Below, piece by piece: positions 1 to 64,000 of a DNA stretch of 64,000 nt. Position 1 is the first letter of the stretch. Each line of letters starts with the position of its first letter. The notes below the pieces were generated by a model. The model was not told where the DNA came from and did no database searches. It saw nothing but the letters and a program-made list of their open reading frames with translations. The DNA is from Halosolutus halophilus (lineage in GTDB: Archaea > Halobacteriota > Halobacteria > Halobacteriales > Natrialbaceae): the NCBI RefSeq assembly GCF_022869805.1, contig NZ_CP094974.1, positions 2,232,001 through 2,296,000 of the forward strand, read 5' to 3'. The translations under genes and the position numbers were made by a program.

Positions 1-714
1 GTCCTCGAATCGATCCGACTCGTCCGAGATGAGTGCGACCTCGAGGTCGACGCCTCCCTGGGGATTCTCACCGAGGAGGAGGCTGCCATCCTCGCCGAGG
101 AGGGGATCAACCACTACAATCACAACATCGAAACCTCCCCGCGGTACTTCCCTGAAATCGTCGAGAGCCACTCCTTCGAAGATCGGGTGAAGACGCTCGA
201 AGTGGCCAAGGAGTCCGGGATGGACCTCTGTGCCGGCGTCATCCTCGGCATGGGCGAGACGCCGACCGATCGGGTCGAGGCCGCGATCGCCCTGCAGGAC
301 GTCGGCATCTCCTCGCTCCCGGTGAACGTCCTGAACCCGGTCCCGGGGACGCCGCTCGCCGAGCAGGGCGTCGACATCACCACCGAGGAGATCGTCAAGA
401 CGGTCGCGGTGTACAAACTGCTCCATCCCGAGTCGCGGGTGCGACTCACCGGCGGCCGCGAGGTGAATCTCGATTCCGACGAGCAGCACCTGCCGCTGGA
501 GGCGGGTGCCGACGGGATCCTCACCGGCGACTACCTGACGACCGAGGGGCAATCGCCCGGCGAAGACATCGAGATCATCGAACGCGCGGGTCTCGAGCCA
601 AACCGGGAGGCGAACGACTTCGACCCCGAGGTGGTCAAGGCTCGCCACGGCGCGTCATCCGACTCGTCGTCCGAGACGGCAGCGAGCACAGGCGCAGAAC
701 CGAGCGACGACTAG
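1..714 (+). CDS. bioB: Biotin synthase, C-terminal part (5' end outside window)
   Basis: Radical-SAM enzyme that inserts sulfur into dethiobiotin, the last step of biotin synthesis. The frame is open from base 1, so the N-terminal part with the CxxxCxxC cluster motif lies upstream. Visible here are the family's YNHNIETS motif, followed by GVILGMGET and NPVPGTPL, all typical of BioB. The last 20 or so residues are a Ser/Asp-rich tail. It leads a biotin cluster with bioF and bioD downstream on the same strand. Family assignment is firm; only the start is missing. Confidence 0.95.
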   Translation, partial: VLESIRLVRDECDLEVDASLGILTEEEAAILAEEGINHYNHNIETSPRYFPEIVESHSFEDRVKTLEVAKESGMDLCAGVILGMGETPTDRVEAAIALQDVGISSLPVNVLNPVPGTPLAEQGVDITTEEIVKTVAVYKLLHPESRVRLTGGREVNLDSDEQHLPLEAGADGILTGDYLTTEGQSPGEDIEIIERAGLEPNREANDFDPEVVKARHGASSDSSSETAASTGAEPSDD

Positions 715-747
715 CGGATCAAGGCGATTACCAGTACACCGACATCC

Positions 748-1827
748 ATGGAGGAAACCACGTTTGCGGTACTCGGAACCGGCGGCATCGGACGACGAAC
801 GCTCGAAGTCAGTCAGCACAAGGACGCTCTCACCCCCGTCGCGGCCTGCGATCGCCACGGCACCGCGATCGACTTCGACGGACTGGACGTCGACGAATTG
901 CTCGCGGCGACGGAGGGGAATATCGACGGCGAACCGCGAGACGACGAGGTCGCGACGGACGGCGGAACGGGTGCGACGGCCGCCGACGGTGAGGGCGGCA
1001 TCAAACAGCACGGCGAAGACAGGGGCGTCGTCGCCTCGAGTCAGGCCCGCCCCAGCGAGGACCCCATTCGGGACGTCATCGATCGCGGTGATCGGATCGA
1101 CGCCGTCCTGCTCGCCCTCCCCAACTACGAACACGACTTCATCCCGCGCGTGGCCGATCGGTTCGTCGAGAGCGGCTACTCGGGCGTCATGATCGACGTC
1201 CTCAAGCGCTCCCGCGTGATCGACATGCTCGACGATCGCAGCGACGAGTTCCGGGAACAGGGCATCACCTTCATCTGTGGGGCCGGCGCGACCCCGGGCT
1301 TTCTCACCGGCGCGGCCGCGCTGGCGGCCCAGTCGTTCGTCGAGGTCGAGGCCGTCGATATCCGGTGGGGCGTGGGTCTCAAGTCCGGCTACGAGGACAA
1401 CCGCGGCACCGTCCGCGAGGACATCGCGCACCTCCCGGAGTACGACATCGAAACCGTGCGCGACCTCTCCGAGACCGAAATCGAGGCGATCATCGACGAG
1501 CACGACGGCGTCATCGAGTTCGAGGACATGGAACACGCCGACGACGTGCTGCTCGAGCGCGCCGGCGTCTGTGACGCCGAGGACGTGCGCGTCGGCGGGA
1601 TTCTCGACGTTCGCAGCGACGAGAAGCCGACGACGACCACCGTCTCCGTGACGGGGACGACCTTCGACGGCGAGACGGCGACCAACACCTTCCGGCTCGA
1701 CGACGCGACGAGCATGGAGGCGAACGTCAACGGCCCCGCGCTGGGCTACCTGAAAGCCGGCGTCCGGCGGAACCGTGCCGGCGAGTACGGCGTCTTCGGA
1801 CCGGCCGAACTGATGCCCGGTTTCTAG
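748..1827 (+). CDS. Saccharopine dehydrogenase-like NAD(P)-dependent oxidoreductase
   Basis: 359 residues beginning with a Rossmann motif GTGGIG at about residues 10-15. A middle stretch (about 60-105) is Gly/Asp-rich and looks like a halophilic insertion. FICGAGATPGFLTGAAAL at about 170 resembles the substrate-domain junction of saccharopine/homospermidine-type dehydrogenases. It sits 33 bases after bioB and before bioF, so it probably belongs to the biotin transcript, but no step of known biotin synthesis needs it. Substrate unknown. The ATG follows a short intergenic gap and fits well. Confidence 0.7.
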   Translation: MEETTFAVLGTGGIGRRTLEVSQHKDALTPVAACDRHGTAIDFDGLDVDELLAATEGNIDGEPRDDEVATDGGTGATAADGEGGIKQHGEDRGVVASSQARPSEDPIRDVIDRGDRIDAVLLALPNYEHDFIPRVADRFVESGYSGVMIDVLKRSRVIDMLDDRSDEFREQGITFICGAGATPGFLTGAAALAAQSFVEVEAVDIRWGVGLKSGYEDNRGTVREDIAHLPEYDIETVRDLSETEIEAIIDEHDGVIEFEDMEHADDVLLERAGVCDAEDVRVGGILDVRSDEKPTTTTVSVTGTTFDGETATNTFRLDDATSMEANVNGPALGYLKAGVRRNRAGEYGVFGPAELMPGF

Positions 1828-2060
1828 ACCGCGCTGACAGTCACTGCGCACCCGATCGCACGACGGCTGTGAGATCGGTGTGGAACTCGGTTCGGGTGCG
1901 CCGAGACGCGACGACATTTGCCACCTCACTCGACCTGATTTCCACCCAGACTGCCGATACCGGCCGATTCTGGCCTCAGAAACAGCGTTCTTGGGTCGGC
2001 GCGAATCGCGTCGATCGGAACCGTGAAAATGAAACCACGTCGATGACTCGGTTCACTCGA

Positions 2061-3275
2061 ATGGACGACCGCGACCGCGGGTTCGACCTCAGGGGCCGAC
2101 TCGACGACCTCGAGGCGAACGATCTGAAGCGAACGCTGGCTCCCGTCGATCGGGTCGCCGAGCGCGGCTACTTCGCACCACCGTCGGGCGGTGACCTGCC
2201 GGTGCTCGGGGCCGAAGAAGCACTGGTCTTCGCGTCGAACAACTACCTCGGATTGACCGACGATCAGCGCATCCAGAATGCGGCCCGACAGGCCGCTGCG
2301 ACCGTCGGGACGGGAGCCGGGGCCAGCCGTTTGGTGACGGGCGATACGCTGGCCCACCGGGACCTCGAACGATTGCTCGCCGAGACCAAGGGAACCGATC
2401 GTGCGCTTGCCTTCTCGTCGGGGTACGCCGCCAACGTGGGGACGATCGCCGCACTGGCCCCGGACGTGATCTTCTCGGACGAATACAATCACGCGAGCAT
2501 CGTCGACGGCTGCAGGCTTTCGGGGGCAGATACAGAGGTCTACGACCACTGCGACGCGGCGAGCCTGCGGTCGAAGCTCGAGGCGCGTGCCGACCGGCCC
2601 GGGGCCGAGGCGGAATCGTGGCTGATCGTCTCCGACTCCGTGTTCAGCATGGACGGCACCGTCGCGCCGCTCGAACGGATCTGCGACGTCGCGGAGGCGT
2701 TCGGTGCGTGGGTCATGGTCGACGAGGCTCACGCGACCGGCCTCTACGCCAACGGTGGCGGCGTCGTCCAGGCAGAAGGACTCGCAGACCGGGTCCAGAT
2801 CCAGCTCGGGACCCTGTCGAAGGCGCTCGCCAGCCAGGGCGGCTACGTCGCCGGCGGCGACGCCCTGATCGAGTGTCTGGTCAACGACGCCCGATCGTTC
2901 GTCTTCTCGACCGGTCTCAATCCGCCGGCGGCCGCGGCCGCGAGCGAAGCGCTGCACGTCGCGCGCCACGGGACCGTCCGGGAACAACTCTGGGAGAACG
3001 TCTCCCACCTCCGGGACGGACTCGAGTCGATGGGCTTTACGGTACTCGGGGACTCCCAGATCCTCCCCGTCCTCGTCGGCGATCGGAGCGACGCACTCGC
3101 GCTGGCCGACCAACTCCGGGACCGAAACGTCGTCGCACCGGCGATCCGGCCGCCGACCGTTCCCGAGGGAACCAGCCGGATCCGCGTCGCGCCGATGGCG
3201 ACCCACGATCGGGAGGACGTCGTGGCCTGTCTCGAAGCGTTCCAGGCCGCCGGCCAGGAGGTCGGGATACTGTGA
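2061..3275 (+). CDS. bioF: 8-amino-7-oxononanoate synthase
   Basis: PLP-dependent alpha-oxoamine synthase that condenses pimeloyl thioester with alanine. Family landmarks: FASNNYLGLT near the N-terminus, GTGAGASRLVTG, SDSVFSMDGT, VDEAHATG, and the PLP lysine (about residue 254) in GTLSKALASQGGYVAG. The frame is open upstream, but the upstream residues do not look like BioF; ATG at 2061 or in-frame ATG at 2043 give normal lengths. The stop overlaps the GTG start of bioD, so the two are translationally coupled. Confidence 0.94.
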   Translation: MDDRDRGFDLRGRLDDLEANDLKRTLAPVDRVAERGYFAPPSGGDLPVLGAEEALVFASNNYLGLTDDQRIQNAARQAAATVGTGAGASRLVTGDTLAHRDLERLLAETKGTDRALAFSSGYAANVGTIAALAPDVIFSDEYNHASIVDGCRLSGADTEVYDHCDAASLRSKLEARADRPGAEAESWLIVSDSVFSMDGTVAPLERICDVAEAFGAWVMVDEAHATGLYANGGGVVQAEGLADRVQIQLGTLSKALASQGGYVAGGDALIECLVNDARSFVFSTGLNPPAAAAASEALHVARHGTVREQLWENVSHLRDGLESMGFTVLGDSQILPVLVGDRSDALALADQLRDRNVVAPAIRPPTVPEGTSRIRVAPMATHDREDVVACLEAFQAAGQEVGIL

Positions 3276-3970
3276 CGAACGCGGGCACCGCGACACCGAT
3301 CGCGATCGTCGGCACCGACACCGACGTCGGCAAGACCGTCGTCACGGCGGGACTCACGCGCTGGTTCCGCGAGGAGGGACTCGAAGCGCGGGCGATCAAA
3401 CCCGCCCAGACCGGCCACCCGCCCGACGACGACGCGGGCTTCGTCGCCGAGGCGTGTAGGGACGACGACGCGGCGATCTGTCCGCGGTACCTCGAACCGC
3501 CGCTCGCGCCGCGCGTCGCCGCCGCGGAAGCCGGTGAGACGCTCACCTACGAGTCGATCCTCGCCGCCTGCCAGCAGGCGATCGACGCGACGCCGGTCCC
3601 GATCGTCGAGGGAATCGGCGGCCTTCGCGTCCCGCTGGCCGGCGACAGGGAGGTGATCGACCTCGTCGCGGACTGCTCGGCGGCGGCGATCGTCGTCACG
3701 CGATCGGGGCTGGGAACCCTGAACCACACGGCGCTGTCGGTCGAGGCGCTCCACCGCCGTGGCGTTCCGGTCCGCGGAATCGTCTGCAACGAGTACGAGG
3801 GCGAGACTGTCGCGGAGCGGACGAACCCTGCCGAACTCGAACGGCTGACGGGGACGCGGGTAGAGACGGTTCCGCCGCTCTCGGGGTCCGATCCACGACG
3901 ACTGGCCGAAGGGGTTCGCGACGCGCTGTCACCGGCGTTTCGCGACCGGCTTTCGGCAGGGGAGTTCTAG
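3272..3970 (+). CDS. bioD: Dethiobiotin synthetase
   Basis: ATP-dependent ligase that closes the ureido ring of dethiobiotin, between BioA and BioB in the pathway. 232 residues. The P-loop is GTDTDVGKT, matching the family GTDTxVGKT motif; KPAQTG and EGIGGLRVPL follow as in BioD. The start is GTG at 3272 inside the bioF stop (GTGA overlap); longer upstream reading in this frame is a shadow of bioF. No bioA is seen next to it. Its 3' end overlaps by 4 bases the convergent zinc-finger gene. Confidence 0.94.
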   Translation: MTNAGTATPIAIVGTDTDVGKTVVTAGLTRWFREEGLEARAIKPAQTGHPPDDDAGFVAEACRDDDAAICPRYLEPPLAPRVAAAEAGETLTYESILAACQQAIDATPVPIVEGIGGLRVPLAGDREVIDLVADCSAAAIVVTRSGLGTLNHTALSVEALHRRGVPVRGIVCNEYEGETVAERTNPAELERLTGTRVETVPPLSGSDPRRLAEGVRDALSPAFRDRLSAGEF

Positions 3971-4173
3971 ACTGGCGGGGTCGGCCGCTGGTCGCTCTCG
4001 ACGCTCGACTCGGACACGTCGTCGAGTTCGTCGATGAGGTACGAGACGATCTCTGATTTGCGGTGTTTCACCTCGAGGTGGACGTGGAGATCCGTCTGTT
4101 CGCCGTACGCGTCCGCACAGAGTGGACAGTTGTAATCGTTCATCGGTAGCCGCTCACCGTCGAGTACTGTCAT
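3967..4173 (-). CDS. Small C2H2-type zinc-finger protein
   Basis: 68 residues with one finger, C-x2-C-x12-H-x4-H, in CPLCADAYGEQTDLHVHLEVKH, followed by an acidic tail. Start may instead be the second Met (4143), ten residues in, directly before the finger. Such single-finger mini-proteins are frequent in haloarchaea and mostly uncharacterised; DNA, RNA or protein binding are all possible. It is convergent with bioD and lies downstream of rfcL, separated by an AT-rich 124-base gap that probably holds its promoter. Confidence 0.75.
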   Translation of the reverse strand: MTVLDGERLPMNDYNCPLCADAYGEQTDLHVHLEVKHRKSEIVSYLIDELDDVSESSVESDQRPTPPV

Positions 4174-4297
4174 CAGTCACCGACGTAATAGTGTCGATCA
4201 GTCTATATCTCGATATATTACTGGCTGATAAAACGTGGTTCAATGAATCGATAATTTTCGGCGGGTGGCGTGACGACGTCGCGTTCGACGACGCGCA

Positions 4298-5809
4298 CTA
4301 CATGAAGTCCGTCAGTCCGGACTGGTCGTCGTCCGGTTCGTCGGCCGACGACGGTTCGTCCGTCTCGCTACCGTCGGCGTCGTCGTTCGACTCGCTCGTG
4401 GCGGTGAGGGTCTGCTGGTCGTTCTCGCTCTCGTCCCCGGTATCGCTGCCGGGTTCGTCCTCCGACGAGTCGGTGGCTGTCCCCCCGTTCGCGTCCTCGG
4501 GCTCGAAGAACGCGTTCCCGGAGTGAGCGACCGTCTGTTCGTCTCGCAGTTCGTCGGCGTCCTCGACGATCGACTGGACCTTGTTGGTGTCTTTCCCGCT
4601 GCCGGTGACGAACGAGACCTCTTTCTCGTCGAGGTCGTAGATGGCGGCCATGCGGACGGTGAGATCGCGGTTCTTGCAGTGGTGGGTCATCGCCGAGAGG
4701 AACGGCAGGATCTCGCGGCGGGCCGTCGCGACGCTCGTCCCCTCGCGTTCGGCGATGCGTTCTGCGATCGCGTCTCGCGTGTTCCGGGCCCCCTTGGTCC
4801 GCCCGAGTTTCGACCAGTAACTCGGCGGCCCATACCGGGTCCAGCCGCCTTTCGGTTCGCGGCGCGAGGCGGCGACGCCGGCGGTCATGTTGTCGGTCGC
4901 GTACCGCCAGTAGGAGTAGTCCTGCGTGGCCCGCACGCGACCCAGCCAGCGGTCCGCGTTCGAGAGGAACTCGTAGGCGTCGGCCAGTTCCGCGCCCTCG
5001 TAGTCTTTCGGCACGTTGTCCTCGATCCAGTTGAGCAGGTCGTCCGGCGTCTCGTCGACGTCGTAGGACGCCCGGAGGGCCCCCTCGGCGTCTTCCTCCT
5101 TGATGAGCGCGTCGAGGTAGTCGAAGATTCCCTCGGTGGTGTCGCGCTCGCCGGTGACCACGTCCTCGACGGTTAACGTCTCTGCTTCCTCGGCGACCGC
5201 CTGCAGGTCGTTGACCGCCGATCGAAGGTCGCCGCTCGTGTTCTCCGCGATGGCCTCGAGGGCTTCCTCCTCGTACTCGACGCCCTCGCGACGGCAGATG
5301 TCCCGCAGGACGGGCACGATCGATCGTTTGGAGACGTCCCGGAACTCGATCGTCTCGCAGGCGTTGCGCAGGGACTGGCTCATGTCGTAGAACTCGTTGG
5401 CGACGAGGACGATCGGCTGGTTGGCGTCCTTGACGACCCGCGTGACTTCGCGGGAGCCGCCGTAGTCCGCGTTGCCGTGGAAGTTGTCGGCCTCGTCCAG
5501 AACGACGAGTCGGCGGCCGGCCCCGCCCGCGGTGAGCGTGCCGCTCTTTGCGGCTTCGCCGGCGATTCGTTCGATCACGTCCGCCTGCCGGTTGTCGCTG
5601 GCGTTGAGTTCCATCACCGGCCACCCCATGTCGTTGGCCAGCGCGTGGGCGGCCGAGGTCTTCCCGACGCCGGGACTGCCGTGGACGATCACTGACTGCC
5701 GGTGCTCGTCCCAGGTTTCGGCCCACTCTTTCAACTGGTCGCGGGCCTTGTTGTTGCCGCGTACCTCCGACAGCGTCGTCGGGCGGTACTTCTCCGTCCA
5801 GTCGGTCAT
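4298..5809 (-). CDS. rfcL: Replication factor C large subunit
   Basis: AAA+ subunit of the clamp loader that opens the PCNA ring and loads it on primed DNA. 503 residues. Walker A HGSPGVGKTSAAHAL near residue 45, Walker B VVLDEADN near 105, sensor-1 region LVANEFYD, then the large-subunit collar domain and a Ser/Asp/Glu-rich tail. The final residues QSGLTDFM form a PIP-box (Q-x2-h-x2-F-M), the PCNA-binding peptide expected at this end. No intein. A TATA-like element lies about 29 bases upstream, inside the segment that is duplicated at 6612-6716. Confidence 0.96.
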   Translation of the reverse strand: MTDWTEKYRPTTLSEVRGNNKARDQLKEWAETWDEHRQSVIVHGSPGVGKTSAAHALANDMGWPVMELNASDNRQADVIERIAGEAAKSGTLTAGGAGRRLVVLDEADNFHGNADYGGSREVTRVVKDANQPIVLVANEFYDMSQSLRNACETIEFRDVSKRSIVPVLRDICRREGVEYEEEALEAIAENTSGDLRSAVNDLQAVAEEAETLTVEDVVTGERDTTEGIFDYLDALIKEEDAEGALRASYDVDETPDDLLNWIEDNVPKDYEGAELADAYEFLSNADRWLGRVRATQDYSYWRYATDNMTAGVAASRREPKGGWTRYGPPSYWSKLGRTKGARNTRDAIAERIAEREGTSVATARREILPFLSAMTHHCKNRDLTVRMAAIYDLDEKEVSFVTGSGKDTNKVQSIVEDADELRDEQTVAHSGNAFFEPEDANGGTATDSSEDEPGSDTGDESENDQQTLTATSESNDDADGSETDEPSSADEPDDDQSGLTDFM

Positions 5810-5852
5810 TGGACACTGGTTGGTTCGAGTCGCGTTTAGTGGTTGCGGAGCG

Positions 5853-6227
5853 TCACTCCTCGGCGACCGTCTTCAGATCGAGACGAGTTGTGAACTCTGC
5901 GTACGTGTCGTCGCTGGAGACGATCGGATCGTCCCCCGATTCGACGAGATGGAGTGCGTCGAACGGCGTGAACCCGTGGTCTTCGACGTACGTCGCCGCG
6001 GAGACGACCGTATCGACGTCGCCGCGGACGTCGACGAGAGTGGCGGCGTTCGTGACGACGCGTTCGGTATCTCGTTCCTCACGGTAGGCAACGAGAAGGA
6101 GTTCGATGAGCGTGAACTGTGACGTCCACAACTCGTCCCGGTGGTCCCGATACACGGTTTCAGCGGCCTCTCCCAGCCAGTCTTCGTCCTTGATGAGCGC
6201 GAGAAGAAAATCGGTTTCGGCGTACAT
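5853..6227 (-). CDS. vapC: PIN-domain toxin, VapC type
   Basis: 124 residues. PIN-domain acidic residues are visible: Asp near residue 6 in YAETDFLLALI, Glu near 42 in TLIELLLVAY, Asp near 95 in TPFDALHL, and the SSDD motif near 110. PIN toxins are Mg2+-dependent RNases, often cutting tRNA. Its ATG directly follows the stop codon of the AbrB-like gene (TAA then ATG, no spacing), the usual antitoxin-toxin order. The 3' end has a partial copy at 6651-6716. Confidence 0.85.
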   Translation of the reverse strand: MYAETDFLLALIKDEDWLGEAAETVYRDHRDELWTSQFTLIELLLVAYREERDTERVVTNAATLVDVRGDVDTVVSAATYVEDHGFTPFDALHLVESGDDPIVSSDDTYAEFTTRLDLKTVAEE

Positions 6228-6458
6228 TTAGCGTCCGGCCTCGTCAAGGGCTGCTTCGCGTGCTTCGTCGCGGAGTTCGTCGGCCGATTTGTCGATATCT
6301 GCGAATTCGTCCCTGAGCGCTTCGAGCGGGTCGTCGGCGATCGGAACTAACTTGATTCCCTCGGGAAGCTGAACGATGTGATACCGGTCGCCGTATCGTT
6401 CACGGACTTCCTTCGGAAGCGTGAGACGGCCGCGGTCGTCCAGCGCTACGTCGGACAT
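6228..6458 (-). CDS. vapB: AbrB/SpoVT-type antitoxin, VapB
   Basis: 76 residues from the ATG at 6458. The N-terminal half is a swapped-hairpin AbrB DNA-binding fold (VALDDRGRLTLPKEVRERYG), and the acidic helical C-terminal half is where such antitoxins wrap the toxin. The in-frame extension 18 codons upstream is rejected because a T-rich TATA box sits about 27 bases ahead of 6458, predicting a leaderless message starting there. VapB normally represses its own promoter. Confidence 0.83.
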   Translation of the reverse strand: MSDVALDDRGRLTLPKEVRERYGDRYHIVQLPEGIKLVPIADDPLEALRDEFADIDKSADELRDEAREAALDEAGR

Positions 6459-6478
6459 GTCTCCGTGTACGGTGGGCA

Positions 6479-6490
6479 AAAATAAAAACG
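6479..6490 (-). promoter_or_regulatory. TATA box of vapBC
   Basis: On the minus strand the run TTTTTATTTTTG lies centred about 27 bases ahead of the vapB ATG, the standard spacing for a leaderless haloarchaeal transcript. It fixes the choice of start codon. Confidence 0.55.
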
Positions 6491-6611
6491 TTCCCCGGTT
6501 TAGCCAAGACACCCATCTCTGGTATTACACGTCAGCATTCGTTTCCGTATTCGTGAGCGAACGACGAGCGTCCGTCGAGGTTAGCACACCGAATCTACAT
6601 CGCATTTTATC

Positions 6612-6716
6612 GACTTCTCGGTCCAGTCGATCATTGCTGCGTGATTGGGTGAGTCGCGTTTAGTGGTTGCGGAGCGTTACTCCTCGCCGATCGTTTGCAA
6701 GTCGAGACGAGATGTG
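6612..6716. repeat. Partial copy of the rfcL 5' end, its promoter and the vapC 3' end
   Basis: This stretch matches about 5780-5893 with scattered substitutions and a few small gaps. Read on the minus strand it holds a degenerate start of rfcL (ATG then a peptide MIDWTEK against MTDWTEK), the rfcL upstream region including its TATA-like GTTTAGTGG on the plus strand, and the last codons of a vapC-like gene. The copied rfcL reading stops after about 17 codons. It looks like an old duplication with decay. Confidence 0.7.
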
Positions 6717-6859
6717 ACGTCTTGTTCACTATCAGTCGAGAGGCCCGGGGCGGTTAATGGTTCCAGAGCTATCTGCCGTTCCCCTTTGACGGTCTCGAGG
6801 TCGAGTCGAGAGGCGAATCCCTCGTATGCGGCTCTGTCGAAACCCGAGTCTTCGGACAC
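6677..6859 (-). pseudogene. Fused remnants of one or two vapC 3' ends
   Basis: A 60-codon frame carrying two pieces that resemble the VapC C-terminus: AAYEGFASRLDLETV and, at the end, SRLDLQTIGEE, against TYAEFTTRLDLKTVAEE in the intact toxin. There is no PIN catalytic core, so no toxin activity is expected. It continues the duplicated segment at 6612-6716. Best read as decay products of tandem vapC copies. Confidence 0.6.
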
Positions 6860-7053
6860 AGTTTGGCGTGAAACGGTCGGCGAGTTAGGCTGCGAATTTG
6901 CCGAGAGACTACCGCGTAACTGATCGTATCGAAGCGTCGCTGGACAGGTACTCCTGTGCGGGATAGAAACTCATCATGTTCTTTCGGTTAAAAACACATA
7001 GTTCTACCGGCGTGTTCCGGGGATACCCGTAGAGCCTCATAAGCGGGGGATGT

Positions 7054-7063
7054 GGAGGTGATC
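7054..7063 (+). promoter_or_regulatory. Perfect Shine-Dalgarno for the PhyH gene
   Basis: GGAGGTGATC is an exact complement of the archaeal 16S rRNA 3' end and ends 5 bases before the ATG at 7069. A TATA-like run (GGTTAAAAAC, about 6986-6995) is too far upstream for a leaderless message and predicts a 5' leader of about 50 bases. Most genes in this window lack such a site. Confidence 0.75.
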
Positions 7064-7068
7064 AGATC

Positions 7069-7836
7069 ATGACCGAAGACGTACTTACCAGAGAACAACG
7101 TGACAGGTTCGTCCATAATGGCTTCGTCGTTCTCCGAAACGCGATCCCACAGGCGCTTCTCGACGAGGCGCTTGCAGTAGCCACGAAAACGGTTCCCGAG
7201 GACTTGAACGACTTCGAGGAGATGGCCGCCGGTCCTGAAGACCGCCACTACTGGAATACCCTCGACGACATGGCTCCGTTCCGACCACTCAACGACCACC
7301 TTCAGGAGTATGCCGAGGAATTCGTCGGAACGGGTGGGCTGGTATCACCGGATGAGTTCGCACAAATTGCCGTTCGGTATCCGACGGGTGAGTTCTCCAG
7401 TACTCCGGACCATCCGATGACTACCACGCACGGAAACCCACACGTTGACATCTTCGACGAGTCCGGAGAACTCCAGCCGTTCACGATCGCCGCGACGACG
7501 TATCTAGAGGACGTGCATCCCCGCGGTGGCGGCCTAACGGTCTGGCCCGGGACACACTGGCGAATCGCCGAATACCTCTCCGAACACAGCCTCGAAACGT
7601 TCTCAAATGAGGCGGTAAAGCAGGTACTCGACTCGGGTGCGAGCCCCTTCGAAGTCAGTGGACCTGCGGGAACGGTCGTACTCTGGCACAACCTTCTCGT
7701 CCACACGGGCGGGTGTAATCTGGGACGACAGCCACGTATCGCATCGTTCACCCGATTCCGCCGCCACGACGAGGAAGAAACGAGCCAGAACGCCGCCAGA
7801 AACCCGTTCGAATACTGGGACGGGGTCGAGAAGTAG
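7069..7836 (+). CDS. Phytanoyl-CoA dioxygenase (PhyH) family protein
   Basis: 255 residues, Fe(II)/2-oxoglutarate-dependent oxygenase fold. The metal facial triad is visible: His125-x-Asp127 in HVDIFD and His212 in LLVHTGG; Arg219 or Arg223 further on can hold 2-oxoglutarate. Members hydroxylate very diverse small molecules, so the substrate cannot be read from sequence. It is monocistronic, with its own promoter and a strong Shine-Dalgarno, and is followed by a GCS2-type ligase gene 101 bases on. Low-GC codons are somewhat more frequent here than next door, possibly an acquired gene. Confidence 0.8.
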   Translation: MTEDVLTREQRDRFVHNGFVVLRNAIPQALLDEALAVATKTVPEDLNDFEEMAAGPEDRHYWNTLDDMAPFRPLNDHLQEYAEEFVGTGGLVSPDEFAQIAVRYPTGEFSSTPDHPMTTTHGNPHVDIFDESGELQPFTIAATTYLEDVHPRGGGLTVWPGTHWRIAEYLSEHSLETFSNEAVKQVLDSGASPFEVSGPAGTVVLWHNLLVHTGGCNLGRQPRIASFTRFRRHDEEETSQNAARNPFEYWDGVEK

Positions 7837-7937
7837 ACTCACCGTATCGACCGCCTCGAGGGAGCGATCGAACCGGGCGTGATCGCCCATCGTGATACAC
7901 GGTACTTCTAAGCAACTGCCAGCACTGTATTCCCGTG

Positions 7938-9452
7938 ATGGCGGATCGCATCGATCTCGTCACCCGATCGCTCCGCGACGCGACGCGACGCGAGTTCGAC
8001 CGTCGCGTCGACGAGCAAGCCGCCCGCCTCACCGACACCCTTCCCACAGGCCGACTCGACAGCCCCACCTTCGGACTCGGGCTGGAACTCGAAGCCTACG
8101 CCGTCGACGACGCGGGTCGGCTCGCCCGAGTACCCGACACCGTACTCGAGGGGCCCTGTGAGAAGGAACTCGGAGTGCACAACGTCGAATTCAACACCGA
8201 CCCGGACCAGTTCGACGGTGACGGAATCGCCGTACAGGCGGCACAGCTCCGTCGCGACTATCGGACCGTGCAACGCGCCGCCGATCGGGAGGGGATCGCG
8301 ATCGTCCTGGACGCCACGTGGACGATCCCGCCCCCGGAGGGCAGTCGCGCGTATCTCGCGGACGCCCGCGAAACTGAGGGGGTGACGATCGCCGAGAACA
8401 TGACGCCGTCACCCCGTTATCGCGCGATCGACAACGATATCCTGGGGCAGACTGGCGGATCGATCTCCCTCTCGGTGCCGGGTGTCGAGCGTACGTTCCC
8501 GTCGATCCTGTTCGAATCGCTCGCGAGTTCGATCCAGCCCCACCTGCAGGTTCCCGACAGCGAGGCGTATCCGCGCTACTACAACACCGCCCTCGGGACC
8601 CTCGGTCCGGTGCTCGCGCTCGCGACGAATTCACCGCTGTTGCCACCGGATCTGTACGACGTCGACGATCCGCACCGCGTGCTCGACGACACGTACCACG
8701 AACTCCGGATACCGGTGTTCGAACAGTCCATCAACGGGGCGTGGGAGAAAGTCCGCTTCCCCCGCGAGATACGGCACGCAGCCGAGACCGTCGACAGGCT
8801 CGTCGAAGATCCGACCTGCGCTCCGTTTCTTCGCGAGTGGCTCGTCGACGACGACCGCGAGGCGTTCCCGGACCTGTTTTGGGAGCTCAACCACAAGCGA
8901 GGGACGTACTGGCGGTGGCTCCGCACCGTCATCGGCGGTCAGCCGGTCGATCGAGGTGACCGCTGGTCGATTCGCATCGAATACCGACCGCTTCCCACCC
9001 AGCCGACGATCACGGAGAACGTCGGGCTGCAGTGTCTGGTCGCCGGACTCGTCCGCGGCCTGTGTGCGGTCGACCATCCGCTGGTGACCCTCGATCGGGG
9101 CGCGGCCGAACGGAGCTTCTACGCCGCGGTCGAAGACGGACTCGACGCCGAACTCGCGTGGGTCACCGTCGACGGCGACCGAACGACCGATCGAACCGCC
9201 ATCTACGAGGAACTCTTCGAGTTCGCCCGCCGCGGGCTCCGCGAACAGGGCGTTCCCGCAGCGACTATCGAGGAGTATCTCGATCCGATCGAGGCTCGCT
9301 GGACCGATCGGACGACGCCGAGTCGGTGGAAGCTGGCCCGCGTCACCGACCACCTCGACGCCGGCAGGCGATTCGACGACGCCGTCGCCGAGATGCAAAC
9401 CGAGTACTTCCGTCGGGCGAAGTCCGGTGTGCCGATCGCGGAGTGGTCCTGA
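7938..9452 (+). CDS. GCS2-family carboxylate-amine ligase (glutamate-cysteine ligase-like)
   Basis: About 504 residues. The early GLGLELEAYAVD resembles the metal-binding ExE strand of GCS2 ligases; RAIDNDILGQTGGSISLSV, ALATNSPLLPPDLYD and IRIEYRPLPTQPT occupy the places of the family's substrate and catalytic strands. Known members join glutamate to cysteine or another amine using ATP. Haloarchaea make gamma-glutamylcysteine as their main thiol, but their characterised GshA is shorter, so this may be a different ligase. ATG at 7938 is preceded in frame by GTG at 7935; either could start. Confidence 0.55.
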   Translation: MADRIDLVTRSLRDATRREFDRRVDEQAARLTDTLPTGRLDSPTFGLGLELEAYAVDDAGRLARVPDTVLEGPCEKELGVHNVEFNTDPDQFDGDGIAVQAAQLRRDYRTVQRAADREGIAIVLDATWTIPPPEGSRAYLADARETEGVTIAENMTPSPRYRAIDNDILGQTGGSISLSVPGVERTFPSILFESLASSIQPHLQVPDSEAYPRYYNTALGTLGPVLALATNSPLLPPDLYDVDDPHRVLDDTYHELRIPVFEQSINGAWEKVRFPREIRHAAETVDRLVEDPTCAPFLREWLVDDDREAFPDLFWELNHKRGTYWRWLRTVIGGQPVDRGDRWSIRIEYRPLPTQPTITENVGLQCLVAGLVRGLCAVDHPLVTLDRGAAERSFYAAVEDGLDAELAWVTVDGDRTTDRTAIYEELFEFARRGLREQGVPAATIEEYLDPIEARWTDRTTPSRWKLARVTDHLDAGRRFDDAVAEMQTEYFRRAKSGVPIAEWS

Positions 9453-9489
9453 CCGCGTCTCGGCAGCGATCGAACGGGTTCCGGCGAAC

Positions 9490-10851
9490 TCAGCCCGACG
9501 GTTCCTCGACTTCCGGAACGGTCTCGCCGACGATCACTCGCGAGACGCGCGTTCCCTCAACCGCTTCGACGGTCATCTCGTAGCCGTCGGCCCCGATCGT
9601 GTCACCGACTTCGGGCGGGCGCCCGAGGCGGTGCAACACCAGTCCGCCGATCGTGTCGAACGCGTCGCTCTCGAATTCGGTTTCAAGAAGGTCGTTCACC
9701 GCCGCGAGCGTGACGCCGCCGTCCATGGCGTGGCGTCCGTCTGCGAGTTCGTCGATCGAGGGCTCCATCTCCGCGGTGTCGAACTCGTCCTGGATCTCGC
9801 CGACCACCACCTCGATGACGTCCTCGATGGTCAGGATGCCCTCGAAGGCACCCCATTCGTCGATCACGACTGCCATCTGGACGTTCTGCTTGCGGAACTC
9901 CGTGAGGACCTCGTCGATCCGGCGGGTTTCGGGGACGATGATCACCTCACGAGCGAGGTCGCGTGCGGTCGGCTCGTCGGCGCCCCGATCCGCCGTTCGA
10001 TCTGCGGCCTCGATCGCCTGGAGGACGTCTTTGGCGTGAACGAATCCGATGACGGGCTCCTCGGCGTCCTCGTCGACGACGGGCAAGCGTGTGTAGCTCC
10101 CGCTCGAGGCGGCGGCCCGGAGCTCCGAGAGGGGCATGTCGGCGCGAACGGTCACGACGTCTGGGCGCGGGACCATCACCTCGCGGGCGACCGTGTCGCT
10201 CAGGTCGAAGATCGCCTCGATCATCTCGACCTCGTCCATGTCGACGGCTCCCTGCTGGCCGGACTGGGAGACGATGCGCAGGATCTCCTCCTCGCTGTGG
10301 GTGTCGTCGCTCTCGGAGGCCGGTTCGACGCCGATGAGTCGCGTAAAGAAGTTCGCCGTCCCGTTGAACACGACGATCCCGGGGAGGAAGACGTAGTAGA
10401 AGAACTTCATCGGCGCGGCGACCAGCAGTGCGATCCGCTCGGCGTCGGCGATGGCGAGGGTCTTCGGTGCGAGTTCCCCGAAGACGACGTGCAGGAACGT
10501 GATGATGCCGAACCCGATCGCGATCGCGACCAGGTGAATCGACCCCGCCGGTAGCACCGAACCGAGGACGGGTTGGATGAGCGAGGCGATCGCCGGTTCG
10601 CCGGCCCACCCGAGCCCCAGCGACGCGATCGTGATGCCCAGTTGGGTGGTCGCGAGGTAGTCGTCCAGGTTCTCCTCGGCCTCCTGGAGGAGTTTCGCCG
10701 ACCGTCGACCCTCCTCGACGAGCGCGTCGATCTGGGTCGGTCGGATCCTGACGTACGCGAACTCCGCCGCGACGAAAAAGCCGTTCAGGAAGACCAGGAA
10801 GAAGGCGAACGCGAGTCGACCCAGCGAGAACGCGAGGTCTACCTCTACCAT
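9490..10851 (-). CDS. CNNM/CorC-type membrane protein (DUF21, CBS pair, CorC_HlyC)
   Basis: 453 residues. Domain order is the standard one: an N-terminal DUF21 membrane domain with about four hydrophobic helices (residues 1-150), a CBS pair (about 215-345) and a C-terminal CorC_HlyC domain. Family members are linked to Mg2+ or other divalent cation transport and not to haemolysis in spite of the name. Single gene, convergent with the GCS2 gene and divergent from the CinA-domain gene. Confidence 0.85.
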   Translation of the reverse strand: MVEVDLAFSLGRLAFAFFLVFLNGFFVAAEFAYVRIRPTQIDALVEEGRRSAKLLQEAEENLDDYLATTQLGITIASLGLGWAGEPAIASLIQPVLGSVLPAGSIHLVAIAIGFGIITFLHVVFGELAPKTLAIADAERIALLVAAPMKFFYYVFLPGIVVFNGTANFFTRLIGVEPASESDDTHSEEEILRIVSQSGQQGAVDMDEVEMIEAIFDLSDTVAREVMVPRPDVVTVRADMPLSELRAAASSGSYTRLPVVDEDAEEPVIGFVHAKDVLQAIEAADRTADRGADEPTARDLAREVIIVPETRRIDEVLTEFRKQNVQMAVVIDEWGAFEGILTIEDVIEVVVGEIQDEFDTAEMEPSIDELADGRHAMDGGVTLAAVNDLLETEFESDAFDTIGGLVLHRLGRPPEVGDTIGADGYEMTVEAVEGTRVSRVIVGETVPEVEEPSG

Positions 10852-11161
10852 CGGCCTACCCTCGCAGACTGCGATCGACCCGGCTGCGCCGGTACCGGGG
10901 TGGGCGCACTCCGTCTTCGACGCTCGATTCGACTGATTCGTCCGGCCGATCCGGGCGACCGGCGGTCGCCGATCGACGGACGAGATGTACTGGCAGTCTC
11001 ATCGCCAGTAACCACGATCATACGAACGCTTGGCACAGGGCTTACAAAACCGTGCCGCAAGCGATCGCCCCAGTCGCGTCGGTGACGAGTGACCTCGGTC
11101 CCCCGGAAGCGATCCCCGTCGAACCCGGAGCGGATAACTGCCTGAGCCCCGAAGGCCGGCT
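10852..11161. other. Intergenic region between divergent genes
   Basis: 310 bases without a supportable gene. It must hold the promoter of the CNNM gene on the minus strand and that of the CinA-domain gene on the plus strand; a TATA-like GGATAACTG lies about 27 bases before the ATG at 11162. No repeat or RNA gene seen. Confidence 0.5.
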
Positions 11162-11920
11162 ATGAACGTCGCGATCGTCACCGTCGGTGACGAGTTACTG
11201 GCCGGAACGACGACGAATACGAACGCGTCGTGGCTGGCCGAGCGGATCACCGATCGTGGGAGTTCGGTCGAACGAATCCTGACGATCCCCGACGATCGAG
11301 GCCTCATCGCCGACTACGTCGATCGCTGGAGCGACGCGTTCGACGCCGTGATCGTCACCGGCGGCATCGGCGGCACGCCGGACGACCTGACGGTTGAGGC
11401 GGTCGCGGAGGGCCTCGAGCGCGACCTCGTGGTTCACGAGGGGATCCGAGATCGACTCGCCGAGAAAGCGGCCGCGTTCCGCGAGGAGAACCCGGATCTG
11501 GTGGCGGAGTACGACCTGCAACTCGACGTCGACGCCGCGGCCTCGATCCCCGCGGGCGCGACGCCGATCGTCGTCGACGAGGGCTGGGCCCCGGGCTGTG
11601 TCGTCGAGAACGTCTACGTGTTCGCGGGGATCCCCGACGAGATGCGGGCCATGTTCGGGCAGGTGGCCGACGAGTTCCGGGGGGATTCGACCGCGGAAAC
11701 GCTGTACACGCCGGCCCCGGAGGGTGCGCTTCACGAAGCGCTAGAGGGGGTCACCGATCGGTTCGACGTCGCGGTCGGTAGCTATCCCCGAAGCGAGCAC
11801 CGACCCGGCCGGATCCGCGTCTCGAGTACCGATCCGGAGACGGTCGCGGACGCGATCGCGTGGCTCCGGGAGCACGTGGAGACGACCGACCCGCCGGCGA
11901 GCGAGGGAGAAACGGAGTAG
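11162..11920 (+). CDS. CinA N-terminal (molybdopterin-binding) domain protein
   Basis: 252 residues consisting of the MoCF-biosynthesis/CinA-N fold: VTVGDELLAGTTTNTNASWLAE at the start and VIVTGGIGGTPDDLT near residue 65 are the family's signature loops. The nicotinamide-deamidase CinA-C domain is absent, as usual in archaea. Stand-alone members may hydrolyse nucleotide-sugar or FAD-type pyrophosphates, which cannot be decided here. Probably leaderless from the ATG at 11162. Confidence 0.8.
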   Translation: MNVAIVTVGDELLAGTTTNTNASWLAERITDRGSSVERILTIPDDRGLIADYVDRWSDAFDAVIVTGGIGGTPDDLTVEAVAEGLERDLVVHEGIRDRLAEKAAAFREENPDLVAEYDLQLDVDAAASIPAGATPIVVDEGWAPGCVVENVYVFAGIPDEMRAMFGQVADEFRGDSTAETLYTPAPEGALHEALEGVTDRFDVAVGSYPRSEHRPGRIRVSSTDPETVADAIAWLREHVETTDPPASEGETE

Positions 11921-11952
11921 CCGTCCCGCGGTGCTCCCGGCGTGGATTCCGC

Positions 11953-12597
11953 TCAGTCCGATCGCCGATCCTCGACGATCCGCACGAGAACCGTCAGCAA
12001 ACCGGCGACGGTGAGCACGAATCGCTCACCGGTTCCCGCGATCGGAAAGACCCGCTCGATGCCCGTTGCAGGTTCGTCCCGCGTCGGATCGACCCCCGTC
12101 CTGTAGTGGGTGTTCTCGGTCGTGCCGCGGGCCGTCGACTCGGCGACCTCCCCGGTCTCGAGTTCGACGAACGTCTGGACGACCCCGCGCTGGTCTGTCA
12201 CGAGCAACTCCCCGGAGAGATCGTAGAAGCGATCGTGAAGCGGCCAAAAGAGGTTGACTCCGTTGAAGAAGGCGTCAAAGAGGACGTGTGCGAACAGCAC
12301 CGCGGCGAGCGTGGCCCACGCGACGCGGTGACCGTAGTCACCCCACCGATCACGGAGGGCGGACTTCTCGCGGATCGCGCCGTCCCACAGCACGACGGCG
12401 GCGGGGATGAGCACGATCCAGACGTTGTGCAACGCCGCGCGGTGCGTTCCGGGGACGACGATCCCGATCAGCGTATCCAGATCGAGGAGGGCGCTACACC
12501 CCATCACGATCAGGATCGCCCGGGTATCGAACTCCTCGCCGAGCAACGCGACCCCGACCAATCCCGCGAACGCGACGTGGACGACGGTCGATGGCAT
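11953..12597 (-). CDS. YdjM-like membrane-bound metal-dependent hydrolase, copy 1
   Basis: 214 residues. HVAFAG with an N-terminal His, a DLDTLIG Asp motif, HRAALHNVW, then AHVLFDAFFNGVNLFWPLHDRFY: the His/Asp pattern and four to five hydrophobic helices of the PF04307 (YdjM) family. It is a close paralog of the protein at 13848-14507: the same length, the same start (MPS.VHVAFAGL), the same LWPLHDRFYDLSGEL motif. Enzymatic activity is unproven for the family. The C-terminal 80 residues are probably outside the membrane. Confidence 0.72.
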   Translation of the reverse strand: MPSTVVHVAFAGLVGVALLGEEFDTRAILIVMGCSALLDLDTLIGIVVPGTHRAALHNVWIVLIPAAVVLWDGAIREKSALRDRWGDYGHRVAWATLAAVLFAHVLFDAFFNGVNLFWPLHDRFYDLSGELLVTDQRGVVQTFVELETGEVAESTARGTTENTHYRTGVDPTRDEPATGIERVFPIAGTGERFVLTVAGLLTVLVRIVEDRRSD

Positions 12598-12668
12598 ATC
12601 GGGCCGACTCGAACCGCGAGGGCTTTACTGTTTGGGCGATCGAAAAGTCAGTCTCTCGGACGAGATCG

Positions 12669-12953
12669 TCACCGATACAGCGACAGGTAGAGCATCCCGA
12701 ACCCGATGATAAACGGAATCGTCTCGACGATCCGGAACAGGGTCGAAAGCGTTGGGACCTGTGAAACGATCGTCGTGAGTGCAACCCCCATACTGAGAAA
12801 CGCGAACCCGATGAACGCGGATTCCAGCCGCTTCGTTTTGTTCATTCTGTACGATTGAAAGCTGATGAGCGTCAGGCCCAGTGCGAGCGCAAACACGGCC
12901 ATCTGCATCGTCATAAGGACGGCTTCGGCTATCTCATTCATGTCTCCCATCAC
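12669..12953 (-). CDS. Small three-helix membrane protein (DUF7521-like)
   Basis: 94 residues with three hydrophobic segments (about 12-30, 44-62, 72-90) joined by a basic loop YRMNKTKRLES. It lies 57 bases downstream of an ArsR-type HTH gene on the same strand. In haloarchaea such small membrane proteins are often paired with an HTH gene; the DUF name is from memory of that pairing and not checked. A sensor or membrane-stress partner of the regulator is possible. Confidence 0.6.
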   Translation of the reverse strand: MMGDMNEIAEAVLMTMQMAVFALALGLTLISFQSYRMNKTKRLESAFIGFAFLSMGVALTTIVSQVPTLSTLFRIVETIPFIIGFGMLYLSLYR

Positions 12954-13010
12954 CCGTCGGTATCGATCGCACGATCACGTCACGGCTGTAGTTGCGGGAC
13001 ATCGTCTCTC

Positions 13011-13361
13011 CTAGGTCGCACCGAGTTCGTCCCAGAGTTGGGTAAACCGGTCCGGGAGGTTTTCTTCACGGAAAATACGAACGTCGTACTCGTCGTCTTC
13101 CAGTGAGATGACCGTGCTATTGAAATTGGACTGGAACTCCTTGTAGTGGTTGCCGTCGTCCGCGACGAGCGTCCGGTGCTTGATGAGGTCGTAGTCCTCG
13201 AGGAGTTCGAGGCGTCGATAGATCGTCGGCTGGGACAGATCCAGCCGTTCCGCCAGTTCCTTCGCCGAACAGGGTTCGCGGCTGATCGAGGCGAGGACGG
13301 TTCTGGCGTGTTCGTCCCCGATCATGTCAAGAATGTCTTCGATGGAGGACTCTTCATCCAT
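13011..13361 (-). CDS. Winged helix-turn-helix regulator, ArsR-like
   Basis: 116 residues. EDILDMIGDEHARTVLASIS is the N-terminal helix pair common in haloarchaeal HTH regulators; CSAKELAERLDLSQPTIYRRLELLEDYDLI is the winged HTH with the recognition helix at about residues 43-56. The C-terminal 40 residues carry no obvious ligand cysteines, so metal sensing is unlikely. Probably co-transcribed with the small membrane protein downstream. Confidence 0.8.
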   Translation of the reverse strand: MDEESSIEDILDMIGDEHARTVLASISREPCSAKELAERLDLSQPTIYRRLELLEDYDLIKHRTLVADDGNHYKEFQSNFNSTVISLEDDEYDVRIFREENLPDRFTQLWDELGAT

Positions 13362-13597
13362 GTGGTGTTCCTATAGAGAGACGGAGCAAAAGACTTTCCC
13401 AGTTTTCAAACCGTCAGTCGCGATCGAGATATTTACGGCGTGAAAGCCCGGTGCTCGATCGAACCCGGTCGGAGAGCGGCAAAAACCGTCCCGTTCCGAG
13501 GGGGCTTTCTCAATTTGCGAAAATACCTATTTATACCCCTTATCCCCGTCCGAAGCCACTGCCGATGGTATATGATCTACCGGTATGATGGACCGGT

Positions 13598-13798
13598 ATG
13601 GCAACGACAGATGGTGTGTCAAACGGGATGACCGAACCGTGTTCCGAGTGCGAGACAGAGACGCTACACGAGGTGTCCGTCCAGCTCGTAACCGAAGCAG
13701 GGAGTGGGGAAAACGCCCAGTATTCGCGGGAACCCTACCGCGTCCGGGAGTGCCAGCGCTGTGGCAACCGCGAGAGCCAGCGGATGAACAACGCCTGA
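13598..13798 (+). CDS. Small double-CxxC zinc-ribbon protein
   Basis: 66 residues with two zinc knuckles, CSEC near the N-terminus and CQRCGNRES near the C-terminus, the four-cysteine ribbon of haloarchaeal mini-proteins (DUF7835-like, from memory). The start could be the second Met (13628), which leaves the knuckles intact. A TATA box (TATTTATAC, 13528-13536) predicts transcription from about 13559. Related one-domain proteins affect motility, growth or biofilm in Haloferax, but nothing here specifies a role. Confidence 0.7.
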   Translation: MATTDGVSNGMTEPCSECETETLHEVSVQLVTEAGSGENAQYSREPYRVRECQRCGNRESQRMNNA

Positions 13799-13847
13799 GC
13801 GTACCGGTTTCCACCCGGAACGACGTTGGCGGGGACGGTGGCGACGC

Positions 13848-14507
13848 TCATTCGTTCTTCTCGGTCCGATACGTTTCGGCGATTCGAAAGAGTACCGTCC
13901 CGAGTCCCGCCGCGGTGAGCACGAACAGCTCTCCCGTGTCCGCGATCGGAAACGTCCGTTCGGCACCGTTCGCGGGCTCTCCGGGCGTCGGGTTGAACCC
14001 GGTCGAGTAGTACGTATCCTCGGTGGTGCCGCGGGCCGTCGCGTCGGTGATTCTGTGGCTGCCATCGTCGAACTCGACGAACGTCTGTTCGATCCCGCGA
14101 TCGCTGGAGAGGAGCAACTCGCCCGAGAGATCGTAGAACCGGTCGTGAAGCGGCCAGAGGAGGTTGACGCCGTTGTAGAACGCGTCCAGCAGGACGTGTG
14201 CGAACAACAGCGTGACGAGGGTAACCCAGATCACCCGGTAGCCGTACGCCCCCCAGCGCGCGTGGACGGCCGACTCCTCGCGGAGACTCGCGTCCCAGTA
14301 CAACAGCGCGCCCGGAACGAGGAGGAACCAGACGTTGTGAAAGAGCGCACGGTGAGCGCCGGGAAAGTAGATTCCGATCACCGTATCGGCGTCGATCGTC
14401 GCGGTCACGATCATCACGGTGAGAATCGCCTTCGTGTCGAACCGGTCGCCGAGCAATGCGGTCCCGAGCAGTCCCGCGAACGCGACGTGGACGAGAACCG
14501 ATGGCAT
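13848..14507 (-). CDS. YdjM-like membrane-bound metal-dependent hydrolase, copy 2
   Basis: 219 residues, paralog of the protein at 11953-12597. It keeps HVAFAG, IDADTVIG, HRALFHNVW and AHVLLDAFYNGVNLLWPLHDRFY, so the presumed metal-binding residues are conserved in both copies. Both have an extracytoplasmic-looking segment with Thr/Glu-rich sequence before a last hydrophobic helix. Orientation is the same; 1.25 kb with an HTH pair and a zinc-ribbon gene lie between, so this is not a simple tandem duplicate. Confidence 0.72.
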   Translation of the reverse strand: MPSVLVHVAFAGLLGTALLGDRFDTKAILTVMIVTATIDADTVIGIYFPGAHRALFHNVWFLLVPGALLYWDASLREESAVHARWGAYGYRVIWVTLVTLLFAHVLLDAFYNGVNLLWPLHDRFYDLSGELLLSSDRGIEQTFVEFDDGSHRITDATARGTTEDTYYSTGFNPTPGEPANGAERTFPIADTGELFVLTAAGLGTVLFRIAETYRTEKNE

Positions 14508-14648
14508 ACGCTGTCTGTGGTATGGTACCGATATTCAATGTACTCCCGTCTTTCGAGACGCGCGACTGCGATCGCGATCAACCGCGGATCGCCTGCGAGA
14601 TCGATCGGTCTCCAGAAGCTACTTGATGCGACCACGCAACCGACGCAC

Positions 14649-15359
14649 ATGGGCGGACGTGGACCGAAACGAGAACTCGCAGAGAAGATCGCCGGGGAGA
14701 TCACGCTGAGTGCCGATCCCGGTGCCACGTTACGCAAGTGGCGGACCGACTTCGGAATCTCCCAGACCGATCTGGCGGCGGAGATCGACGTCTCCTCCTC
14801 GGTCATCTCCGACTACGAGAGCGGTCGCCGGGAGAGCCCCGGCATCGGCGTCGTCAGCCGCCTCGTCGAGGGCCTGCTCGCGATCGACGAACGCCGCGGC
14901 GGGGACCGCATTCGACAGTACGGCCGCGTGCTGTCGGCCGGGTTCGACAGCGACGTCGTCCACGATCTCCGGGAGTACGCGACGTCGATCCCGCTCACGC
15001 GGCTGTACGACGCGATCGACGCGACCGAAATCGCGACCGGGGCCACCGATCGGATCAGCGGCCACACCGTTATCGACAGCATCGAGGCGATCACCAGGCT
15101 CTCCAGCGAGGAGTTCTTCCGGCTCTACGGCCAGAGCACGAACCGCGTCCTCGTGTTCACGGGCGTCACTCGCGGCGAATCGCCGCTGGTCGCACTCCGA
15201 GTGGTCAACCCGACCCCCAACGCCGTCATCCTGCACGGGATCGACGAACCCGACCTGTGGGATCACGCCGCCGACCTGGCGCGGATCGACGGCTACTCGC
15301 TGGCCGTGACGACCGAGCCGTTAGACGAGATGCTCGACCACCTCGTCACTCTCGAGTGA
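14649..15359 (+). CDS. XRE-type transcriptional regulator (COG1709-like)
   Basis: 236 residues from the ATG at 14649. The N-terminal 75 residues are a Cro/C1-type HTH (LRKWRTDFGISQTDLAAEIDVSSSVISDYESGRR, two helices at about 30-52). The rest is an archaeal ligand or dimer domain with VLVFTGVTRGESPLVALRV, seen in COG1709 regulators. Longer readings in this frame overlap the opposite-strand YdjM-like gene and are rejected. Target unknown. Confidence 0.8.
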   Translation: MGGRGPKRELAEKIAGEITLSADPGATLRKWRTDFGISQTDLAAEIDVSSSVISDYESGRRESPGIGVVSRLVEGLLAIDERRGGDRIRQYGRVLSAGFDSDVVHDLREYATSIPLTRLYDAIDATEIATGATDRISGHTVIDSIEAITRLSSEEFFRLYGQSTNRVLVFTGVTRGESPLVALRVVNPTPNAVILHGIDEPDLWDHAADLARIDGYSLAVTTEPLDEMLDHLVTLE

Positions 15360-15369
15360 GCCCGTAACC

Positions 15370-15561
15370 GTGACCGACCGCCGCTCCGCGCTCGATCGGG
15401 CCGACCGCCTGACCCTCGCGGTGACCGTGGTCTTCCTCGCGACGCTCGCGATCGTCGCCGTCGTCGACGAGACGATCGGCTGGCTCGTCTGGAGCGTTGC
15501 GATGGCCGTCCTCGTCGGGACGGTGCTGGTGCTGGTCGCCCGATCGGAGTCGATCGAGTGA
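15370..15561 (+). CDS. Small two-helix membrane protein
   Basis: 63 residues starting at GTG, 10 bases after the regulator's stop. Two hydrophobic segments fill residues 15-57 (LTLAVTVVFLATLAIVAVV and WLVWSVAMAVLVGTVLVLVA) between charged ends. Probably co-transcribed with the regulator. No recognisable family. Confidence 0.6.
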   Translation: MTDRRSALDRADRLTLAVTVVFLATLAIVAVVDETIGWLVWSVAMAVLVGTVLVLVARSESIE

Positions 15562-15608
15562 ATTCCGTCCGGCACCGCCAGCCACAGCGATGCAGCCGAT
15601 CCAGTGAT

Positions 15609-15992
15609 TCAGGCGATCTGGTCCTCGTACTCGTCCGCGGTCAGGAGAGCGTCGAGTTCGCTCGCGTCGTCGGGGTCGATCTCGAGCATCCAGCCCTCGC
15701 CGAACGGATCGTCGTTGACGAGTTCCGGCGCGTCGAACAGTTCTTCGTTGATCGACGCGACCTCGCCGCTGACGGGTGCGTAGAGGTCGGACACCGCTTT
15801 GATCGATTCGATGACGCCGAACTCCTCCTCCTGTGTGACCGCGTCGCCCTCGTCGGGGAGTTCGACGAAGACGACGTCGCCGAGTTCGTCCTGTGCGAAG
15901 TCGGTGATGCCGACGCGAACGACGCCGTCGGTCTCTTCGGCCCACTCGTGCGATTCTAGATACTGCCGGTCTTCGGGAATGTCGAAGCTCAT
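15609..15992 (-). CDS. gcvH: Glycine cleavage system H protein
   Basis: Lipoyl carrier that shuttles the aminomethyl group between P, T and L proteins. 127 residues with the lipoylation lysine at Lys65 in [10 protein letters not shown] and the C-terminal GWMLEI strand. Its ATG overlaps the gcvT stop by one base (TAATG on the minus strand), so the two are coupled. No gcvP is in the window; in haloarchaea gcvPA and gcvPB usually follow, but here the minus-strand neighbour is different. Confidence 0.95.
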
Positions 15993-17119
15993 TATACTGT
16001 GTCAATGAAGGGGATGGGTTCAACTCTTGCTTTTTTGGACTGTCCGCGAACGACGACCTGTAACGTCGTGCCAGGGTCGGCGTACTCGATCGGTACGTAG
16101 CCGAGCCCGATCGGTCTCTCGAGGGTCGGGCTCATCGTGCCGCTGGTGACCGTTCCGACGACCCGACTCTCGGTGGTGGTGATGTCGTAGCCGTGGCGGG
16201 GGACGCCCCGATCGATCAGCGCGAAGCCGACGAGTTCCTCTTCGATACCCTCCTCGCGAACCCGCGCGAGCGCGTCGCGGCCGACGAACTCCGTCTCAAG
16301 GTCGACGGTGAAGCCGATACCGGCCTCGTAAGGCGTCCGTGGATTCGACTCGACGTCGAAGTCCTGCCCGGCGAGCAACAGGCCCGCTTCGATCCGCAGG
16401 GTGTCGCGGGCCCCGAGGCCACAGGGCTGGCAGTCGAGCATCGACCAGATCGCCTCGGCCTCGGACCAGGGAACGATCAGTTCGAACCCGTCCTCGCCCG
16501 TGTAGCCGGTGCGAGCGGTCCAGCACGTCGTCTCGCCGATCGTTGCGTATCTGGCCTCGAACCGATTCAGGTCGGTGACCGAGTCGTCGACCACTCGATC
16601 GACGAGGTCGGGTGCCTCGGGCCCCTGAACGGCGAACATCGCGTACTCGTCGGTCCGGTTGTCGACGGTCGCGTCGAGGTCCCACTCGTTTCGGTGGGTG
16701 ATCCAGCGTTCGTGGGTCGCCTCGTCGGTCCCCGCGTTGGGGACGAAGAGGTACGTCGGGTCGCCGCCTCCGGCCGAACCAGCCGATCGCTCGCCATCCC
16801 CGTCCGGGAGCCGGTAGACCACCGTGTCGTCGATGATGTTGCCATCCTCGTTCGTGATGGTCGCGTACTGCGAGTCGCCGACGTCGAGTCTGGTGACGTC
16901 GTTCGAGGTGAGCCGTTGCATCAGCGTCGTCGCGTCGGGGCCGGTGACGTGAATCTGGCCCATGTGGGAGACGTCGAACTTCCCCACGTCGGTGCGAACG
17001 GCCTCGTGTTCGGTACGAATCGAGTCGAATTCGACTGGCATGTCCCAGCCACCGAACTCCGTGAACTTCGCCCCCCGGTCGTCGTGAATCCCACGCAACG
17101 GCGGCGTCTGAAGCGGCAT
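15992..17119 (-). CDS. gcvT: Aminomethyltransferase, glycine cleavage T protein
   Basis: Transfers the methylene group from H-bound aminomethyl to tetrahydrofolate and releases ammonia. 375 residues from the ATG at 17119 ([17 protein letters not shown] follows it, the normal T-protein start; an in-frame extension upstream is rejected). Folate-site motifs: [35 protein letters not shown] with the usual Glu, and [13 protein letters not shown]. Immediately upstream of gcvH in one transcript. Confidence 0.95.
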
Positions 17120-17304
17120 ACTCGGGTGGACACTCTCGGGATAGTAATGTCTTTTCGTCAGTCGGGCGTCCGCGGCCGTCGTCACGACCGATCGGAAGTC
17201 GGTTCGAGCGCGATCGGTTCGGCGGCCGTTCGGCGATCCGTTCCCCCGTTGAGTGACGACGCCGATCCGTCACACCTATTTCCGGCGGGGGGAAACGGGC
17301 GAGC

Positions 17305-17763
17305 ATGTTCGACCGCGTTCGTGCCCGTCTCGCGCCCGATTCCGAGGGACCGCCGACCGTCGGTCTGTTCGTCGACGGGCCGAACGTCTTCCGCGACGAG
17401 TTCGACGTCGACCTCGACGACCTCCGTACGGCAGCGCGGGACCTCGGCCGGGTCGGCGTCATTCGCCTCTATCTCGACGAACACGCCACCCCCGGACTCA
17501 TCCAGGCCGCTGAGGCCCGCGGGTTCGAGGTGATCGTGACCAGCGGCGACGTCGACGTCAAACTCGCCGTCGACGCGACCGCGCTCGCCGGCGACGGCAC
17601 GTTCGATCGGCTCGCCATCGCCTCGCGGGACACCGATTTCAAACCCGTCCTCGAGTACGCCGGAACCGTCGGCGTCGAGACCGTCGCGATCGCACCGGGA
17701 TCGTACGGCCGATCGGACGCGCTCCGGAACGCAGCGGACGACGCGATCACGCTCGGTACCTGA
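17305..17763 (+). CDS. NYN-domain protein (PIN-like nuclease fold)
   Basis: 152 residues. NYN signature acids: Asp in LFVDGPNVF near residue 24, Asp pair in SGDVDVKLAVDATAL near 85, and SRDTDFKP near 110. NYN enzymes are PIN-like RNases acting on tRNA, rRNA or mRNA; the archaeal family COG1432 has no fixed substrate. Catalytic acids are complete, so activity is plausible. Confidence 0.82.
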   Translation: MFDRVRARLAPDSEGPPTVGLFVDGPNVFRDEFDVDLDDLRTAARDLGRVGVIRLYLDEHATPGLIQAAEARGFEVIVTSGDVDVKLAVDATALAGDGTFDRLAIASRDTDFKPVLEYAGTVGVETVAIAPGSYGRSDALRNAADDAITLGT

Positions 17764-17824
17764 TCGATCGGCGGCGTCGAACGTGCGATCCGTCGCTGTC
17801 GGCCGCCGCTCGATCCGAACGTCG

Positions 17825-19447
17825 TTACTGCCCCCGTTCCCGGACCGTCAGCGTGTACGCACCGCTTCCGGTATCGGCGTGCACCTGGATTCCCAGGTCC
17901 TCGTCACCGGAGAGCGAAACGGAAATGGACTCGCTGGCGCCGGATTCGGCGCTCCCTTCGTCGTAGTCCCACCGACTCGGTGACCGCCCGTCGAGGGTCA
18001 CGTACAGGTGGAAGTCGGCGTCAGCCGGTCCCTCGAGTGTGAGCGTGACGGAACACGGATCCGACGTGTACAGGGGATAGCTGTATCGATCGCTTTCGCC
18101 CCACCAGCCGCCGCTGAGTTCCCCGTCGGCGCTCGCGGTGATCGTTTCGTCGCCACACTCGCCGCTCGACTCCCCGTCGCCACCCGATCCCTCGTCGGAA
18201 TCCGGATACGGATCGGTCGTCACCGCAGCCCCCGCGTCGACGCGACCGTGGCCCTGCGCGTCCGCGTCGAGGCCGACGTCGACGGCAGTCTCCTGGAGGT
18301 GCTCCTGGAGGGCCTCGCGCGAGAGATCGGGATAGGCCGATCGCACCAGGCCGGCCACACCGGAGACGACCGGCGCTGCCATCGACGTTCCCGACATCCG
18401 TGCATACCCGTCCCAGGGGACGGCCGAGACGAGCCTGGTGCCCGGTGCCGCGAGGTCGATTCCCGTGCCCCTGTTCGAGAAAGCGGCGATCGAGTCGTTC
18501 TCGTCGACCGCCGAGACGCCGATCACGTCCTCGTAGGCTGCCGGATACATGACGCCGTCAGCCCCCTCGTTGCCGGCGGCTCCGACGAGCAGGCACCCCC
18601 GATCCCGCGCGTACTCGCAGGCGTTCGCGAGGGTCGCGTAGTCGTCGCCCGTCCCGAGCGAGAGGTTGACGACGTCCGCGCCGGCGTCGGCAGCCCACTG
18701 GATCGCGTCGGCGATGTCGGACAGCGAACCGCGACCGGACTCGTCGAGCGCGCGAACGGAGAGCAGCGAACAGTTGCTGATGCCCGCGTGTCCGGTGGCG
18801 TTGTCGGTTTCACCCGCGGCGATCGCTCCGACGTGCGTTCCGTGCCGTTCCTCGTCGCTCGCCGGATAGGGCTCGCTCCCCGACCGGACGAAGTCCTCGC
18901 CGTGTCGATCGTCGATCGTGCCAGCGAGCGTCGGATGATCGTACTGGATGCCCTGGTCGACCACGGCGACGACGACGTCGTCGTCGCCGAGCGTCGTCTC
19001 CCAGGCGGTCTCGCAGCCGATTTGCTGCGGGGCGTGCTGGGAATCGTAGTAGGGATCGTCGGGTTCGCCGATCGCCTCGATCGTCGCGTTCGGTTCGACG
19101 TATTCGACCTCGTCGAATCGGGTGACGGCCTCGACGAACTGCTCGCGTGCCCGATCCGGAGCGTCCGAGGGAAACGAGACGGTGGCGTAGTAAATCGCGT
19201 CGTTCGTCCGACCGATTTCGGCGTTAGCGGGGGCGGCCGAGCGGACCGCTCCGCGAACGTCCGAGACCGACTCGGAGACGCCGACGAGGAGTTCGTCTTT
19301 CCTGGGGCCCGAATCGCCTCCAGGGGTCGTGCTCGCGCTCGCGAGCCCGGTCGATCCGAGCAAGCCACCGAGTGAAAGAGACCGCAGAATCGTTCGCCGA
19401 TCGACCGGCGGTGTTCTGCCCCGATCGTTGGAGCCGTCCTGTGGCAT
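17825..19447 (-). CDS. Tat-exported subtilisin-like serine protease (halolysin-type, S8)
   Basis: 540 residues. Twin-arginine signal DRRTILRSLSLGGLLG, then an inhibitor-like propeptide (about 50-125), then the S8 catalytic domain with Asp164 (VVDQGIQ), His205 (RHGTHVGA) and Ser355 (SGTSMAAPV). An acidic Ser/Gly linker leads to a C-terminal PPC-like beta domain (about 445-540). This is the halolysin plan, but without the Cys-rich PKD ending. It acts outside the cell and is self-processed. Single gene with its own promoter. Confidence 0.93.
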   Translation of the reverse strand: MPQDGSNDRGRTPPVDRRTILRSLSLGGLLGSTGLASASTTPGGDSGPRKDELLVGVSESVSDVRGAVRSAAPANAEIGRTNDAIYYATVSFPSDAPDRAREQFVEAVTRFDEVEYVEPNATIEAIGEPDDPYYDSQHAPQQIGCETAWETTLGDDDVVVAVVDQGIQYDHPTLAGTIDDRHGEDFVRSGSEPYPASDEERHGTHVGAIAAGETDNATGHAGISNCSLLSVRALDESGRGSLSDIADAIQWAADAGADVVNLSLGTGDDYATLANACEYARDRGCLLVGAAGNEGADGVMYPAAYEDVIGVSAVDENDSIAAFSNRGTGIDLAAPGTRLVSAVPWDGYARMSGTSMAAPVVSGVAGLVRSAYPDLSREALQEHLQETAVDVGLDADAQGHGRVDAGAAVTTDPYPDSDEGSGGDGESSGECGDETITASADGELSGGWWGESDRYSYPLYTSDPCSVTLTLEGPADADFHLYVTLDGRSPSRWDYDEGSAESGASESISVSLSGDEDLGIQVHADTGSGAYTLTVRERGQ

Positions 19448-19789
19448 GGAGTGACTATCATCACTCCCTGAAATTAGTAAACTCTTATCGAACTGAAGAT
19501 TATTTATCCGGATTACAATCGCGACTCTCCTGTCAGTAGCAAATATATCGTCGACTTAAAGCGTACATTCGTACAGCCGCCGATTGAAACGACGCCGATC
19601 GACGTCGGAAAACTAACCCGGCGTTTGATGGCGGATCGACACCCATAGCGGGACTGTGCGATCGCAACGGGGAAGACGGGCGTCCGACCGGAACGCCGTC
19701 GCGGGGACACCGGGACGCGCACCTGTCGCGAGCGACGCGCGGGACGCAAAGTCGATGATTTTTCCCGGCTCGATCGCCGAACCGGGAGT
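19448..19789. other. Intergenic region upstream of protease and TatD genes
   Basis: 342 bases without a supported gene. The first 120 are AT-rich by local standards (AAACTCTTATCG, GATTATTTATCCGG) and should contain the promoter of the protease on the minus strand. The rest is high-GC and the frames through it look like shadows. No RNA gene seen. Confidence 0.5.
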
Positions 19790-20647
19790 ATGATCGCCGA
19801 CGAAACGCCGATTCTCGACAACCACCTCCACCTCGATCCGGACGCCAACCGCGGCATCGACGCGGTCCGGGACTTCGCACGCGTGGGCGGCACGCATCTG
19901 CTCGTGGTGAACAAACCGTCCTGGCATCTCGGCGTCGAGGCGGTTGCAGGCGAGGACTTCCGCCCGGTCTTCGAGCGCACCATCGAGATCGTCGACGAGG
20001 CATCCGCGGAACTCGACGGGCGCGCCTGGCCGGTGCTGGGGGTCCACCCCGGGCTGATCTCCCGACTCGTCGACGATCGCGGCTACGCGCCCGAGGAGGC
20101 CCGGGAGATCATGCGGGGCGGCATCGACGTCGCCGCGGAGTACGTCGAGCGCGGCGACGCGCTGGCCCTGAAGTCCGGCCGGCCCCACTACGACGTCGAC
20201 GAAGCCGTCTGGGACGCCTCGAACGCCGTCATGCGGCGCGCTTTCGAACGGGCGGCGGAGATCGACTGCGCCGTCCAGCTACACGCTGAGGCGAGCGAGG
20301 ACATGACCGCGGTGACCGACTGGGCCGAGGCGGCGGGACTGCCGGCCCACAGGGTCGTCAAACACTACGCGGGCGGCCGACTCGAGGGCCCGATTCCGAG
20401 CGTCATGAGCGAGAAAGCCCGCCTCGAGGTTGCCGCCGAACGCGGCGACCCGTTCCTGATGGAGACGGACTACATCGACGACCCCGATCGACCGGGGGCC
20501 GTACTGGGTCCCAAGACGGTCCCCCGCCGCGTCTCGTGGCTGCTCGAGAACGGCCACGACGAGGCCGTCCGGAACGCACACGTCGAGACGCCCGAACTGG
20601 TCTACGGCATCGACACGGAGGCCACGCTCGCGCCCGGCGATCGGTGA
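19790..20647 (+). CDS. TatD-family metal-dependent hydrolase
   Basis: 285 residues. DNHLHLDPD supplies the first His-x-His pair of the amidohydrolase TIM barrel, HLHAEAS near residue 165 and VKHYAGG near 190 further metal ligands, and METDYIDD near 225 the last Asp. Archaeal TatD homologs are DNase-like hydrolases or deacylases; the substrate is open. Single gene with its own ATG. Confidence 0.8.
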   Translation: MIADETPILDNHLHLDPDANRGIDAVRDFARVGGTHLLVVNKPSWHLGVEAVAGEDFRPVFERTIEIVDEASAELDGRAWPVLGVHPGLISRLVDDRGYAPEEAREIMRGGIDVAAEYVERGDALALKSGRPHYDVDEAVWDASNAVMRRAFERAAEIDCAVQLHAEASEDMTAVTDWAEAAGLPAHRVVKHYAGGRLEGPIPSVMSEKARLEVAAERGDPFLMETDYIDDPDRPGAVLGPKTVPRRVSWLLENGHDEAVRNAHVETPELVYGIDTEATLAPGDR

Positions 20648-20754
20648 CGCGAGCAATTAGTCCGGACGCAGTCCGAGTATTCGCCGTGCGTGACAGTCAC
20701 GCGCCGAAGATGGTGTAGAGAAAGGCATTTCAAGCGGCCGGTGTAGGTGTCTGT

Positions 20755-21333
20755 ATGAGCAATCCGCCGACCGAGTTCTACTCGGAGGAACGCTGGCAGA
20801 ACTGGATCGATCGCATCAAAGACGAAGAGATCGATCCGGAAGACGAATCGTCGGCTCGACTGCTGTTGAACCTGCAGGACGACACGGCGATCGCGATCGC
20901 GAAGATCGTCGCCGCCTACGACGACGGTGAACTCGGTGAGGAGGAAGCGCTCGAGGAGATCGACGACGTCCGCGAGATCGTCCTCGGCGAGGTCGAGATC
21001 GAAGACGAGGAGAAACTGATCCTCGTCGACGGCGTGCAGACGAGCCTCGTCTGCGTCTTCTTCGCCGCCGAAGAGTACATCGCCAACGGACCGGCCGACG
21101 AGGGGAGCGTCGGCGACTACCTCGGCGCTGCGGCGGACGCGGAGGCCGAAGAGGATCTCGACGCCGCGCTCGGCTACGCCGCACAGGCGGGAACCCTCAT
21201 CGTCGACGGCGAGGAACTCGATATGGATATCGCCGAGGACCTCGAGTACGGCCTCGTCACGGAGTGGATCAACGGGTTAGACAGCCTCCAGAGTGCGATG
21301 AGCGACCCCGAAGTCGTCGAAGAGGACGAATAG
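20755..21333 (+). CDS. DUF2150-family acidic protein
   Basis: 192 residues, strongly acidic, start MSNPPTEFYSEERWQNWIDRI, which I recognise as the DUF2150 family of haloarchaea and methanogens. No catalytic motif and no membrane segment; mostly helical. It precedes the S8e ribosomal protein gene on the same strand with a 115-base gap. Function unknown. Confidence 0.75.
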   Translation: MSNPPTEFYSEERWQNWIDRIKDEEIDPEDESSARLLLNLQDDTAIAIAKIVAAYDDGELGEEEALEEIDDVREIVLGEVEIEDEEKLILVDGVQTSLVCVFFAAEEYIANGPADEGSVGDYLGAAADAEAEEDLDAALGYAAQAGTLIVDGEELDMDIAEDLEYGLVTEWINGLDSLQSAMSDPEVVEEDE

Positions 21334-21448
21334 CGCGACTCCGACAACCTCGGGCCGATCGGCCGACGTTCGATCGCGCCCGACCGATCGTGGCTTCCTC
21401 GCGGGCCGACTCGTTGCATTCAAATAGCCGCCGCGACTGGGTTCGGGT

Positions 21449-21820
21449 ATGCAAGACCAGGGACGATCTACGCGCAAGCGAACCGGTGGTCGACTGAAGA
21501 ACGTTCGAAAGCGCCGCAAGAACGAACTCGGTCGGCTGCCGACCGAGACGCAGGTCGGCGAGCCCCGGTTCCGGACCGTCGACGTCCGCGGTAACGACAC
21601 CAAAACCCGCGCACTGGCGACGAACGTCGCGAGCGTCAACAAGGGCGACGAGACCGTCAGCGCCGACATCGAGGACGTCGTCGAGAACGAGGCGAACCCG
21701 AACTACGTCCGCCGGAACATCATCACGAAGGGTGCCGTCATCGAGACCTCCGAGGGAACCGCCCGCGTGACGTCCCGTCCCGGCCAGACCGGCCAGGTCA
21801 ACGCCGTTCTGCTCGACTGA
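21449..21820 (+). CDS. rps8e: Small-subunit ribosomal protein S8e
   Basis: 123 residues, archaeal/eukaryotic S8e. The basic N-terminal tail RSTRKRTGGRLKNVRKRRK and the beta-core GNDTKTRALATNVASVN, NPNYVRRNIITKGAVI match the family along its full length. Monocistronic as often in archaea. Confidence 0.97.
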   Translation: MQDQGRSTRKRTGGRLKNVRKRRKNELGRLPTETQVGEPRFRTVDVRGNDTKTRALATNVASVNKGDETVSADIEDVVENEANPNYVRRNIITKGAVIETSEGTARVTSRPGQTGQVNAVLLD

Positions 21821-21930
21821 ACGAACTTCTGCGGCCGTTTCTCTCGACCGATACCCCGTGGCCGTACCCGCGGCTCACGCGCGATGGTCGGCACTCGAAA
21901 TCGATCGTCGGGACTCAGAACGTCGGACGC

Positions 21931-22926
21931 TTACGGGCGCGGCGCTGCCTTCTGCAGCGCCGTCTCCGCGATGTTGCCGCCGTAGTCGGCACTCCGGGAG
22001 AGCGAGTCGACGATCAGTCCGAGCGACTGGGCCTGGACGGGGTCCAGTTCCCGGAGCATGTCGTCGATCCGCCGGGTGTGCTGGTCGATGTCGATCACCG
22101 CCTCGCGAGCGGCGTGTCCGAGCCGGTTTGCCTCCTCGGTTTCCTCGGCGACCAGCGCGTCCATCGACTTCTCGAGGATGTCGAAGGCGTCCTCGTGCAG
22201 GGCGACGAGTGCGTCGGCCACGTCCGCGGGGATCTCGTCGAGTTTCAGCGCGAGGTTACTGATCTTGGCGGCGTGGTCCGCGACCCGTTCGAGTTGCCGC
22301 GCACTCGAGTGGTAGTCGAAGCAGTCCTCGCGGGGCACGCCGAGTTCTTCGGCCGCACGCGGGGACCGCAGCGTCGCCCGGAAGATCCGGGAGACGACCA
22401 ACCAGAGCCGATCGACGTCGTCGTCGCGCTCGATGACGTCCTGGGCGATGTCGTCGTCGTTTTCGATGAGGGCGGTGACGGCGTCCTCGAGCATCGACTG
22501 GGCGATGAGGCGCATCCGGGAGACGGCGTTGACGATCGATAGCTCCGACGAGTCGAGCAGGTCCTGGATGACGACGCTGTCGGTGGTCTCCTCGAGCACC
22601 TCGACGCCGACCAGTCCGTGCGTCGCGTTGCGGATCGCACTTCGCTGATCGGTCGTGATACGGTTCGCCTCGAGGCGAATGATGTCGAAGCCGCTGACGT
22701 ACATCGTCATCACGGCCCGGGTGAGTCGCTCGCCTTCGATGTCCGTGATGTCGAGCGTACCCTCCTGACGGTCGGTCTCGCTTCTGGGAGTCAACAACAG
22801 TGCATCGTCCTCCGGGTAAAACTCGACCGTCGTCCCGGAACTGACGCCGTTTTCGGTCGCCCAGGTCTTCGGAAGTGAGACGGTAAACGTGGAACCGCCC
22901 GTTACCTGCACCTTTCGCGTCTCCAT
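21931..22926 (-). CDS. AbrB-PhoU phosphate-type regulator
   Basis: 331 residues from the ATG at 22926. N-terminal AbrB/SpoVT DNA-binding hairpin (VQVTGGSTFTVSLPKTWAT, residues 5-30) followed by two PhoU-like helical bundles with the ExxD metal pattern (for example VIERDDDVDRLW). This fusion is an archaeal type of PhoU regulator that can bind DNA directly, whereas classical PhoU acts through PstSCAB. It is divergent from pstS. The longer frame beginning at 22992 is rejected: a TATA box sits 29 bases before 22926. Confidence 0.85.
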   Translation of the reverse strand: METRKVQVTGGSTFTVSLPKTWATENGVSSGTTVEFYPEDDALLLTPRSETDRQEGTLDITDIEGERLTRAVMTMYVSGFDIIRLEANRITTDQRSAIRNATHGLVGVEVLEETTDSVVIQDLLDSSELSIVNAVSRMRLIAQSMLEDAVTALIENDDDIAQDVIERDDDVDRLWLVVSRIFRATLRSPRAAEELGVPREDCFDYHSSARQLERVADHAAKISNLALKLDEIPADVADALVALHEDAFDILEKSMDALVAEETEEANRLGHAAREAVIDIDQHTRRIDDMLRELDPVQAQSLGLIVDSLSRSADYGGNIAETALQKAAPRP

Positions 22927-22950
22927 ACGGGGCGGTTTCGGCCGTGTACC

Positions 22951-22959
22951 TATAAATTC
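22951..22959 (-). promoter_or_regulatory. TATA box of the AbrB-PhoU gene
   Basis: TGAATTTATA on the minus strand, centred about 29 bases ahead of the ATG at 22926; predicts a leaderless transcript. Confidence 0.6.
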
Positions 22960-23725
22960 ACCTTCCTCTATAGCCGCCACTATCCACGACATACGTGCAC
23001 AATATCGCCGCTGTTCCGGATATTCGGTCGAAATACACTCGCCGAATAGCCGCTGACAACGGGCTCCGAATAGACGGATATTTAGATGGTGCTTCTGGAT
23101 ACGTCATGATCTCCTATTCCGGCGATGGGTGCCGTCACGGTCCGGAGTTGGCGCTCGCTGCGAGAACAGCTGCTGCTCGTCCTCGAGGATCGGTTCGAGG
23201 GCGACGAACAGGCGTTAGCCCTGGAGATTCGGCAACGACCGGTGAACCTCTTGCGCTGGCCGATCAGCCCCGGACGACCCAGACGGAGCTCGATTCGATC
23301 GGCGAGTGCGACCGTGACGACTGATTCTGAATCGGACGCGTTGCACCGCCATCCACGAGTGACTGTCTGAACGGCAAGGTGTACCAACTCCAGTACGACC
23401 GCATGCGGGTCCCAGAGCGTTTCGACGTTCGATTTCAGCGGTTGATAGGCCGGCGTTGCGATGTCCGGCGATTCGCCGCTTGCTCGACGTCGCGTGGCAG
23501 GCCAGGCGACGAACGGAAGCGATGTGATGCCCATCCTGACGGACTGGACGACTGCCACGGCCTCGTCTATATATGTTTGGTCGGTTCCTGTCGGAAACCG
23601 GTTCCTCGAACGCAGTTCGGATCGATCCGACCGAGCCTCGTGGGAAGAATTGACATACGTATAGCTCAGTGGTCCGACGCGGACATCAATTGGGAATCTG
23701 ATACGTAGCTCCAGTGAATACATAT
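22960..23725. other. Long region between AbrB-PhoU and pstS, no recognised gene
   Basis: About 770 bases with lower GC than the flanks near both ends. Three sites with GAATAG or GATATTCGG-type sequence cluster at 23018-23080 and might be operators. Open frames exist on both strands (one of 213 codons on the minus strand), but none has a recognisable domain, consistent acidic composition or a promoter fitting its start. Could be a decayed gene plus a long regulatory region. Confidence 0.4.
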
Positions 23726-23735
23726 CTCTATATAG
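23726..23735 (+). promoter_or_regulatory. TATA box of the pst operon
   Basis: CTCTATATAG preceded by ACATAT; about 45-50 bases before the pstS ATG, giving a short 5' leader of about 20 bases. Phosphate-responsive sequences would be expected next to it, but I cannot identify one with confidence. Confidence 0.55.
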
Positions 23736-23777
23736 TGCTCATAGTAGTCTACTTACCTACAGTGGGGCTTCGATTCG

Positions 23778-24755
23778 ATGATGTCGAGAGATTCCACGGC
23801 GTCACTGTCGACTGGGCTCGGTCGGCGTGATTTTCTCGCCGCGGCAAGTGTTGCTCTCTCCGGGGGACTGGCGGGTTGTACCGGAGTCTTCGCCGAAGAG
23901 GGCAATCAGATAAACATCGCGGGAAGCAGTACTGTCTTTCCCGTGACCGAGGCGATCGCCTCCGCGTTCTCAGAAGAACATCCGACCATCAACCTCTCGC
24001 TGAGCAAGACCGGGACCGGAGGTGGGTTCGGGAACTTCTTCTGTGCGGGACGGACCGACATTAACAACGCGAGTCGGGCGATCGCCGACGCCGAAGTCGA
24101 ACAGTGCGGGAACAATAGCGTCACACCCCTCGAATTTCAGATCGCGACGGACGCGCTGACGGTCGTCGCAAATCCCAACGCAGACTGGGTCGACTGTCTC
24201 ACCGTCGAACAGCTCCGCGAGATCTGGCGCGCCGACGGTGCCCAGCGCTGGAGCGACATCGACGAGGAGTGGCCCGACGAGGAGTTCGAACTGTACGGTG
24301 CCGCGACCACCTCGGGCACGTTCGACTATTTCAACGAGGCGGTCCTCGGCGAGGAAGTGAACCACCGAAGCGACTACTACGCGACCGAGCGTGATCGAAC
24401 GATCGTTCAGGGGGTCCGCGGTTCGGAGGCCGCGATGGGCTACTTCGGCTTCGCGTACTACAGCGAAAACCCGGAGACGATCAAGGGCATCTCGATCGAC
24501 AACGGGAACGGCTGCGTCGAACCGTCGATCGAAACGGCGAAATCCGGCGAGTACAAGCCCCTCTCACGACCGCTGTTCATCTACATCGCGAAGGAGTCGC
24601 TTACGAAACCAGCCGTTCGGAACTTCGCCCGTTTCTACCTGAAGCGGGCTGCGACGGATCTGGTTTCCGACGTCGGCTACGTGCCGGTCACGGAAGAGCA
24701 ACGCGACGAGAACCTCGAGAAACTCGAGGCAGCGATCGAGGAGGTGACCGAATGA
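23778..24755 (+). CDS. pstS: Phosphate ABC transporter, substrate-binding lipoprotein
   Basis: 325 residues. Twin-arginine lipoprotein signal (RRDFLAAASVALSGGLAGC) with lipid Cys34, so it is exported folded and anchored outside. INIAGSSTVFPVTEAIA, KTGTGGGFGNFFCAGRTDINNASR and TTSGTFDYF are the phosphate-binding loops of the PstS family. First gene of pstSCAB; its stop overlaps pstC (ATGA). ATG at 23778 or 23781. Confidence 0.95.
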   Translation: MMSRDSTASLSTGLGRRDFLAAASVALSGGLAGCTGVFAEEGNQINIAGSSTVFPVTEAIASAFSEEHPTINLSLSKTGTGGGFGNFFCAGRTDINNASRAIADAEVEQCGNNSVTPLEFQIATDALTVVANPNADWVDCLTVEQLREIWRADGAQRWSDIDEEWPDEEFELYGAATTSGTFDYFNEAVLGEEVNHRSDYYATERDRTIVQGVRGSEAAMGYFGFAYYSENPETIKGISIDNGNGCVEPSIETAKSGEYKPLSRPLFIYIAKESLTKPAVRNFARFYLKRAATDLVSDVGYVPVTEEQRDENLEKLEAAIEEVTE

Positions 24756-25675
24756 GCACCCCCGAATTCTCTCACGACGACATTCGCTCGGCACGAGGTG
24801 CCGCGTTTCGGTACCTCTTCATGCTCTGTGCGCTCCTGTCGATTCTTACGACCGTCGCGATCGTCCTGACGCTGCTCGTCGACGCGATCGATTTCTTCGC
24901 ACAGGTCTCGCTCGTCGAGTTCCTCACCGGCACGCGGTGGAGCCCGACGAACGAACCGGTCACGTTCGGCGTTCTCCCGCTGATTTCGGGGACGCTGGTC
25001 ATCACCATCGGTTCGGCGCTGGTCGCGCTCCCGATCGGGCTGCTGACGGCGATCTATCTCAGCGAGTACGCCTCAGAGCGACGGCGAGCCTACCTCAAGC
25101 CGGCGCTCGAGGTGCTGGCGGGCGTTCCGACGGTCGTCTACGGCTACTTCGCGCTCGTCTACGTCACGCCGGCACTGGACACGTTCCTGCCGCTGTCGAC
25201 GTTCAACGCGCTGTCGGCGTCGATCATGGTCGGGATCATGATCATCCCGATGGTCTCCTCGATCAGCGAGGACGCCATGAGTGCGGTGCCGGACTCGCTG
25301 CGCCAGGCCAGTTACGGCCTCGGCGCGACGAAGTTCACCGTCTCGACGTCCGTCGTCGTACCGGCGGCGCTGTCGGGGATCTTCTCGTCGTTCATCCTCG
25401 CGCTCTCGCGGGCGATCGGGGAGACGATGATCGTCGCCATCGCCGCGGGACAGACGCCGCGGATGGCCGACCTGACCGATCCGGCGGGGATGTTCCTGGA
25501 CTCGATCCAGACGATGACCGCCGCGATGGTCCAGATCGGGACGGGCGACATCGTCGGGCAGGGCGTCGCCTACAAGAGCCTCTTCGCGGTCGGACTGACC
25601 CTGTTCGTCATCACGTTCATCATGAACCTGATCAGTGAACTCGTCGCATCACGCTATCGGGAGGTGTATCGCTAA
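24752..25675 (+). CDS. pstC: Phosphate ABC transporter permease PstC
   Basis: 307 residues with six hydrophobic helices and the permease EAA loop (DSLRQASYGLGATKF). One of the two membrane subunits that pass phosphate from PstS. Overlaps pstS by 4 bases and pstA by one base (TAATG). The N-terminus keeps a long first periplasmic loop as usual for PstC. Confidence 0.95.
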   Translation: MSTPEFSHDDIRSARGAAFRYLFMLCALLSILTTVAIVLTLLVDAIDFFAQVSLVEFLTGTRWSPTNEPVTFGVLPLISGTLVITIGSALVALPIGLLTAIYLSEYASERRRAYLKPALEVLAGVPTVVYGYFALVYVTPALDTFLPLSTFNALSASIMVGIMIIPMVSSISEDAMSAVPDSLRQASYGLGATKFTVSTSVVVPAALSGIFSSFILALSRAIGETMIVAIAAGQTPRMADLTDPAGMFLDSIQTMTAAMVQIGTGDIVGQGVAYKSLFAVGLTLFVITFIMNLISELVASRYREVYR

Positions 25676-26571
25676 TGGCAGCCGACACTCACGACGCACC
25701 CGTCGACTCCGGGTTCGGTCAGGTCAGCCGAGGGAAAGACGTCGCCTTTCGCTTGCTCGCGCTGGCGGCGACTCTCGTCGGAATCGTCTCGCTCGCGACG
25801 TTGCTGACGAACGTCGCCGTCGACGCAGTCGGCTGGCTCGACTGGGGATTCCTCACGAGCCCGCCCCATCCGAACCCGTACGAAGCCGGATTCCTCCCGG
25901 CACTGATCGGCTCTATCGCGATCATGCTCCTGATCGCGTTGATCACGTTCCCGCTCGGCGTCGGAGCTGCGGTCTACCTCGAGGAATATGCCAACGACGG
26001 CTACCTCACGCGGTTCATCCAGCTCAACATCGCTAACCTCGCGGGCGTCCCCTCGGTCGTTTACGGCCTGCTGGGGCTGGGCCTGTTCGTGGGCTTCTTT
26101 AATATCGGCTACGGGACGGTGCTGGCCGCGGCGTTTACCATCGCCCTGCTCATCCTTCCGATCGTGATAATCTCGGCCCAGGAGGCGATCCGGGCGGTAC
26201 CCGACTCCCAGCGGCAGGCCTCATACGGGATGGGTGCGACGAAGTGGCAAACGATTCGAAACGTCGTTCTGCCGCGAGCCATGCCCGGGATCATGACCGG
26301 GACGATCCTCGCGCTTGGGCGAGCGATCGGCGAAACGGCACCGCTGATCATGATCGCTGCCCCGACGACGGTCTTCGGAATCCCCAACAGCCTCTTCAGT
26401 AAGGTCAGCGCCATGCCCCTGCAGATCTACAACTGGGCGTCCTACCCCGAAACGGAGTTCCAGTACGGCGTCGTCGCCGCCGGCGTCGTCACGCTACTCG
26501 TCGTCCTGCTTACGATCAACTCGATCGCGATCCTCATCCGGAACAGATATCAGCGGAGGAACGCACAATGA
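25675..26571 (+). CDS. pstA: Phosphate ABC transporter permease PstA
   Basis: 298 residues, six hydrophobic helices, EAA loop [17 protein letters not shown] and [13 protein letters not shown], both typical of PstA. Pairs with PstC in the membrane. The stop overlaps the pstB ATG by 4 bases. Confidence 0.95.
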
Positions 26572-27443
26572 CACAAGAAGCAATGACTTCCTCAGAGGCG
26601 GAACAGACCGACGAACAACGAACCGGTCCAATGCCGGGGGGCGATAGCCTCGCCGATCGAACTGGTGACTACGAGAGCGAGACGGTCGCGGATCGAACGC
26701 TCATCGAGGCGCGCGATCTCGACGTCTACTACGGCGACGATCAGGCCCTTCGGGGAATCGATATGGAGATCCCGGAGAAGCAGGTGACGGCGCTCATCGG
26801 GCCGTCGGGCTGTGGGAAGTCGACGTTCCTGCGCTCGATCAACCGGATGAACGACCTCATCGACATCGCTCGCGTCGATGGCGACCTGTACTTCCGCGGG
26901 AAGAACGTCTACGACGACGACGTCGATCCCGTCGCCCTGCGCCGCAAGATCGGGATGGTCTTCCAGTCGCCGAACCCCTTCCCGAAGTCGATCTACGACA
27001 ACGTCGCCTACGGACTGCGCGTCCAGGGGAAAGACGACGACGTCGACGAGAAGGTTCACACCGCACTCGAACGGGCCGCGTTGCTCGAGGAAGTCGAGGA
27101 TCAACTCGACTCGAGCGGACTGGATCTCTCGGGCGGTCAGCAACAGCGGCTCTGTATCGCGCGTGCCATCGCGCCCGATCCAGAAGTCATCCTGATGGAC
27201 GAACCTGCCTCGGCGCTCGACCCCGTCGCAACCTCGAAGATCGAGGACCTCATCGAGGACCTCGCCGAGGAGTATACGGTCGTGATCGTCACGCACAACA
27301 TGCAACAGGCCGCCCGCATCTCCGACAAGACCGCCGTCTTCCTCACCGGCGGCGAACTCGTCGAGTTCGACGATACCAACAAGATCTTCGAGAACCCCGA
27401 GAGCGATCGCGTCGAGGACTACATCACCGGTAAGTTCGGATAG
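26568..27443 (+). CDS. pstB: Phosphate ABC transporter ATPase PstB
   Basis: 291 residues. Walker [11 protein letters not shown]-loop [10 protein letters not shown], signature LSGGQQQRL, Walker [14 protein letters not shown], and switch His in VTHNM. The first 45 residues are an acidic, poorly conserved extension before [12 protein letters not shown]. Energises phosphate import with PstC and PstA. A 185-base gap separates it from phoU. Confidence 0.96.
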
Positions 27444-27628
27444 TCCCTTCGTCGCCGTCCCGGCGGCCGGACTTCCCGCCTCGGCCTCGACGCCGGTTTC
27501 GTCCCGTTCGAGCGACGGCTCCGGCAGACGTTGGTATCGAGTATCGATCGTCGCTTTTTCTGGAACGTGCGCTGGAAAAATCGTCGATGAGCGCAAACTA
27601 CATCAAGGCTGGACAATAGGGCAGACGT

Positions 27629-28300
27629 ATGGCCAGAAAATCCTACCAGGAGAAACTCGCGGAACTCCGTGAGGACACCCTCTACATGAGCGAGGTCGTG
27701 ATGGAACGACTTCGGATGGGTCTCGACGCGCTGGAGCAGAAAGACGAAGAACTCGCACGCGAGGTGATCGCGGGTGACGACGAAATCAATCAGATGTACC
27801 TCGACCTCGAACAGGAGTGTATCGACCTGCTGGCGCTTCAACAGCCCGTCGCGAGCGACCTCCGGTTCATCGCCGCCTCGTTCAAGATCATCACCGACCT
27901 GGAGCGGATCGGCGACCTCGCCACCAATCTCGGCGAGTACACGCTCGACTCCCAGCGTAACCTCTTCCCCGACGTCGACGTCCAGGAGATGGGGGACCTG
28001 ACCCTCGAGATGATCGAGGACGCGATGGACGCGTACGATACCGAGGACACCGAGGCCTGTCGCGAAATCGCCGAGCGCGACGACGCCCTCGATCAGTTCG
28101 CCGAGCGCGCGAGCGGAATCGTCGTCCGGGACCTCATCGAGCGTGAACTCGAATCACCGGACGAGGTCGAACGACTCCTGCAGGACGTCTCGCGGCTCCT
28201 GTTGACGATCCGTGACCTGGAACGCGTGGGCGATCACTCCGTCAACATCGCCGCACGGACGCTCTACATGGTCGAGAACGACGACGAACTCATCTACTGA
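27629..28300 (+). CDS. phoU: PhoU phosphate signalling protein
   Basis: 223 residues, two PhoU three-helix bundles. Metal-binding patterns: GDDEINQMYLDLE in the first half and ERDDALDQFAER in the second; the DLERIGDLATN and DLERVGDHSVN repeats mark the symmetrical halves. Links PstB activity to the phosphate response. Likely its own promoter in the gap after pstB. Unlike the protein at 21931-22926 it lacks a DNA-binding domain. Confidence 0.94.
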   Translation: MARKSYQEKLAELREDTLYMSEVVMERLRMGLDALEQKDEELAREVIAGDDEINQMYLDLEQECIDLLALQQPVASDLRFIAASFKIITDLERIGDLATNLGEYTLDSQRNLFPDVDVQEMGDLTLEMIEDAMDAYDTEDTEACREIAERDDALDQFAERASGIVVRDLIERELESPDEVERLLQDVSRLLLTIRDLERVGDHSVNIAARTLYMVENDDELIY

Positions 28301-28398
28301 TTCCCTCGACCGTCGGTCGTCTCCGGAGCGGGTCGTTCGCGGGTGCCAAACGCGTCGACGACGATCGCGAGGACCGCGACCGTCGATCCCGGTGCAGC

Positions 28399-28989
28399 GT
28401 GCCGTTCCCGTTCGAGACGCTGCTCGCTGCACAGCGAACGGCCACGGCTGGACCGAAGCACCTGTTCTCACAGGGTGTCGCGATCCAGCGAGCGTTCTCC
28501 GGGGCCACGCTGCGTGCGCTCGAAGGACAGGTCGCAGTCCAGCGTCTGGGACTCGAAGCCGTCCGTGCGACCACTCGCGCAACCCGTCAGGCAGTTGGCG
28601 ATCCGACGGGGACGGAGATGGAGATGGAGATGGAGACCGGACGGACTCCCGAGCGAGCGCGATCGGAATCCATCGAATCTACGATATCGGATCTGTACGC
28701 GGCCCACTCGAAACTGCTGGACGCCTTCGAACGAGAACTCGAGGACGGTATCGACGCCGTCGACGAGTGTACCGACGCACAGGTCGACACACTCGCGGCT
28801 GGCACCGCCCTGCTGCTGGCCGTCGATCGAAGACTCGGCGACGAGGCGGCGTCGGACGTCGATTTCCGGGCCCTCGAACAGTACCTCGATCGAACCCGGT
28901 CCGTGGACGAGCGACTCGACGAGCGATTCGAGTTACGCCGTCACGAGCCGACTGCAGTACTCTCGGCGCAACTCGAACAACTCGAGTAA
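28399..28989 (+). CDS. Hypothetical protein
   Basis: 196 residues from GTG at 28399. No recognised domain. The N-terminal third is Ala/Gln-rich and amphipathic (LLAAQRTATAGPKHLFSQGVAIQRAF), reminiscent only in texture of phasin-like proteins; the rest is acidic helix with possible coiled coil. A hexanucleotide run encodes alternating Met-Glu (residues about 73-80) in a probable linker. Composition and codon use fit a real haloarchaeal gene; same strand as phoU, 98 bases on. Confidence 0.5.
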   Translation: MPFPFETLLAAQRTATAGPKHLFSQGVAIQRAFSGATLRALEGQVAVQRLGLEAVRATTRATRQAVGDPTGTEMEMEMETGRTPERARSESIESTISDLYAAHSKLLDAFERELEDGIDAVDECTDAQVDTLAAGTALLLAVDRRLGDEAASDVDFRALEQYLDRTRSVDERLDERFELRRHEPTAVLSAQLEQLE

Positions 28990-29088
28990 CTCGAACGGCA
29001 CCTGCAGTAGGACGTCGGGACCGCGCAACGCAAGCGCGATCGACCGGTACCGTACCGTTTGCCGCGTGTGATCCGTCGGCGCTCGTTA

Positions 29089-29730
29089 TTATTCGGATTC
29101 GTTGTCGTCTTCGGACTCGTTGTCGTCCATGGTTTCGTTTCCGGTCTCGTTTCCGGTCTCGTTGCCGGTTTCGTTACCGTCTCCGCCCATGCCGCCGCCG
29201 CTTTCGACTTCGATCGTGCCGCGCATCGTGCTTTCGTGTGGTCGACAGACGTACTCGGCCATCTCGCTGGTGATCTCGTCGACCTCGAGGGTCTGGGTCT
29301 CGCCTTGCTCGCCCATCGTGTCGGTCGAGTAGTCGTCGACGACCTCGTCGTTCTCGTCGACGATTTCGAGGTTGTGCGTCTGGCCGTCGAGGTTCTCCCA
29401 CGTGAAGCTGTAGGCTTCGCCCTCCTGGAGGACGAGCGTCGGGTTCTCCTGGTCGGCGATCTGGTCGGGTGCCTGGCCCTGCCAGGCCTGGACCTCGGCG
29501 CCGAGTTCGATCTCGTCGTCCGGGCTGATCGCCTCGCCGCCAGCTGCACCGTCTTCGGTTTCGTTCCCGTCTCCGGTCTCGTTGCCGGTGCCGTTACCGT
29601 CCCCTCCGTTTTCACCTTCGCCGGGGCCACCGCCACCGCCGTCTGCACACCCTGCGACGAGCGTCGTTACTGCCGCGGTACCTGTGAACTGGAGCAGCCG
29701 TCGTCGGGAAAACTGGTCGTCACGTTCCAT
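29089..29730 (-). CDS. Halocyanin-like blue copper lipoprotein with sequon-rich tail
   Basis: 213 residues. Twin Arg and lipobox VAGC (Cys28) indicate export and lipid anchoring. A Gly/Asn/Glu-rich linker (30-65) leads to one cupredoxin domain whose type-1 copper ligands are visible: His119 (GQTHNLEI), Cys162, His165 and Met169 (CRPHESTM). The domain is an electron carrier at the outer face of the membrane. The last 28 residues repeat GNET and end in NES, giving six N-glycosylation sequons, with three more in the linker. Single gene. Confidence 0.85.
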   Translation of the reverse strand: MERDDQFSRRRLLQFTGTAAVTTLVAGCADGGGGGPGEGENGGDGNGTGNETGDGNETEDGAAGGEAISPDDEIELGAEVQAWQGQAPDQIADQENPTLVLQEGEAYSFTWENLDGQTHNLEIVDENDEVVDDYSTDTMGEQGETQTLEVDEITSEMAEYVCRPHESTMRGTIEVESGGGMGGDGNETGNETGNETGNETMDDNESEDDNESE

Positions 29731-29903
29731 ATACTCCTGTGAGGGTTCGATCCCGATAATCGATAACCCGTCACTTGCTTGTTAGTCAAAAGGGAGTATG
29801 CTCAGGACCATTGAGAGTCCAGCCTACGTTACAGGTTATCGACGGTTCCAGATTCGTTTCCGCCGAGCCTGAACGTGTGCTGTCCGCGTGAACAGGTCGC
29901 TTC

Positions 29904-30281
29904 CTATTCGTTTCCGTGACCGTGCGGACGTTCAGGGACACACGTCAGTAGCTGGGCCGTGTCGACGACGTTTCGCGTCTCGAGCAGGATTTCGGCGGCC
30001 TCGCGCACCGTGAACTCTGCGTCGAGGGCGACGCCGTGACACCGCGTGTAACACTCGAGCCACGAGTTCATCGCGTCCTCCAGCGCGGCGAGTTCGGCCT
30101 CGGCGAACGGAACCATCCGGCCGCCGGTCCGTGCCTCGACGTAGAGCCAGATGGCCTGGCCAGCGCCCTCCCGGAGGTACTCGATCGCATCGTCGGCTGT
30201 CGCGGTGTACGGATCGACGGCCGCCCGATCGCGCTCGGCCTGGCGGGCGAGCGCGGCGATTCGTGACCCGTAGCGACTCAC
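29904..30281 (-). CDS. Conserved-looking small protein linked to fixC
   Basis: 125 residues beginning with GTG two bases after the fixC stop, so it is the last gene of the fixABC transcript. Helical, with AEAELAALEDAMNSWLECYTRCHG in the middle; two Cys there and one near the end (LLTCVPERPHGHG) might bind metal. No family recognised. The long reading upstream in this frame is a shadow of fixC. A role in assembling or capping the Fix complex is only a guess. Confidence 0.6.
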   Translation of the reverse strand: MSRYGSRIAALARQAERDRAAVDPYTATADDAIEYLREGAGQAIWLYVEARTGGRMVPFAEAELAALEDAMNSWLECYTRCHGVALDAEFTVREAAEILLETRNVVDTAQLLTCVPERPHGHGNE

Positions 30282-30283
30282 GG

Positions 30284-31954
30284 TTAGCCCTCGCGATACT
30301 CGACGCCTTTTCCGCCGCGGGGATGTTCCCACTCGGTGTCGGCGACGATCGCGCACGTGCCACACTCGACGCAAGGCTGAGTGTCGAGGCTGACGACGGT
30401 CTCTTCGGTCCCGTTTCGTTTCACCTCCTCCGATCGGTAACAGCCGCCGCCGTAGTCTTCGGCGCTGACCGGACAGGCATAGACGGCAGCCCCGCTGGCC
30501 TCGAACGACTCGTCGGCGAGTTCGATGTGTGGGTTGCCGACGTCCGTGTCGTAGGTGAGGTCGCCGATGCGTTCCTCGAGCGACGGCGGTTCGATCTCGT
30601 TGTCCCAGTACACCGTCTTGCCGTGTTGCTCGCCGATGATCGCCGGCAGCGTAACGTAGCCGGTTCGCGTGTCCGGCAACATCGACACCATGAACGGCGA
30701 GTTGTAGGCTCGCTCGAGGACCCGTTTCGCGATCGGGTTGCCGATCGCGACGGAACCGATCGGCGACTTCAGCACCGTCTCGACGACGCTGGTGACGGCG
30801 TCGCGCTCGCCGACGGTCCGGGCGAGGTCGTACCGTCGGGGTCGGAGTTTGTCCATCGTCCCCGAGTCCTCGAGCATCTGGGCGTAGCGCCGACCGGCAG
30901 CGGCCGGATCGGCGTTGCCCCGCGTCGTCGCGAAGGCGTCGGCCGCGAGCGCGCCCGCGGTGACGGCGTGGTTCATCCCCTTGATGATCGGTCCCTGCGC
31001 CTGCATCTGGCCGGCGGCGTCGCCCACGAGCACGAGCCGATCCTGGTACGGTTCGGGGTGGGCGACCTTCTTCGAGTCCGGCACGAGTTTGGCGGCGTAC
31101 TCCCGTTCGTGGTACTCGTCGCCGAGCCACTGGGCGAGCAACGGATGGGTCAGCAGGGCGTCCAGCAACTGGTGGGGTTCGGCCCGCTGTTCGACGAGAC
31201 TGTCGAGGTGGAAGACGGTCCCGATCGACAGCGAGTCCTCGTTGGTGTAGAGGAAGCCGCCGCCGCGGACGTCCTCGAAGAGGTCACCCGAGAACAGGTG
31301 GGCGACGCCCTCGTCCGGGCCGATCGAGAACCGATCGTCGATCACGTCCGGTTCCACGTCGACGACGGCCTTGACGCCCTGGAACCACTCCTCGGGTTCC
31401 TCCCAGTCCATCAGGCCGGCGTCGCGGGCGAGTTCGGAGTTGACCCCGTCGGCGGCGACGATCAGGTCGGCTTCGATGGGATCGAGTTCGTCGCAGGTGA
31501 CGCCGACGATCTCGTCGTCCTCGCGAAGGAGTCCGTTCACGCGAACGTTCGTCAGGACGCCACCGCCGGTCTCGCTCGTTTTCTCGTGGACCCGCTGCTC
31601 GAGCCACGAGTCCATCTTCCGTCGGAGAACCGCGTCACACCAGTCGGTGTCGTGCTCGTGGAGATCGGTCAGGTCGAACGTCGAGACCTCGTTGCCCGCG
31701 ATGTTGTGGATCCGGTAGTCCGTGACGGGCCGCTCGGAAGCGGCCTCGCGGAACCCGTCGAAGAGGTCGTCGATCGTGTAGGCGGCCGACTCCTCGGCGT
31801 AAATCAATCCGCCCGAGACGTTCTTCGATCCCGCTTCGGTTCCACGTTCGAGGACGAGCGTCTCGACCCCGTGGTCGGCCAGTCGTGCTGCGGCCGCGGC
31901 CCCGCCGGGACCACAGCCGACGACGATCGCTTCGTAGTGTTCGTGCTCGGTCAT
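30284..31954 (-). CDS. fixC: FAD-dependent ETF-quinone oxidoreductase fused to ferredoxin (FixC-FixX)
   Basis: 556 residues. The N-terminal dinucleotide motif VVGCGPGGAAAAARLA binds FAD; GDAAGQMQAQGP near residue 310 is the second FAD loop. The C-terminal 75 residues carry CPVSAEDYGGGC and CVECGTC, a FixX-like 4Fe-4S ferredoxin domain, so FixC and FixX form one chain. It passes electrons from FixAB to the quinone pool. TGATG overlap with fixB. Confidence 0.93.
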   Translation of the reverse strand: MTEHEHYEAIVVGCGPGGAAAAARLADHGVETLVLERGTEAGSKNVSGGLIYAEESAAYTIDDLFDGFREAASERPVTDYRIHNIAGNEVSTFDLTDLHEHDTDWCDAVLRRKMDSWLEQRVHEKTSETGGGVLTNVRVNGLLREDDEIVGVTCDELDPIEADLIVAADGVNSELARDAGLMDWEEPEEWFQGVKAVVDVEPDVIDDRFSIGPDEGVAHLFSGDLFEDVRGGGFLYTNEDSLSIGTVFHLDSLVEQRAEPHQLLDALLTHPLLAQWLGDEYHEREYAAKLVPDSKKVAHPEPYQDRLVLVGDAAGQMQAQGPIIKGMNHAVTAGALAADAFATTRGNADPAAAGRRYAQMLEDSGTMDKLRPRRYDLARTVGERDAVTSVVETVLKSPIGSVAIGNPIAKRVLERAYNSPFMVSMLPDTRTGYVTLPAIIGEQHGKTVYWDNEIEPPSLEERIGDLTYDTDVGNPHIELADESFEASGAAVYACPVSAEDYGGGCYRSEEVKRNGTEETVVSLDTQPCVECGTCAIVADTEWEHPRGGKGVEYREG

Positions 31955-33534
31955 CAGTCCTCACCTCCGTCCGTGACGGCCGGTACCTCGATCTCCCCGG
32001 ATTTGGCTGCCTCGGTGAGTTTGGGCAACACCTCGAAGAGATCGCCCTCGACGAAGTAGTCGCTGAAGTCCCTGATCCGCGCGTCGGGATCGGTGTTGAT
32101 CGCGACGATGGTGTCGGACTCGTCCATGCCGACCTTGTGCTGGACCGCGCCGGAGACGCCGGCCGCGACGTAGAGGTCTGGCGCGACGACCTGTCCGGTC
32201 TCGCCGATCTGGCGTTCCTCCTTCGAGTACTCCTCGACGTGGCCCTCGAACTCGTAGGAGGAGGTCACGATACCGCGGGTGATGCCGAGTTCGGCGTCCT
32301 CGAAGGCGTCGACGAGGTCGAGTCCGAGTTCCATCCCGTGCGTTGGATCGTCGGCGATGCCGCGACCGAGACAGACGATCACTTCGTGCCCGGTGAGGTC
32401 GATCCCGGCCTCCAGCTGGTCGCACTCCGTGATCTCGACCGCGAACCACTCGTCGTCCAGTTCCATCTCGTGTTCGACGACGAGCCCCTCCCGATCGTAA
32501 TCGGGCTCCATCGGCTCGAAGCTGCCGGGAATGACCGACGCACCCTGCGGGTGGAACTCCCGCTCCGGATTGTCCAGACAGAGAATCGTCGAGTACTCGA
32601 ACCCGGAGAAGTCCGGTCGCTTCATGTGCAGGACCTTCTCGAAGGTCTTCTTGACGCCGGGTTCGCCCGTCTTCACGGGGTTCGAGACCTCGTTCTCCTC
32701 GATGAAGAGGTCCGAACAGTCGGAGGCCAGCCCGGAGTCCAGTTCGGCCTGCACCTTCGCCGAGAGGTCCCGCCCGTTGTTCGTCGCCGGGAACAGGACG
32801 TACCGCGGTTTGTCGTGGTCGCGCCAGTCGGTACTCTCGACGGATCCCTCGCCGCGGGCCATGTGGGCCGAGATTTCGGTGTAGGGTTTGTGCAGGAACC
32901 GATCGAGTCGATCGTCGTCGTGGTAGACGGCGACGTCGGCCCCGTAGGCGATACACTCCTCGGCCAGCCCCTCGCAGTCGTCGCCCATCAGGAAGGCGAC
33001 GACGTTCTCCTCCTCGCCGTAGTCGTCCGCGAACTGATCCATCAGTTCGCGGGCCTTGCCCAGCATCTCCGTCGAGACGTCGAGTAACTCGCCCTGCTGG
33101 GTCTCACAGAAGACCCACATGTCGGCGTATTCCCCGTTCGAGAGCGCGCGTACGTGCCTTTTGTCGCGCGTTGGATGGGAGAGGCCGTCGTCTTCCTCCG
33201 CTTCGTCCGATTCGCCCGCTTCATCCGTTTCTTCGACCACTTCTGTCTCCTCATCGTCGGCGTCGTCGATCGCTTCGCCCGCCGCGTCTTCTCCGACGTC
33301 TTCTTTCGTCGCCTCGTACTCGCCTTCCGTCTCCGTCCCGTCCTCGACGCCGTCGGCATCGCCGCCGTCGCCGATATCCTCGAGGCGGCTGTGAACCGCC
33401 TTACGTGCCGTCTTCCGGTCCTTGCCGGCCTGCTCGGCCTCCAGCACCGCCTGGAGTTCGTCCTCGTCGTCGATCGTCTCGAGTTCCTCGGTCAGTTCGT
33501 CGACCGTGTAGTCGTCCGGATCGATCGCCGTCAT
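31954..33534 (-). CDS. fixB: Electron transfer flavoprotein alpha subunit with acidic N-terminal extension
   Basis: About 526 residues. The EtfA core begins near residue 130 (YADMWVFCETQQGELLD) and ends with the FAD-binding region (ETGQVVAPDLYVAAGVSGAVQHKVGM). Ahead of it lie an about 50-residue helical module (YTVDELTEELETIDDEDEL) and a highly acidic low-complexity stretch of about 75 residues. ATG at 33534 chosen; an in-frame GTG at 33540 inside the fixA stop is the alternative. Confidence 0.93.
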   Translation of the reverse strand: MTAIDPDDYTVDELTEELETIDDEDELQAVLEAEQAGKDRKTARKAVHSRLEDIGDGGDADGVEDGTETEGEYEATKEDVGEDAAGEAIDDADDEETEVVEETDEAGESDEAEEDDGLSHPTRDKRHVRALSNGEYADMWVFCETQQGELLDVSTEMLGKARELMDQFADDYGEEENVVAFLMGDDCEGLAEECIAYGADVAVYHDDDRLDRFLHKPYTEISAHMARGEGSVESTDWRDHDKPRYVLFPATNNGRDLSAKVQAELDSGLASDCSDLFIEENEVSNPVKTGEPGVKKTFEKVLHMKRPDFSGFEYSTILCLDNPEREFHPQGASVIPGSFEPMEPDYDREGLVVEHEMELDDEWFAVEITECDQLEAGIDLTGHEVIVCLGRGIADDPTHGMELGLDLVDAFEDAELGITRGIVTSSYEFEGHVEEYSKEERQIGETGQVVAPDLYVAAGVSGAVQHKVGMDESDTIVAINTDPDARIRDFSDYFVEGDLFEVLPKLTEAAKSGEIEVPAVTDGGED

Positions 33535-33536
33535 GT

Positions 33537-34406
33537 TCACTCACCCGCCCCCGCCGCGTACGGTTGCAGTTCCGAGAGTACCCGTCCCATCTCCTCTTCG
33601 TCGCCGGGATCGACCATCGTGGCCTCACGTTCCGAGGGTGCCTTCGGGATCGGATCGACCGAGGAGACGATCGTCGGCGAGCCGTCGAGCCCGATGTAGT
33701 CGGGATCGAGGTTCAGGTCCTCGTGATTCCAGGTCGTCAGGTGTTCGTCGTGATCGGCCGCGCGCGCTTTCGTCTCCGCCCGGAGTTCCTTGTGGGTCAG
33801 CCGGTGGGACGCCTTGCGGTAGGTCGGCTCGAACTCGGGATCGGTCACGATCATGCAGGGAAGCGGTGCCTCCACCGTCTCGATCTCGTCGACGTCGCCC
33901 TCGACGAGCCGCTTCGCCCGGACCAACCGCTCGTCGGGGTCGATGTCCAGCGCGAGGACGTGGGTGACGATCGGCCAGTCCATCGCCCAGCAGGTCTGGG
34001 GACCGGTCTGGCCGGTCTCCCCGTCCGCCGTTTTGAATCCCGCAAAGACGATGTCGATATCGGCGACCTCCTCCTGGTACTTTTCGAGGCCGGCGCTGAG
34101 GGTGATCGCCGTCGCCCAGGTGTCCGAAGCGGCGAGTTCCCGGTCCGAGAGCAGATAGCTGTCGTTGGCGTAGACGGACTCCATTCCCTCCTTGAGAACG
34201 TCTCCGTAGCCGGGTGGCCCCATACTCATCCCGCTGACGTGACCGCCGTGGCGCACCCTGGTTTGCAGGGCGGCCTGGTAGGCGAACTCGTCGTTCGGGT
34301 TCATCACTGTCGGCGTCTTGCCCCGCTCCAAGTGGCCGTCCTCGTCGAACGAGACGGCTCCTTCCGAGAAGTCGGGGACGCCCTTGGTCAATACGACAGA
34401 TCTCAC
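33537..34406 (-). CDS. fixA: Electron transfer flavoprotein beta subunit
   Basis: 289 residues from GTG at 34406 (RSVVLTKGVPDF follows, the normal EtfB opening). NPNDEFAYQAAL and VFAGFKTADGETGQTGPQ are the AMP/FAD-binding segments of the family. GTG is preferred over the ATG nine codons upstream because a GGAGGGAG site ends 4 bases before it. With fixB and fixC it makes the membrane-linked, possibly bifurcating, Fix complex. Confidence 0.92.
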   Translation of the reverse strand: MRSVVLTKGVPDFSEGAVSFDEDGHLERGKTPTVMNPNDEFAYQAALQTRVRHGGHVSGMSMGPPGYGDVLKEGMESVYANDSYLLSDRELAASDTWATAITLSAGLEKYQEEVADIDIVFAGFKTADGETGQTGPQTCWAMDWPIVTHVLALDIDPDERLVRAKRLVEGDVDEIETVEAPLPCMIVTDPEFEPTYRKASHRLTHKELRAETKARAADHDEHLTTWNHEDLNLDPDYIGLDGSPTIVSSVDPIPKAPSEREATMVDPGDEEEMGRVLSELQPYAAGAGE

Positions 34407-34410
34407 AGTA

Positions 34411-34418
34411 CTCCCTCC
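34411..34418 (-). promoter_or_regulatory. Shine-Dalgarno of fixA
   Basis: GGAGGGAG on the minus strand, 4 bases before GTG 34406. It decides the start against ATG at 34433, which has no such site. Confidence 0.55.
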
Positions 34419-34590
34419 GAGGATGTCGTGCATTTACGTACCATACTCGTGTCACTGTATCGCAACACCGGCTATTAAGAATGTGGGATGGTATTCGCTC
34501 ACACTACTGTATCGGAACTGACAACTGTCGAATAACAACCGTGAAAATGTCACGATCGATTGCTCGTCGTGTCCGACGAGCACACGCTGA

Positions 34591-35442
34591 TTACTCGATG
34601 TCGCGCTCGGTCGTCCCCATCGTGATTTCGCCGTCGGCGCGAATCGTCCCGTCGACCTCCGCACCGGGACCGAGTTCGAGGTCCGCACACGAGACGTCCC
34701 CGAGGACGCGGGCCTCGGCCTCGATCACCACGTCTCCGTCGCGGGTCGTCACGTCGCCGTGGATGCGAGTCTCCTCGCCGACGGTCACGTCGCCGCGACC
34801 CCGGAGACTCCCGAAGATGTTGCAGTCGGCTCCCACGTCGATCGTCTCCGCGCGGACGTTGCCGTGGAGTCGACAGGCGTCCCCGATCGTCGCCGGCGTC
34901 GAGACGCGCCAGGCGTCGTCGCCGACCGACGCGTTCCGGGGGATTACCAGGGGTTCGGCGTCGGGTTCGTCCTCGTCGGTGAGTTCGGCGATGAGTTGCT
35001 GGGCCGCGTCCTCCTCGCCGATCAACAGGAGGTGTTTGAGGTAGACGAACAGGAAGACGATCGTCGGCATCGGGTTCCGGATGACGATCCAGCCGTTGGC
35101 CTCGAATCCCTCCTCGATCTCGACGTCGTCGCCGATGTCCAGGTCTCCGGCGACCTTCATCTCGCCGCCGACGTGGACGCGCTCGCCGATGTAGGCGTCC
35201 TGACCGACCAGCACGTTGTCGGCGACCTCACACCACATGTCGAGGCGGCAGTCGCCCTCGGCCTCGATGTCGCCGCCGAACTGGACGCCTTCGCCGGCGA
35301 GGACGTTCCGGCCGCGGACGCCGAACTCGACGGTCGATCGGCCACCGACGAGGACGTCACCGTCGGTCTCGAGGGCGACTTCCTTGGCTTCGGTCTCGTC
35401 CGGAACGACGAGTTCGTCGAGCGGATCCCTGCTGATGGCCAC
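34591..35442 (-). CDS. Bactofilin-like polymer-forming protein with central hydrophobic segment
   Basis: About 283 residues. Two stretches of short beta-helix turns rich in Gly-x-V/I (about 15-110 and 170-280, for example VGGEMKVAGDLDIGDDVEIEEG) flank a strongly hydrophobic segment PTIVFLFVYLKHLLLIG (about 122-138). Bactofilin domains polymerise without nucleotide; haloarchaeal members are linked to cell shape. The hydrophobic part could anchor it to the membrane. GTG at 35442 is chosen because the TATA box at 35468-35475 predicts a transcript start there; GTG at 35463 would lie only about 8 bases from it. Confidence 0.75.
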   Translation of the reverse strand: MAISRDPLDELVVPDETEAKEVALETDGDVLVGGRSTVEFGVRGRNVLAGEGVQFGGDIEAEGDCRLDMWCEVADNVLVGQDAYIGERVHVGGEMKVAGDLDIGDDVEIEEGFEANGWIVIRNPMPTIVFLFVYLKHLLLIGEEDAAQQLIAELTDEDEPDAEPLVIPRNASVGDDAWRVSTPATIGDACRLHGNVRAETIDVGADCNIFGSLRGRGDVTVGEETRIHGDVTTRDGDVVIEAEARVLGDVSCADLELGPGAEVDGTIRADGEITMGTTERDIE

Positions 35443-35467
35443 ACTCCAACCAAATGATGACACCCCC

Positions 35468-35475
35468 TATTAAAC
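35468..35475 (-). promoter_or_regulatory. TATA box of the bactofilin-like gene
   Basis: TTTAATAG on the minus strand. At the usual 27-base spacing transcription starts at about 35444, immediately before GTG 35442. Confidence 0.55.
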
Positions 35476-35587
35476 CTCGCGCGTCGTCTGCCGTCCGTCT
35501 GACGCCACCGATCGAGGAGTGTGCGATCGATCGCCGGCGTCGGACGCAGTCGTCTCGCTTTTGACCCACCACCTCGTACGACCCGGT

Positions 35588-35785
35588 ATGACGACTCTCG
35601 CGTTCGACGACGACGGTGTCGACGTCGTTTACGAAGGGACCGAATTTCGCCTCGAACGGGACCTGATCGAAGAGGCGATCGAGAAACCCTACCACGACGT
35701 GACCGACCACGAAGTGCTGAAGATCGTGGCCGAACAGCCGAACCTCCAGGGCGAACCGCGCCGGGTCGGCGACATTCTCGACTGA
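35588..35785 (+). CDS. Small conserved haloarchaeal protein (DUF5800-like)
   Basis: 65 residues from ATG 35588 (TTLAFDDDGVDVVYEGTEFRL follows). Acidic, with a beta start and a helical end (LEEAIEKPYHDVTDHEVLKIV). I recall this as a haloarchaeal DUF5800-type protein, unverified. No catalytic or zinc residues. The in-frame upstream part is rejected as it carries no such conservation. Confidence 0.6.
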   Translation: MTTLAFDDDGVDVVYEGTEFRLERDLIEEAIEKPYHDVTDHEVLKIVAEQPNLQGEPRRVGDILD

Positions 35786-35798
35786 TCCGGGGCTCACT

Positions 35799-36250
35799 TC
35801 AGTTCGCGACGCTCGTGTCGTCTCCCAACTCCTCGGGATCGAAGGGCTGTGACACTCCCAGCCAGCGCTCTCCGGTCCCCGATCGGGTATCGACGTACAC
35901 TTCGACGCCGTTTCCGTCGGGATCGGAGAAGTACGGCGCCTTGCTGATTCCGTGGTCGACGGAACTCACACCGACGTCGTCCGGGAATCGCCGGTAGATC
36001 GATCGAAGCGCTGCTTCGTCCTCGACCTCGAAGGCGACGAGATAGAGGCCGACGCCCGCTCCCGGCGCTGGCGCGTTCGGACCCAGCGCTTGCAACGCGA
36101 GGTCGTGGTGACGATCGCCCCGGGAGAGAAACGCGAAGGAGGCGAGGCGTTCCGTGATCTCCAGGTCGAGACAGCCGGTGTAGAACGCGATCGCTCGCTC
36201 CAGTTCGCGGATTTTAGATGCACGTGGCCGATGGCGGGCGGGGATTCTGT
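35799..36250 (-). pseudogene. VOC (glyoxalase-fold) family gene, interrupted by a frameshift
   Basis: The downstream frame reads IRELERAIAFYTGCLDLEITERLASFAFLSRG and on to KAPYFSDPDGNGVEVYVDTR, a VOC metalloenzyme half with the C-terminal His/Glu region (GNGVEVY). Its N-terminal strand, GHVHLK, lies in another frame and joins it only if one A is added to the AAAA run at 36212-36215. No usable start exists in the downstream frame except a late TTG. Either a real loss or a homopolymer sequencing error. Confidence 0.7.
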
Positions 36251-36320
36251 ACCGATAGCTCGGTCGCGGGGCGAGAAAAGCGGCGTGGCCGGGACGACGA
36301 GCACGTCGCTGGCTGCGGTC

Positions 36321-36860
36321 CTACGCGCGGCCGTCGTCATCGCCCTCGTATCGCCGTGCCGCCGACTCGAACGCCGCCTCGTCGAGTTCACGGCCGCGGC
36401 GCGTCTCGAGTGCGGCGATCGCGTCCGGATCGGGGGCGGCATCGTCCGTGATGCGGGCCCAGGAGTTGTGGACCTTGGCGTGACACCACCGGCAGAGGTA
36501 GATCGTGATCTCGTGGGAGAGCGTCTCGCCGTCGCGGGCGTAGGAGAGGTGGTGTTCCTCGAGGAGCGGCCGTTCGTCGGAGTGGGCCATCCGCTTTGCC
36601 TCGAGTCCACAGCGAACGCACTCGCGATCGCGGTTCCGGGACCGGAAGTGTGGGCAGTCGGCCCACGTCTCGTCCGTTTCGGGGTCGACGACGGGACAGG
36701 CGTAGTCCGCCTGCGCGCGTTCGCGGGCGAACTCGGGGTCGTGCTCGTAGTGGTCGAAGGCGTACTTACACTTCCCCTCGCCCGTCAGGTAATCGCAGAC
36801 GCCGGCGAACTCGTAGGGATCGTCGACGCCGACGGCGGTTCCCTGGGGCGTTTTCTCCAT
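36321..36860 (-). CDS. HNH-type zinc-binding nuclease-like protein
   Basis: 179 residues from ATG 36860. The C-terminal half has CVRCGLEAKR, then EEHHLSYARDG, then CRWCHAKVHN: the treble-clef Cys pairs, the catalytic-position His and the final His of HNH endonucleases. The N-terminal half has more Cys (CDYLTGEGKCKYAFDH, DYACPVVD) and may bind another zinc. Stand-alone in haloarchaea; substrate unknown. An upstream in-frame extension from 36935 is not conserved-looking. Confidence 0.7.
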   Translation of the reverse strand: MEKTPQGTAVGVDDPYEFAGVCDYLTGEGKCKYAFDHYEHDPEFARERAQADYACPVVDPETDETWADCPHFRSRNRDRECVRCGLEAKRMAHSDERPLLEEHHLSYARDGETLSHEITIYLCRWCHAKVHNSWARITDDAAPDPDAIAALETRRGRELDEAAFESAARRYEGDDDGRA

Positions 36861-37009
36861 CGTCTGTACCGTATGCCCCGCGGAAAGTTGAATCGTCCGG
36901 TGCGGGGATCCGAGAACCCGGGCCTCGGCGGACACGATCGCCGGCCAGCGATCGGTCGAGAGGTCGGGAGGTCGGGAGCTTTTTCTCGTCCGCGTGCCGA
37001 CTCGATCGC

Positions 37010-37369
37010 GTGCGCCTGGTTCACGACCCGGTCGGTGACGACGACGCTGTCCTCGCGACGACCGTCGACCTCGCGGACTCGCTCTGGAGCCAGACCCGCG
37101 GCCTCATGTTCCGCCGGTCGCTCCCGGACGAGTACGCGCTGGTGTTCGAATTCGGGACGGCCAGGACCCGCGACGTCCACATGCTGTTCGTCGGGATTCC
37201 GATCGACGCGGTCTGGATCGTCGACGACGAGGTTCAGCGCGTCGAGCGGCTGCGACCGTGGCGGGGTTTCGCGCGCGAGGCAGCCGATCGGATCGTCGAA
37301 CTGCCCGCCGGCGCGGCTGCGGACGTCGAACCCGGCGATCGACTGGTCCTCGAAGGGGTAGAGTCGTGA
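37010..37369 (+). CDS. DUF192-family protein
   Basis: 119 residues from GTG 37010. RGLMFRRSLPDEYALVFEF and RDVHMLFVGIPIDAVWIVDDEVQRVE match the DUF192 beta-barrel family. In bacteria these are exported, but no signal is visible here. No known activity. It ends 7 bases before the convergent phosphoribosyltransferase gene. Confidence 0.78.
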   Translation: MRLVHDPVGDDDAVLATTVDLADSLWSQTRGLMFRRSLPDEYALVFEFGTARTRDVHMLFVGIPIDAVWIVDDEVQRVERLRPWRGFAREAADRIVELPAGAAADVEPGDRLVLEGVES

Positions 37370-37376
37370 TCCGGGT

Positions 37377-37934
37377 TCAGTCGACGATCACCAGTTCGCC
37401 GTCCTCGACGCGGACGTCGAGCAGGCTCGTCACCGGCTGCTCGAGGTCGTGATCGCCGTCGACGCGTCGCAGGACCACGACGATGTCCTGCAGGTCGGCC
37501 CCGCACTCCTCCAGTGCGTCACAGACGGCCTCGATCGTCCCCCCGGACGAGAGGACGTCGTCGACGAGCACGACGCGGTCACCCGCGTCGACCCCGTTCA
37601 GGTAGAGGTCGCTCTCGCTGTAGCCGGTTTCCCCGTGGACGACGATCTCCTCCGGGAAGCCGTAGGCCCGCTTGCGGACGACGACGAAGGGAACGTCGGC
37701 CGCGAGCGAGAGCGCGGTGGCGTGGTGGATCCCCATCGCCTCGGGCGCGACCAGCTTGTCGACCCCCGCGAGGTCGATCCGGTCGCGGATCCCGGCCGCG
37801 ATCGCTCGCAGTACGTCCGGCTCGACGGACGGAATCCCGTCGGTGACGCCGTGGACGAAGTAGTGATAGCCGTCCCGATCGACGATCGGCGCGTCGCGAA
37901 GCGATCGCGCCAGCGGTTCGAGCGTGGGGTCCAT
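37377..37934 (-). CDS. Purine phosphoribosyltransferase (hypoxanthine/adenine type)
   Basis: 185 residues, type I PRTase. PRPP loop VVLVDDVLSSGGTIEAV near residue 122; KLVAPEAMGIHHATAL and FVVVRKRAYGFPEE are as in the archaeal HGPRTase-like (HptA) family. Salvages a purine base to its nucleotide; which base is not decided by sequence. Confidence 0.85.
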   Translation of the reverse strand: MDPTLEPLARSLRDAPIVDRDGYHYFVHGVTDGIPSVEPDVLRAIAAGIRDRIDLAGVDKLVAPEAMGIHHATALSLAADVPFVVVRKRAYGFPEEIVVHGETGYSESDLYLNGVDAGDRVVLVDDVLSSGGTIEAVCDALEECGADLQDIVVVLRRVDGDHDLEQPVTSLLDVRVEDGELVIVD

Positions 37935-38026
37935 GCTCGATCCTCGCTACGACGGGGACGTGAAAGGGTGTTCGGGTCACCCGCCGATCGCGGCCGCCGT
38001 CGCGCAGATGGTACCGTGACCGGCGA

Positions 38027-38034
38027 ACTTAAGT
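38027..38034 (+). promoter_or_regulatory. TATA-like element ahead of the leader ORF and leuA-type gene
   Basis: ACTTAAGT, centred about 30 bases before the ATG at 38061. It predicts that the transcript starts almost at that ATG, 100 bases before the LeuA-type start. Confidence 0.45.
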
Positions 38035-38060
38035 CCACATGCTTCGATAGGACGGATACA

Positions 38061-38147
38061 ATGGCACGAGATTCGTTCTCAACGCCGGACGAGGATAGAG
38101 GAAGTCGGGGCAACCCGGCTGGACGCGAAATTCCGCGACGAACGTAG
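38061..38147 (+). CDS. Possible 28-residue leader peptide
   Basis: ATG to TAG frame reading MARDSFSTPDEDRG and ending REIPRRT. Its ATG lies where a leaderless transcript from the TATA element should begin, so ribosomes would meet it first. It ends 16 bases before the TTG start of the LeuA-type gene. There is no run of Leu, Ile or Val codons, so it is not a classic attenuation peptide; six Arg codons occur in 28. Unproven. Confidence 0.35.
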   Translation: MARDSFSTPDEDRGSRGNPAGREIPRRT

Positions 38148-38163
38148 TCGCAGTTCATCACTC

Positions 38164-39696
38164 TTGCCTGTACATCACTCCGCCGAGCAGACGATTCCAT
38201 CTGACCGTACCGTCCGCCTTCTCGATACGACGCTTCGCGACGGCGAGCAAGCGCCGGGCGTCTCACTCTCACCCGACGAGAAAGTCGAAATCGCCCGTGC
38301 GCTAGAGCAAGCGGGCGTGGCCGTCATCGAGGCCGGCAGCGCCTGTACCGGTGCGGGTGAACGACAGGCCATCTCGCGGGTCACCGACCTCGATCTCGAC
38401 GCTCGCGTGACCAGTTTCTGTCGCGGGATGCGGACTGACATCGACCTCGCGCTCGAGTGTGACGTCGACGGGGTCCACCTCGTCGTCCCCTCCAGCGACC
38501 GCCACGTCGAGGACAAGGTCGGCACGTCCCGCGAGGACAACCTCGAGGCCACCGCCGAACTCGTCGAGTACGCAGGCGACCACGACCTGTGGGTCGAGGT
38601 CATCGGCGAGGACGGCTCACGGGCCGACCTCGACTACCTCGAGGAACTCATGGGGACCGCACTCGACGCCGGGGCCGATCGGGCCTGTTTCGCCGACACG
38701 GTGGGCCACACGGGGCCCGAGCGTACCGCCGAAGCCGTTTCCCGACTTGCGGAACTCGGGCCGGTCAGCGCCCACACCCACGACGACCTCGGACTGGGCG
38801 TCGCGAACGCGCTCTCGGCCGTCTCGGCCGGTGCCGACCTCGTTCACTGTACCGTGAACGGACTCGGCGAACGCGCCGGCAACGTCGCGCTCGAGGAAGT
38901 CGCGATCGCACTCGCCCACGTGTACGACGTCGAGACGCTCGAACTCGAGGAACTGTACGACCTCGCACAGATCGTCTCGCGGGCGACGGGCGTGGCCCTG
39001 CCGCCGAACAAGGCCGTCATCGGCGAGAACGCCTTCACCCACGAGAGCGGGATCCACACCGACGGCACCCTCAAGGACGACAAGATGTACGAGCCCTACG
39101 CGCCCGAGACCGTCGGCCGCGAACGCCGACTCGCACTCGGGAAACACACGGGCCGTGCCGGGGTTGCGGCGACGCTCGAGGAACACGGCGTCGACGCCAG
39201 CGACGACGACGTCGCCGCGATCGCAAATCGCGTCACCGAACTCGGCGACCGCGGGCGTCGCGTCACGGACGCCGACCTGCTCGCCATCGCCGAGGACGTC
39301 ACCGGCGACGACCGCGAACGCGTAGTCGAACTGCGCGATCTCACCGCCACGAGCGGCGGTGCCGTCCCCACGGCGAGCATCCGACTCGACGTCGACGGCG
39401 AGGAGCGCGTCGCCAGCGGGACCGGTTCCGGTCCCGTCGACGCCGCCGTCTCCGCCGTCCGCGAGGCACTCGGCTCCGCCGCCGACGCGGAACTGGAGTC
39501 CTACCACGTCGACGCGGTCACCGGCGGGACGGACGCCGTCGTCACCGTCGAAGTGACGATGGTGCGCAACGATCGCTCGGTCACCGTCGCCCGCAGCGAG
39601 GCCGACATCACCCGTGCGAGCGTCGAGGCGATGGTCGACGCGCTCGATCGATTGCTGGCGACGGACGCACAGCCACTCACACCGGCCGACGACTGA
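38164..39696 (+). CDS. LeuA-family synthase (isopropylmalate or citramalate synthase)
   Basis: 510 residues, DRE-TIM barrel condensing enzyme. LLDTTLRDGEQAPGVSL with the catalytic Arg-Asp, SAHTHDDLGLGVANAL with metal His pair, VNGLGERAGN and FTHESGIHTDG are family hallmarks; the C-terminal 120 residues form the LeuA allosteric domain. Both 2-isopropylmalate synthase and (R)-citramalate synthase fit. No ATG or GTG exists before the motif; TTG 38164 is the likely start. Downstream leu/ilv genes are not present. Confidence 0.88.
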   Translation: MPVHHSAEQTIPSDRTVRLLDTTLRDGEQAPGVSLSPDEKVEIARALEQAGVAVIEAGSACTGAGERQAISRVTDLDLDARVTSFCRGMRTDIDLALECDVDGVHLVVPSSDRHVEDKVGTSREDNLEATAELVEYAGDHDLWVEVIGEDGSRADLDYLEELMGTALDAGADRACFADTVGHTGPERTAEAVSRLAELGPVSAHTHDDLGLGVANALSAVSAGADLVHCTVNGLGERAGNVALEEVAIALAHVYDVETLELEELYDLAQIVSRATGVALPPNKAVIGENAFTHESGIHTDGTLKDDKMYEPYAPETVGRERRLALGKHTGRAGVAATLEEHGVDASDDDVAAIANRVTELGDRGRRVTDADLLAIAEDVTGDDRERVVELRDLTATSGGAVPTASIRLDVDGEERVASGTGSGPVDAAVSAVREALGSAADAELESYHVDAVTGGTDAVVTVEVTMVRNDRSVTVARSEADITRASVEAMVDALDRLLATDAQPLTPADD

Positions 39697-39972
39697 CCGC
39701 GAGCGGGCGGCCGCGATTCGTCGGTTCGATCCACTGTCGATCCGTCGTCGGTTCTTTCGTCACAGCGTCATTTCGTTCGATCTACCGTCGGACAGTCGAG
39801 TCCGGGGTCGCAATCCGCCACGGTAGTCATCAAACCTGCCGTTTCCCGGTCGTTTGCGAACGCGAAACGGAATCCCGATCAGTTACAGATCTGCAACGGA
39901 CGTGAATCCGGTCACTGTCTCGAAGTAGTCGTCTGATAACAAATCGTCAATTTGGATGAGTGTCTTCCTGCG

Positions 39973-41664
39973 ATGAACGGAGATCGACGGCACGATCGGT
40001 CAGGTACAACGGATCGAGGAGTAACGCGACGCTCGTACGTTCGAGTACTCGGCGCGCTGGGCGTCGGTAGCGGAGTCGCAGGCTCGCAGGCTGTGGGTTC
40101 TGACGGGTACGACGCCGCCGCAGCGACCGCAAACGAAGGAGCCAGCGGGCGGGGACTCACCGTCACCGACTCGGGGGCGGCCGTGAGCGAGGGGGTAACG
40201 CACCTCGATTTCGCTGGCTCGCTCTCGCCGGTCAGTCCCGACGGCGCGAACGACGCACGAAGCGTGCGGATCCAGCCTCGCGGCGATTCGTTGTCCCCGA
40301 ACATCGTCGACGTGCGGGACGACCTCGACGTCGAACCCGAGGAAGACGACGTCTGGGGTGCGATCTACGAGCACTACCAGTCGTTCAGACCGACCGAGCG
40401 GAACCATCGCTACGTGATCCCGGCCGGGACGTGGGACGTCCGGACCGACAACATCCACCTGGACGCCCACGAGCACTTCGGACTCGTCGGCGAACCGTTC
40501 GCCACGCTCAGGGTCACCGACCAGGACGTCGACCGGATGATGACCGTCGGACAGATCGACGACTCGCTGCCACACGCCCAGCGCACGGTGATGAAAGACC
40601 TCCGGATCGACATCCGGGGCGACTACGACACCGGAATCGGCCGCTGGTACACCTACGCGTACGGTCTGATCGAGAACGTCTCGATGCGCGGCCGGCGGGA
40701 CAGGCGCAACCCCGACTTCGGCGGCGACCGACACACGATCATGGTCGCCGGTCGGCAGTTCACGACGACGAACATCATCCGCGGCTGCCAATTGAACAAC
40801 GGCGACACCCACTACGACCGAGACACACACGTCGGGCACGCGATCCCCCTCAGTTCGGAGATCTACAACCGGGGAACGAACTTCTGGGAGGGGTGCCAGG
40901 TGACGGGCTACGTCGACAACGGGATCTACGTGTCGAGCAACTCCGGCCGAAACATCATACGGGGCTGTCACGTCCGCGACTGCGCCGGCGCGGCCATCCG
41001 CATCGGCGCCAACGACTACGTCCAGAACTGCCGCATCACGAAAACCGAAGAGCCTGAGTACCCGTGGTCCGGCCTCTGGCTCGAGAACGGCGGAGGCCAG
41101 GTCGTCGACGGGGTCACCGTTTGGAACGGCGTCGAGAAGCAAACCGAGATCATCCGCTTGACCCAGGACGGTCCGGCGCGGCTGTCGGGCGTGCACATCA
41201 CCGACAAAGGGGGCAACGGCCGGGCGATCCGGGTCGCCGACAACGACGACACGCGGACGGTGTTCGAAGGGTGTACGATCACCGATCGAACCAGCCCGAG
41301 CGTCTCCGACTACGCGGTGTACGTCCGCTCGTCGAACGTCGTCTTCAAGGACTGCGAGTACGACCTCGAATCCCAGACGGATCAGGATCGGCACGGCTTC
41401 TTCGTCAGTCGACGGGGCACCGACGTCGACCGACTGGTCCTGCACAACAGCGACATCGACGCCGACGGTGCGAGTCTCCGGTTCGGCGAAAGCGGGCGGG
41501 CACACAACATCGAGAACGCCGTCTTCGACGGCCTCGTGATGAGCGATCCCGGTACCGCGCTCGCCGACGTACTCTGGATCGGCAATCGCCACCGCGGGGA
41601 CACCGTCTTCCGCGGGGAGCGATCGAACTGGAAGGGCGACTTCAACTTCGGATTCACCGTCTGA
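39973..41664 (+). CDS. Tat-exported right-handed beta-helix protein
   Basis: 563 residues from ATG 39973. Twin-arginine signal TRRSYVRVLGALGVGSGVAG, then, from about residue 140, a parallel beta-helix with repeating short turns (IIRGCQLNNGD, GIYVSSNSGRNIIRGCHVRDC, AIRIGANDYVQNC). Such folds are found in polysaccharide lyases and surface proteins. I see no lyase catalytic set. Single gene, probably acting at the cell surface. A TATA-like GATAAC about 35 bases upstream supports ATG over the earlier TTG 39952. Confidence 0.82.
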   Translation: MNGDRRHDRSGTTDRGVTRRSYVRVLGALGVGSGVAGSQAVGSDGYDAAAATANEGASGRGLTVTDSGAAVSEGVTHLDFAGSLSPVSPDGANDARSVRIQPRGDSLSPNIVDVRDDLDVEPEEDDVWGAIYEHYQSFRPTERNHRYVIPAGTWDVRTDNIHLDAHEHFGLVGEPFATLRVTDQDVDRMMTVGQIDDSLPHAQRTVMKDLRIDIRGDYDTGIGRWYTYAYGLIENVSMRGRRDRRNPDFGGDRHTIMVAGRQFTTTNIIRGCQLNNGDTHYDRDTHVGHAIPLSSEIYNRGTNFWEGCQVTGYVDNGIYVSSNSGRNIIRGCHVRDCAGAAIRIGANDYVQNCRITKTEEPEYPWSGLWLENGGGQVVDGVTVWNGVEKQTEIIRLTQDGPARLSGVHITDKGGNGRAIRVADNDDTRTVFEGCTITDRTSPSVSDYAVYVRSSNVVFKDCEYDLESQTDQDRHGFFVSRRGTDVDRLVLHNSDIDADGASLRFGESGRAHNIENAVFDGLVMSDPGTALADVLWIGNRHRGDTVFRGERSNWKGDFNFGFTV

Positions 41665-42000
41665 CCGCGTCCCGGACGCCGTTCGCGGGACGTCCTGTCC
41701 TGACCGTCGTTCCGGTGCGTGTAAGCGGTCTCCGACGGCCGTAGGCTCGCCGGCGGAGACTGGTTTCACCCCGGATACGATTCTTCGATAGTGCGTCCCG
41801 ATCGGACGGATGTCACGCAGAACGAGACGATCGCCCGTGAAAATGACCGGCTCACCCGACAGACTGCGATGGCGATGACGTTGCTGCCGGAACACGGAGT
41901 GACGGTCGCGACTGGCCAGGGCTTGCCACACCCGGAAGGCGCTGACGGCTCTCGAAGGCGTTCGGGGCTGTCCGCGGCCGTCGCGATCACGGTCGTGCCA
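41665..42000. other. Intergenic region after the beta-helix gene
   Basis: 336 bases. Open frames on both strands here are without domain, and the plus-strand one runs antisense through the small membrane protein gene. Nothing supportable seen. Confidence 0.4.
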
Positions 42001-42198
42001 TCAGTGAAACGGCTGGCGACTGAGGACGCCCCACGGATCGAACAGGTAGACGACGGCGAGAAAGAGCGCGAGGACGACGACGAACAGTCGCGCGATCGCG
42101 CTCGCCGACGACGGGATCGCCGGTTCGAGCGTGAGCGCCATCACTCCCGCGACGCTGATCCAGAGGAGGCCGACGATCACTCGCTGGCGACGGTCCAT
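42001..42198 (-). CDS. Small two-helix membrane protein
   Basis: 65 residues. DRRQRVIVGLLWISVAGVMAL and ARLFVVVLALFLAVVYLFD give two clear membrane helices with a short polar loop (EPAIPSSASAI) and a basic N-terminus inside. No family recognised. Lies 94 bases downstream of the frameshifted gene on the same strand. Confidence 0.65.
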   Translation of the reverse strand: MDRRQRVIVGLLWISVAGVMALTLEPAIPSSASAIARLFVVVLALFLAVVYLFDPWGVLSRQPFH

Positions 42199-42292
42199 GA
42201 GTGTCCCTTCGCGTCACGGAGTAAGAAGCTCTCGAGTCGCCACGACCGTCGAGGGAGTGGGCTTTGCTGCTTTGCTGGCCCGATCGGCCGGG

Positions 42293-42611
42293 TCAGATGA
42301 ACGAATCGGCGTCGACCGTTTCGTCGTCGCGGACCGTCTTGCGGTTGTCGGTCCGGCCGACGTCCTCGTAGGCGACCGACCCCTCGACCTGCTCGGCCTC
42401 CGGCCCCGGTTCGTTGCCGATGTAGACGACGTTCGGGTGCGTACCGATCTCTTCGAGGTGCCGGAACCTTCATCTCGTCTTCGGCCATCTCGAGGCCGAG
42501 TTCCGTGTCGTACTCGGTCTCCTCGAGCATCCCCTCCAGTTCGGTTTGCCATCCTTCCCCGAGTGGATGGACCGGTTCGTCCCCCGAGTCGCCGTCCTCG
42601 TTGGAACTCAT
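42293..42611 (-). pseudogene. Acidic small haloarchaeal gene split by a one-base frameshift
   Basis: The start frame reads SSNEDGDSGDEPVHPLGEG and on to AEDEMK; it then runs into Arg-rich shadow sequence. In the +1/-1 frame a typical acidic protein continues: HLEEIGTHPNVVYIGNEPG through DDETVDADSFI and a stop at 42293. Removing one G near 42466 joins the two into a protein of about 105 residues. Either a recent mutation or a sequencing error. Family unknown. Confidence 0.6.
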
Positions 42612-42790
42612 CGATCTCCCTCACTCCCGACCGTTCTGCCATGGTTCTAGAAGGCAGCCGACGATCGATTACACTCGATCGACTCACCGTCTCCGATCTC
42701 GATTCCGGTACCGATCGCACTGCCGGTGCTTGGTGGTCGCGACCGGGGGAGTCCCGCGTAGCGGTACTCGTCGACGAGGTCGCAGCGAAG

Positions 42791-42816
42791 CGCCGAGCGG
42801 GAGATTTGAACTACGC
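42791..42816 (-). repeat. tRNA-Ser 3'-end copy 1
   Basis: Identical over 26 bases to copy 2 and 21 of 22 to the 3' end of the tRNA-Ser gene (acceptor 3' strand plus T-arm 3' half). Forward-strand start CGCCGAGCGGGAGATTTGAA. Its GGAGATTTGA (42800-42809) is matched by an inverted TCAAATCTCC at 42861-42870. Confidence 0.8.
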
Positions 42817-42938
42817 GAGGACGATCGCCTCACTCCGTTCGGCGCTGCGACTTCTCTCGATCAAATCTCCGAGCCGTTTTGCAGCAACGAAGTGATTCGC
42901 GCCGCTACGCGACGCTCATCGAATTGTCGCTGCAAAAG

Positions 42939-42964
42939 CGCCGAGCGGGAGATTTGAACTACGC
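42939..42964 (-). repeat. tRNA-Ser 3'-end copy 2
   Basis: Second copy, 148 bases from the first and 162 from the tRNA. TTTGAACTA (42953-42961) is matched by inverted TAGTTCAAA at 43016-43024, and inside lies a second pair, CGGGTCGT (42975-42982) with ACGACCCG (43006-43013). A further inverted pair GCTGCAAAA (42929-42937) and TTTTGCAGC (42877-42885) sits directly after the copy on the minus strand. Confidence 0.8.
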
Positions 42965-43100
42965 CGAGACGTTCCGGGTCGTTCACTCCGTTCCCTTCCC
43001 GGGCTACGACCCGTTTAGTTCAAATTCCCCTGGTCGTCGTTTTCCGCTCACAGTTGCGAGCACACGCTACGCGGTGCTCGTGGGTTGGTTCGCGGAAAAG

Positions 43101-43185
43101 CGCCGAGAGGGAGATTTGAACTCCCGAGTCCGTGAGGACAGCAGATTTCGAATCTGCCGCCTTGGCCGGGCTAGGCTATCTCGGC
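43101..43185 (-). tRNA. tRNA-Ser (anticodon CGA)
   Basis: 85 bases on the minus strand. Acceptor GCCGAGA pairs with TCTCGGC, discriminator G, CCA not encoded. Anticodon stem GCAGA/TCTGC closes a 7-base loop TTCGAAA with anticodon CGA, reading UCG. A long variable arm (TGTCCTCACGGACTC) is diagnostic of Ser; T arm GGGAG-TTCAAAT-CTCCC. No intron. Two partial copies of its 3' end lie downstream on the same strand. Confidence 0.95.
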
Positions 43186-43299
43186 TCACTCCTATCTACC
43201 CGGGTAACGTTTTTACCCGTTTCGATTCCTCGCAGGTCTGTCAGCGTGTCACGTTCGCCGCCCGTGTGCCCTCCGAAAGACGAAGCCTCGGCGACGAAC

Positions 43300-45990
43300 C
43301 TATCCGGTGTTCTTCATCCCGGCAGCGATCCCCTTCACCGTCAGCCGGAGCGTCCGTTCCTCGATGTCGGTCCGGTGAGTCCGATCGAGGAGGTACGTCT
43401 GGAGCAGGTTCAGCGGGTCGACGTAGGGGTTGCGCCGCTCGAGGTTCTCTCCGAGCCAGTCGCGCGTGTGGAGTTCCTCGCGCTGGCCGATCTCCTTGAT
43501 CAACTCGGCACCCCGCTCGTACTCGTCGGTCAGCCGCGGGAAGAACCGATCGCGGAGGTCGTCGTCTGCCAGATCGGCGTACTGTTCGGCGATCTCGACT
43601 TCCGTCCGGGAGAGCGAGAGCGCGGCGTTGTCGAGCGTGGTCCGGAAGAACGGCCACTCGGCGTACATCTCCTGTAGGGTCTCCATCGAGCCGCCGTCCT
43701 CGAGATAGGCGTCGACGCCCGTCGCGATGGCGTACCAGCCGGGCAGAATGCACCGCGACTGGGTCCAGGAGAACACCCACGGGATGGCCCGCAGGTCTTC
43801 GACGGTTCGCTCGCCGCTCCGTGAGGCCGGTCGCGAGCCCAGGTCGAGGTCCTCGATGACGGTGATCGGGGTCGCCTGCTCGAAGTACTGGACGAATCCC
43901 TCGCTCTCGAGCAGGTCGCGGTACTCCTGCCGGGCGGCGTCGGCCATCGTGTCCATCGCGTCGATCCACTCCTCTCGGACCTCCTCTTCGGGCCGGTCCA
44001 TCGCGTACAGGCGCGATCGGAGCTGTGCGTTGACCATCTGTTCGATGTTTCGCTCCGCGATCCGCGGGTTGGCGTACTTCTCGGCGATGGCCTCGCCCTG
44101 TTCGGTGAACTTGACCTGTCCGGTGACGGTCGAGTTGGGGAGCGCGAGCAGGGCCTCGTTCATCGGGCCGCCGCCACGCGAGATCGAGCCGCCGCGGCCG
44201 TGGAACAGCCGCATCGTCACGTCGTGGTCGTCGCAGATCTCGCCCAGTCGGCGCTGGTTCTTGTACAGCGACCAGTTGGCCGCGAGGAACCCGTTCTCCT
44301 TGTTCGAGTCGGAGTACCCGAGCATGATCTCCTGGGTCCGATCGCGGGCTTCGAGCGCCTGTGCGTAGGCCTCGTTCTCGTAGAGGGTCCCCATGATTCG
44401 ACGGGCACCCGACAGGGCGTACTCGGTCTCGAGCAGCGGGACGATGTCGATCCCGCTGTGTTCCGGCAGGGAAACGACGTCCGCCTGGTCGGCGAGGAAC
44501 AGGACTTCGAGGACGTGACTCGGTTCCTCGGTCATCGAAATACAGTACGTGTCGATCGCCTCGACGCCGTACTCGGTCTGCCAGTCGGCGAGACTGTCGA
44601 ACAGCGACAGAACGCGCGTCGAATCCTCCGAGAGTCCCTCTGTATCGCCGAGGTCGATGACGGACTCGTCCTGGAGGATCGCCTCGGTCAGCAGGTCGAC
44701 GCGTTCGTCTTCCGAGAGCGTGTGGTAGTCGATCCCCTCCGTCTCGAGGGCTTCCGCGATCGCGTCGGTGTGTTTCTGCTGGTGTTCGCGCAGGTCGAGA
44801 CTGGCCAGCGAGAAGCCGAAGGTGGCGACCTGCCGACGGATCGGATCGACGTGTGCGTCGACGACTACCTCCGCCCCGTTGTTCCGGAGGCTCTTGGCGA
44901 TGTATTCGAGGTCCTCGAGGAGTTCGTCGACGTCGTCGTAGCCACCCGGACGCACGTCACCGACGCGCTCCAGACGTTCGCGCATCAGCTTGAGTTTCTG
45001 TCGATAGGGTTCGCCGGGATACCGCTCCTCGGCGGTTCTGGCGCTGCCTGGCAGCCGATCGAGGTCTTCCTCGAGCGAGGCCTGGAACTCCGAACCGGCG
45101 TCGATCCGACTCCCGTCCTGGCTCAACACGCCCGAGAGGCGTTTGAGCTGTTCCCGGTAGCGGTCGAGGACGACCTCGCGCTGGCGTTCGAGCGTGTTCG
45201 CCGTCACCTCGGGAGTCACGTAGGGGTTCCCGTCGCGATCGCTCCCCGCCCACGAGCGGAACTCGAACAGTTTGGGCACCTCGAGGTCGCCCTCGACTTC
45301 CTCGTCGATCGCGTCGGCGAGTTCGTCGTAGACCTCGCCGACGACGTCGAACAGCGTGTTCTCGAGGTACCACTGGACGTTCCGGGCCTCGTCCTCGGGT
45401 TCCGGCTGGCGACGCCGGACCTGCGGGGTCTGCCAGAGGCTCGTCACCTCGGCGTCGATGTCCCGCCACAGCTGCTCCGTCTCTTTGTTCGTCAACAGCC
45501 GCTCGTCGAGGGTCTCGAGGTACGTCGAGACCGTCCGGAGCTTCGACTTGACCGTCTTTCGACGGGCTTCCGTCGGATGGGCCGTGAAGGTCGGCTCGAT
45601 CAGCACGTCGTCGAGGATCTGTCTGACCGTCTCAATGTCGGTCTCCGCGAGTTCGGCGGCCGCCGTCTCGAGGCTGTCCTCGAGGGTCCCCTCGTGGGAT
45701 TCGGTTCGAAGCGATCGGACCCGCTCGCGCTCTTCTGCGAGGTTGATCAGTTCGAAGTAGGTCGTGAACGCCCGTGCGACGATCCGCTGTTCGTGTGGTG
45801 ACAGCCCCTCGAGTTCCGTGATGAGCGGTTCTCGCGACTCCAGTTCGTCGGCGCGGTAATCGATCGCCGCTCGTCGGCACGATTCGACGGTTTCGAAGGA
45901 GCGTCGCGAGGTCTGGTCCTCGAGGACCTCCCCGAGCAGTGCCCCGAGTTCACGGACGTCCTGCCGAACGCCCCTGTTATGTAGTGTCAT
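43300..45990 (-). CDS. ppc: Phosphoenolpyruvate carboxylase
   Basis: Carboxylates PEP to oxaloacetate, feeding the TCA cycle. 896 residues from ATG 45990 (TLHNRGVRQDVRELGALLG follows). All core motifs are present: FTAHPTEARRKTV, GSDRDGNPYVT, GYSDSNKENG, FHGRGGSISRGGGP, and the C-terminal MKNTG in place of the usual QNTG. Bacterial-type, full length. The upstream in-frame Met at 46032 is not needed. Presence of this form in a haloarchaeon is lineage-specific. Confidence 0.95.
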   Translation of the reverse strand: MTLHNRGVRQDVRELGALLGEVLEDQTSRRSFETVESCRRAAIDYRADELESREPLITELEGLSPHEQRIVARAFTTYFELINLAEERERVRSLRTESHEGTLEDSLETAAAELAETDIETVRQILDDVLIEPTFTAHPTEARRKTVKSKLRTVSTYLETLDERLLTNKETEQLWRDIDAEVTSLWQTPQVRRRQPEPEDEARNVQWYLENTLFDVVGEVYDELADAIDEEVEGDLEVPKLFEFRSWAGSDRDGNPYVTPEVTANTLERQREVVLDRYREQLKRLSGVLSQDGSRIDAGSEFQASLEEDLDRLPGSARTAEERYPGEPYRQKLKLMRERLERVGDVRPGGYDDVDELLEDLEYIAKSLRNNGAEVVVDAHVDPIRRQVATFGFSLASLDLREHQQKHTDAIAEALETEGIDYHTLSEDERVDLLTEAILQDESVIDLGDTEGLSEDSTRVLSLFDSLADWQTEYGVEAIDTYCISMTEEPSHVLEVLFLADQADVVSLPEHSGIDIVPLLETEYALSGARRIMGTLYENEAYAQALEARDRTQEIMLGYSDSNKENGFLAANWSLYKNQRRLGEICDDHDVTMRLFHGRGGSISRGGGPMNEALLALPNSTVTGQVKFTEQGEAIAEKYANPRIAERNIEQMVNAQLRSRLYAMDRPEEEVREEWIDAMDTMADAARQEYRDLLESEGFVQYFEQATPITVIEDLDLGSRPASRSGERTVEDLRAIPWVFSWTQSRCILPGWYAIATGVDAYLEDGGSMETLQEMYAEWPFFRTTLDNAALSLSRTEVEIAEQYADLADDDLRDRFFPRLTDEYERGAELIKEIGQREELHTRDWLGENLERRNPYVDPLNLLQTYLLDRTHRTDIEERTLRLTVKGIAAGMKNTG

Positions 45991-46425
45991 ATCCGGCCCG
46001 TACGTGGCCGACGCTAAAAATCCCCGTGTCACACAATTTCACCGTCATTCATCGTCTTCCGTGATAGTTACTGGCGGTGCGACAGCGAACAGAACAGTGT
46101 CGAACGTATGCGATCGAATCACAAGGAGCTATTCGTTCTAGAACACCGGCGTTCGACGCCGATGGGGCCAATATTTACTACCATCGTAATTCATAATGCA
46201 TCTGTCTGTTCTACACTCGATGGCCGGCCAGACGCGCCGACATTCACTTTCGGTATTATTGTGATTAGTTGTCGTGGCTCAAGACAGTGCCAGTTCCGGC
46301 CCGGCTGGGCCGAAGTACGACGGCGACGGTGCTCGCGCGCGCAACTCGCCACGCGTCTGGTGATCGATCGAGTCGTAGTCGTGTGGAAGACCGAGACGAC
46401 GGCGCGGCGCGTGGGAACGTATCAG
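45991..46425. other. Intergenic region between ppc and a short gene
   Basis: About 435 bases. The 46040-46270 part is AT-rich for this genome (for example ATATTTACTACCATCGTAAT) and should include the ppc promoter. No gene or RNA supported. Confidence 0.4.
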
Positions 46426-46602
46426 CTACCGCATCTCGTCGAGTGCGAGTACGGTGTCCGACATGAGCCACGCCGTGTCACTGTCCGCTCGTTCGATGCT
46501 GAGCGCGAAAAACGAGTCCCGTCCGTCGTCGACTGTGATGTGGTAGCCGCGACTCCGCAGCGGCTCGCCGTCTTCGATTGCGTTCGGTTCGGCTGAAGTC
46601 AC
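46426..46602 (-). CDS. 58-residue conserved-looking protein (DUF7331-like)
   Basis: Below the size usually listed. GTG at 46602 to TAG at 46426, reading TSAEPNAIEDGEPLRSRGYH and then FFALSIERADSDTAWLMSDT, ending ALDEMR. Acidic, haloarchaeal in composition, and with the DTAWLMSDT-type ending seen in small haloarchaeal DUF proteins (from memory). A TATA-like GTTATTCGG lies about 27 bases before the GTG, so it is leaderless. Confidence 0.55.
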   Translation of the reverse strand: MTSAEPNAIEDGEPLRSRGYHITVDDGRDSFFALSIERADSDTAWLMSDTVLALDEMR

Positions 46603-46858
46603 ACCAGTACTCAGGGCCGAGGCCGAATAACGGGCGCGGTTTCAGATTCAGGCGGCGGTACACGCAAACGGGTGTGAGCCAGCAACGGCGTCGCTCCCCC
46701 GTCTACGAGTTCGCCGACTCCCGACCAGTGCGCTTCGCCTGGCGGTGACTCCAGTGTAGACCGTCGGCTACGGACGACTGTCCAGGGGCGTGTTTTTTGT
46801 TCGGTCCGTGAGTATCGATCGTTATGTGTCACCAGCAACCACTGTACGCGAGGTGGCG

Positions 46859-48508
46859 ATGATGGCGCGATCGTCGGACGCGATCGCCGCGCTCTTCGAG
46901 CGGGCGGGGATCGAGACGGTCTTCGGGTTCCCCTGCGAGCAGATGGATCCATACTACGCGAGCATCGACGGGTCGACGGTCAGGCACGTCCTCGCACGGA
47001 GCGAGGCGAGCGCAGCCCTGATGGCGGACGGCTACGCCCGGGCCGCGCGAACCACGGGCGTCGTCGACGGCGTCAGCGGTCCCGGGGCCGCGTACATGGG
47101 CGTCGGACTGTGCGAGGCCGCCGGCGCGTCGTCGCCGGTCCTCGCCCTCACCGGCGGCAACGATCGGGAGACCCGCGGCAACGGCGTCATCCAGGACGGG
47201 GACAACGAGGCGATCCTCGACCCGTTCACCGAGGCGACGTTCGACGCCGAAACGCCCGGCCGCGCCGTCGAGGCCGTCGAGAACGCGCTCAGGGTAGCCA
47301 CGACCGGAGTTCCCGGTCCGGCACACGTCAACCTCCCCGAAGACGTCCTGGCGGGCGAAACCGAACGGGAGCCCCGCGACGACGTGTCCGGAATCTACCC
47401 GCGGACCCGGCCAGCACCCGACCCGGACGCCGTCGACGCGATCGTCGACCTGCTAACCCGGTCCGAGAGTCCCGTGATCGTCGCCGGCGAGGGCGTCGTC
47501 CGCGCGGACGCGACCGCCGAACTGACACGGTTTGCGACGACGGCTGACGTCCCCGTCGTGACCTCCATGAACGGGAAGGGAGCGATCGCGGAAACCGAGC
47601 CGCACGCGCTCGGCGTCGTCGGCCGCTGGGGGTTCTGTCAGGTGGCGAACGACGCCGTCGAGGACGCGGACCTGGTTCTCGGCTTCGGAACCCGGTTCGG
47701 CGAACTCACGACCGTCGGCTGGTCGCTGGTGCCCGAGGACGTGCCGCTGGTCCACGTCGATCTCGATCCCGCCTGGCTGGGGCGAAACTACGAACCGACG
47801 GTCGCCGTGCAGGCGGACCTCAAATCGACGCTCGCAGCGCTCGCCGAGAGCGCGTCGAGCAACGGCGACCGGGCGTCTCGAATCGACGCGCTCGCCGAGG
47901 CCCGGGCCGACTGGCGCGCGGGGTTCGAGGACGACCTGACGAGCGACGAGACGCCGGTGAAGCCACAGCGCGTAATTCACGAACTGAACGATCGACTCCC
48001 GGCCGAGGCGGTGCTCGTGAGTGCGACGAGTTTCCCCGGGTTCTTCTCGGGGGCGTTCTACGAACCCGAGCGGGCCGGCCTGTCCTACCTCCAGGCCAGG
48101 GGCAGCGACGGCATCAACGTCTGTCTCCCCCAGGCGCTGGGCGTCAAGACCGCGATGCCCGATCGGCCGGTCGTCGCGCTGTCCGGCGATGGCGGAATCG
48201 GCTACCACGTCGCGGACCTCGAGACCGCCGTTCGCGAGGACCTCTCGATCACCGTCGTCGTCACCAACAACGGTTCGCTCGGCTCCTCCAAGATGAGCCA
48301 ACTCGGAACGTACAGCTTCGACATGTCGACCGATTTTCACGGTGGTGTCGACTACGCCCAGGTCGCTCGCGGGTTCGGCTGTGCGGGAGAAACGATCGAG
48401 GATCCCGACCGGGTCGGCCCGGCGATCGAGGAGAGTCTCGAGAGCGACGTTCCGACCCTCCTCGACGTGCGCGTCGATCCCTACGCCGCGCCGCCGTTGC
48501 TGGTCTGA
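46859..48508 (+). CDS. TPP-dependent enzyme, acetolactate synthase-like
   Basis: About 549 residues from ATG 46859 (ATG 46862 also possible). Standard three-domain plan: N-terminal pyrimidine-binding domain with the cofactor Glu in ARSEASAALMADGYAR, a central domain, and a C-terminal pyrophosphate domain with GDGGIGYHVADLE and the Asn pair VVTNNGS. The active-site loop FGFPCEQMDPYY is unlike the FGxPGG of true IlvB, so substrate may differ; a 2-oxoacid decarboxylase or carboligase is likely. It is convergent with a 3-hydroxyacyl-CoA dehydrogenase gene. Confidence 0.8.
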   Translation: MMARSSDAIAALFERAGIETVFGFPCEQMDPYYASIDGSTVRHVLARSEASAALMADGYARAARTTGVVDGVSGPGAAYMGVGLCEAAGASSPVLALTGGNDRETRGNGVIQDGDNEAILDPFTEATFDAETPGRAVEAVENALRVATTGVPGPAHVNLPEDVLAGETEREPRDDVSGIYPRTRPAPDPDAVDAIVDLLTRSESPVIVAGEGVVRADATAELTRFATTADVPVVTSMNGKGAIAETEPHALGVVGRWGFCQVANDAVEDADLVLGFGTRFGELTTVGWSLVPEDVPLVHVDLDPAWLGRNYEPTVAVQADLKSTLAALAESASSNGDRASRIDALAEARADWRAGFEDDLTSDETPVKPQRVIHELNDRLPAEAVLVSATSFPGFFSGAFYEPERAGLSYLQARGSDGINVCLPQALGVKTAMPDRPVVALSGDGGIGYHVADLETAVREDLSITVVVTNNGSLGSSKMSQLGTYSFDMSTDFHGGVDYAQVARGFGCAGETIEDPDRVGPAIEESLESDVPTLLDVRVDPYAAPPLLV

Positions 48509-48538
48509 CCGGCTGGGCCCGGCCGTAATGCAAGCGGA

Positions 48539-49639
48539 TCAGAAGACCGGATCATAGACCTCGGCACCCGTTTCCTCGTGTCGGTCCCGCAACGACTCCC
48601 GGAGGAACTCCCTGCCGAGCATCGCTTCGACGTCGAACGGGCCGATATCTCCCCCGGAGCCGCGTTTGAGGACGTCGTCGACCGTTTCTCCATCTGCGAC
48701 CCCGTCCCCGACGAGGCGGTGAGCCTCGTTGACCAGCGCGCCGACCACGGGCGTCACGTCGTGTGGATCGTCGACGACGGGAATCCGGGGTTCCTCGCCG
48801 TCCCACTCGAAGAATCCCTTCCCGCTCTTCTTTCCCAGGTCGCCCGCGTCGACGAGGGCTTCCATCCGATCGCGGATTTCGGGCGGCGGCGCGTATCGAT
48901 CGCCGTACGCGGCCGCGAGGTTGTCGATCGTCGCGAGGTGGACGTCGATCCCGATGAGATCGACGAACTCGATCGGTCCCCGGTCGAATCCGATCGCCCG
49001 TGCGCCTCGATCGACTTCGGCGGGGGACGCCGCGAGCAGTTCCCAGGTCCCGGCACACTTGATGCTCGCCGAGAGCCGCGAGAGGCAGTTCGCCCGGTAC
49101 TCGGCCCCGAGACGGACGGGTGTCCGATCGATCGCCTCGGCGATCGTCGTCGCGGTTTCGAGGGCTCGCTCGCTGGCGTCGTCGCCCGAAATTTCGACGA
49201 TGTCCCGTTCCAGCGCCGGATTGGCGAAGTGAAACAGGACGACCCGTTCCGGACGGGCGAGGTCGGCAGCGATGTCGCCCGGGGTGAGCGACGACGTGTT
49301 CGTCGCGATGACCGCCTCGGCGTCGAGGATCGACTCCAGGTCGGCGACGAGGTCGCGTTTGAGGTCGAGGCGTTCCGGGACGGCCTCGACGACGAAGTCG
49401 TGGCCTGAAAGCGCCGCGAGGTCCGTCTCGTACGCGATGCGACTCGCGGGATCGTCGGGGTCGAGACCGGCCGACTCGAGTGCCTCCGGAAGGGTGGTTC
49501 GGTGGTAGTCGCGTGCCGATTCGAGCGCGGTGTCGTCGACGTCGACGAGGGTAACCGGAAAGCCGCCGTTGGCGAGGAGGCCAGCGATGTCGCGGCCCAT
49601 CAGTCCGGCACCGACGACGCCAGTCGTGTTCTGGGTCAT
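48539..49639 (-). CDS. 3-hydroxyacyl-CoA dehydrogenase family protein
   Basis: 366 residues from ATG 49639. NAD-binding GVVGAGLMGRDIAGLL at the start; ATNTSSLTPGDIA and HFANPA mark the substrate side, with the HF in place of the typical catalytic HFFNP; GKKSGKGFFEW ends the first C-terminal domain. A further 80 residues form a second partial dehydrogenase C-domain. Translation is coupled to the upstream permease (ATGA). Acts on an acyl-CoA or similar hydroxy acid. Confidence 0.82.
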   Translation of the reverse strand: MTQNTTGVVGAGLMGRDIAGLLANGGFPVTLVDVDDTALESARDYHRTTLPEALESAGLDPDDPASRIAYETDLAALSGHDFVVEAVPERLDLKRDLVADLESILDAEAVIATNTSSLTPGDIAADLARPERVVLFHFANPALERDIVEISGDDASERALETATTIAEAIDRTPVRLGAEYRANCLSRLSASIKCAGTWELLAASPAEVDRGARAIGFDRGPIEFVDLIGIDVHLATIDNLAAAYGDRYAPPPEIRDRMEALVDAGDLGKKSGKGFFEWDGEEPRIPVVDDPHDVTPVVGALVNEAHRLVGDGVADGETVDDVLKRGSGGDIGPFDVEAMLGREFLRESLRDRHEETGAEVYDPVF

Positions 49640-50955
49640 AATTTCAGATCTCCGTGGATACCGTCCGCTGAACGCGTTCGAATCCGGGTGCGGAACACGT
49701 AGTAGCTGCCGCCCACCACCAGCAGGATCACCCAGAGGGCGAACACCGACGGCGACTGGACGGCGAGCAGTCCGAGCAAGGCGAGATTGCAGGGAATCGC
49801 TAGCGCTGCCATCGCCGTGACGTACCCCGACCGGATTCCGAGCGCCGATTCGGCCGTTTCCGCCTTCGTCCGTCCAACCACGATGGCCGCGAGCATCACC
49901 GGGACGACCAGAAACGCGCCGCCGAAGCCGAGCAACGATCCCAGTTCCGCGATCGGAAGCGGCGAGAGTAACGCCCCGACAGAGAGCACGTAGACGACGA
50001 GGAGCCCCCAGTGCGGCGTGTCGAACCGGTCGTTCGTGCGGGCCAGCACCGACGGCATGAGACCGTCCGTGGCCAGAACTTCGAGGTACTTCGGGGTGAT
50101 CATGTAGACGGCGTTGATGCTCGTGGCGATGGCGAACAGTGCACCCCCGAAAACGAAAACCGACTGCAGCGGTCCGGGCAGGAACATCCCGGCGGGGACC
50201 GCGAGCGTTTCGCCACCCAGCGCGTCGGTGCCGGCGACGCCCACGGCGACGAGACCGATACCGACGTACACGACGAGCACGAGCGGGACGGCGATGGCGA
50301 ACGAGCGGGGGATCGTTACCGTCGCGTCGCGGACCGAACCGCCGATGTCCACGACGAAGTTCGCACCGAGGCAGACGAAGTAGAGGACGCCGGCAGCCGT
50401 CGCGACACCGATCGCCCCGTTGGGAAAGGCCGGCGTCAGGTTCGCGGGCTCCACCGCCGGGACGCCGAGCAGGATGAACGAGCACAGGGCCGCGATCAGG
50501 CCGACGAACATGGCCAGCTGGGCAGTCGCGGCCGGCCGAATCCCGACGACGTTGACGAGGAAGAAGCCGGTTAGCAGGACCACGCCGACGAGGGCGGGGC
50601 CGATCGGAACGACCGTTTCGACGTACTGGCCCGCGGTCAGAGCGTACAGCGGCAGGCCGCCGCCGAACATGCTGACCCCGAGCCCCCAGGCCGCGAGAAA
50701 CGCCACCGGTCGCGAGACGAACCGCGCCGGGTAGCGGTAGTTCCCGCCGGTCGTCGGGAACGCCGCCCCGAGCATCGCGGTCGGCACCAGTCCGAGGATC
50801 GCGATGCCGAACGCGAGCACGAACGCAACTACGACGCCCGGGCCGGCGATCCCCACCGCGACGCCCGTGAGGCTAAACAGCGCCCCGCCGACGATCAACC
50901 CGACCTCGATGGCCACCGCCTGCACGAGCGTGACGTCACCCGTCTCCTTGCTCAT
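49636..50955 (-). CDS. APC-superfamily amino-acid/amine permease
   Basis: 439 residues from ATG 50955 (SKETGDVTLVQAVAIEVG follows). About 12 hydrophobic helices; first-helix glycine motif GLIVGGALFSLTGVAVG and TTGGNYRYPARFVSR are typical of APC permeases. It overlaps the dehydrogenase gene, suggesting that the imported compound is metabolised by that enzyme. Confidence 0.83.
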   Translation of the reverse strand: MSKETGDVTLVQAVAIEVGLIVGGALFSLTGVAVGIAGPGVVVAFVLAFGIAILGLVPTAMLGAAFPTTGGNYRYPARFVSRPVAFLAAWGLGVSMFGGGLPLYALTAGQYVETVVPIGPALVGVVLLTGFFLVNVVGIRPAATAQLAMFVGLIAALCSFILLGVPAVEPANLTPAFPNGAIGVATAAGVLYFVCLGANFVVDIGGSVRDATVTIPRSFAIAVPLVLVVYVGIGLVAVGVAGTDALGGETLAVPAGMFLPGPLQSVFVFGGALFAIATSINAVYMITPKYLEVLATDGLMPSVLARTNDRFDTPHWGLLVVYVLSVGALLSPLPIAELGSLLGFGGAFLVVPVMLAAIVVGRTKAETAESALGIRSGYVTAMAALAIPCNLALLGLLAVQSPSVFALWVILLVVGGSYYVFRTRIRTRSADGIHGDLKL

Positions 50956-51074
50956 TGCTCTGTGACAACTCTCCACACGTATTCGATCGGCAAAAGTTCT
51001 CCCCCGGTAACACCTTCGCGGAGTCGATCGCCAGCAAGTCGCAGTTACGACTCGCGAATTTGCTCGTCGAAAAC

Positions 51075-51095
51075 TGCTCCGTCTGGGATTTGAAC
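51075..51095 (-). repeat. tRNA-Glu 3'-end copy
   Basis: 21 bases identical to the 3' end of the tRNA-Glu gene (51186-51206), 111 bases downstream of it on the minus strand. GGGATTTGA (51085-51093) and GCTCC (51076-51080) are both matched by the inverted TCAAATCCCGGAGC at 51132-51145, so the whole acceptor-plus-T strand could fold on itself. Confidence 0.8.
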
Positions 51096-51185
51096 TACCC
51101 GAAACGTTTCCGATGCTCGCGATTCTTTACGTCAAATCCCGGAGCGTACACTTCCTTCTTCACTCGCTTCGTTCGTTCAGAAGAG

Positions 51186-51260
51186 TGCTCCGTCTGGGAT
51201 TTGAACCCAGGTCATCGGCTCGAAAGGCCGAAATGATTGGCCGGACTACACCAACGGAGC
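51186..51260 (-). tRNA. tRNA-Glu (anticodon TTC)
   Basis: 75 bases. Acceptor GCTCCGT pairs with ACGGAGC, discriminator A. Anticodon stem TCGGC/GCCGA closes the loop CTTTCGA with anticodon TTC. T arm CTGGG-TTCAAAT-CCCAG. Overall like known archaeal tRNA-Glu. No intron, no encoded CCA. A 21-base copy of the 3' end lies downstream. Confidence 0.95.
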
Positions 51261-51447
51261 CAACGCATTCACTGCTTGCTGGGGACTAGTAAAAAGCGTT
51301 CCGTTCCGATCGCGGAGTGGCACGCCCTCACGTACTCCGATCGCCGGCAGATCGGATTCGGCCCCGCCACGTTCGTCCCGCGGCCTCGGGCTGGTGATCG
51401 GCGCCGACATCTCAACGCTTTTGGCGCCGGCACGCGACGGATCGGTC

Positions 51448-52185
51448 ATGAAATACGTCCGCTTTCGCGACCCGGCCGGTGCCGTTCGCCGCGGCGAGTA
51501 CGAGAACGGTCACGTTCACTTCGGAAACGAGAGCTACGCGCTCGACGACGAGTCGATCGACGTCCGCCCGCCGTGCGAACCCTCGAAGATCGTCTGCATC
51601 GGGCGCAACTACGCCGACCACGCCGACGAGATGGGATCCGACGTGCCCGATCGACCCCTGCTGTTCCTGAAGCCGCCGAACGCGGTCGCGAGCCACGGCG
51701 ACACCGTGACCGCGCCCGCGGGGAAGGACCGAATCGACTACGAGGCCGAACTCGGCGTCGTCATCGGCGAGCAGTGTCGGCACGTTCCCGTGAGCGACGC
51801 GATGGACGTCGTCGAGGGCTTTACCTGCGTGAACGACGTCTCGAACCGCGACGACCAGCGCCAGGAACAGAACTGGATCCGCGGCAAGGCCTTCGACGGC
51901 GCGGCCCCGATCGGCCCGCTGCTCGCGACGCCCGACGAGGTCCCCGACGACGCGGCCGTCCAGTCGCGCGTCAACGGCGAACTGAAACAGGACGGCTCCC
52001 GGGAGCAACTCATCTTCTCCATCCCGGAACTGATCGCGGAGATCACGGCCTACATGACCCTCGAACCGGGCGACGTGATCGCGACCGGGACGCCGGAGGG
52101 CGTGGGTCCGCTCGAAGACGGCGACGAGGTCGAGATCGAGGTCGAGGGCGTCGGGACCCTCTCGCATTCGATCCGCCGTCCCTGA
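51448..52185 (+). CDS. Fumarylacetoacetate hydrolase family protein
   Basis: 245 residues from ATG 51448. IVCIGRNYADHADEMG, LFLKPPNAV, then DYEAELGVVIG supplying the metal-binding Glu pair, and VNDVSNRDDQ, GKAFDGAAPIGP, MTLEPGDVIATGTPEGVG. This is the common FAH fold used for C-C bond hydrolysis or decarboxylation of oxo acids (acylpyruvate-type). Single gene just after tRNA-Glu. Confidence 0.88.
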   Translation: MKYVRFRDPAGAVRRGEYENGHVHFGNESYALDDESIDVRPPCEPSKIVCIGRNYADHADEMGSDVPDRPLLFLKPPNAVASHGDTVTAPAGKDRIDYEAELGVVIGEQCRHVPVSDAMDVVEGFTCVNDVSNRDDQRQEQNWIRGKAFDGAAPIGPLLATPDEVPDDAAVQSRVNGELKQDGSREQLIFSIPELIAEITAYMTLEPGDVIATGTPEGVGPLEDGDEVEIEVEGVGTLSHSIRRP

Positions 52186-52292
52186 CCCTGATCCTGACCG
52201 TTGACTCGATCCGATCGGGATCGGGCCGACGACCCGCCGTCCGCCCCGAACCGAGTCGAACGATTTTCCCCCGCGTCGATCGAAGGGCTGGT

Positions 52293-52994
52293 ATGACCGT
52301 TCGCTTCGGTGCCGTGACCGTCGACTGGCTCGGGTACGCGACCGTCCGCCTCGAGGGCGAGACGGGGGCCGTCATCTACCTCGATCCCGGTCGCTACGGC
52401 GTGCTCGACGACTACGACGCCCGGGACGGCGATCTCGTACTCGTCTCCCACGACCACCACTACGACCCGGACGGCATCCGTCGGGTCGCCCACGAGGACG
52501 CGCTCGTCGTCGTCCACGAGTCGATCGACGCGAGCGAGATCGATCGAGTCGACGAAGGACCGGAGGCCCTCCCATACGAGGTCGAACGCGTCCGCGCGGA
52601 CGAGTCGTTCGTCCTCGGACCGCTGGACCTGTTCACGACGCCCGCCTACAACGATGCCGCCGGTCCGCACGTCGACGAGAACGGCGAGCCGTACCATCCG
52701 GAGGGGAAGGGTTGCGGGTTCGCCGTCACCGTCGACGGCGTCGGAGCGTTCTGGCCCGGCGACACCGACGTCCTCCCGATTCACGAAAATCTCGACGTCG
52801 ACCTCTTCCTGCCGCCGATCGGCGGGTCGTTCACGATGGACCGACGCGAGGCCGCGGCGCTGGCCGAGCGACTGGACCCGGGACTCGTGTTGCCGATTCA
52901 CTACGACACGTTCGACGCACTCGAGACGGACGCGGACGCGTTCGTCGTCGACGTCGCGAACCGGGGCATCCCGGTGGTCCTCGACGGACACTGA
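52293..52994 (+). CDS. MBL-fold metallo-hydrolase (UlaG-like)
   Basis: 233 residues from ATG 52293. SHDHHYDPDG gives the His-x-His-x-Asp-type site, GDTDVLP the Asp and LPIHYDTF the last His; all fit a small UlaG/YycJ-like MBL enzyme. Upstream reading in this frame is an Arg-rich shadow of the FAH gene. Substrate unknown. Confidence 0.82.
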   Translation: MTVRFGAVTVDWLGYATVRLEGETGAVIYLDPGRYGVLDDYDARDGDLVLVSHDHHYDPDGIRRVAHEDALVVVHESIDASEIDRVDEGPEALPYEVERVRADESFVLGPLDLFTTPAYNDAAGPHVDENGEPYHPEGKGCGFAVTVDGVGAFWPGDTDVLPIHENLDVDLFLPPIGGSFTMDRREAAALAERLDPGLVLPIHYDTFDALETDADAFVVDVANRGIPVVLDGH

Positions 52995-53176
52995 CGTCCG
53001 GAACTGTCCATCCGGCGACGGATCCGCGAGTACAAGTCACGTGTCGCCAATTCACTCATGAAATCCACGCCGAATATTGACAAACATACACTTTCGAAAT
53101 GCTGGGCGATACCAGCCAGCATGGAAGACTGACCGGTGGATCGCGAAGAGGGTGATGGACGTGGCAGGAGAGTCGG

Positions 53177-53382
53177 ATGCGGCGATCGGAACCCCCCGAG
53201 ACCGATCTCACGTACCCGTCTTCGGGGCGGGCGGGCTTCTTCAAGAACCACTTCGGTCCCTCGATGCTCTGGGCACTGATCAGCATCGGCGGGAGTCACA
53301 TCGTCATCGCGCCGTCGATGGGCGGCAGCTTCGGACTGGTCGCGATCTGGATGTTCGCGCTCATCTACGTCGCGAAGTACGC
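53177..53382 (+). pseudogene. N-terminal remnant of an Nramp-type metal-ion transporter
   Basis: About 68 codons read TYPSSGRAGFFKNHFGPSML then ALISIGGSHIVIAPSMGG and FALIYVAKY, the start and first two helices of haloarchaeal Nramp transporters. The similarity stops after YVAKY; the following codons (AVVQSFQKRNCPRKR) are unrelated. The remaining 350 or so residues are missing, so no transport function remains. Confidence 0.72.
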
Positions 53383-53500
53383 TGTAGTACAGTCCTTTCA
53401 GAAACGCAACTGCCCGAGGAAACGGGTTTCGCCGGGGCTCGTTTCATTCGATTTCCGACCGCTCCAAAGAGTTACTGTCGCGGTCGGCGTGCGCACGGGT

Positions 53501-54478
53501 ATGAGCGGCGATCGTCCGCGCGGCCCGGATCGTGGTCAGGGCGGACTGTACTGTTCGAACTGCGGCGACTCTCTCGTACCGTCTGCGAACTACTGTCCCA
53601 GTTGCGGAACACCGTCGAGGGAACGCTCATCGGCAACCGATCGGCGATCGAGAGAGACCACGTCCCCGCGTTCGTCGACCGATCGGACCGCCCTCGAACG
53701 GCGAATCGCTCGCGCCGTCCAGCGGGGGTGGGAACTCGAACACGATTTCGGCGATCGTGCCGTCGTGGTCCGGCGTTCGTTCGGCAGCGTGACCGATCAC
53801 CTCCTCGTCGCACTCGTGACCGTCTGGTGGACCGGTGGGATCGGGAACGCGCTGTACGGCGCGTACCGGTATTTCGGCGACCCCGATCGGCTGGTGCTCC
53901 GTGCGGATCGGGTGGCGGAGAACGGGGCCGCGACCGCGGACACCGACACGGGCACCGACGCGGATACCCGCTGGCGAACGCTCGCACGCCTGACGGCGGC
54001 TGTCTGCTGGCTCGTCACCGCCGTCCTCGCGGGCGTGGGGCTTCTCGTGTCCGCAGCGGCGGTGAGCTTCGTGCTCTTCGCCCTCGCGACCCTCTTCGCG
54101 ATCGGTGGTGTCGGTACGCTGCCGTCGGTTCGGCGGCGACTCGACCGACGCCATCCGGTGACGGCGACCGGCCGGATCCGCTCCGTCGACGAACGGGCCG
54201 TCGTCGCACCCGATCGACCGTGTGCTGTGTGTGCCGATATCGTCGATCGGGGCGTCGAACGCACCTACCGGGAGGAGAGCTGCCTGTTCGGCTTCCCGCT
54301 CTCGATGTCGGACGGGACCAACTACTACTGCCGGCGATGTGCCAACGCCGAGCAGGCAGGGGACCCTACAATATCTGAGGGGATCGCCGACCGAACGGGA
54401 TCGGCCCGGACTCGTTCGCCATCCGATCGCGACTCGGACGAATTGGGGGAGCCGGAACCCGAACGAGATCACGACTGA
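53501..54478 (+). CDS. Zinc-ribbon membrane protein
   Basis: 325 residues from ATG 53501. N-terminal zinc ribbon CSNCGDSLVPSANYCPSCG, Ser/Arg linker, then DRTALERRIARAVQRGWELEH and a block around SVTDHLLVALVTVWWTGGIGNALYGA. Two hydrophobic helices follow (about 170-215), and a second four-Cys site CAVCADI...CRRCANA near the end. Cytoplasmic ribbons with a membrane hairpin. The frame continues unbroken from the Nramp remnant, so a fused product is formally possible, but its own ATG is better. Confidence 0.65.
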   Translation: MSGDRPRGPDRGQGGLYCSNCGDSLVPSANYCPSCGTPSRERSSATDRRSRETTSPRSSTDRTALERRIARAVQRGWELEHDFGDRAVVVRRSFGSVTDHLLVALVTVWWTGGIGNALYGAYRYFGDPDRLVLRADRVAENGAATADTDTGTDADTRWRTLARLTAAVCWLVTAVLAGVGLLVSAAAVSFVLFALATLFAIGGVGTLPSVRRRLDRRHPVTATGRIRSVDERAVVAPDRPCAVCADIVDRGVERTYREESCLFGFPLSMSDGTNYYCRRCANAEQAGDPTISEGIADRTGSARTRSPSDRDSDELGEPEPERDHD

Positions 54479-54581
54479 CGGTCCGCGTTCGTCCGGCGAT
54501 CGACGTCCCGAACTAACCGGGTCGCGTCGCTCGAACTCGGGAATCGAGACGGTAAGTCGCGATCGGTCGTGAGAGCGGTCG

Positions 54582-54689
54582 AGTCCAGAGGACGTCCATC
54601 TCGTCGAGCCGTTCGGAGGATAATCTCCCTGAACGACGGTTCGACGGGCGTCTAGAGGACGCCCATCTCACTGAGTCGTTCAGGGAGAT
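54582..54689. terminator. Nested hairpin and partial duplication at the 3' end of top6A
   Basis: A perfect 15-base inverted pair, ATCTCCCTGAACGAC (54623-54637) and GTCGTTCAGGGAGAT (54675-54689), spans the top6A stop codon; inside is a second perfect stem GGGCGTC (54646-54652) with GACGCCC (54658-54664). Separately, 54582-54622 is a direct imperfect copy (about 32 of 41) of 54650-54690, the last codons of top6A. It may end transcription or protect the message. Confidence 0.6.
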
Positions 54690-55740
54690 AGGTATCCGTC
54701 ACGAAGTCGAGTCCGCGAGCCGCGAGCGACTGCTGTTCGGACTTCTTCTCGATGTCGAGCTGGAGTTCGATCTGTTCCTCCCAGTAGTCGGTCTGGAAGC
54801 GGGGGTCCTCGAGTTCGCTCTCGAGGGCGTTGACGTCCGAGTCGCTGAGCGGATCGGTCGGGAGGTCGTACTCGACGATATCGGCCGGCTGGATGCCGAT
54901 GAACTGCGCGTCCGGCGTCGCGAGGTACTCCGAGAGGTGGGCGGACTTGATCGATCCGTAGGCGACGGAGCCGTAGATGCGGTACGACCACGGGTCACCG
55001 TCCGTAAAGACGGTCACCGGGAGGTCGAGTTCGTCGTGCAGGCGCTTCGTGATCCGCCGGGTCGCCCGCGCTGGCTGGCCCTTGAGGTGGACGATCAGCG
55101 CGTTGTACTCGTCGTCAAAGCCGTTCTCGACGAGTCGGTCGCGCATCCCGCCGGTCTCGACCGCCAGGATGAAGTCGGAATCGCAGTCGAGGAACTCGAT
55201 CGTGTCCGGGTTGTTCGGGATCTGGTAGCCGCCCTCGCCGACGTCCTCCTGGCAGTGGATCTCGCGTTCCCCCCGACGGGTCTGCTCGCGGAGGTGGAGT
55301 GGGCCCATGATCGTCGCGCCCGACTCCTCGGGGCGCATGTGGAAGTCCTCGCGGGTGACCCCAGAGACGATTTCCAGGTCTTCGATCAACTGGTTGGACT
55401 CGTCCTGGTCGCCGAACTGGGCCTCGTCGTTGTCCCAGCTCTCGGAGAGATAGTACAGCTCTCGCAGCGTCGACGACCGCTCCTCGTCGAGCTGGTTGGC
55501 GAGGAACTCGATCGTGTAGACGGCTTTCAGAAGCTTCCGGGCACCCCGAACGGAGTTCGCCGATCGGGTCGACTCGCGATCGCCGTACACCCAGACCTCC
55601 TTGTCCTCGTCGTACTCGATGTTAGCCTTCGTCCGCGTCGGAACGGACATGTGGGGGATCTCGCCCAGTTCGAACTGGTCGTAAAACTGTGCCGCGAGAT
55701 CGATCAGTTGGTCTCGTGCGTCGTCGTTGTCTGCGCTCAT
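54652..55740 (-). CDS. top6A: DNA topoisomerase VI subunit A
   Basis: 362 residues. Spo11-type subunit that cuts both strands by a tyrosyl bond. Catalytic Tyr96 or Tyr97 in [10 protein letters not shown]; Toprim acids in ILAVETGGM and [12 protein letters not shown]. Starts inside the top6B stop (ATGA). Full length for archaea. Its 3' end forms part of a nested hairpin. Confidence 0.96.
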
Positions 55741-58217
55741 TGGGTATCAGTTACGGTGAGTTTCTCGCCCTCGACACCTTTCACGTCGAGGTCGAACGAC
55801 GCGTCGTCGGGTGCCTCGTACTCGAGGACGGCTTCGTCGTCGCTCGAGACGTCCGGTTCCCACTTGACGAACCACTCGCCGTCCATCTCGACGACGGTCG
55901 CGCCGTCGGAGAGGTTCCGCGGTTCCGCCGAGACGATGTCGGTCACTTCGAGTGACTCGGTCGTCCCCGAGTGGTTCTCGACGACGACCGAGATGGCCCG
56001 TCCGTCGCCGTTCTCCTCGATGTGGCGCTCGACGAGGACGTTGTTCATGATGCGGGCGAGCGCGTCGTCGATGTCCGGTTCGTCGCGATCGGTGACCTCG
56101 GCGACCTTCTCGGCCATCTCCGGCAGGATCTTCCCGAGGACGTTCTGTTTCTTCCGGCGTTTCTGCATCGATCGGCGCTTGTTCAGGTAGCTCTTGAGGT
56201 CGCGGGCCGCCTCGCGGATGGCGAGTTCGATCTCGTCTTCGATCTCGGGGACGTTCGCGACGGCGTCCTTGGATTCGCTGGTGAAGGGGACGTTCGTCGA
56301 GGCGACGTGGACCATGACGACGGCGGGGCCGTTCGGGAGCCCCGAGCCGCCGGGCTGGTCGAGTCCGTAGTTGCGCCAGCCGATCGACTTGACCACGTCG
56401 GTCGTCGCACACGCGCCGCGCTGGTAGACCAGCGGGACGCGGTTCGCAAAGCGCATGACGTCGACGCTGCCGTCGGCCTCGATCTCGCCGCCGTAGGCGA
56501 TCCCGGCCTCGACGATGAACGGATCGCCGCCGTGGACCTCCGCGTCGCGGGTCGCGGCCGAGTAGAAGTCGGCGTCGAACTCCTTCTCCAGGCCTGCCCG
56601 GATGAGGTCGTCGGTGATCGGTGCGAGACACCGCGTCGGCGGGGCCATGATGTCGGTCGCGCGCATCCCGTCGACGAGGTCGCTCGTGGCGTCGCGGTGG
56701 CCGTCGAGTTCGCGGACCAGCGGCGGATCGTCCGGGACGGTCGCCATCACGTCCCAGACGGCCTCGGTGACGTTCTCGCGGGCCGTCTCGCCGAACGCGA
56801 CGTCGTCGTACTCCTCGGTGAGGTCTGCGGCACGATCGACGTACTCGCGAAGCCGAGCGTGCGTGAGTCGGTGACGGACGTCCTCGCTTCGTTCGTCCTC
56901 GAATCGACCGGCGAGCCGATCGGCGAAGGCGTGGACGATCTCGTCGTCCTTGCGGGTGCTCGTCGCCTCGTCCGCGAGGTCGTAGAGGTCGGCGACGAGA
57001 CGCGACTCGTCGGGTTCGGCGTCCGGATCGTCATCGCTGTCGACGTCGTCCGTTTCCGCTTCGGGTGCGTCGACGAGCGCACGCCAGACGGCGTCGACGG
57101 CGTTCTCGCGGACGGTGTCGCCGAACGTCGTCCCGTGCTCGGCCTCGACGTCCTCGGCTGCCGCGTCGACGACGTCGAGCAGTTCGTGGTGGGCGATCCG
57201 ATCGTAGTCGTCGACGGCGTCCGCGACGGCCGCGGCGAACGCGGCGGTCGCGTTGGGTCCCTTGTTCGCGGTGGCGTCCGAGACTGCCTCGTGGAGATCG
57301 ACGTCCTCGCGAGTTGCCGGCGGTCGCCAGCGCATCTCGCGGCCGTAGTAGCGATCGCGGAACTCGTCGGTGATCGACTCCGCGGTCTTCTTGCCGACGC
57401 GCGTGAACTCCTCCTGGAGGAACCCCGAGACCGTCTGGGAATCCGTCGCCGAAAGCATCTTCATCACGGTACCGAGTTCGACGCCGTGGGGATGTGGTCG
57501 GATCTCCTCGGTCTCCTCGGGGAGCTGGTCGGTCGCCCGCTCGAACTTGAAGTGAGCCTTCGGTTCGCGGAGTTCGAGACGCCCGTGGGGGTTGACGACC
57601 GCCGTGTGCTTGATGTAGTCGTGGAGCTGCTGGCGGGCGCGCATGTTCCCCTCCATCTCGAGTTCGATGCGCGTACCGTGCGGACGGTCCCACGAGGTCG
57701 TCTCCTCGACGCTGATCTCGGGTTCGTTGTTGTCCGTGTCGACGATCAGTTCGAAGTACTCCGCCTCGCTCGCACCCTGGGTTCGACTGGTGATCTTCGC
57801 CGGCTTCCCGCTGGTCAGCTGGGCGTAGAGAACCGCAGCGGAGATTCCGATGCCCTGCTGGCCGCGGGATTGCTCGCGGGCGTGAAAGCGCGATCCGTAG
57901 AGGAGTTTTCCGAAAACCTTCGGAAGCGATTCTTTCGTGATTCCCGGCCCGTTGTCCTCGACGATCAGGCGGTAGTAGTCACCGGCTTCCTGAATCTCGA
58001 CGTAGATGTCCGGGAGAATTCCGGCTTCTTCGGCGGCGTCCAGGGCGTTGTCGACGGCCTCCTTGACGGCCGTGACGAGGCCCCGTGCGCCGCTGTCGAA
58101 GCCGAGCATGTGCTTGTTCTTCTCGAAGAACTCGGCGATCGAGATCGCCTGCTGGTTCTCGGCCAGCTCCTCGGCGATCCCCGGCTCGTCACCGAGTGTC
58201 GACTGGAACGACGTCAT
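55737..58217 (-). CDS. top6B: DNA topoisomerase VI subunit B
   Basis: 826 residues from ATG 58217 (GTG 58220 in frame). GHKL ATPase: [16 protein letters not shown] (N box), VEDNGPGI (G1), GKLLYGSRF and [16 protein letters not shown] (ATP lid). A large acidic insertion (about 320-500) in the H2TH/transducer area contains two similar units of about 42 residues. A TATA element CTTTTAGCC lies about 27 bases upstream. ATP binding drives the double-strand passage made by subunit A. Confidence 0.96.
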
Positions 58218-58440
58218 CACTCTGCCTGTACTAACGGCGGGGCTAAAAGGTGTGTGCTACCGGAGTGAAAGTGAACGTCAGGTAGTGTTTCGATGAAAAC
58301 AGCCACAAACGTTCGAATCAATATCAAACTATACAATTATAGTCAACTATTGACAGACAAATCGATATATCTCGATAATCTAGAATGCGATCTCCGTGGA
58401 CCTATCCCGTCGGCGTCGACGTACGATATGTGGACCACTC

Positions 58441-59439
58441 TCACTCGTCGATCGGCGGCCACTCCCACGCGTCACCTTCGACCACGCCGAGCAGGCGTCG
58501 CCGACGTTCGGTCAGGTCCGCGAGGGCGTCGGCGAACGCCTCGTCGTCGACGGTCGGAATTCCCTCCTCGCGGAGTCGATCGAGTTCCGGCGGCGGCGGA
58601 ACCTCGTCCGCCGGTTCGATGAACGCGGTATCGAGCGTCTCGAGGTAGTCCTGCGTGCTCGAGCGGGCAGCCTCGACGAGCATCGGGTCGGGCCCGTGGC
58701 CGTCCGGAACGCCGTGGCGGTAGAGCGTGAGCGCCTCGTCGAGGATCGGAACGGCCACGGCCGAGGCTCGATCGCTCTGCTCGCTGTGATAGTAGTGCAG
58801 GATCGGATAGGATTTGTGCTGTTCGGCGAGCGTCCCCAACTCGGAGGCCAGCGTCTCGAGGGAGAGGTCGGCACCGCGATAGTCCTCCCCGGTCCAGGCC
58901 GTTCGGACGAACGCTTCGCTTCGGCCTCCGAGTCCCGTGACGGTATTGGCGAACGATCGTTTGTCGGAGACCGCCCCGAGGACGGTGAGAACGTAGGAAA
59001 CGCCGAGCGTGACGAAGGCCATTCCGGTGGCCGTCGTGAGCGCGCTGGCGATCTCCCAGACGTCTCCGAGCGGCGTGTAGTCGCCGTTGCCGTCCGTGAA
59101 CATCGTGTACGCGACGTAGTAGAATCTGCCCGACCAGTCCGCGACGGCCCCGCTGCGCGTGCTGACGAGAGCGTACGGGTGGCTGGCGAAGACGAAGGTC
59201 CACCCAACCCAGAGGAGACCGATCCACGTCGCGAGCGTGAGCGTGAGGATGAGCGGCCCGGCGAGGCTGAGGGTGCGATTGTGCTTCCTACTCACGGCCC
59301 GGAGACCCTGCCAGACGCCGGACGTGAGCCGACCGGAGACGGGACCGGAGCCGCCGTCGACCCAGAGCGTCGTCCAGATGATGTCCACGATGACGAGGAC
59401 GAGCAGGCCGATACCGGCGACGAGATACAGCGGACGCAT
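58441..59439 (-). CDS. Ion-channel-like membrane protein with unusual filter
   Basis: 332 residues. Three or four hydrophobic segments in the first 165 residues; FYYVAYTMFTDGNGDYTPLGD sits between two of them where a two-helix K+ channel has its pore loop TVGYGD, so the filter is DGNGD-like. The C-terminal half is soluble and helical, with SYPILHYYHSEQ. Probably a channel relative of changed or no K+ selectivity. Confidence 0.65.
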   Translation of the reverse strand: MRPLYLVAGIGLLVLVIVDIIWTTLWVDGGSGPVSGRLTSGVWQGLRAVSRKHNRTLSLAGPLILTLTLATWIGLLWVGWTFVFASHPYALVSTRSGAVADWSGRFYYVAYTMFTDGNGDYTPLGDVWEIASALTTATGMAFVTLGVSYVLTVLGAVSDKRSFANTVTGLGGRSEAFVRTAWTGEDYRGADLSLETLASELGTLAEQHKSYPILHYYHSEQSDRASAVAVPILDEALTLYRHGVPDGHGPDPMLVEAARSSTQDYLETLDTAFIEPADEVPPPPELDRLREEGIPTVDDEAFADALADLTERRRRLLGVVEGDAWEWPPIDE

Positions 59440-59594
59440 TTCGGTTTCCTACAGTCCGGACGTCCGTCAACCGTTCCCCGGGGATTGACGCGGTTTTTTC
59501 CGTGCCGACGGGATCCGGGAGCCGTGCCGTCGGGTCACGTCACCGGACGGGCCTTGGATCGGTTCGTCCGCTTCGGTCTCGACCCCGGTGGCGA

Positions 59595-60863
59595 TCACGT
59601 CTCCTCGACGATCTCCGCCCGCTCTTCGACGACGTCCGCGAGTACGTCCGCGATCGCTTCGTTCGTCTCCGGGCTGTAGTGTCCGCCCTCGCCGCGCTGG
59701 ACGTACAGGGACTCCACGTCGCCGTCAGCGGGCGAGAGGTGTCTGGCCATGTCGATCGTCGCCAGGTCGTCGTACCGATCGTCGAGCCTGTCCAGCAGGT
59801 CGCCGTAGATCGGGCCGTGTTCGGCCTCGTACTTCGAGTACCGGAGCTGCTGGACCATCACGAATACCGGTGTGAAGTCCTGCTCGTCCGCGTAGTCGAC
59901 GAACTCCTCGATGAGCGCGTCGAAGAGGCGCTCGTGAGTGTCGAACAGGCGTTCGTGGTACCGGACCCGGGGCCGTTCCATCCGCAGGGCCGACTGGGTC
60001 TGGGACTCGTCGAAGTCGATGCCGGGGATCGAGGTTCCGAGCCGGCGCTCGAGTTCCTTCCCACCCGTGTACAGGGTGTACCGGAGGTGTTCCGGGTCGT
60101 CGAAGAGGTCGAGCGTGTACGGAGGCGACGCGTAGTGGGGCTGGAACCAGTGATCGTAGTGAAAGTCGTACTCCCGAAGGAAGTCGGCCTTCGACTCGAG
60201 GTCGAGCAGATCCTCCTTTGCGTCGACCGGACTCTCGATCCGCCGGAGTTCGCCGTCCTCCATCACGTACCGGGGTTTGACGGCGAGGATGTTGCCGAAT
60301 TCCTGGTAGTGTTTCCAGACCGAGAGGATGCGGGCGATCGATGAGGCCGTGACGACCATGAACACGTAGTCGGTCGGATCCTCAGGGTACTTGCGCTTGA
60401 GTCGCATCAGCGCCTGGTCCAGGCCGTAGTTACCGCCGCCGTAGTTGGCGACGTGGGTGTCGAGTTCCCGGGCCATGTAGTTCTGGAACGTTTCGTCGTT
60501 GTTGACCTCCCGGCAGAAGCAATAGGAGTCGCCGTAGGTCGAGACGGTGACGTCCGCGTCGGCGTCCCTCTCTCTTGCGGGACAGACCCGGCTGGCGTAC
60601 TCGTCCGTGGAGTACGTGACCACCGTTCGCACCTCCTCTCCCGGGAGGTGATCTCCGGTGTCTTTCTGTTTCTCCCGGTTCGGCTGGGGACACCAGCCCA
60701 GTTCGGCGTCGAAACTGCTGAACTTCTCGAGGAGGGCCCGATCGATCTCGGGAAACTCCTCCGTCGCGACCGCGGGGATCCGTTCGAGCGCGGCGTAGGA
60801 CACCCGCTCCAGACCGATCGCTGCGACGACGAGACCGAGCGCGAGCGCTACGTACGGTAGCAT
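59595..60863 (-). CDS. Membrane-anchored SGNH/GDSL-type hydrolase-like protein
   Basis: 422 residues from ATG 60863. N-terminal signal anchor PYVALALGLVVAAIG, the rest outside. STYGDSYCFCREV places Ser113 in a GDS block I; NYGGGNYGLDQ is a block III-like Gly-Asn loop; GGHYSPETNEAIADVLADV near the end carries the His of block V. This family of O-acyl-ester hydrolases or transferases decorates surface glycans. The in-frame N-terminal extension to 60953 overlaps another gene and is rejected. Confidence 0.7.
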   Translation of the reverse strand: MLPYVALALGLVVAAIGLERVSYAALERIPAVATEEFPEIDRALLEKFSSFDAELGWCPQPNREKQKDTGDHLPGEEVRTVVTYSTDEYASRVCPARERDADADVTVSTYGDSYCFCREVNNDETFQNYMARELDTHVANYGGGNYGLDQALMRLKRKYPEDPTDYVFMVVTASSIARILSVWKHYQEFGNILAVKPRYVMEDGELRRIESPVDAKEDLLDLESKADFLREYDFHYDHWFQPHYASPPYTLDLFDDPEHLRYTLYTGGKELERRLGTSIPGIDFDESQTQSALRMERPRVRYHERLFDTHERLFDALIEEFVDYADEQDFTPVFVMVQQLRYSKYEAEHGPIYGDLLDRLDDRYDDLATIDMARHLSPADGDVESLYVQRGEGGHYSPETNEAIADVLADVVEERAEIVEET

Positions 60864-60873
60864 TCGATTCCCC

Positions 60874-61188
60874 CTATCGGAACCCGAAGGAAGTGCGTTG
60901 TGCCGGCAATATCCGACGTATAGTGTCGACGAAGCGGGTGTCGGCGTCGTCACTGGCCGCGCCGACGAGAACGTCGTTCCAGACCGCCGCCGACGGGTCG
61001 AGCGCGACGGCCGTCCCGACGAGCCAGAGTCCGAGCAGTCCGACGATCGCTGAGAGCCACCGACCGCGACGATCCGGGTTCGGCTCGTACTCGATCCTGT
61101 CGCGGTGGGTCACCGCCTGCCCGTCCCCGCGCTTGTCGTGTTTCGCGTCCGGGTCGTGCTCGGTCGTGTCCCCGTAGTCGTCCTGCAT
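60874..61188 (-). CDS. Short protein with one SPW-like membrane motif
   Basis: 104 residues: a charged N-terminal 40, then one hydrophobic stretch WLSAIVGLLGLWLVGTAVAL followed by WNDVLVGAA, which resembles one half of the SPW repeat. Ordinary SPW proteins have two; here the second is absent and the ending ADTRFVDTIRRILPAQRTS is unrelated. Precedes the SGNH-type gene by 10 bases on the same strand, so it is likely co-expressed. Confidence 0.5.
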   Translation of the reverse strand: MQDDYGDTTEHDPDAKHDKRGDGQAVTHRDRIEYEPNPDRRGRWLSAIVGLLGLWLVGTAVALDPSAAVWNDVLVGAASDDADTRFVDTIRRILPAQRTSFGFR

Positions 61189-61236
61189 GGGATCCGTTCG
61201 ATCGGAACGCGAGGCGTCGACGCAGCCGTCCAGCCG

Positions 61237-61665
61237 TCACCGGACGACGGTGACCGGAACCGGCGAGTGTCTGACCACGACTTCCGCGACGCTACCCAGC
61301 AGGATCCGGCTGACGCCCGATCGGCCGCGACTCCCCATGACGACGTGGTCGAAGTTCCCGTTCTCCGCACAGTCGACGATCTCCTGGGCTGGCGCGCCGA
61401 CGCGCGACTGCGTCTCGAGGTCGACGCCGTGATCGGCAGCGATCCGTTCTGCGGCCTCGAGTTTCTCGGCTGCCTCACCGAGCCGTCCCTGCAACTGGTC
61501 GGTGGTTTCCGGATCGTCGGCTGCGTTTGGGATGAACGACAGCGCGGACGTGTCGACGACGGTGACGGTGACGAACTCGCCGTCGGGAAATAGTTCGATC
61601 GCGTACGCGAGGGCCTCGCGAGCGGGTTCGGAGTCGTCGAACGGGACGAGGATCCGGGCGGCCAT
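61237..61665 (-). CDS. Universal stress protein UspA family
   Basis: 142 residues. ARILVPFDDSEPAREAL at the start and GSRGRSGVSRILLGSVAE near residue 112, which is the ATP-binding G-x2-G-x9-G-S motif, so the protein probably binds ATP. One domain; dimeric in the family. Widely multiplied in haloarchaea; specific role unknown. Confidence 0.9.
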   Translation of the reverse strand: MAARILVPFDDSEPAREALAYAIELFPDGEFVTVTVVDTSALSFIPNAADDPETTDQLQGRLGEAAEKLEAAERIAADHGVDLETQSRVGAPAQEIVDCAENGNFDHVVMGSRGRSGVSRILLGSVAEVVVRHSPVPVTVVR

Positions 61666-62053
61666 ACCCGTTCGTCTACCCCTACTGCCTTCAGTCTGGT
61701 TCCGCCTCGCGCGATCGCGTTCGGAGACGCGTCCGAGCGGTACGCGGTCACCGAAACCAGTTCGCGAATCGTAACGCGGCTCTCGGGCCCCGCTGGGCGA
61801 TCCGCCGACTCGCTCGGTACGGGCTCGCTACGCCTCGGCCCGAATCGGGGGTTCGATCCGTTCGGGGCGACGTCGCCTCTCGGTCGGGTACTTCGCTCCT
61901 CCGCTCTCGCCGTCCACGGCGTTCGGTTCGAGATACCGTACTACCCTCTACCGAGCACAAGGCGATGAACGCACCCGTTTCGCCCCTTCGCTCGAGGGAC
62001 GGCGACGAGAGACGACCTACCCCTGCGTCGGGGGTGAACCGGATACCGCACGG
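61666..62053. other. Intergenic region between Usp and AI-2E genes
   Basis: 388 bases. Frames here are Arg-rich shadows without domain. The Usp promoter should lie at its left end. Nothing else seen. Confidence 0.4.
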
Positions 62054-63193
62054 TCACTCGTCGGACTCGCCCTCGTCGTCTCCATCGGTCGACGGCTCCG
62101 TCTCGGCATCCGTATCCGCCGATCCCGAATCGTCGTCTGTACTCTCGATCGGGGCTTCGGCAGTCGACCCTCCGGCGTGTCCTCGAGCGAAGGAATCGAT
62201 GGTGAGTTTCGCGCCGCCGAGGACGACGGGTCCGATGAACAGCCCGACGGCACCGAAAACGACGAGACCGCCGAAGATGCCCACGACGACGATAGCGGAG
62301 TTGAAGGCGCTGGTCTGGCCGATCAGTGCTGGCCGAAGGTACGAATCGGAGAAGGTGACGAGCAGACCGTACACGGCCATCGCCGCGCCGGCGGTCGGCC
62401 GCCCGATCGCGACGAGATAGGCCGTAGTCGGAATCCAGATCCCGAACGCGCCGACGAGCGGAAGTAGCGTCAGGACGAACGTGGCGACGGTGAGAAAGAC
62501 GATGGTGGGGACGCCGGCGATCGCCAGTCCGACGCCGAGCAGCACCGCCTGAACGGCTGCGACGGCGACGTTCCCGACGACCGAGGCCCACATGAGCTGA
62601 TCCAGTCCCGCGCGGAGGTCGTCCAGAATCCGGTCGTCGATCGGCAGCACCCACTGGAACCACTCGACGAGCCGATCTCCGTCCCGCAACAGGGCGAAGA
62701 GGACGAACAGCGTGACGGTCAGTCCGATGAACAACCTCGGCAAACTGCCGACGAGATTGAGCACCTCCGTCGCGATTTCCTGGAGACCCGTCGCGATCCG
62801 ATCCTGATTCGATTCGTACAGGCCGACGATATCGACGGTGTAGCCGTTGGTCTCGAGTACGTCCTCGATCGTCTCGATGTCGAACTGTCCTTGTCTGATA
62901 GAGCGGACGACGCGGAGTGCCTGTCGAACGGCGACCGTGACGACGTAGATGAGCGGAATCAGTACGACGAGTAACGTCGCCACGACCACGCCGATCGCCG
63001 CGACTACCGGCCTGACGTGCTTCTCGAGGCGTCGCTGGACGGGAAACAGAATGTACGCGAGAACGACGCCGAACAGGACGTACTGGAGATACGGCAGGAG
63101 AACGAACACCGCGAGGAGTCCGCTCAGCAGTGCGATCGCGGTCAGTCCGGGCTGTTCGAGAATCCAATCGGGCGGATCGTGGCTAACTGACAT
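62054..63193 (-). CDS. AI-2E family transporter
   Basis: 379 residues, seven to eight hydrophobic helices with GLLAVFVLLPYLQYVLFGVVLAY at the start and the family's C-terminal block RPALIGQTSAFNSAIVVVGIFGGL and GLFIGPVVLGG. The last 50 residues are an acidic tail. Family members export small molecules or exchange Na+/H+; the autoinducer name is historical. Confidence 0.85.
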   Translation of the reverse strand: MSVSHDPPDWILEQPGLTAIALLSGLLAVFVLLPYLQYVLFGVVLAYILFPVQRRLEKHVRPVVAAIGVVVATLLVVLIPLIYVVTVAVRQALRVVRSIRQGQFDIETIEDVLETNGYTVDIVGLYESNQDRIATGLQEIATEVLNLVGSLPRLFIGLTVTLFVLFALLRDGDRLVEWFQWVLPIDDRILDDLRAGLDQLMWASVVGNVAVAAVQAVLLGVGLAIAGVPTIVFLTVATFVLTLLPLVGAFGIWIPTTAYLVAIGRPTAGAAMAVYGLLVTFSDSYLRPALIGQTSAFNSAIVVVGIFGGLVVFGAVGLFIGPVVLGGAKLTIDSFARGHAGGSTAEAPIESTDDDSGSADTDAETEPSTDGDDEGESDE

Positions 63194-63260
63194 GGGAGGT
63201 AATTCGACGGTCCGAGAAATTAGCCCGTTGATACGACGCGTCAGCCGCGCCGGCCCGGAA

Positions 63261-64000
63261 TCAGAGCGCCAGGTAGGGGCCGACGCCGAAGAGGACGACC
63301 CCCAGCGCGATCTTCAGCCGATCGGGATCGGCGACGTGGGCCACCTTCCACCCGACGACGACGCCGAGGAGCAGCGGGGTGCCGATGACGACGGCGAGCG
63401 GGAGCAAGACGTTCCCCTGGAGGTAGTACCCCGAAGCCGCGAACACCGCGATGAAGATCGACTGGACCTGTGCGACGGCGACGGCGAGCAGCATGGGAAC
63501 GCCGACAAGCACCAGCGTCGGGACGGCCAGCACCGGCCCGCCGATGCCGAGCAGGCCGCTACAGACCCCGAGGCCCAGGCCGAGGCAAGCCAGCCCGAGT
63601 CGACCGAATCGCGACATCGGATCGACTTCGAACAGCGGATTGAAGCCGCGCCGTTCCCGGTAGAGGATGACGCCGCCCACCGCCATCGAGACGCCGCCGA
63701 GCAGGACGCCGAACAGCGATCGGGGGACGTAGGTGTTCGCCTGCGCGCCGAGCAGCGCCCCGACGATACTCGAGAGGCTGAGCACGATCGCGATCGCGCG
63801 GCTCTCGCCGGTGTTCATCTCGCCGGAGTGGAGGTACGCGGCGCTGCCGACGAGTCCCGTCACGACGAACGTTGCGTGTGCGGTGCCGGCGACCTGGCTC
63901 GAGGGGAGCGGCGTGAGCGAGTAGAGCGCGATCGTCACGAAGATGCCGCCGGGACCGATCGTGGTGATGCCGATGCCGGCGAAGAACGCGATCGCGACGA
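63261..64000 (-). CDS. Sulfite exporter TauE/SafE family permease (5' end outside window)
   Basis: The frame stays open past the last base: it reads VAIAFFAGIGITTIGPGGIF before the ATG or GTG near 63938, which is the normal first helix, so the start lies beyond 64000. GLGVCSGLLGIGGPVLAVP is the second half's characteristic Gly-rich helix. Six to eight membrane helices, moves sulfite, sulfonates or other anions. Truncated only by the window. Confidence 0.85.
   Translation of the reverse strand, partial: VAIAFFAGIGITTIGPGGIFVTIALYSLTPLPSSQVAGTAHATFVVTGLVGSAAYLHSGEMNTGESRAIAIVLSLSSIVGALLGAQANTYVPRSLFGVLLGGVSMAVGGVILYRERRGFNPLFEVDPMSRFGRLGLACLGLGLGVCSGLLGIGGPVLAVPTLVLVGVPMLLAVAVAQVQSIFIAVFAASGYYLQGNVLLPLAVVIGTPLLLGVVVGWKVAHVADPDRLKIALGVVLFGVGPYLAL

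Follow-up and report, generated by a model that had tools for sequence, protein, structure and literature searches.

The tRNA-Ser(CGA) gene in the window (the whole 64-kb stretch of the Halosolutus halophilus genome that was analysed) is followed by two tandem hairpin units. On balance, these are probably cassettes of a lineage-specific, gene-less hairpin family that sits at the T-loops of Halobacteriales tRNA genes and exchanges there. On the sequence comparisons described below, they are one case of an order-wide family: a structured, tRNA-linked element is found in nearly every sampled Halobacteriales genome, and its gain, loss and reshuffling are visible between close relatives. The family is relevant to three questions: what makes tRNA genes recombination hot spots, whether there is folded single-strand recombination in archaea outside integrons, and which role the 3' trailers of haloarchaeal tRNAs play.

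Hairpin units in the Halosolutus halophilus genome

The host gene of the array, tRNA-Ser(CGA), lies on the minus strand at 43101-43185 (ARAGORN and Rfam RF00005), as do all array features described here. The 22-mer at its 3' end recurs twice downstream, at 42938-42959 and 42790-42811, each time with 21 of 22 positions identical; the mean number of chance matches in shuffles of the 64 kb was 0.00. The start-to-start spacing of these direct repeats delimits a unit 1 of 162 nt (42939-43100) and a unit 2 of 148 nt (42791-42938), which confirms the repeated unit with tRNA 3'-end copies reported in an initial sequence-only reading of this DNA. Both units are matched by R1, a covariance model built from 31 units of relatives (42939-43031, 35.1 bits; 42791-42872, 39.4 bits).

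Unit 1 opens with stem 1 (43040-43099), recognised from the sequence, an inverted repeat and motif statistics, whose arms TTTTCCGC (43092-43099) and GCGGAAAA (43040-43047) enclose an internal CGAAC..GTGAG motif. It is followed by an arm complementary to the T-loop and T-stem (GGGGAATTTGAAC, 43018-43030; inverted repeats I1 and I5 and the R1 alignment), by an inner hairpin with the 3' end GGCGTAG (42959-43017; R1 alignment), and by the first copy of the tRNA-Ser 3' end (42939-42958; 22-mer search), which runs from the T-loop to the discriminator base with one mismatch. Unit 2 has the same layout. Its stem 1 (42877-42937; inverted repeat I2 and paired changes in orthologues at the same tRNA) has the arms TTTTGCAGC (42929-42937) and GCTGCAAAA (42877-42885), and is followed by the complementary arm TCGGAGATTTGA (42861-42872) and an inner hairpin (42811-42860), both placed by the R1 alignment, and by the second copy (42791-42810; 22-mer search), again with one mismatch. 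Beyond this last copy, a stem-1-like trailer at 42738-42790 (CTTCGCTGCGACC ... GGTCGCGACC; sequence and direct repeat D1) is possibly the displaced original trailer of tRNA-Ser(CGA). The strand from the tRNA through unit 2 folds better than 100 of 100 dinucleotide shuffles (z = -5.97).

The sequence-only reading had named the two stem pairs, both of which are present, and had taken the differences between them as changed-but-paired stems. That comparison is one between paralogues, the two stems belonging to different cassettes; a paired change is seen against the orthologue in another genome (G065), where the second stem reads TTTTACAGCGAC/GTCGCTGTAAAA and here TTTTGCAGCGAC/GCTGCAAAA. The second hairpin in each unit, with its arm complementary to the T-loop and T-stem, goes beyond that reading, as does a further unit at 51075-51185 (minus strand; R1 match at 51075-51143, 30.8 bits). 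It lies behind tRNA-Glu(TTC) (51186-51260, minus strand; ARAGORN and Rfam), the second unit-bearing tRNA gene of the window, and contains an exact copy of the tRNA 3' 20-mer at 51075-51094. Among the Rfam 15 models, only tRNA and leuA-Halobacteria matched in the window, and none matched the units. The leuA-Halobacteria cis-regulatory RNA (38084-38136, plus strand, 70.5 bits) is located just 5' of an isopropylmalate-synthase-like gene and is ordinary; it marks the genome as haloarchaeal.

In a BLAST search with the unit in its own genome, the significant matches and two of the weaker ones were located behind other tRNA genes (Lys, Leu, Val and Arg). In a census of the 45 tRNA genes, a copy of the gene's own 3' 20-mer was found downstream of 12, the first copy being 74-158 nt away; a single further match is accounted for by a tandem pair of tRNA-Asp genes, of which it is the second. 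The covariance model added tRNA-Pro(CGG) as a thirteenth unit-bearing gene, so that the genome has at least 13. Each unit copies the 3' end of its own tRNA. At tRNA-Lys(CTT) there is a unit remnant without a copy, and the majority of the tRNA genes have no unit.

A structured family behind tRNA genes of Halobacteriales

Of 293 Halobacteriales genomes, 153 contain a junction motif, GGCGTRGTTCRAAYC, and these represent 61 of the 88 genera; for the reversed pattern, only three hits are among the matches listed. When 94 junction hits were read in detail, 83 adjoined a tRNA upstream on the same strand, nearly always with the end of that tRNA. The copies are specific to their hosts: over the 12 nt past the T-loop, 186 copies had on average 0.47 mismatches to their own tRNA and 6.49 to other tRNAs, and over that stretch the copy is exact in 155 of 225 distinct units in which a complementary arm could be recognised (at most 4 mismatches in 20 were allowed when these two sets were gathered, a limit that did not apply to the junction-motif set). 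Units occur at 30 isoacceptors in many genera, which supports the earlier suggestion of a tRNA-derived repeat family.

R1 has hits in at least 42 of the 43 Halobacteriales genomes and, among the candidates scored, in none of the 204 genomes from elsewhere in the phylum. In this comparison the 43/204 split follows the order of the listing, the candidates scored per genome were capped, so that the counts are minimum values, and the two groups differ in base composition. The sequence-only reading had proposed such a search and had named a lack of copies at other tRNA genes of relatives as one result that would speak against it; copies were found there. A same-strand tRNA call lies upstream of 49 of 50 inspected R1 loci. 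One of these 49 calls (L363:804-1021, in G025) runs across the unit: ARAGORN reports a tRNA-Ala whose 'intron' apparently covers the hairpin unit, so that the 3' copy counts as the end of the tRNA. The 3' copies can thus mislead tRNA finders, and this locus is a possible source of misannotation.

We considered whether units also occur alone, and rejected this, as the exceptions are explained by inserts, an uncalled tRNA or chance matches. About seven apparent solitary hits are chance matches in coding sequence, and at L122/L139 the tRNA beside the unit was missed by ARAGORN. L056/L138 is a two-unit array at tRNA-Val(GAC) (G002) that is split by a 3.2-kb insert (L138:14938-18125); this insert carries an ABC transporter and transposon-like inverted repeats (GGCTCTGTTGAAACCCT). 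A viral origin was also rejected: in IMG/VR the junction motif turned up just 4 times, each time in a coding-like stretch that lacks a tRNA. On contig 5 of G001 (L066), a second tRNA-Met(CAT) has its own unit, and the sequence beside it corresponds to the surroundings of a different tRNA in the Halosolutus halophilus genome, which suggests that a tRNA gene and its unit may travel together.

The arrays share the layout tRNA - (stem 1 - complementary arm - inner hairpin - copy)n - trailer, where n is 1 in 112 arrays, 2 in 49, 3 in 14, 4 in 4 and 5 in 2, and the copy spans the T-loop to the discriminator base. Most units are about 100-180 bp long, consist of two hairpins and the copy, and contain no genes; the gap between tRNA and copy is 83-158 nt (5th to 95th percentile). 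Stem 1 carries the motif CGARC..GYGAG in 149 of 214 cases and its reverse complement in 9. The arms read GATTTGAAC/GTTCAAATC, also written GATTTGAA(C) / GTTCAAATC. Pairing of the arm with the copy is at or above 0.88 at positions 1-9 and only 0.22-0.35 at positions 14-20; pairing with the whole tRNA 3' end was rejected, since chance levels are exceeded only in the T-loop and at the beginning of the T-stem. The commonest internal loops of the inner hairpin are STAGA/GCGTRG; CCCTG/CTCCGG, CTACG/CATCGAG and CAGGGAG/ACCGTGG are also found. The inner hairpins do not sort by isoacceptor, and vertical sorting was not seen. A universal C(GNA)G apical triloop, considered as a signature of DNA hairpins, was rejected, as a simple test found it in only 53 of 225 units.

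The arms and inner stem covary. Among 31 gap-free units there are 59 double-change cells, compared with 22.9 +/- 3.7 after shuffling (0 of 500 shuffles) and at most 18 in slid controls. The sequence-only reading had proposed selection for structure, to be abandoned if no significant covariation was found; the double changes support it. On the tRNA-sense strand, G-T exceeds A-C, with composition-stratified odds ratios of 2.6 (p 2e-6) and 1.7 (p 0.04), and this strand is more stable than its complement in 162 of 225 units; since the sequences are related, the p values of these structure statistics are optimistic. Together, the covariation, the G-T preference and the stability of the sense strand show that the fold belongs to RNA or single-stranded DNA of that strand. 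Both fit equally: the strand preference is equally expected for RNA and does not discriminate it from DNA.

If the fold acts as RNA, the units would form a functional trailer that is transcribed with the tRNA, with hairpins that may serve in termination or 3' processing, an option also listed in the sequence-only reading, or may act as a decoy by pairing with the 3' end of the tRNA, and selection would keep arms, copy and stems matched. The covariation, the G-T preference and the greater stability of the sense strand are consistent with this, as is the T-rich start of stem 1 directly behind the tRNA in 106 of 152 cases. However, such a fold leaves the identity of the acceptor copy unexplained, as the acceptor part has no partner inside the unit and still equals the tRNA. 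In addition, a unit is missing from roughly half of the orthologous tRNA genes or more and from most tRNA genes of its own genome, and unit order and number vary at the same site, all of which is difficult to reconcile with a trailer function. Judged from these sequence patterns, a functional RNA trailer seems rather doubtful, although it is the strongest of the competing readings.

Gain, loss and reshuffling of units

Among orthologous genes sampled irrespective of unit presence, and with the genome studied here included, tRNA-Glu(TTC) has the copy in 15 of 29 genomes and tRNA-Ser(CGA) in 8 of 30. Decayed remnants of units are found in other genomes at these two genes, and eroded copies are common. 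Certain units share 90-97% identity from one genome to another, in several cases across genera, while their flanks are at 0.40-0.47, which is approximately the random level. A clean empty site was sought in genomes of the same genus: at tRNA-Val(GAC), the alignment reaches the end of the tRNA from upstream, and there is none downstream, a result that is not decisive. Presence and absence can also be explained by deletion between the 20-bp repeats. Stem 1 of the tRNA-Glu units is recognisable across several families, which indicates that some units are old and mainly inherited.

Order and number of units change between syntenic sites. At the tRNA-Glu site, where both flanks are recognisably the same, G049 has units A-B, Natrinema mahii has B-A, and G026 has B followed by a decayed A. 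At tRNA-Ser(TGA), two genomes of one genus with syntenic flanks on both sides have two units (G014) and five units (G041). With X and Y denoting stem types and P, Q and R hairpin types, the modules are X-P, Y-Q in G014 and X-Q, X-P, Y-R, X-P, Y-R in G041, so that the same stem is joined to different hairpins; both arrays finish in a type X trailer. Identical tandem units occur at tRNA-Lys (111 bp), tRNA-Phe (122 bp) and tRNA-Glu(CTC) (106 bp). In 25 of 181 arrays, the trailer behind the last copy is similar (>0.65) to a stem 1 from the same array; the control gave 1. The changes in order and number, the shared units and the tandem identity fit poorly with a fixed trailer device and well with recombining cassettes.

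In the mechanism that we propose, a cassette would start with the T-loop (TTCRAAYC), the 3' strand of the T-stem, the 3' strand of the acceptor and the discriminator, a part that would keep the tRNA intact. Stem 1 would come next, then the hairpin with its 5' arm complementary to the T-loop and T-stem, and the cassette would end just before the next T-loop copy. The downstream copy would then represent a tail, either that of the tRNA or that of the preceding cassette, which was displaced. Through exchange at the T-loop copies and complementary arms, cassettes could be gained, lost, duplicated and reordered. We infer that the T-loop sequence is the point of insertion and exchange, with participation of the folded hairpin. 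Neither a linked recombinase gene nor a circular form of the units was observed, which counts against this mechanism.

Some of the same observations may be produced passively, by an ancient trailer hairpin that was copied, deleted and homogenised without a dedicated enzyme or function. The 20-bp tRNA-end repeats would then undergo ordinary recombination with each other or slip during replication, and hairpin-templated correction would add to this. Direct repeats of 20 bp about 100 bp apart, the identical tandem units, the frequency of eroded copies and the module swaps at short T-loop homologies all agree with this. However, correction of hairpins should give perfect palindromes, whereas the mismatched loops STAGA/GCGTRG are kept across genera, and restriction to one order with presence in nearly all its genomes calls for a special cause. 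We consider a purely passive origin unlikely.

Relation to integrons, repeats and integrative elements

The recombining cassettes resemble integron arrays in several respects. Short units are arrayed at one site and vary in order and number, the unit boundary lies at G^TT, and the unit folds as an inverted repeat with paired outer arms, an unpaired centre, an inner stem and a variable apical part, as in attC. The attC core sites have the consensus RYYYAAC ... GTTRRRY. The arms GATTTGAAC/GTTCAAATC do not fit this consensus and share only GTT with it. Unlike integron cassettes, the haloarchaeal units carry no genes, their site is the tRNA T-loop and each unit restores its own tRNA end; no integron integrase gene was found in the 12 kb around the array in the window. 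We do not class the units as an integron, given the different arm consensus, the lack of genes and the failure to link an integrase to them. We put forward only tentatively that there is a dedicated, integron-like system in Halobacteriales, in which a candidate recombinase would act on folded, T-loop-armed hairpins of the tRNA-sense strand and build gene-less, tRNA-restoring arrays.

The units share with REP/BIME sequences (PMC3733652, PMC12306157) the character of short extragenic palindromes whose structure is conserved on one strand. REP sequences are dispersed between genes, whereas the units occur only behind tRNA genes and with a copy of the local gene end; the genome-wide intergenic dispersal of REP/RAYT (Y1 transposase) is not seen, 49 of the 50 inspected R1 hits being behind tRNA genes. 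The passages of these two papers on tRNA or archaea do not describe such units. Haloarchaeal MITE and PATE elements, which are named in PMC3119063, are likewise short gene-less repeats with an inverted-repeat character, but the units have no recognised transposon family ends, contain a 20-nt tRNA-specific copy each, and are found only at tRNA T-loops. No description of the hairpin units was found in searches of open-access papers, an outcome that is not proof of absence; the units are apparently an undescribed kind of element.

Integrative elements that target tRNA genes by means of archaeal tyrosine recombinases have been reviewed (PMC8371274). Like them, the units lie at the 3' part of the tRNA, which is restored by the incoming DNA, with a displaced copy downstream of the intact tRNA. 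Such elements are kilobases long and bear integrases, whereas the units are about 100-180 bp long and gene-less, occur at many tRNAs and have their own hairpin; between tRNA and copy, most arrays have about 100 nt of hairpins and no integrase-bearing DNA. It is very improbable that the units are nested att-site scars left by tyrosine integrases of conventional elements at the tRNA 3' end, as the sequence-only reading had proposed among other options: haloarchaeal proviruses do leave tRNA 3'-end copies, and partial tRNA copies in Haloquadratum are tied to prophages (PMC3119063), but prophage-type copies are kilobases away, the gap here is filled by a conserved hairpin pair, and one integrative element has its own attR separate from the unit beside it.

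That element, of 2.6 kb, lies between tRNA-Pro(TGG) and its unit in G001 (L055/L137, L137:740-3550). It has two archaellin/pilin-like ORFs and the N-terminal part of a putative tyrosine integrase (read by eye), and ends in a repeat of the tRNA end of about 14 bp, the attR. The unit at this gene is a separate chromosomal feature and not the att site of the element. The integrase frame is interrupted where it meets the tRNA-end repeat, a pattern like that of SSV-type integration, in which the integrase gene is split. A short conserved stretch, whose translation looks like a small CxxC zinc-finger-like protein, is found again and again 3' of several different tRNA genes, including tRNA-Ala(CGC), Glu(CTC), Met(CAT), Pro(GGG) and others in the Halosolutus halophilus genome, and is also present at L137:3155-3346; these stretches are possibly remnants of integrated elements.
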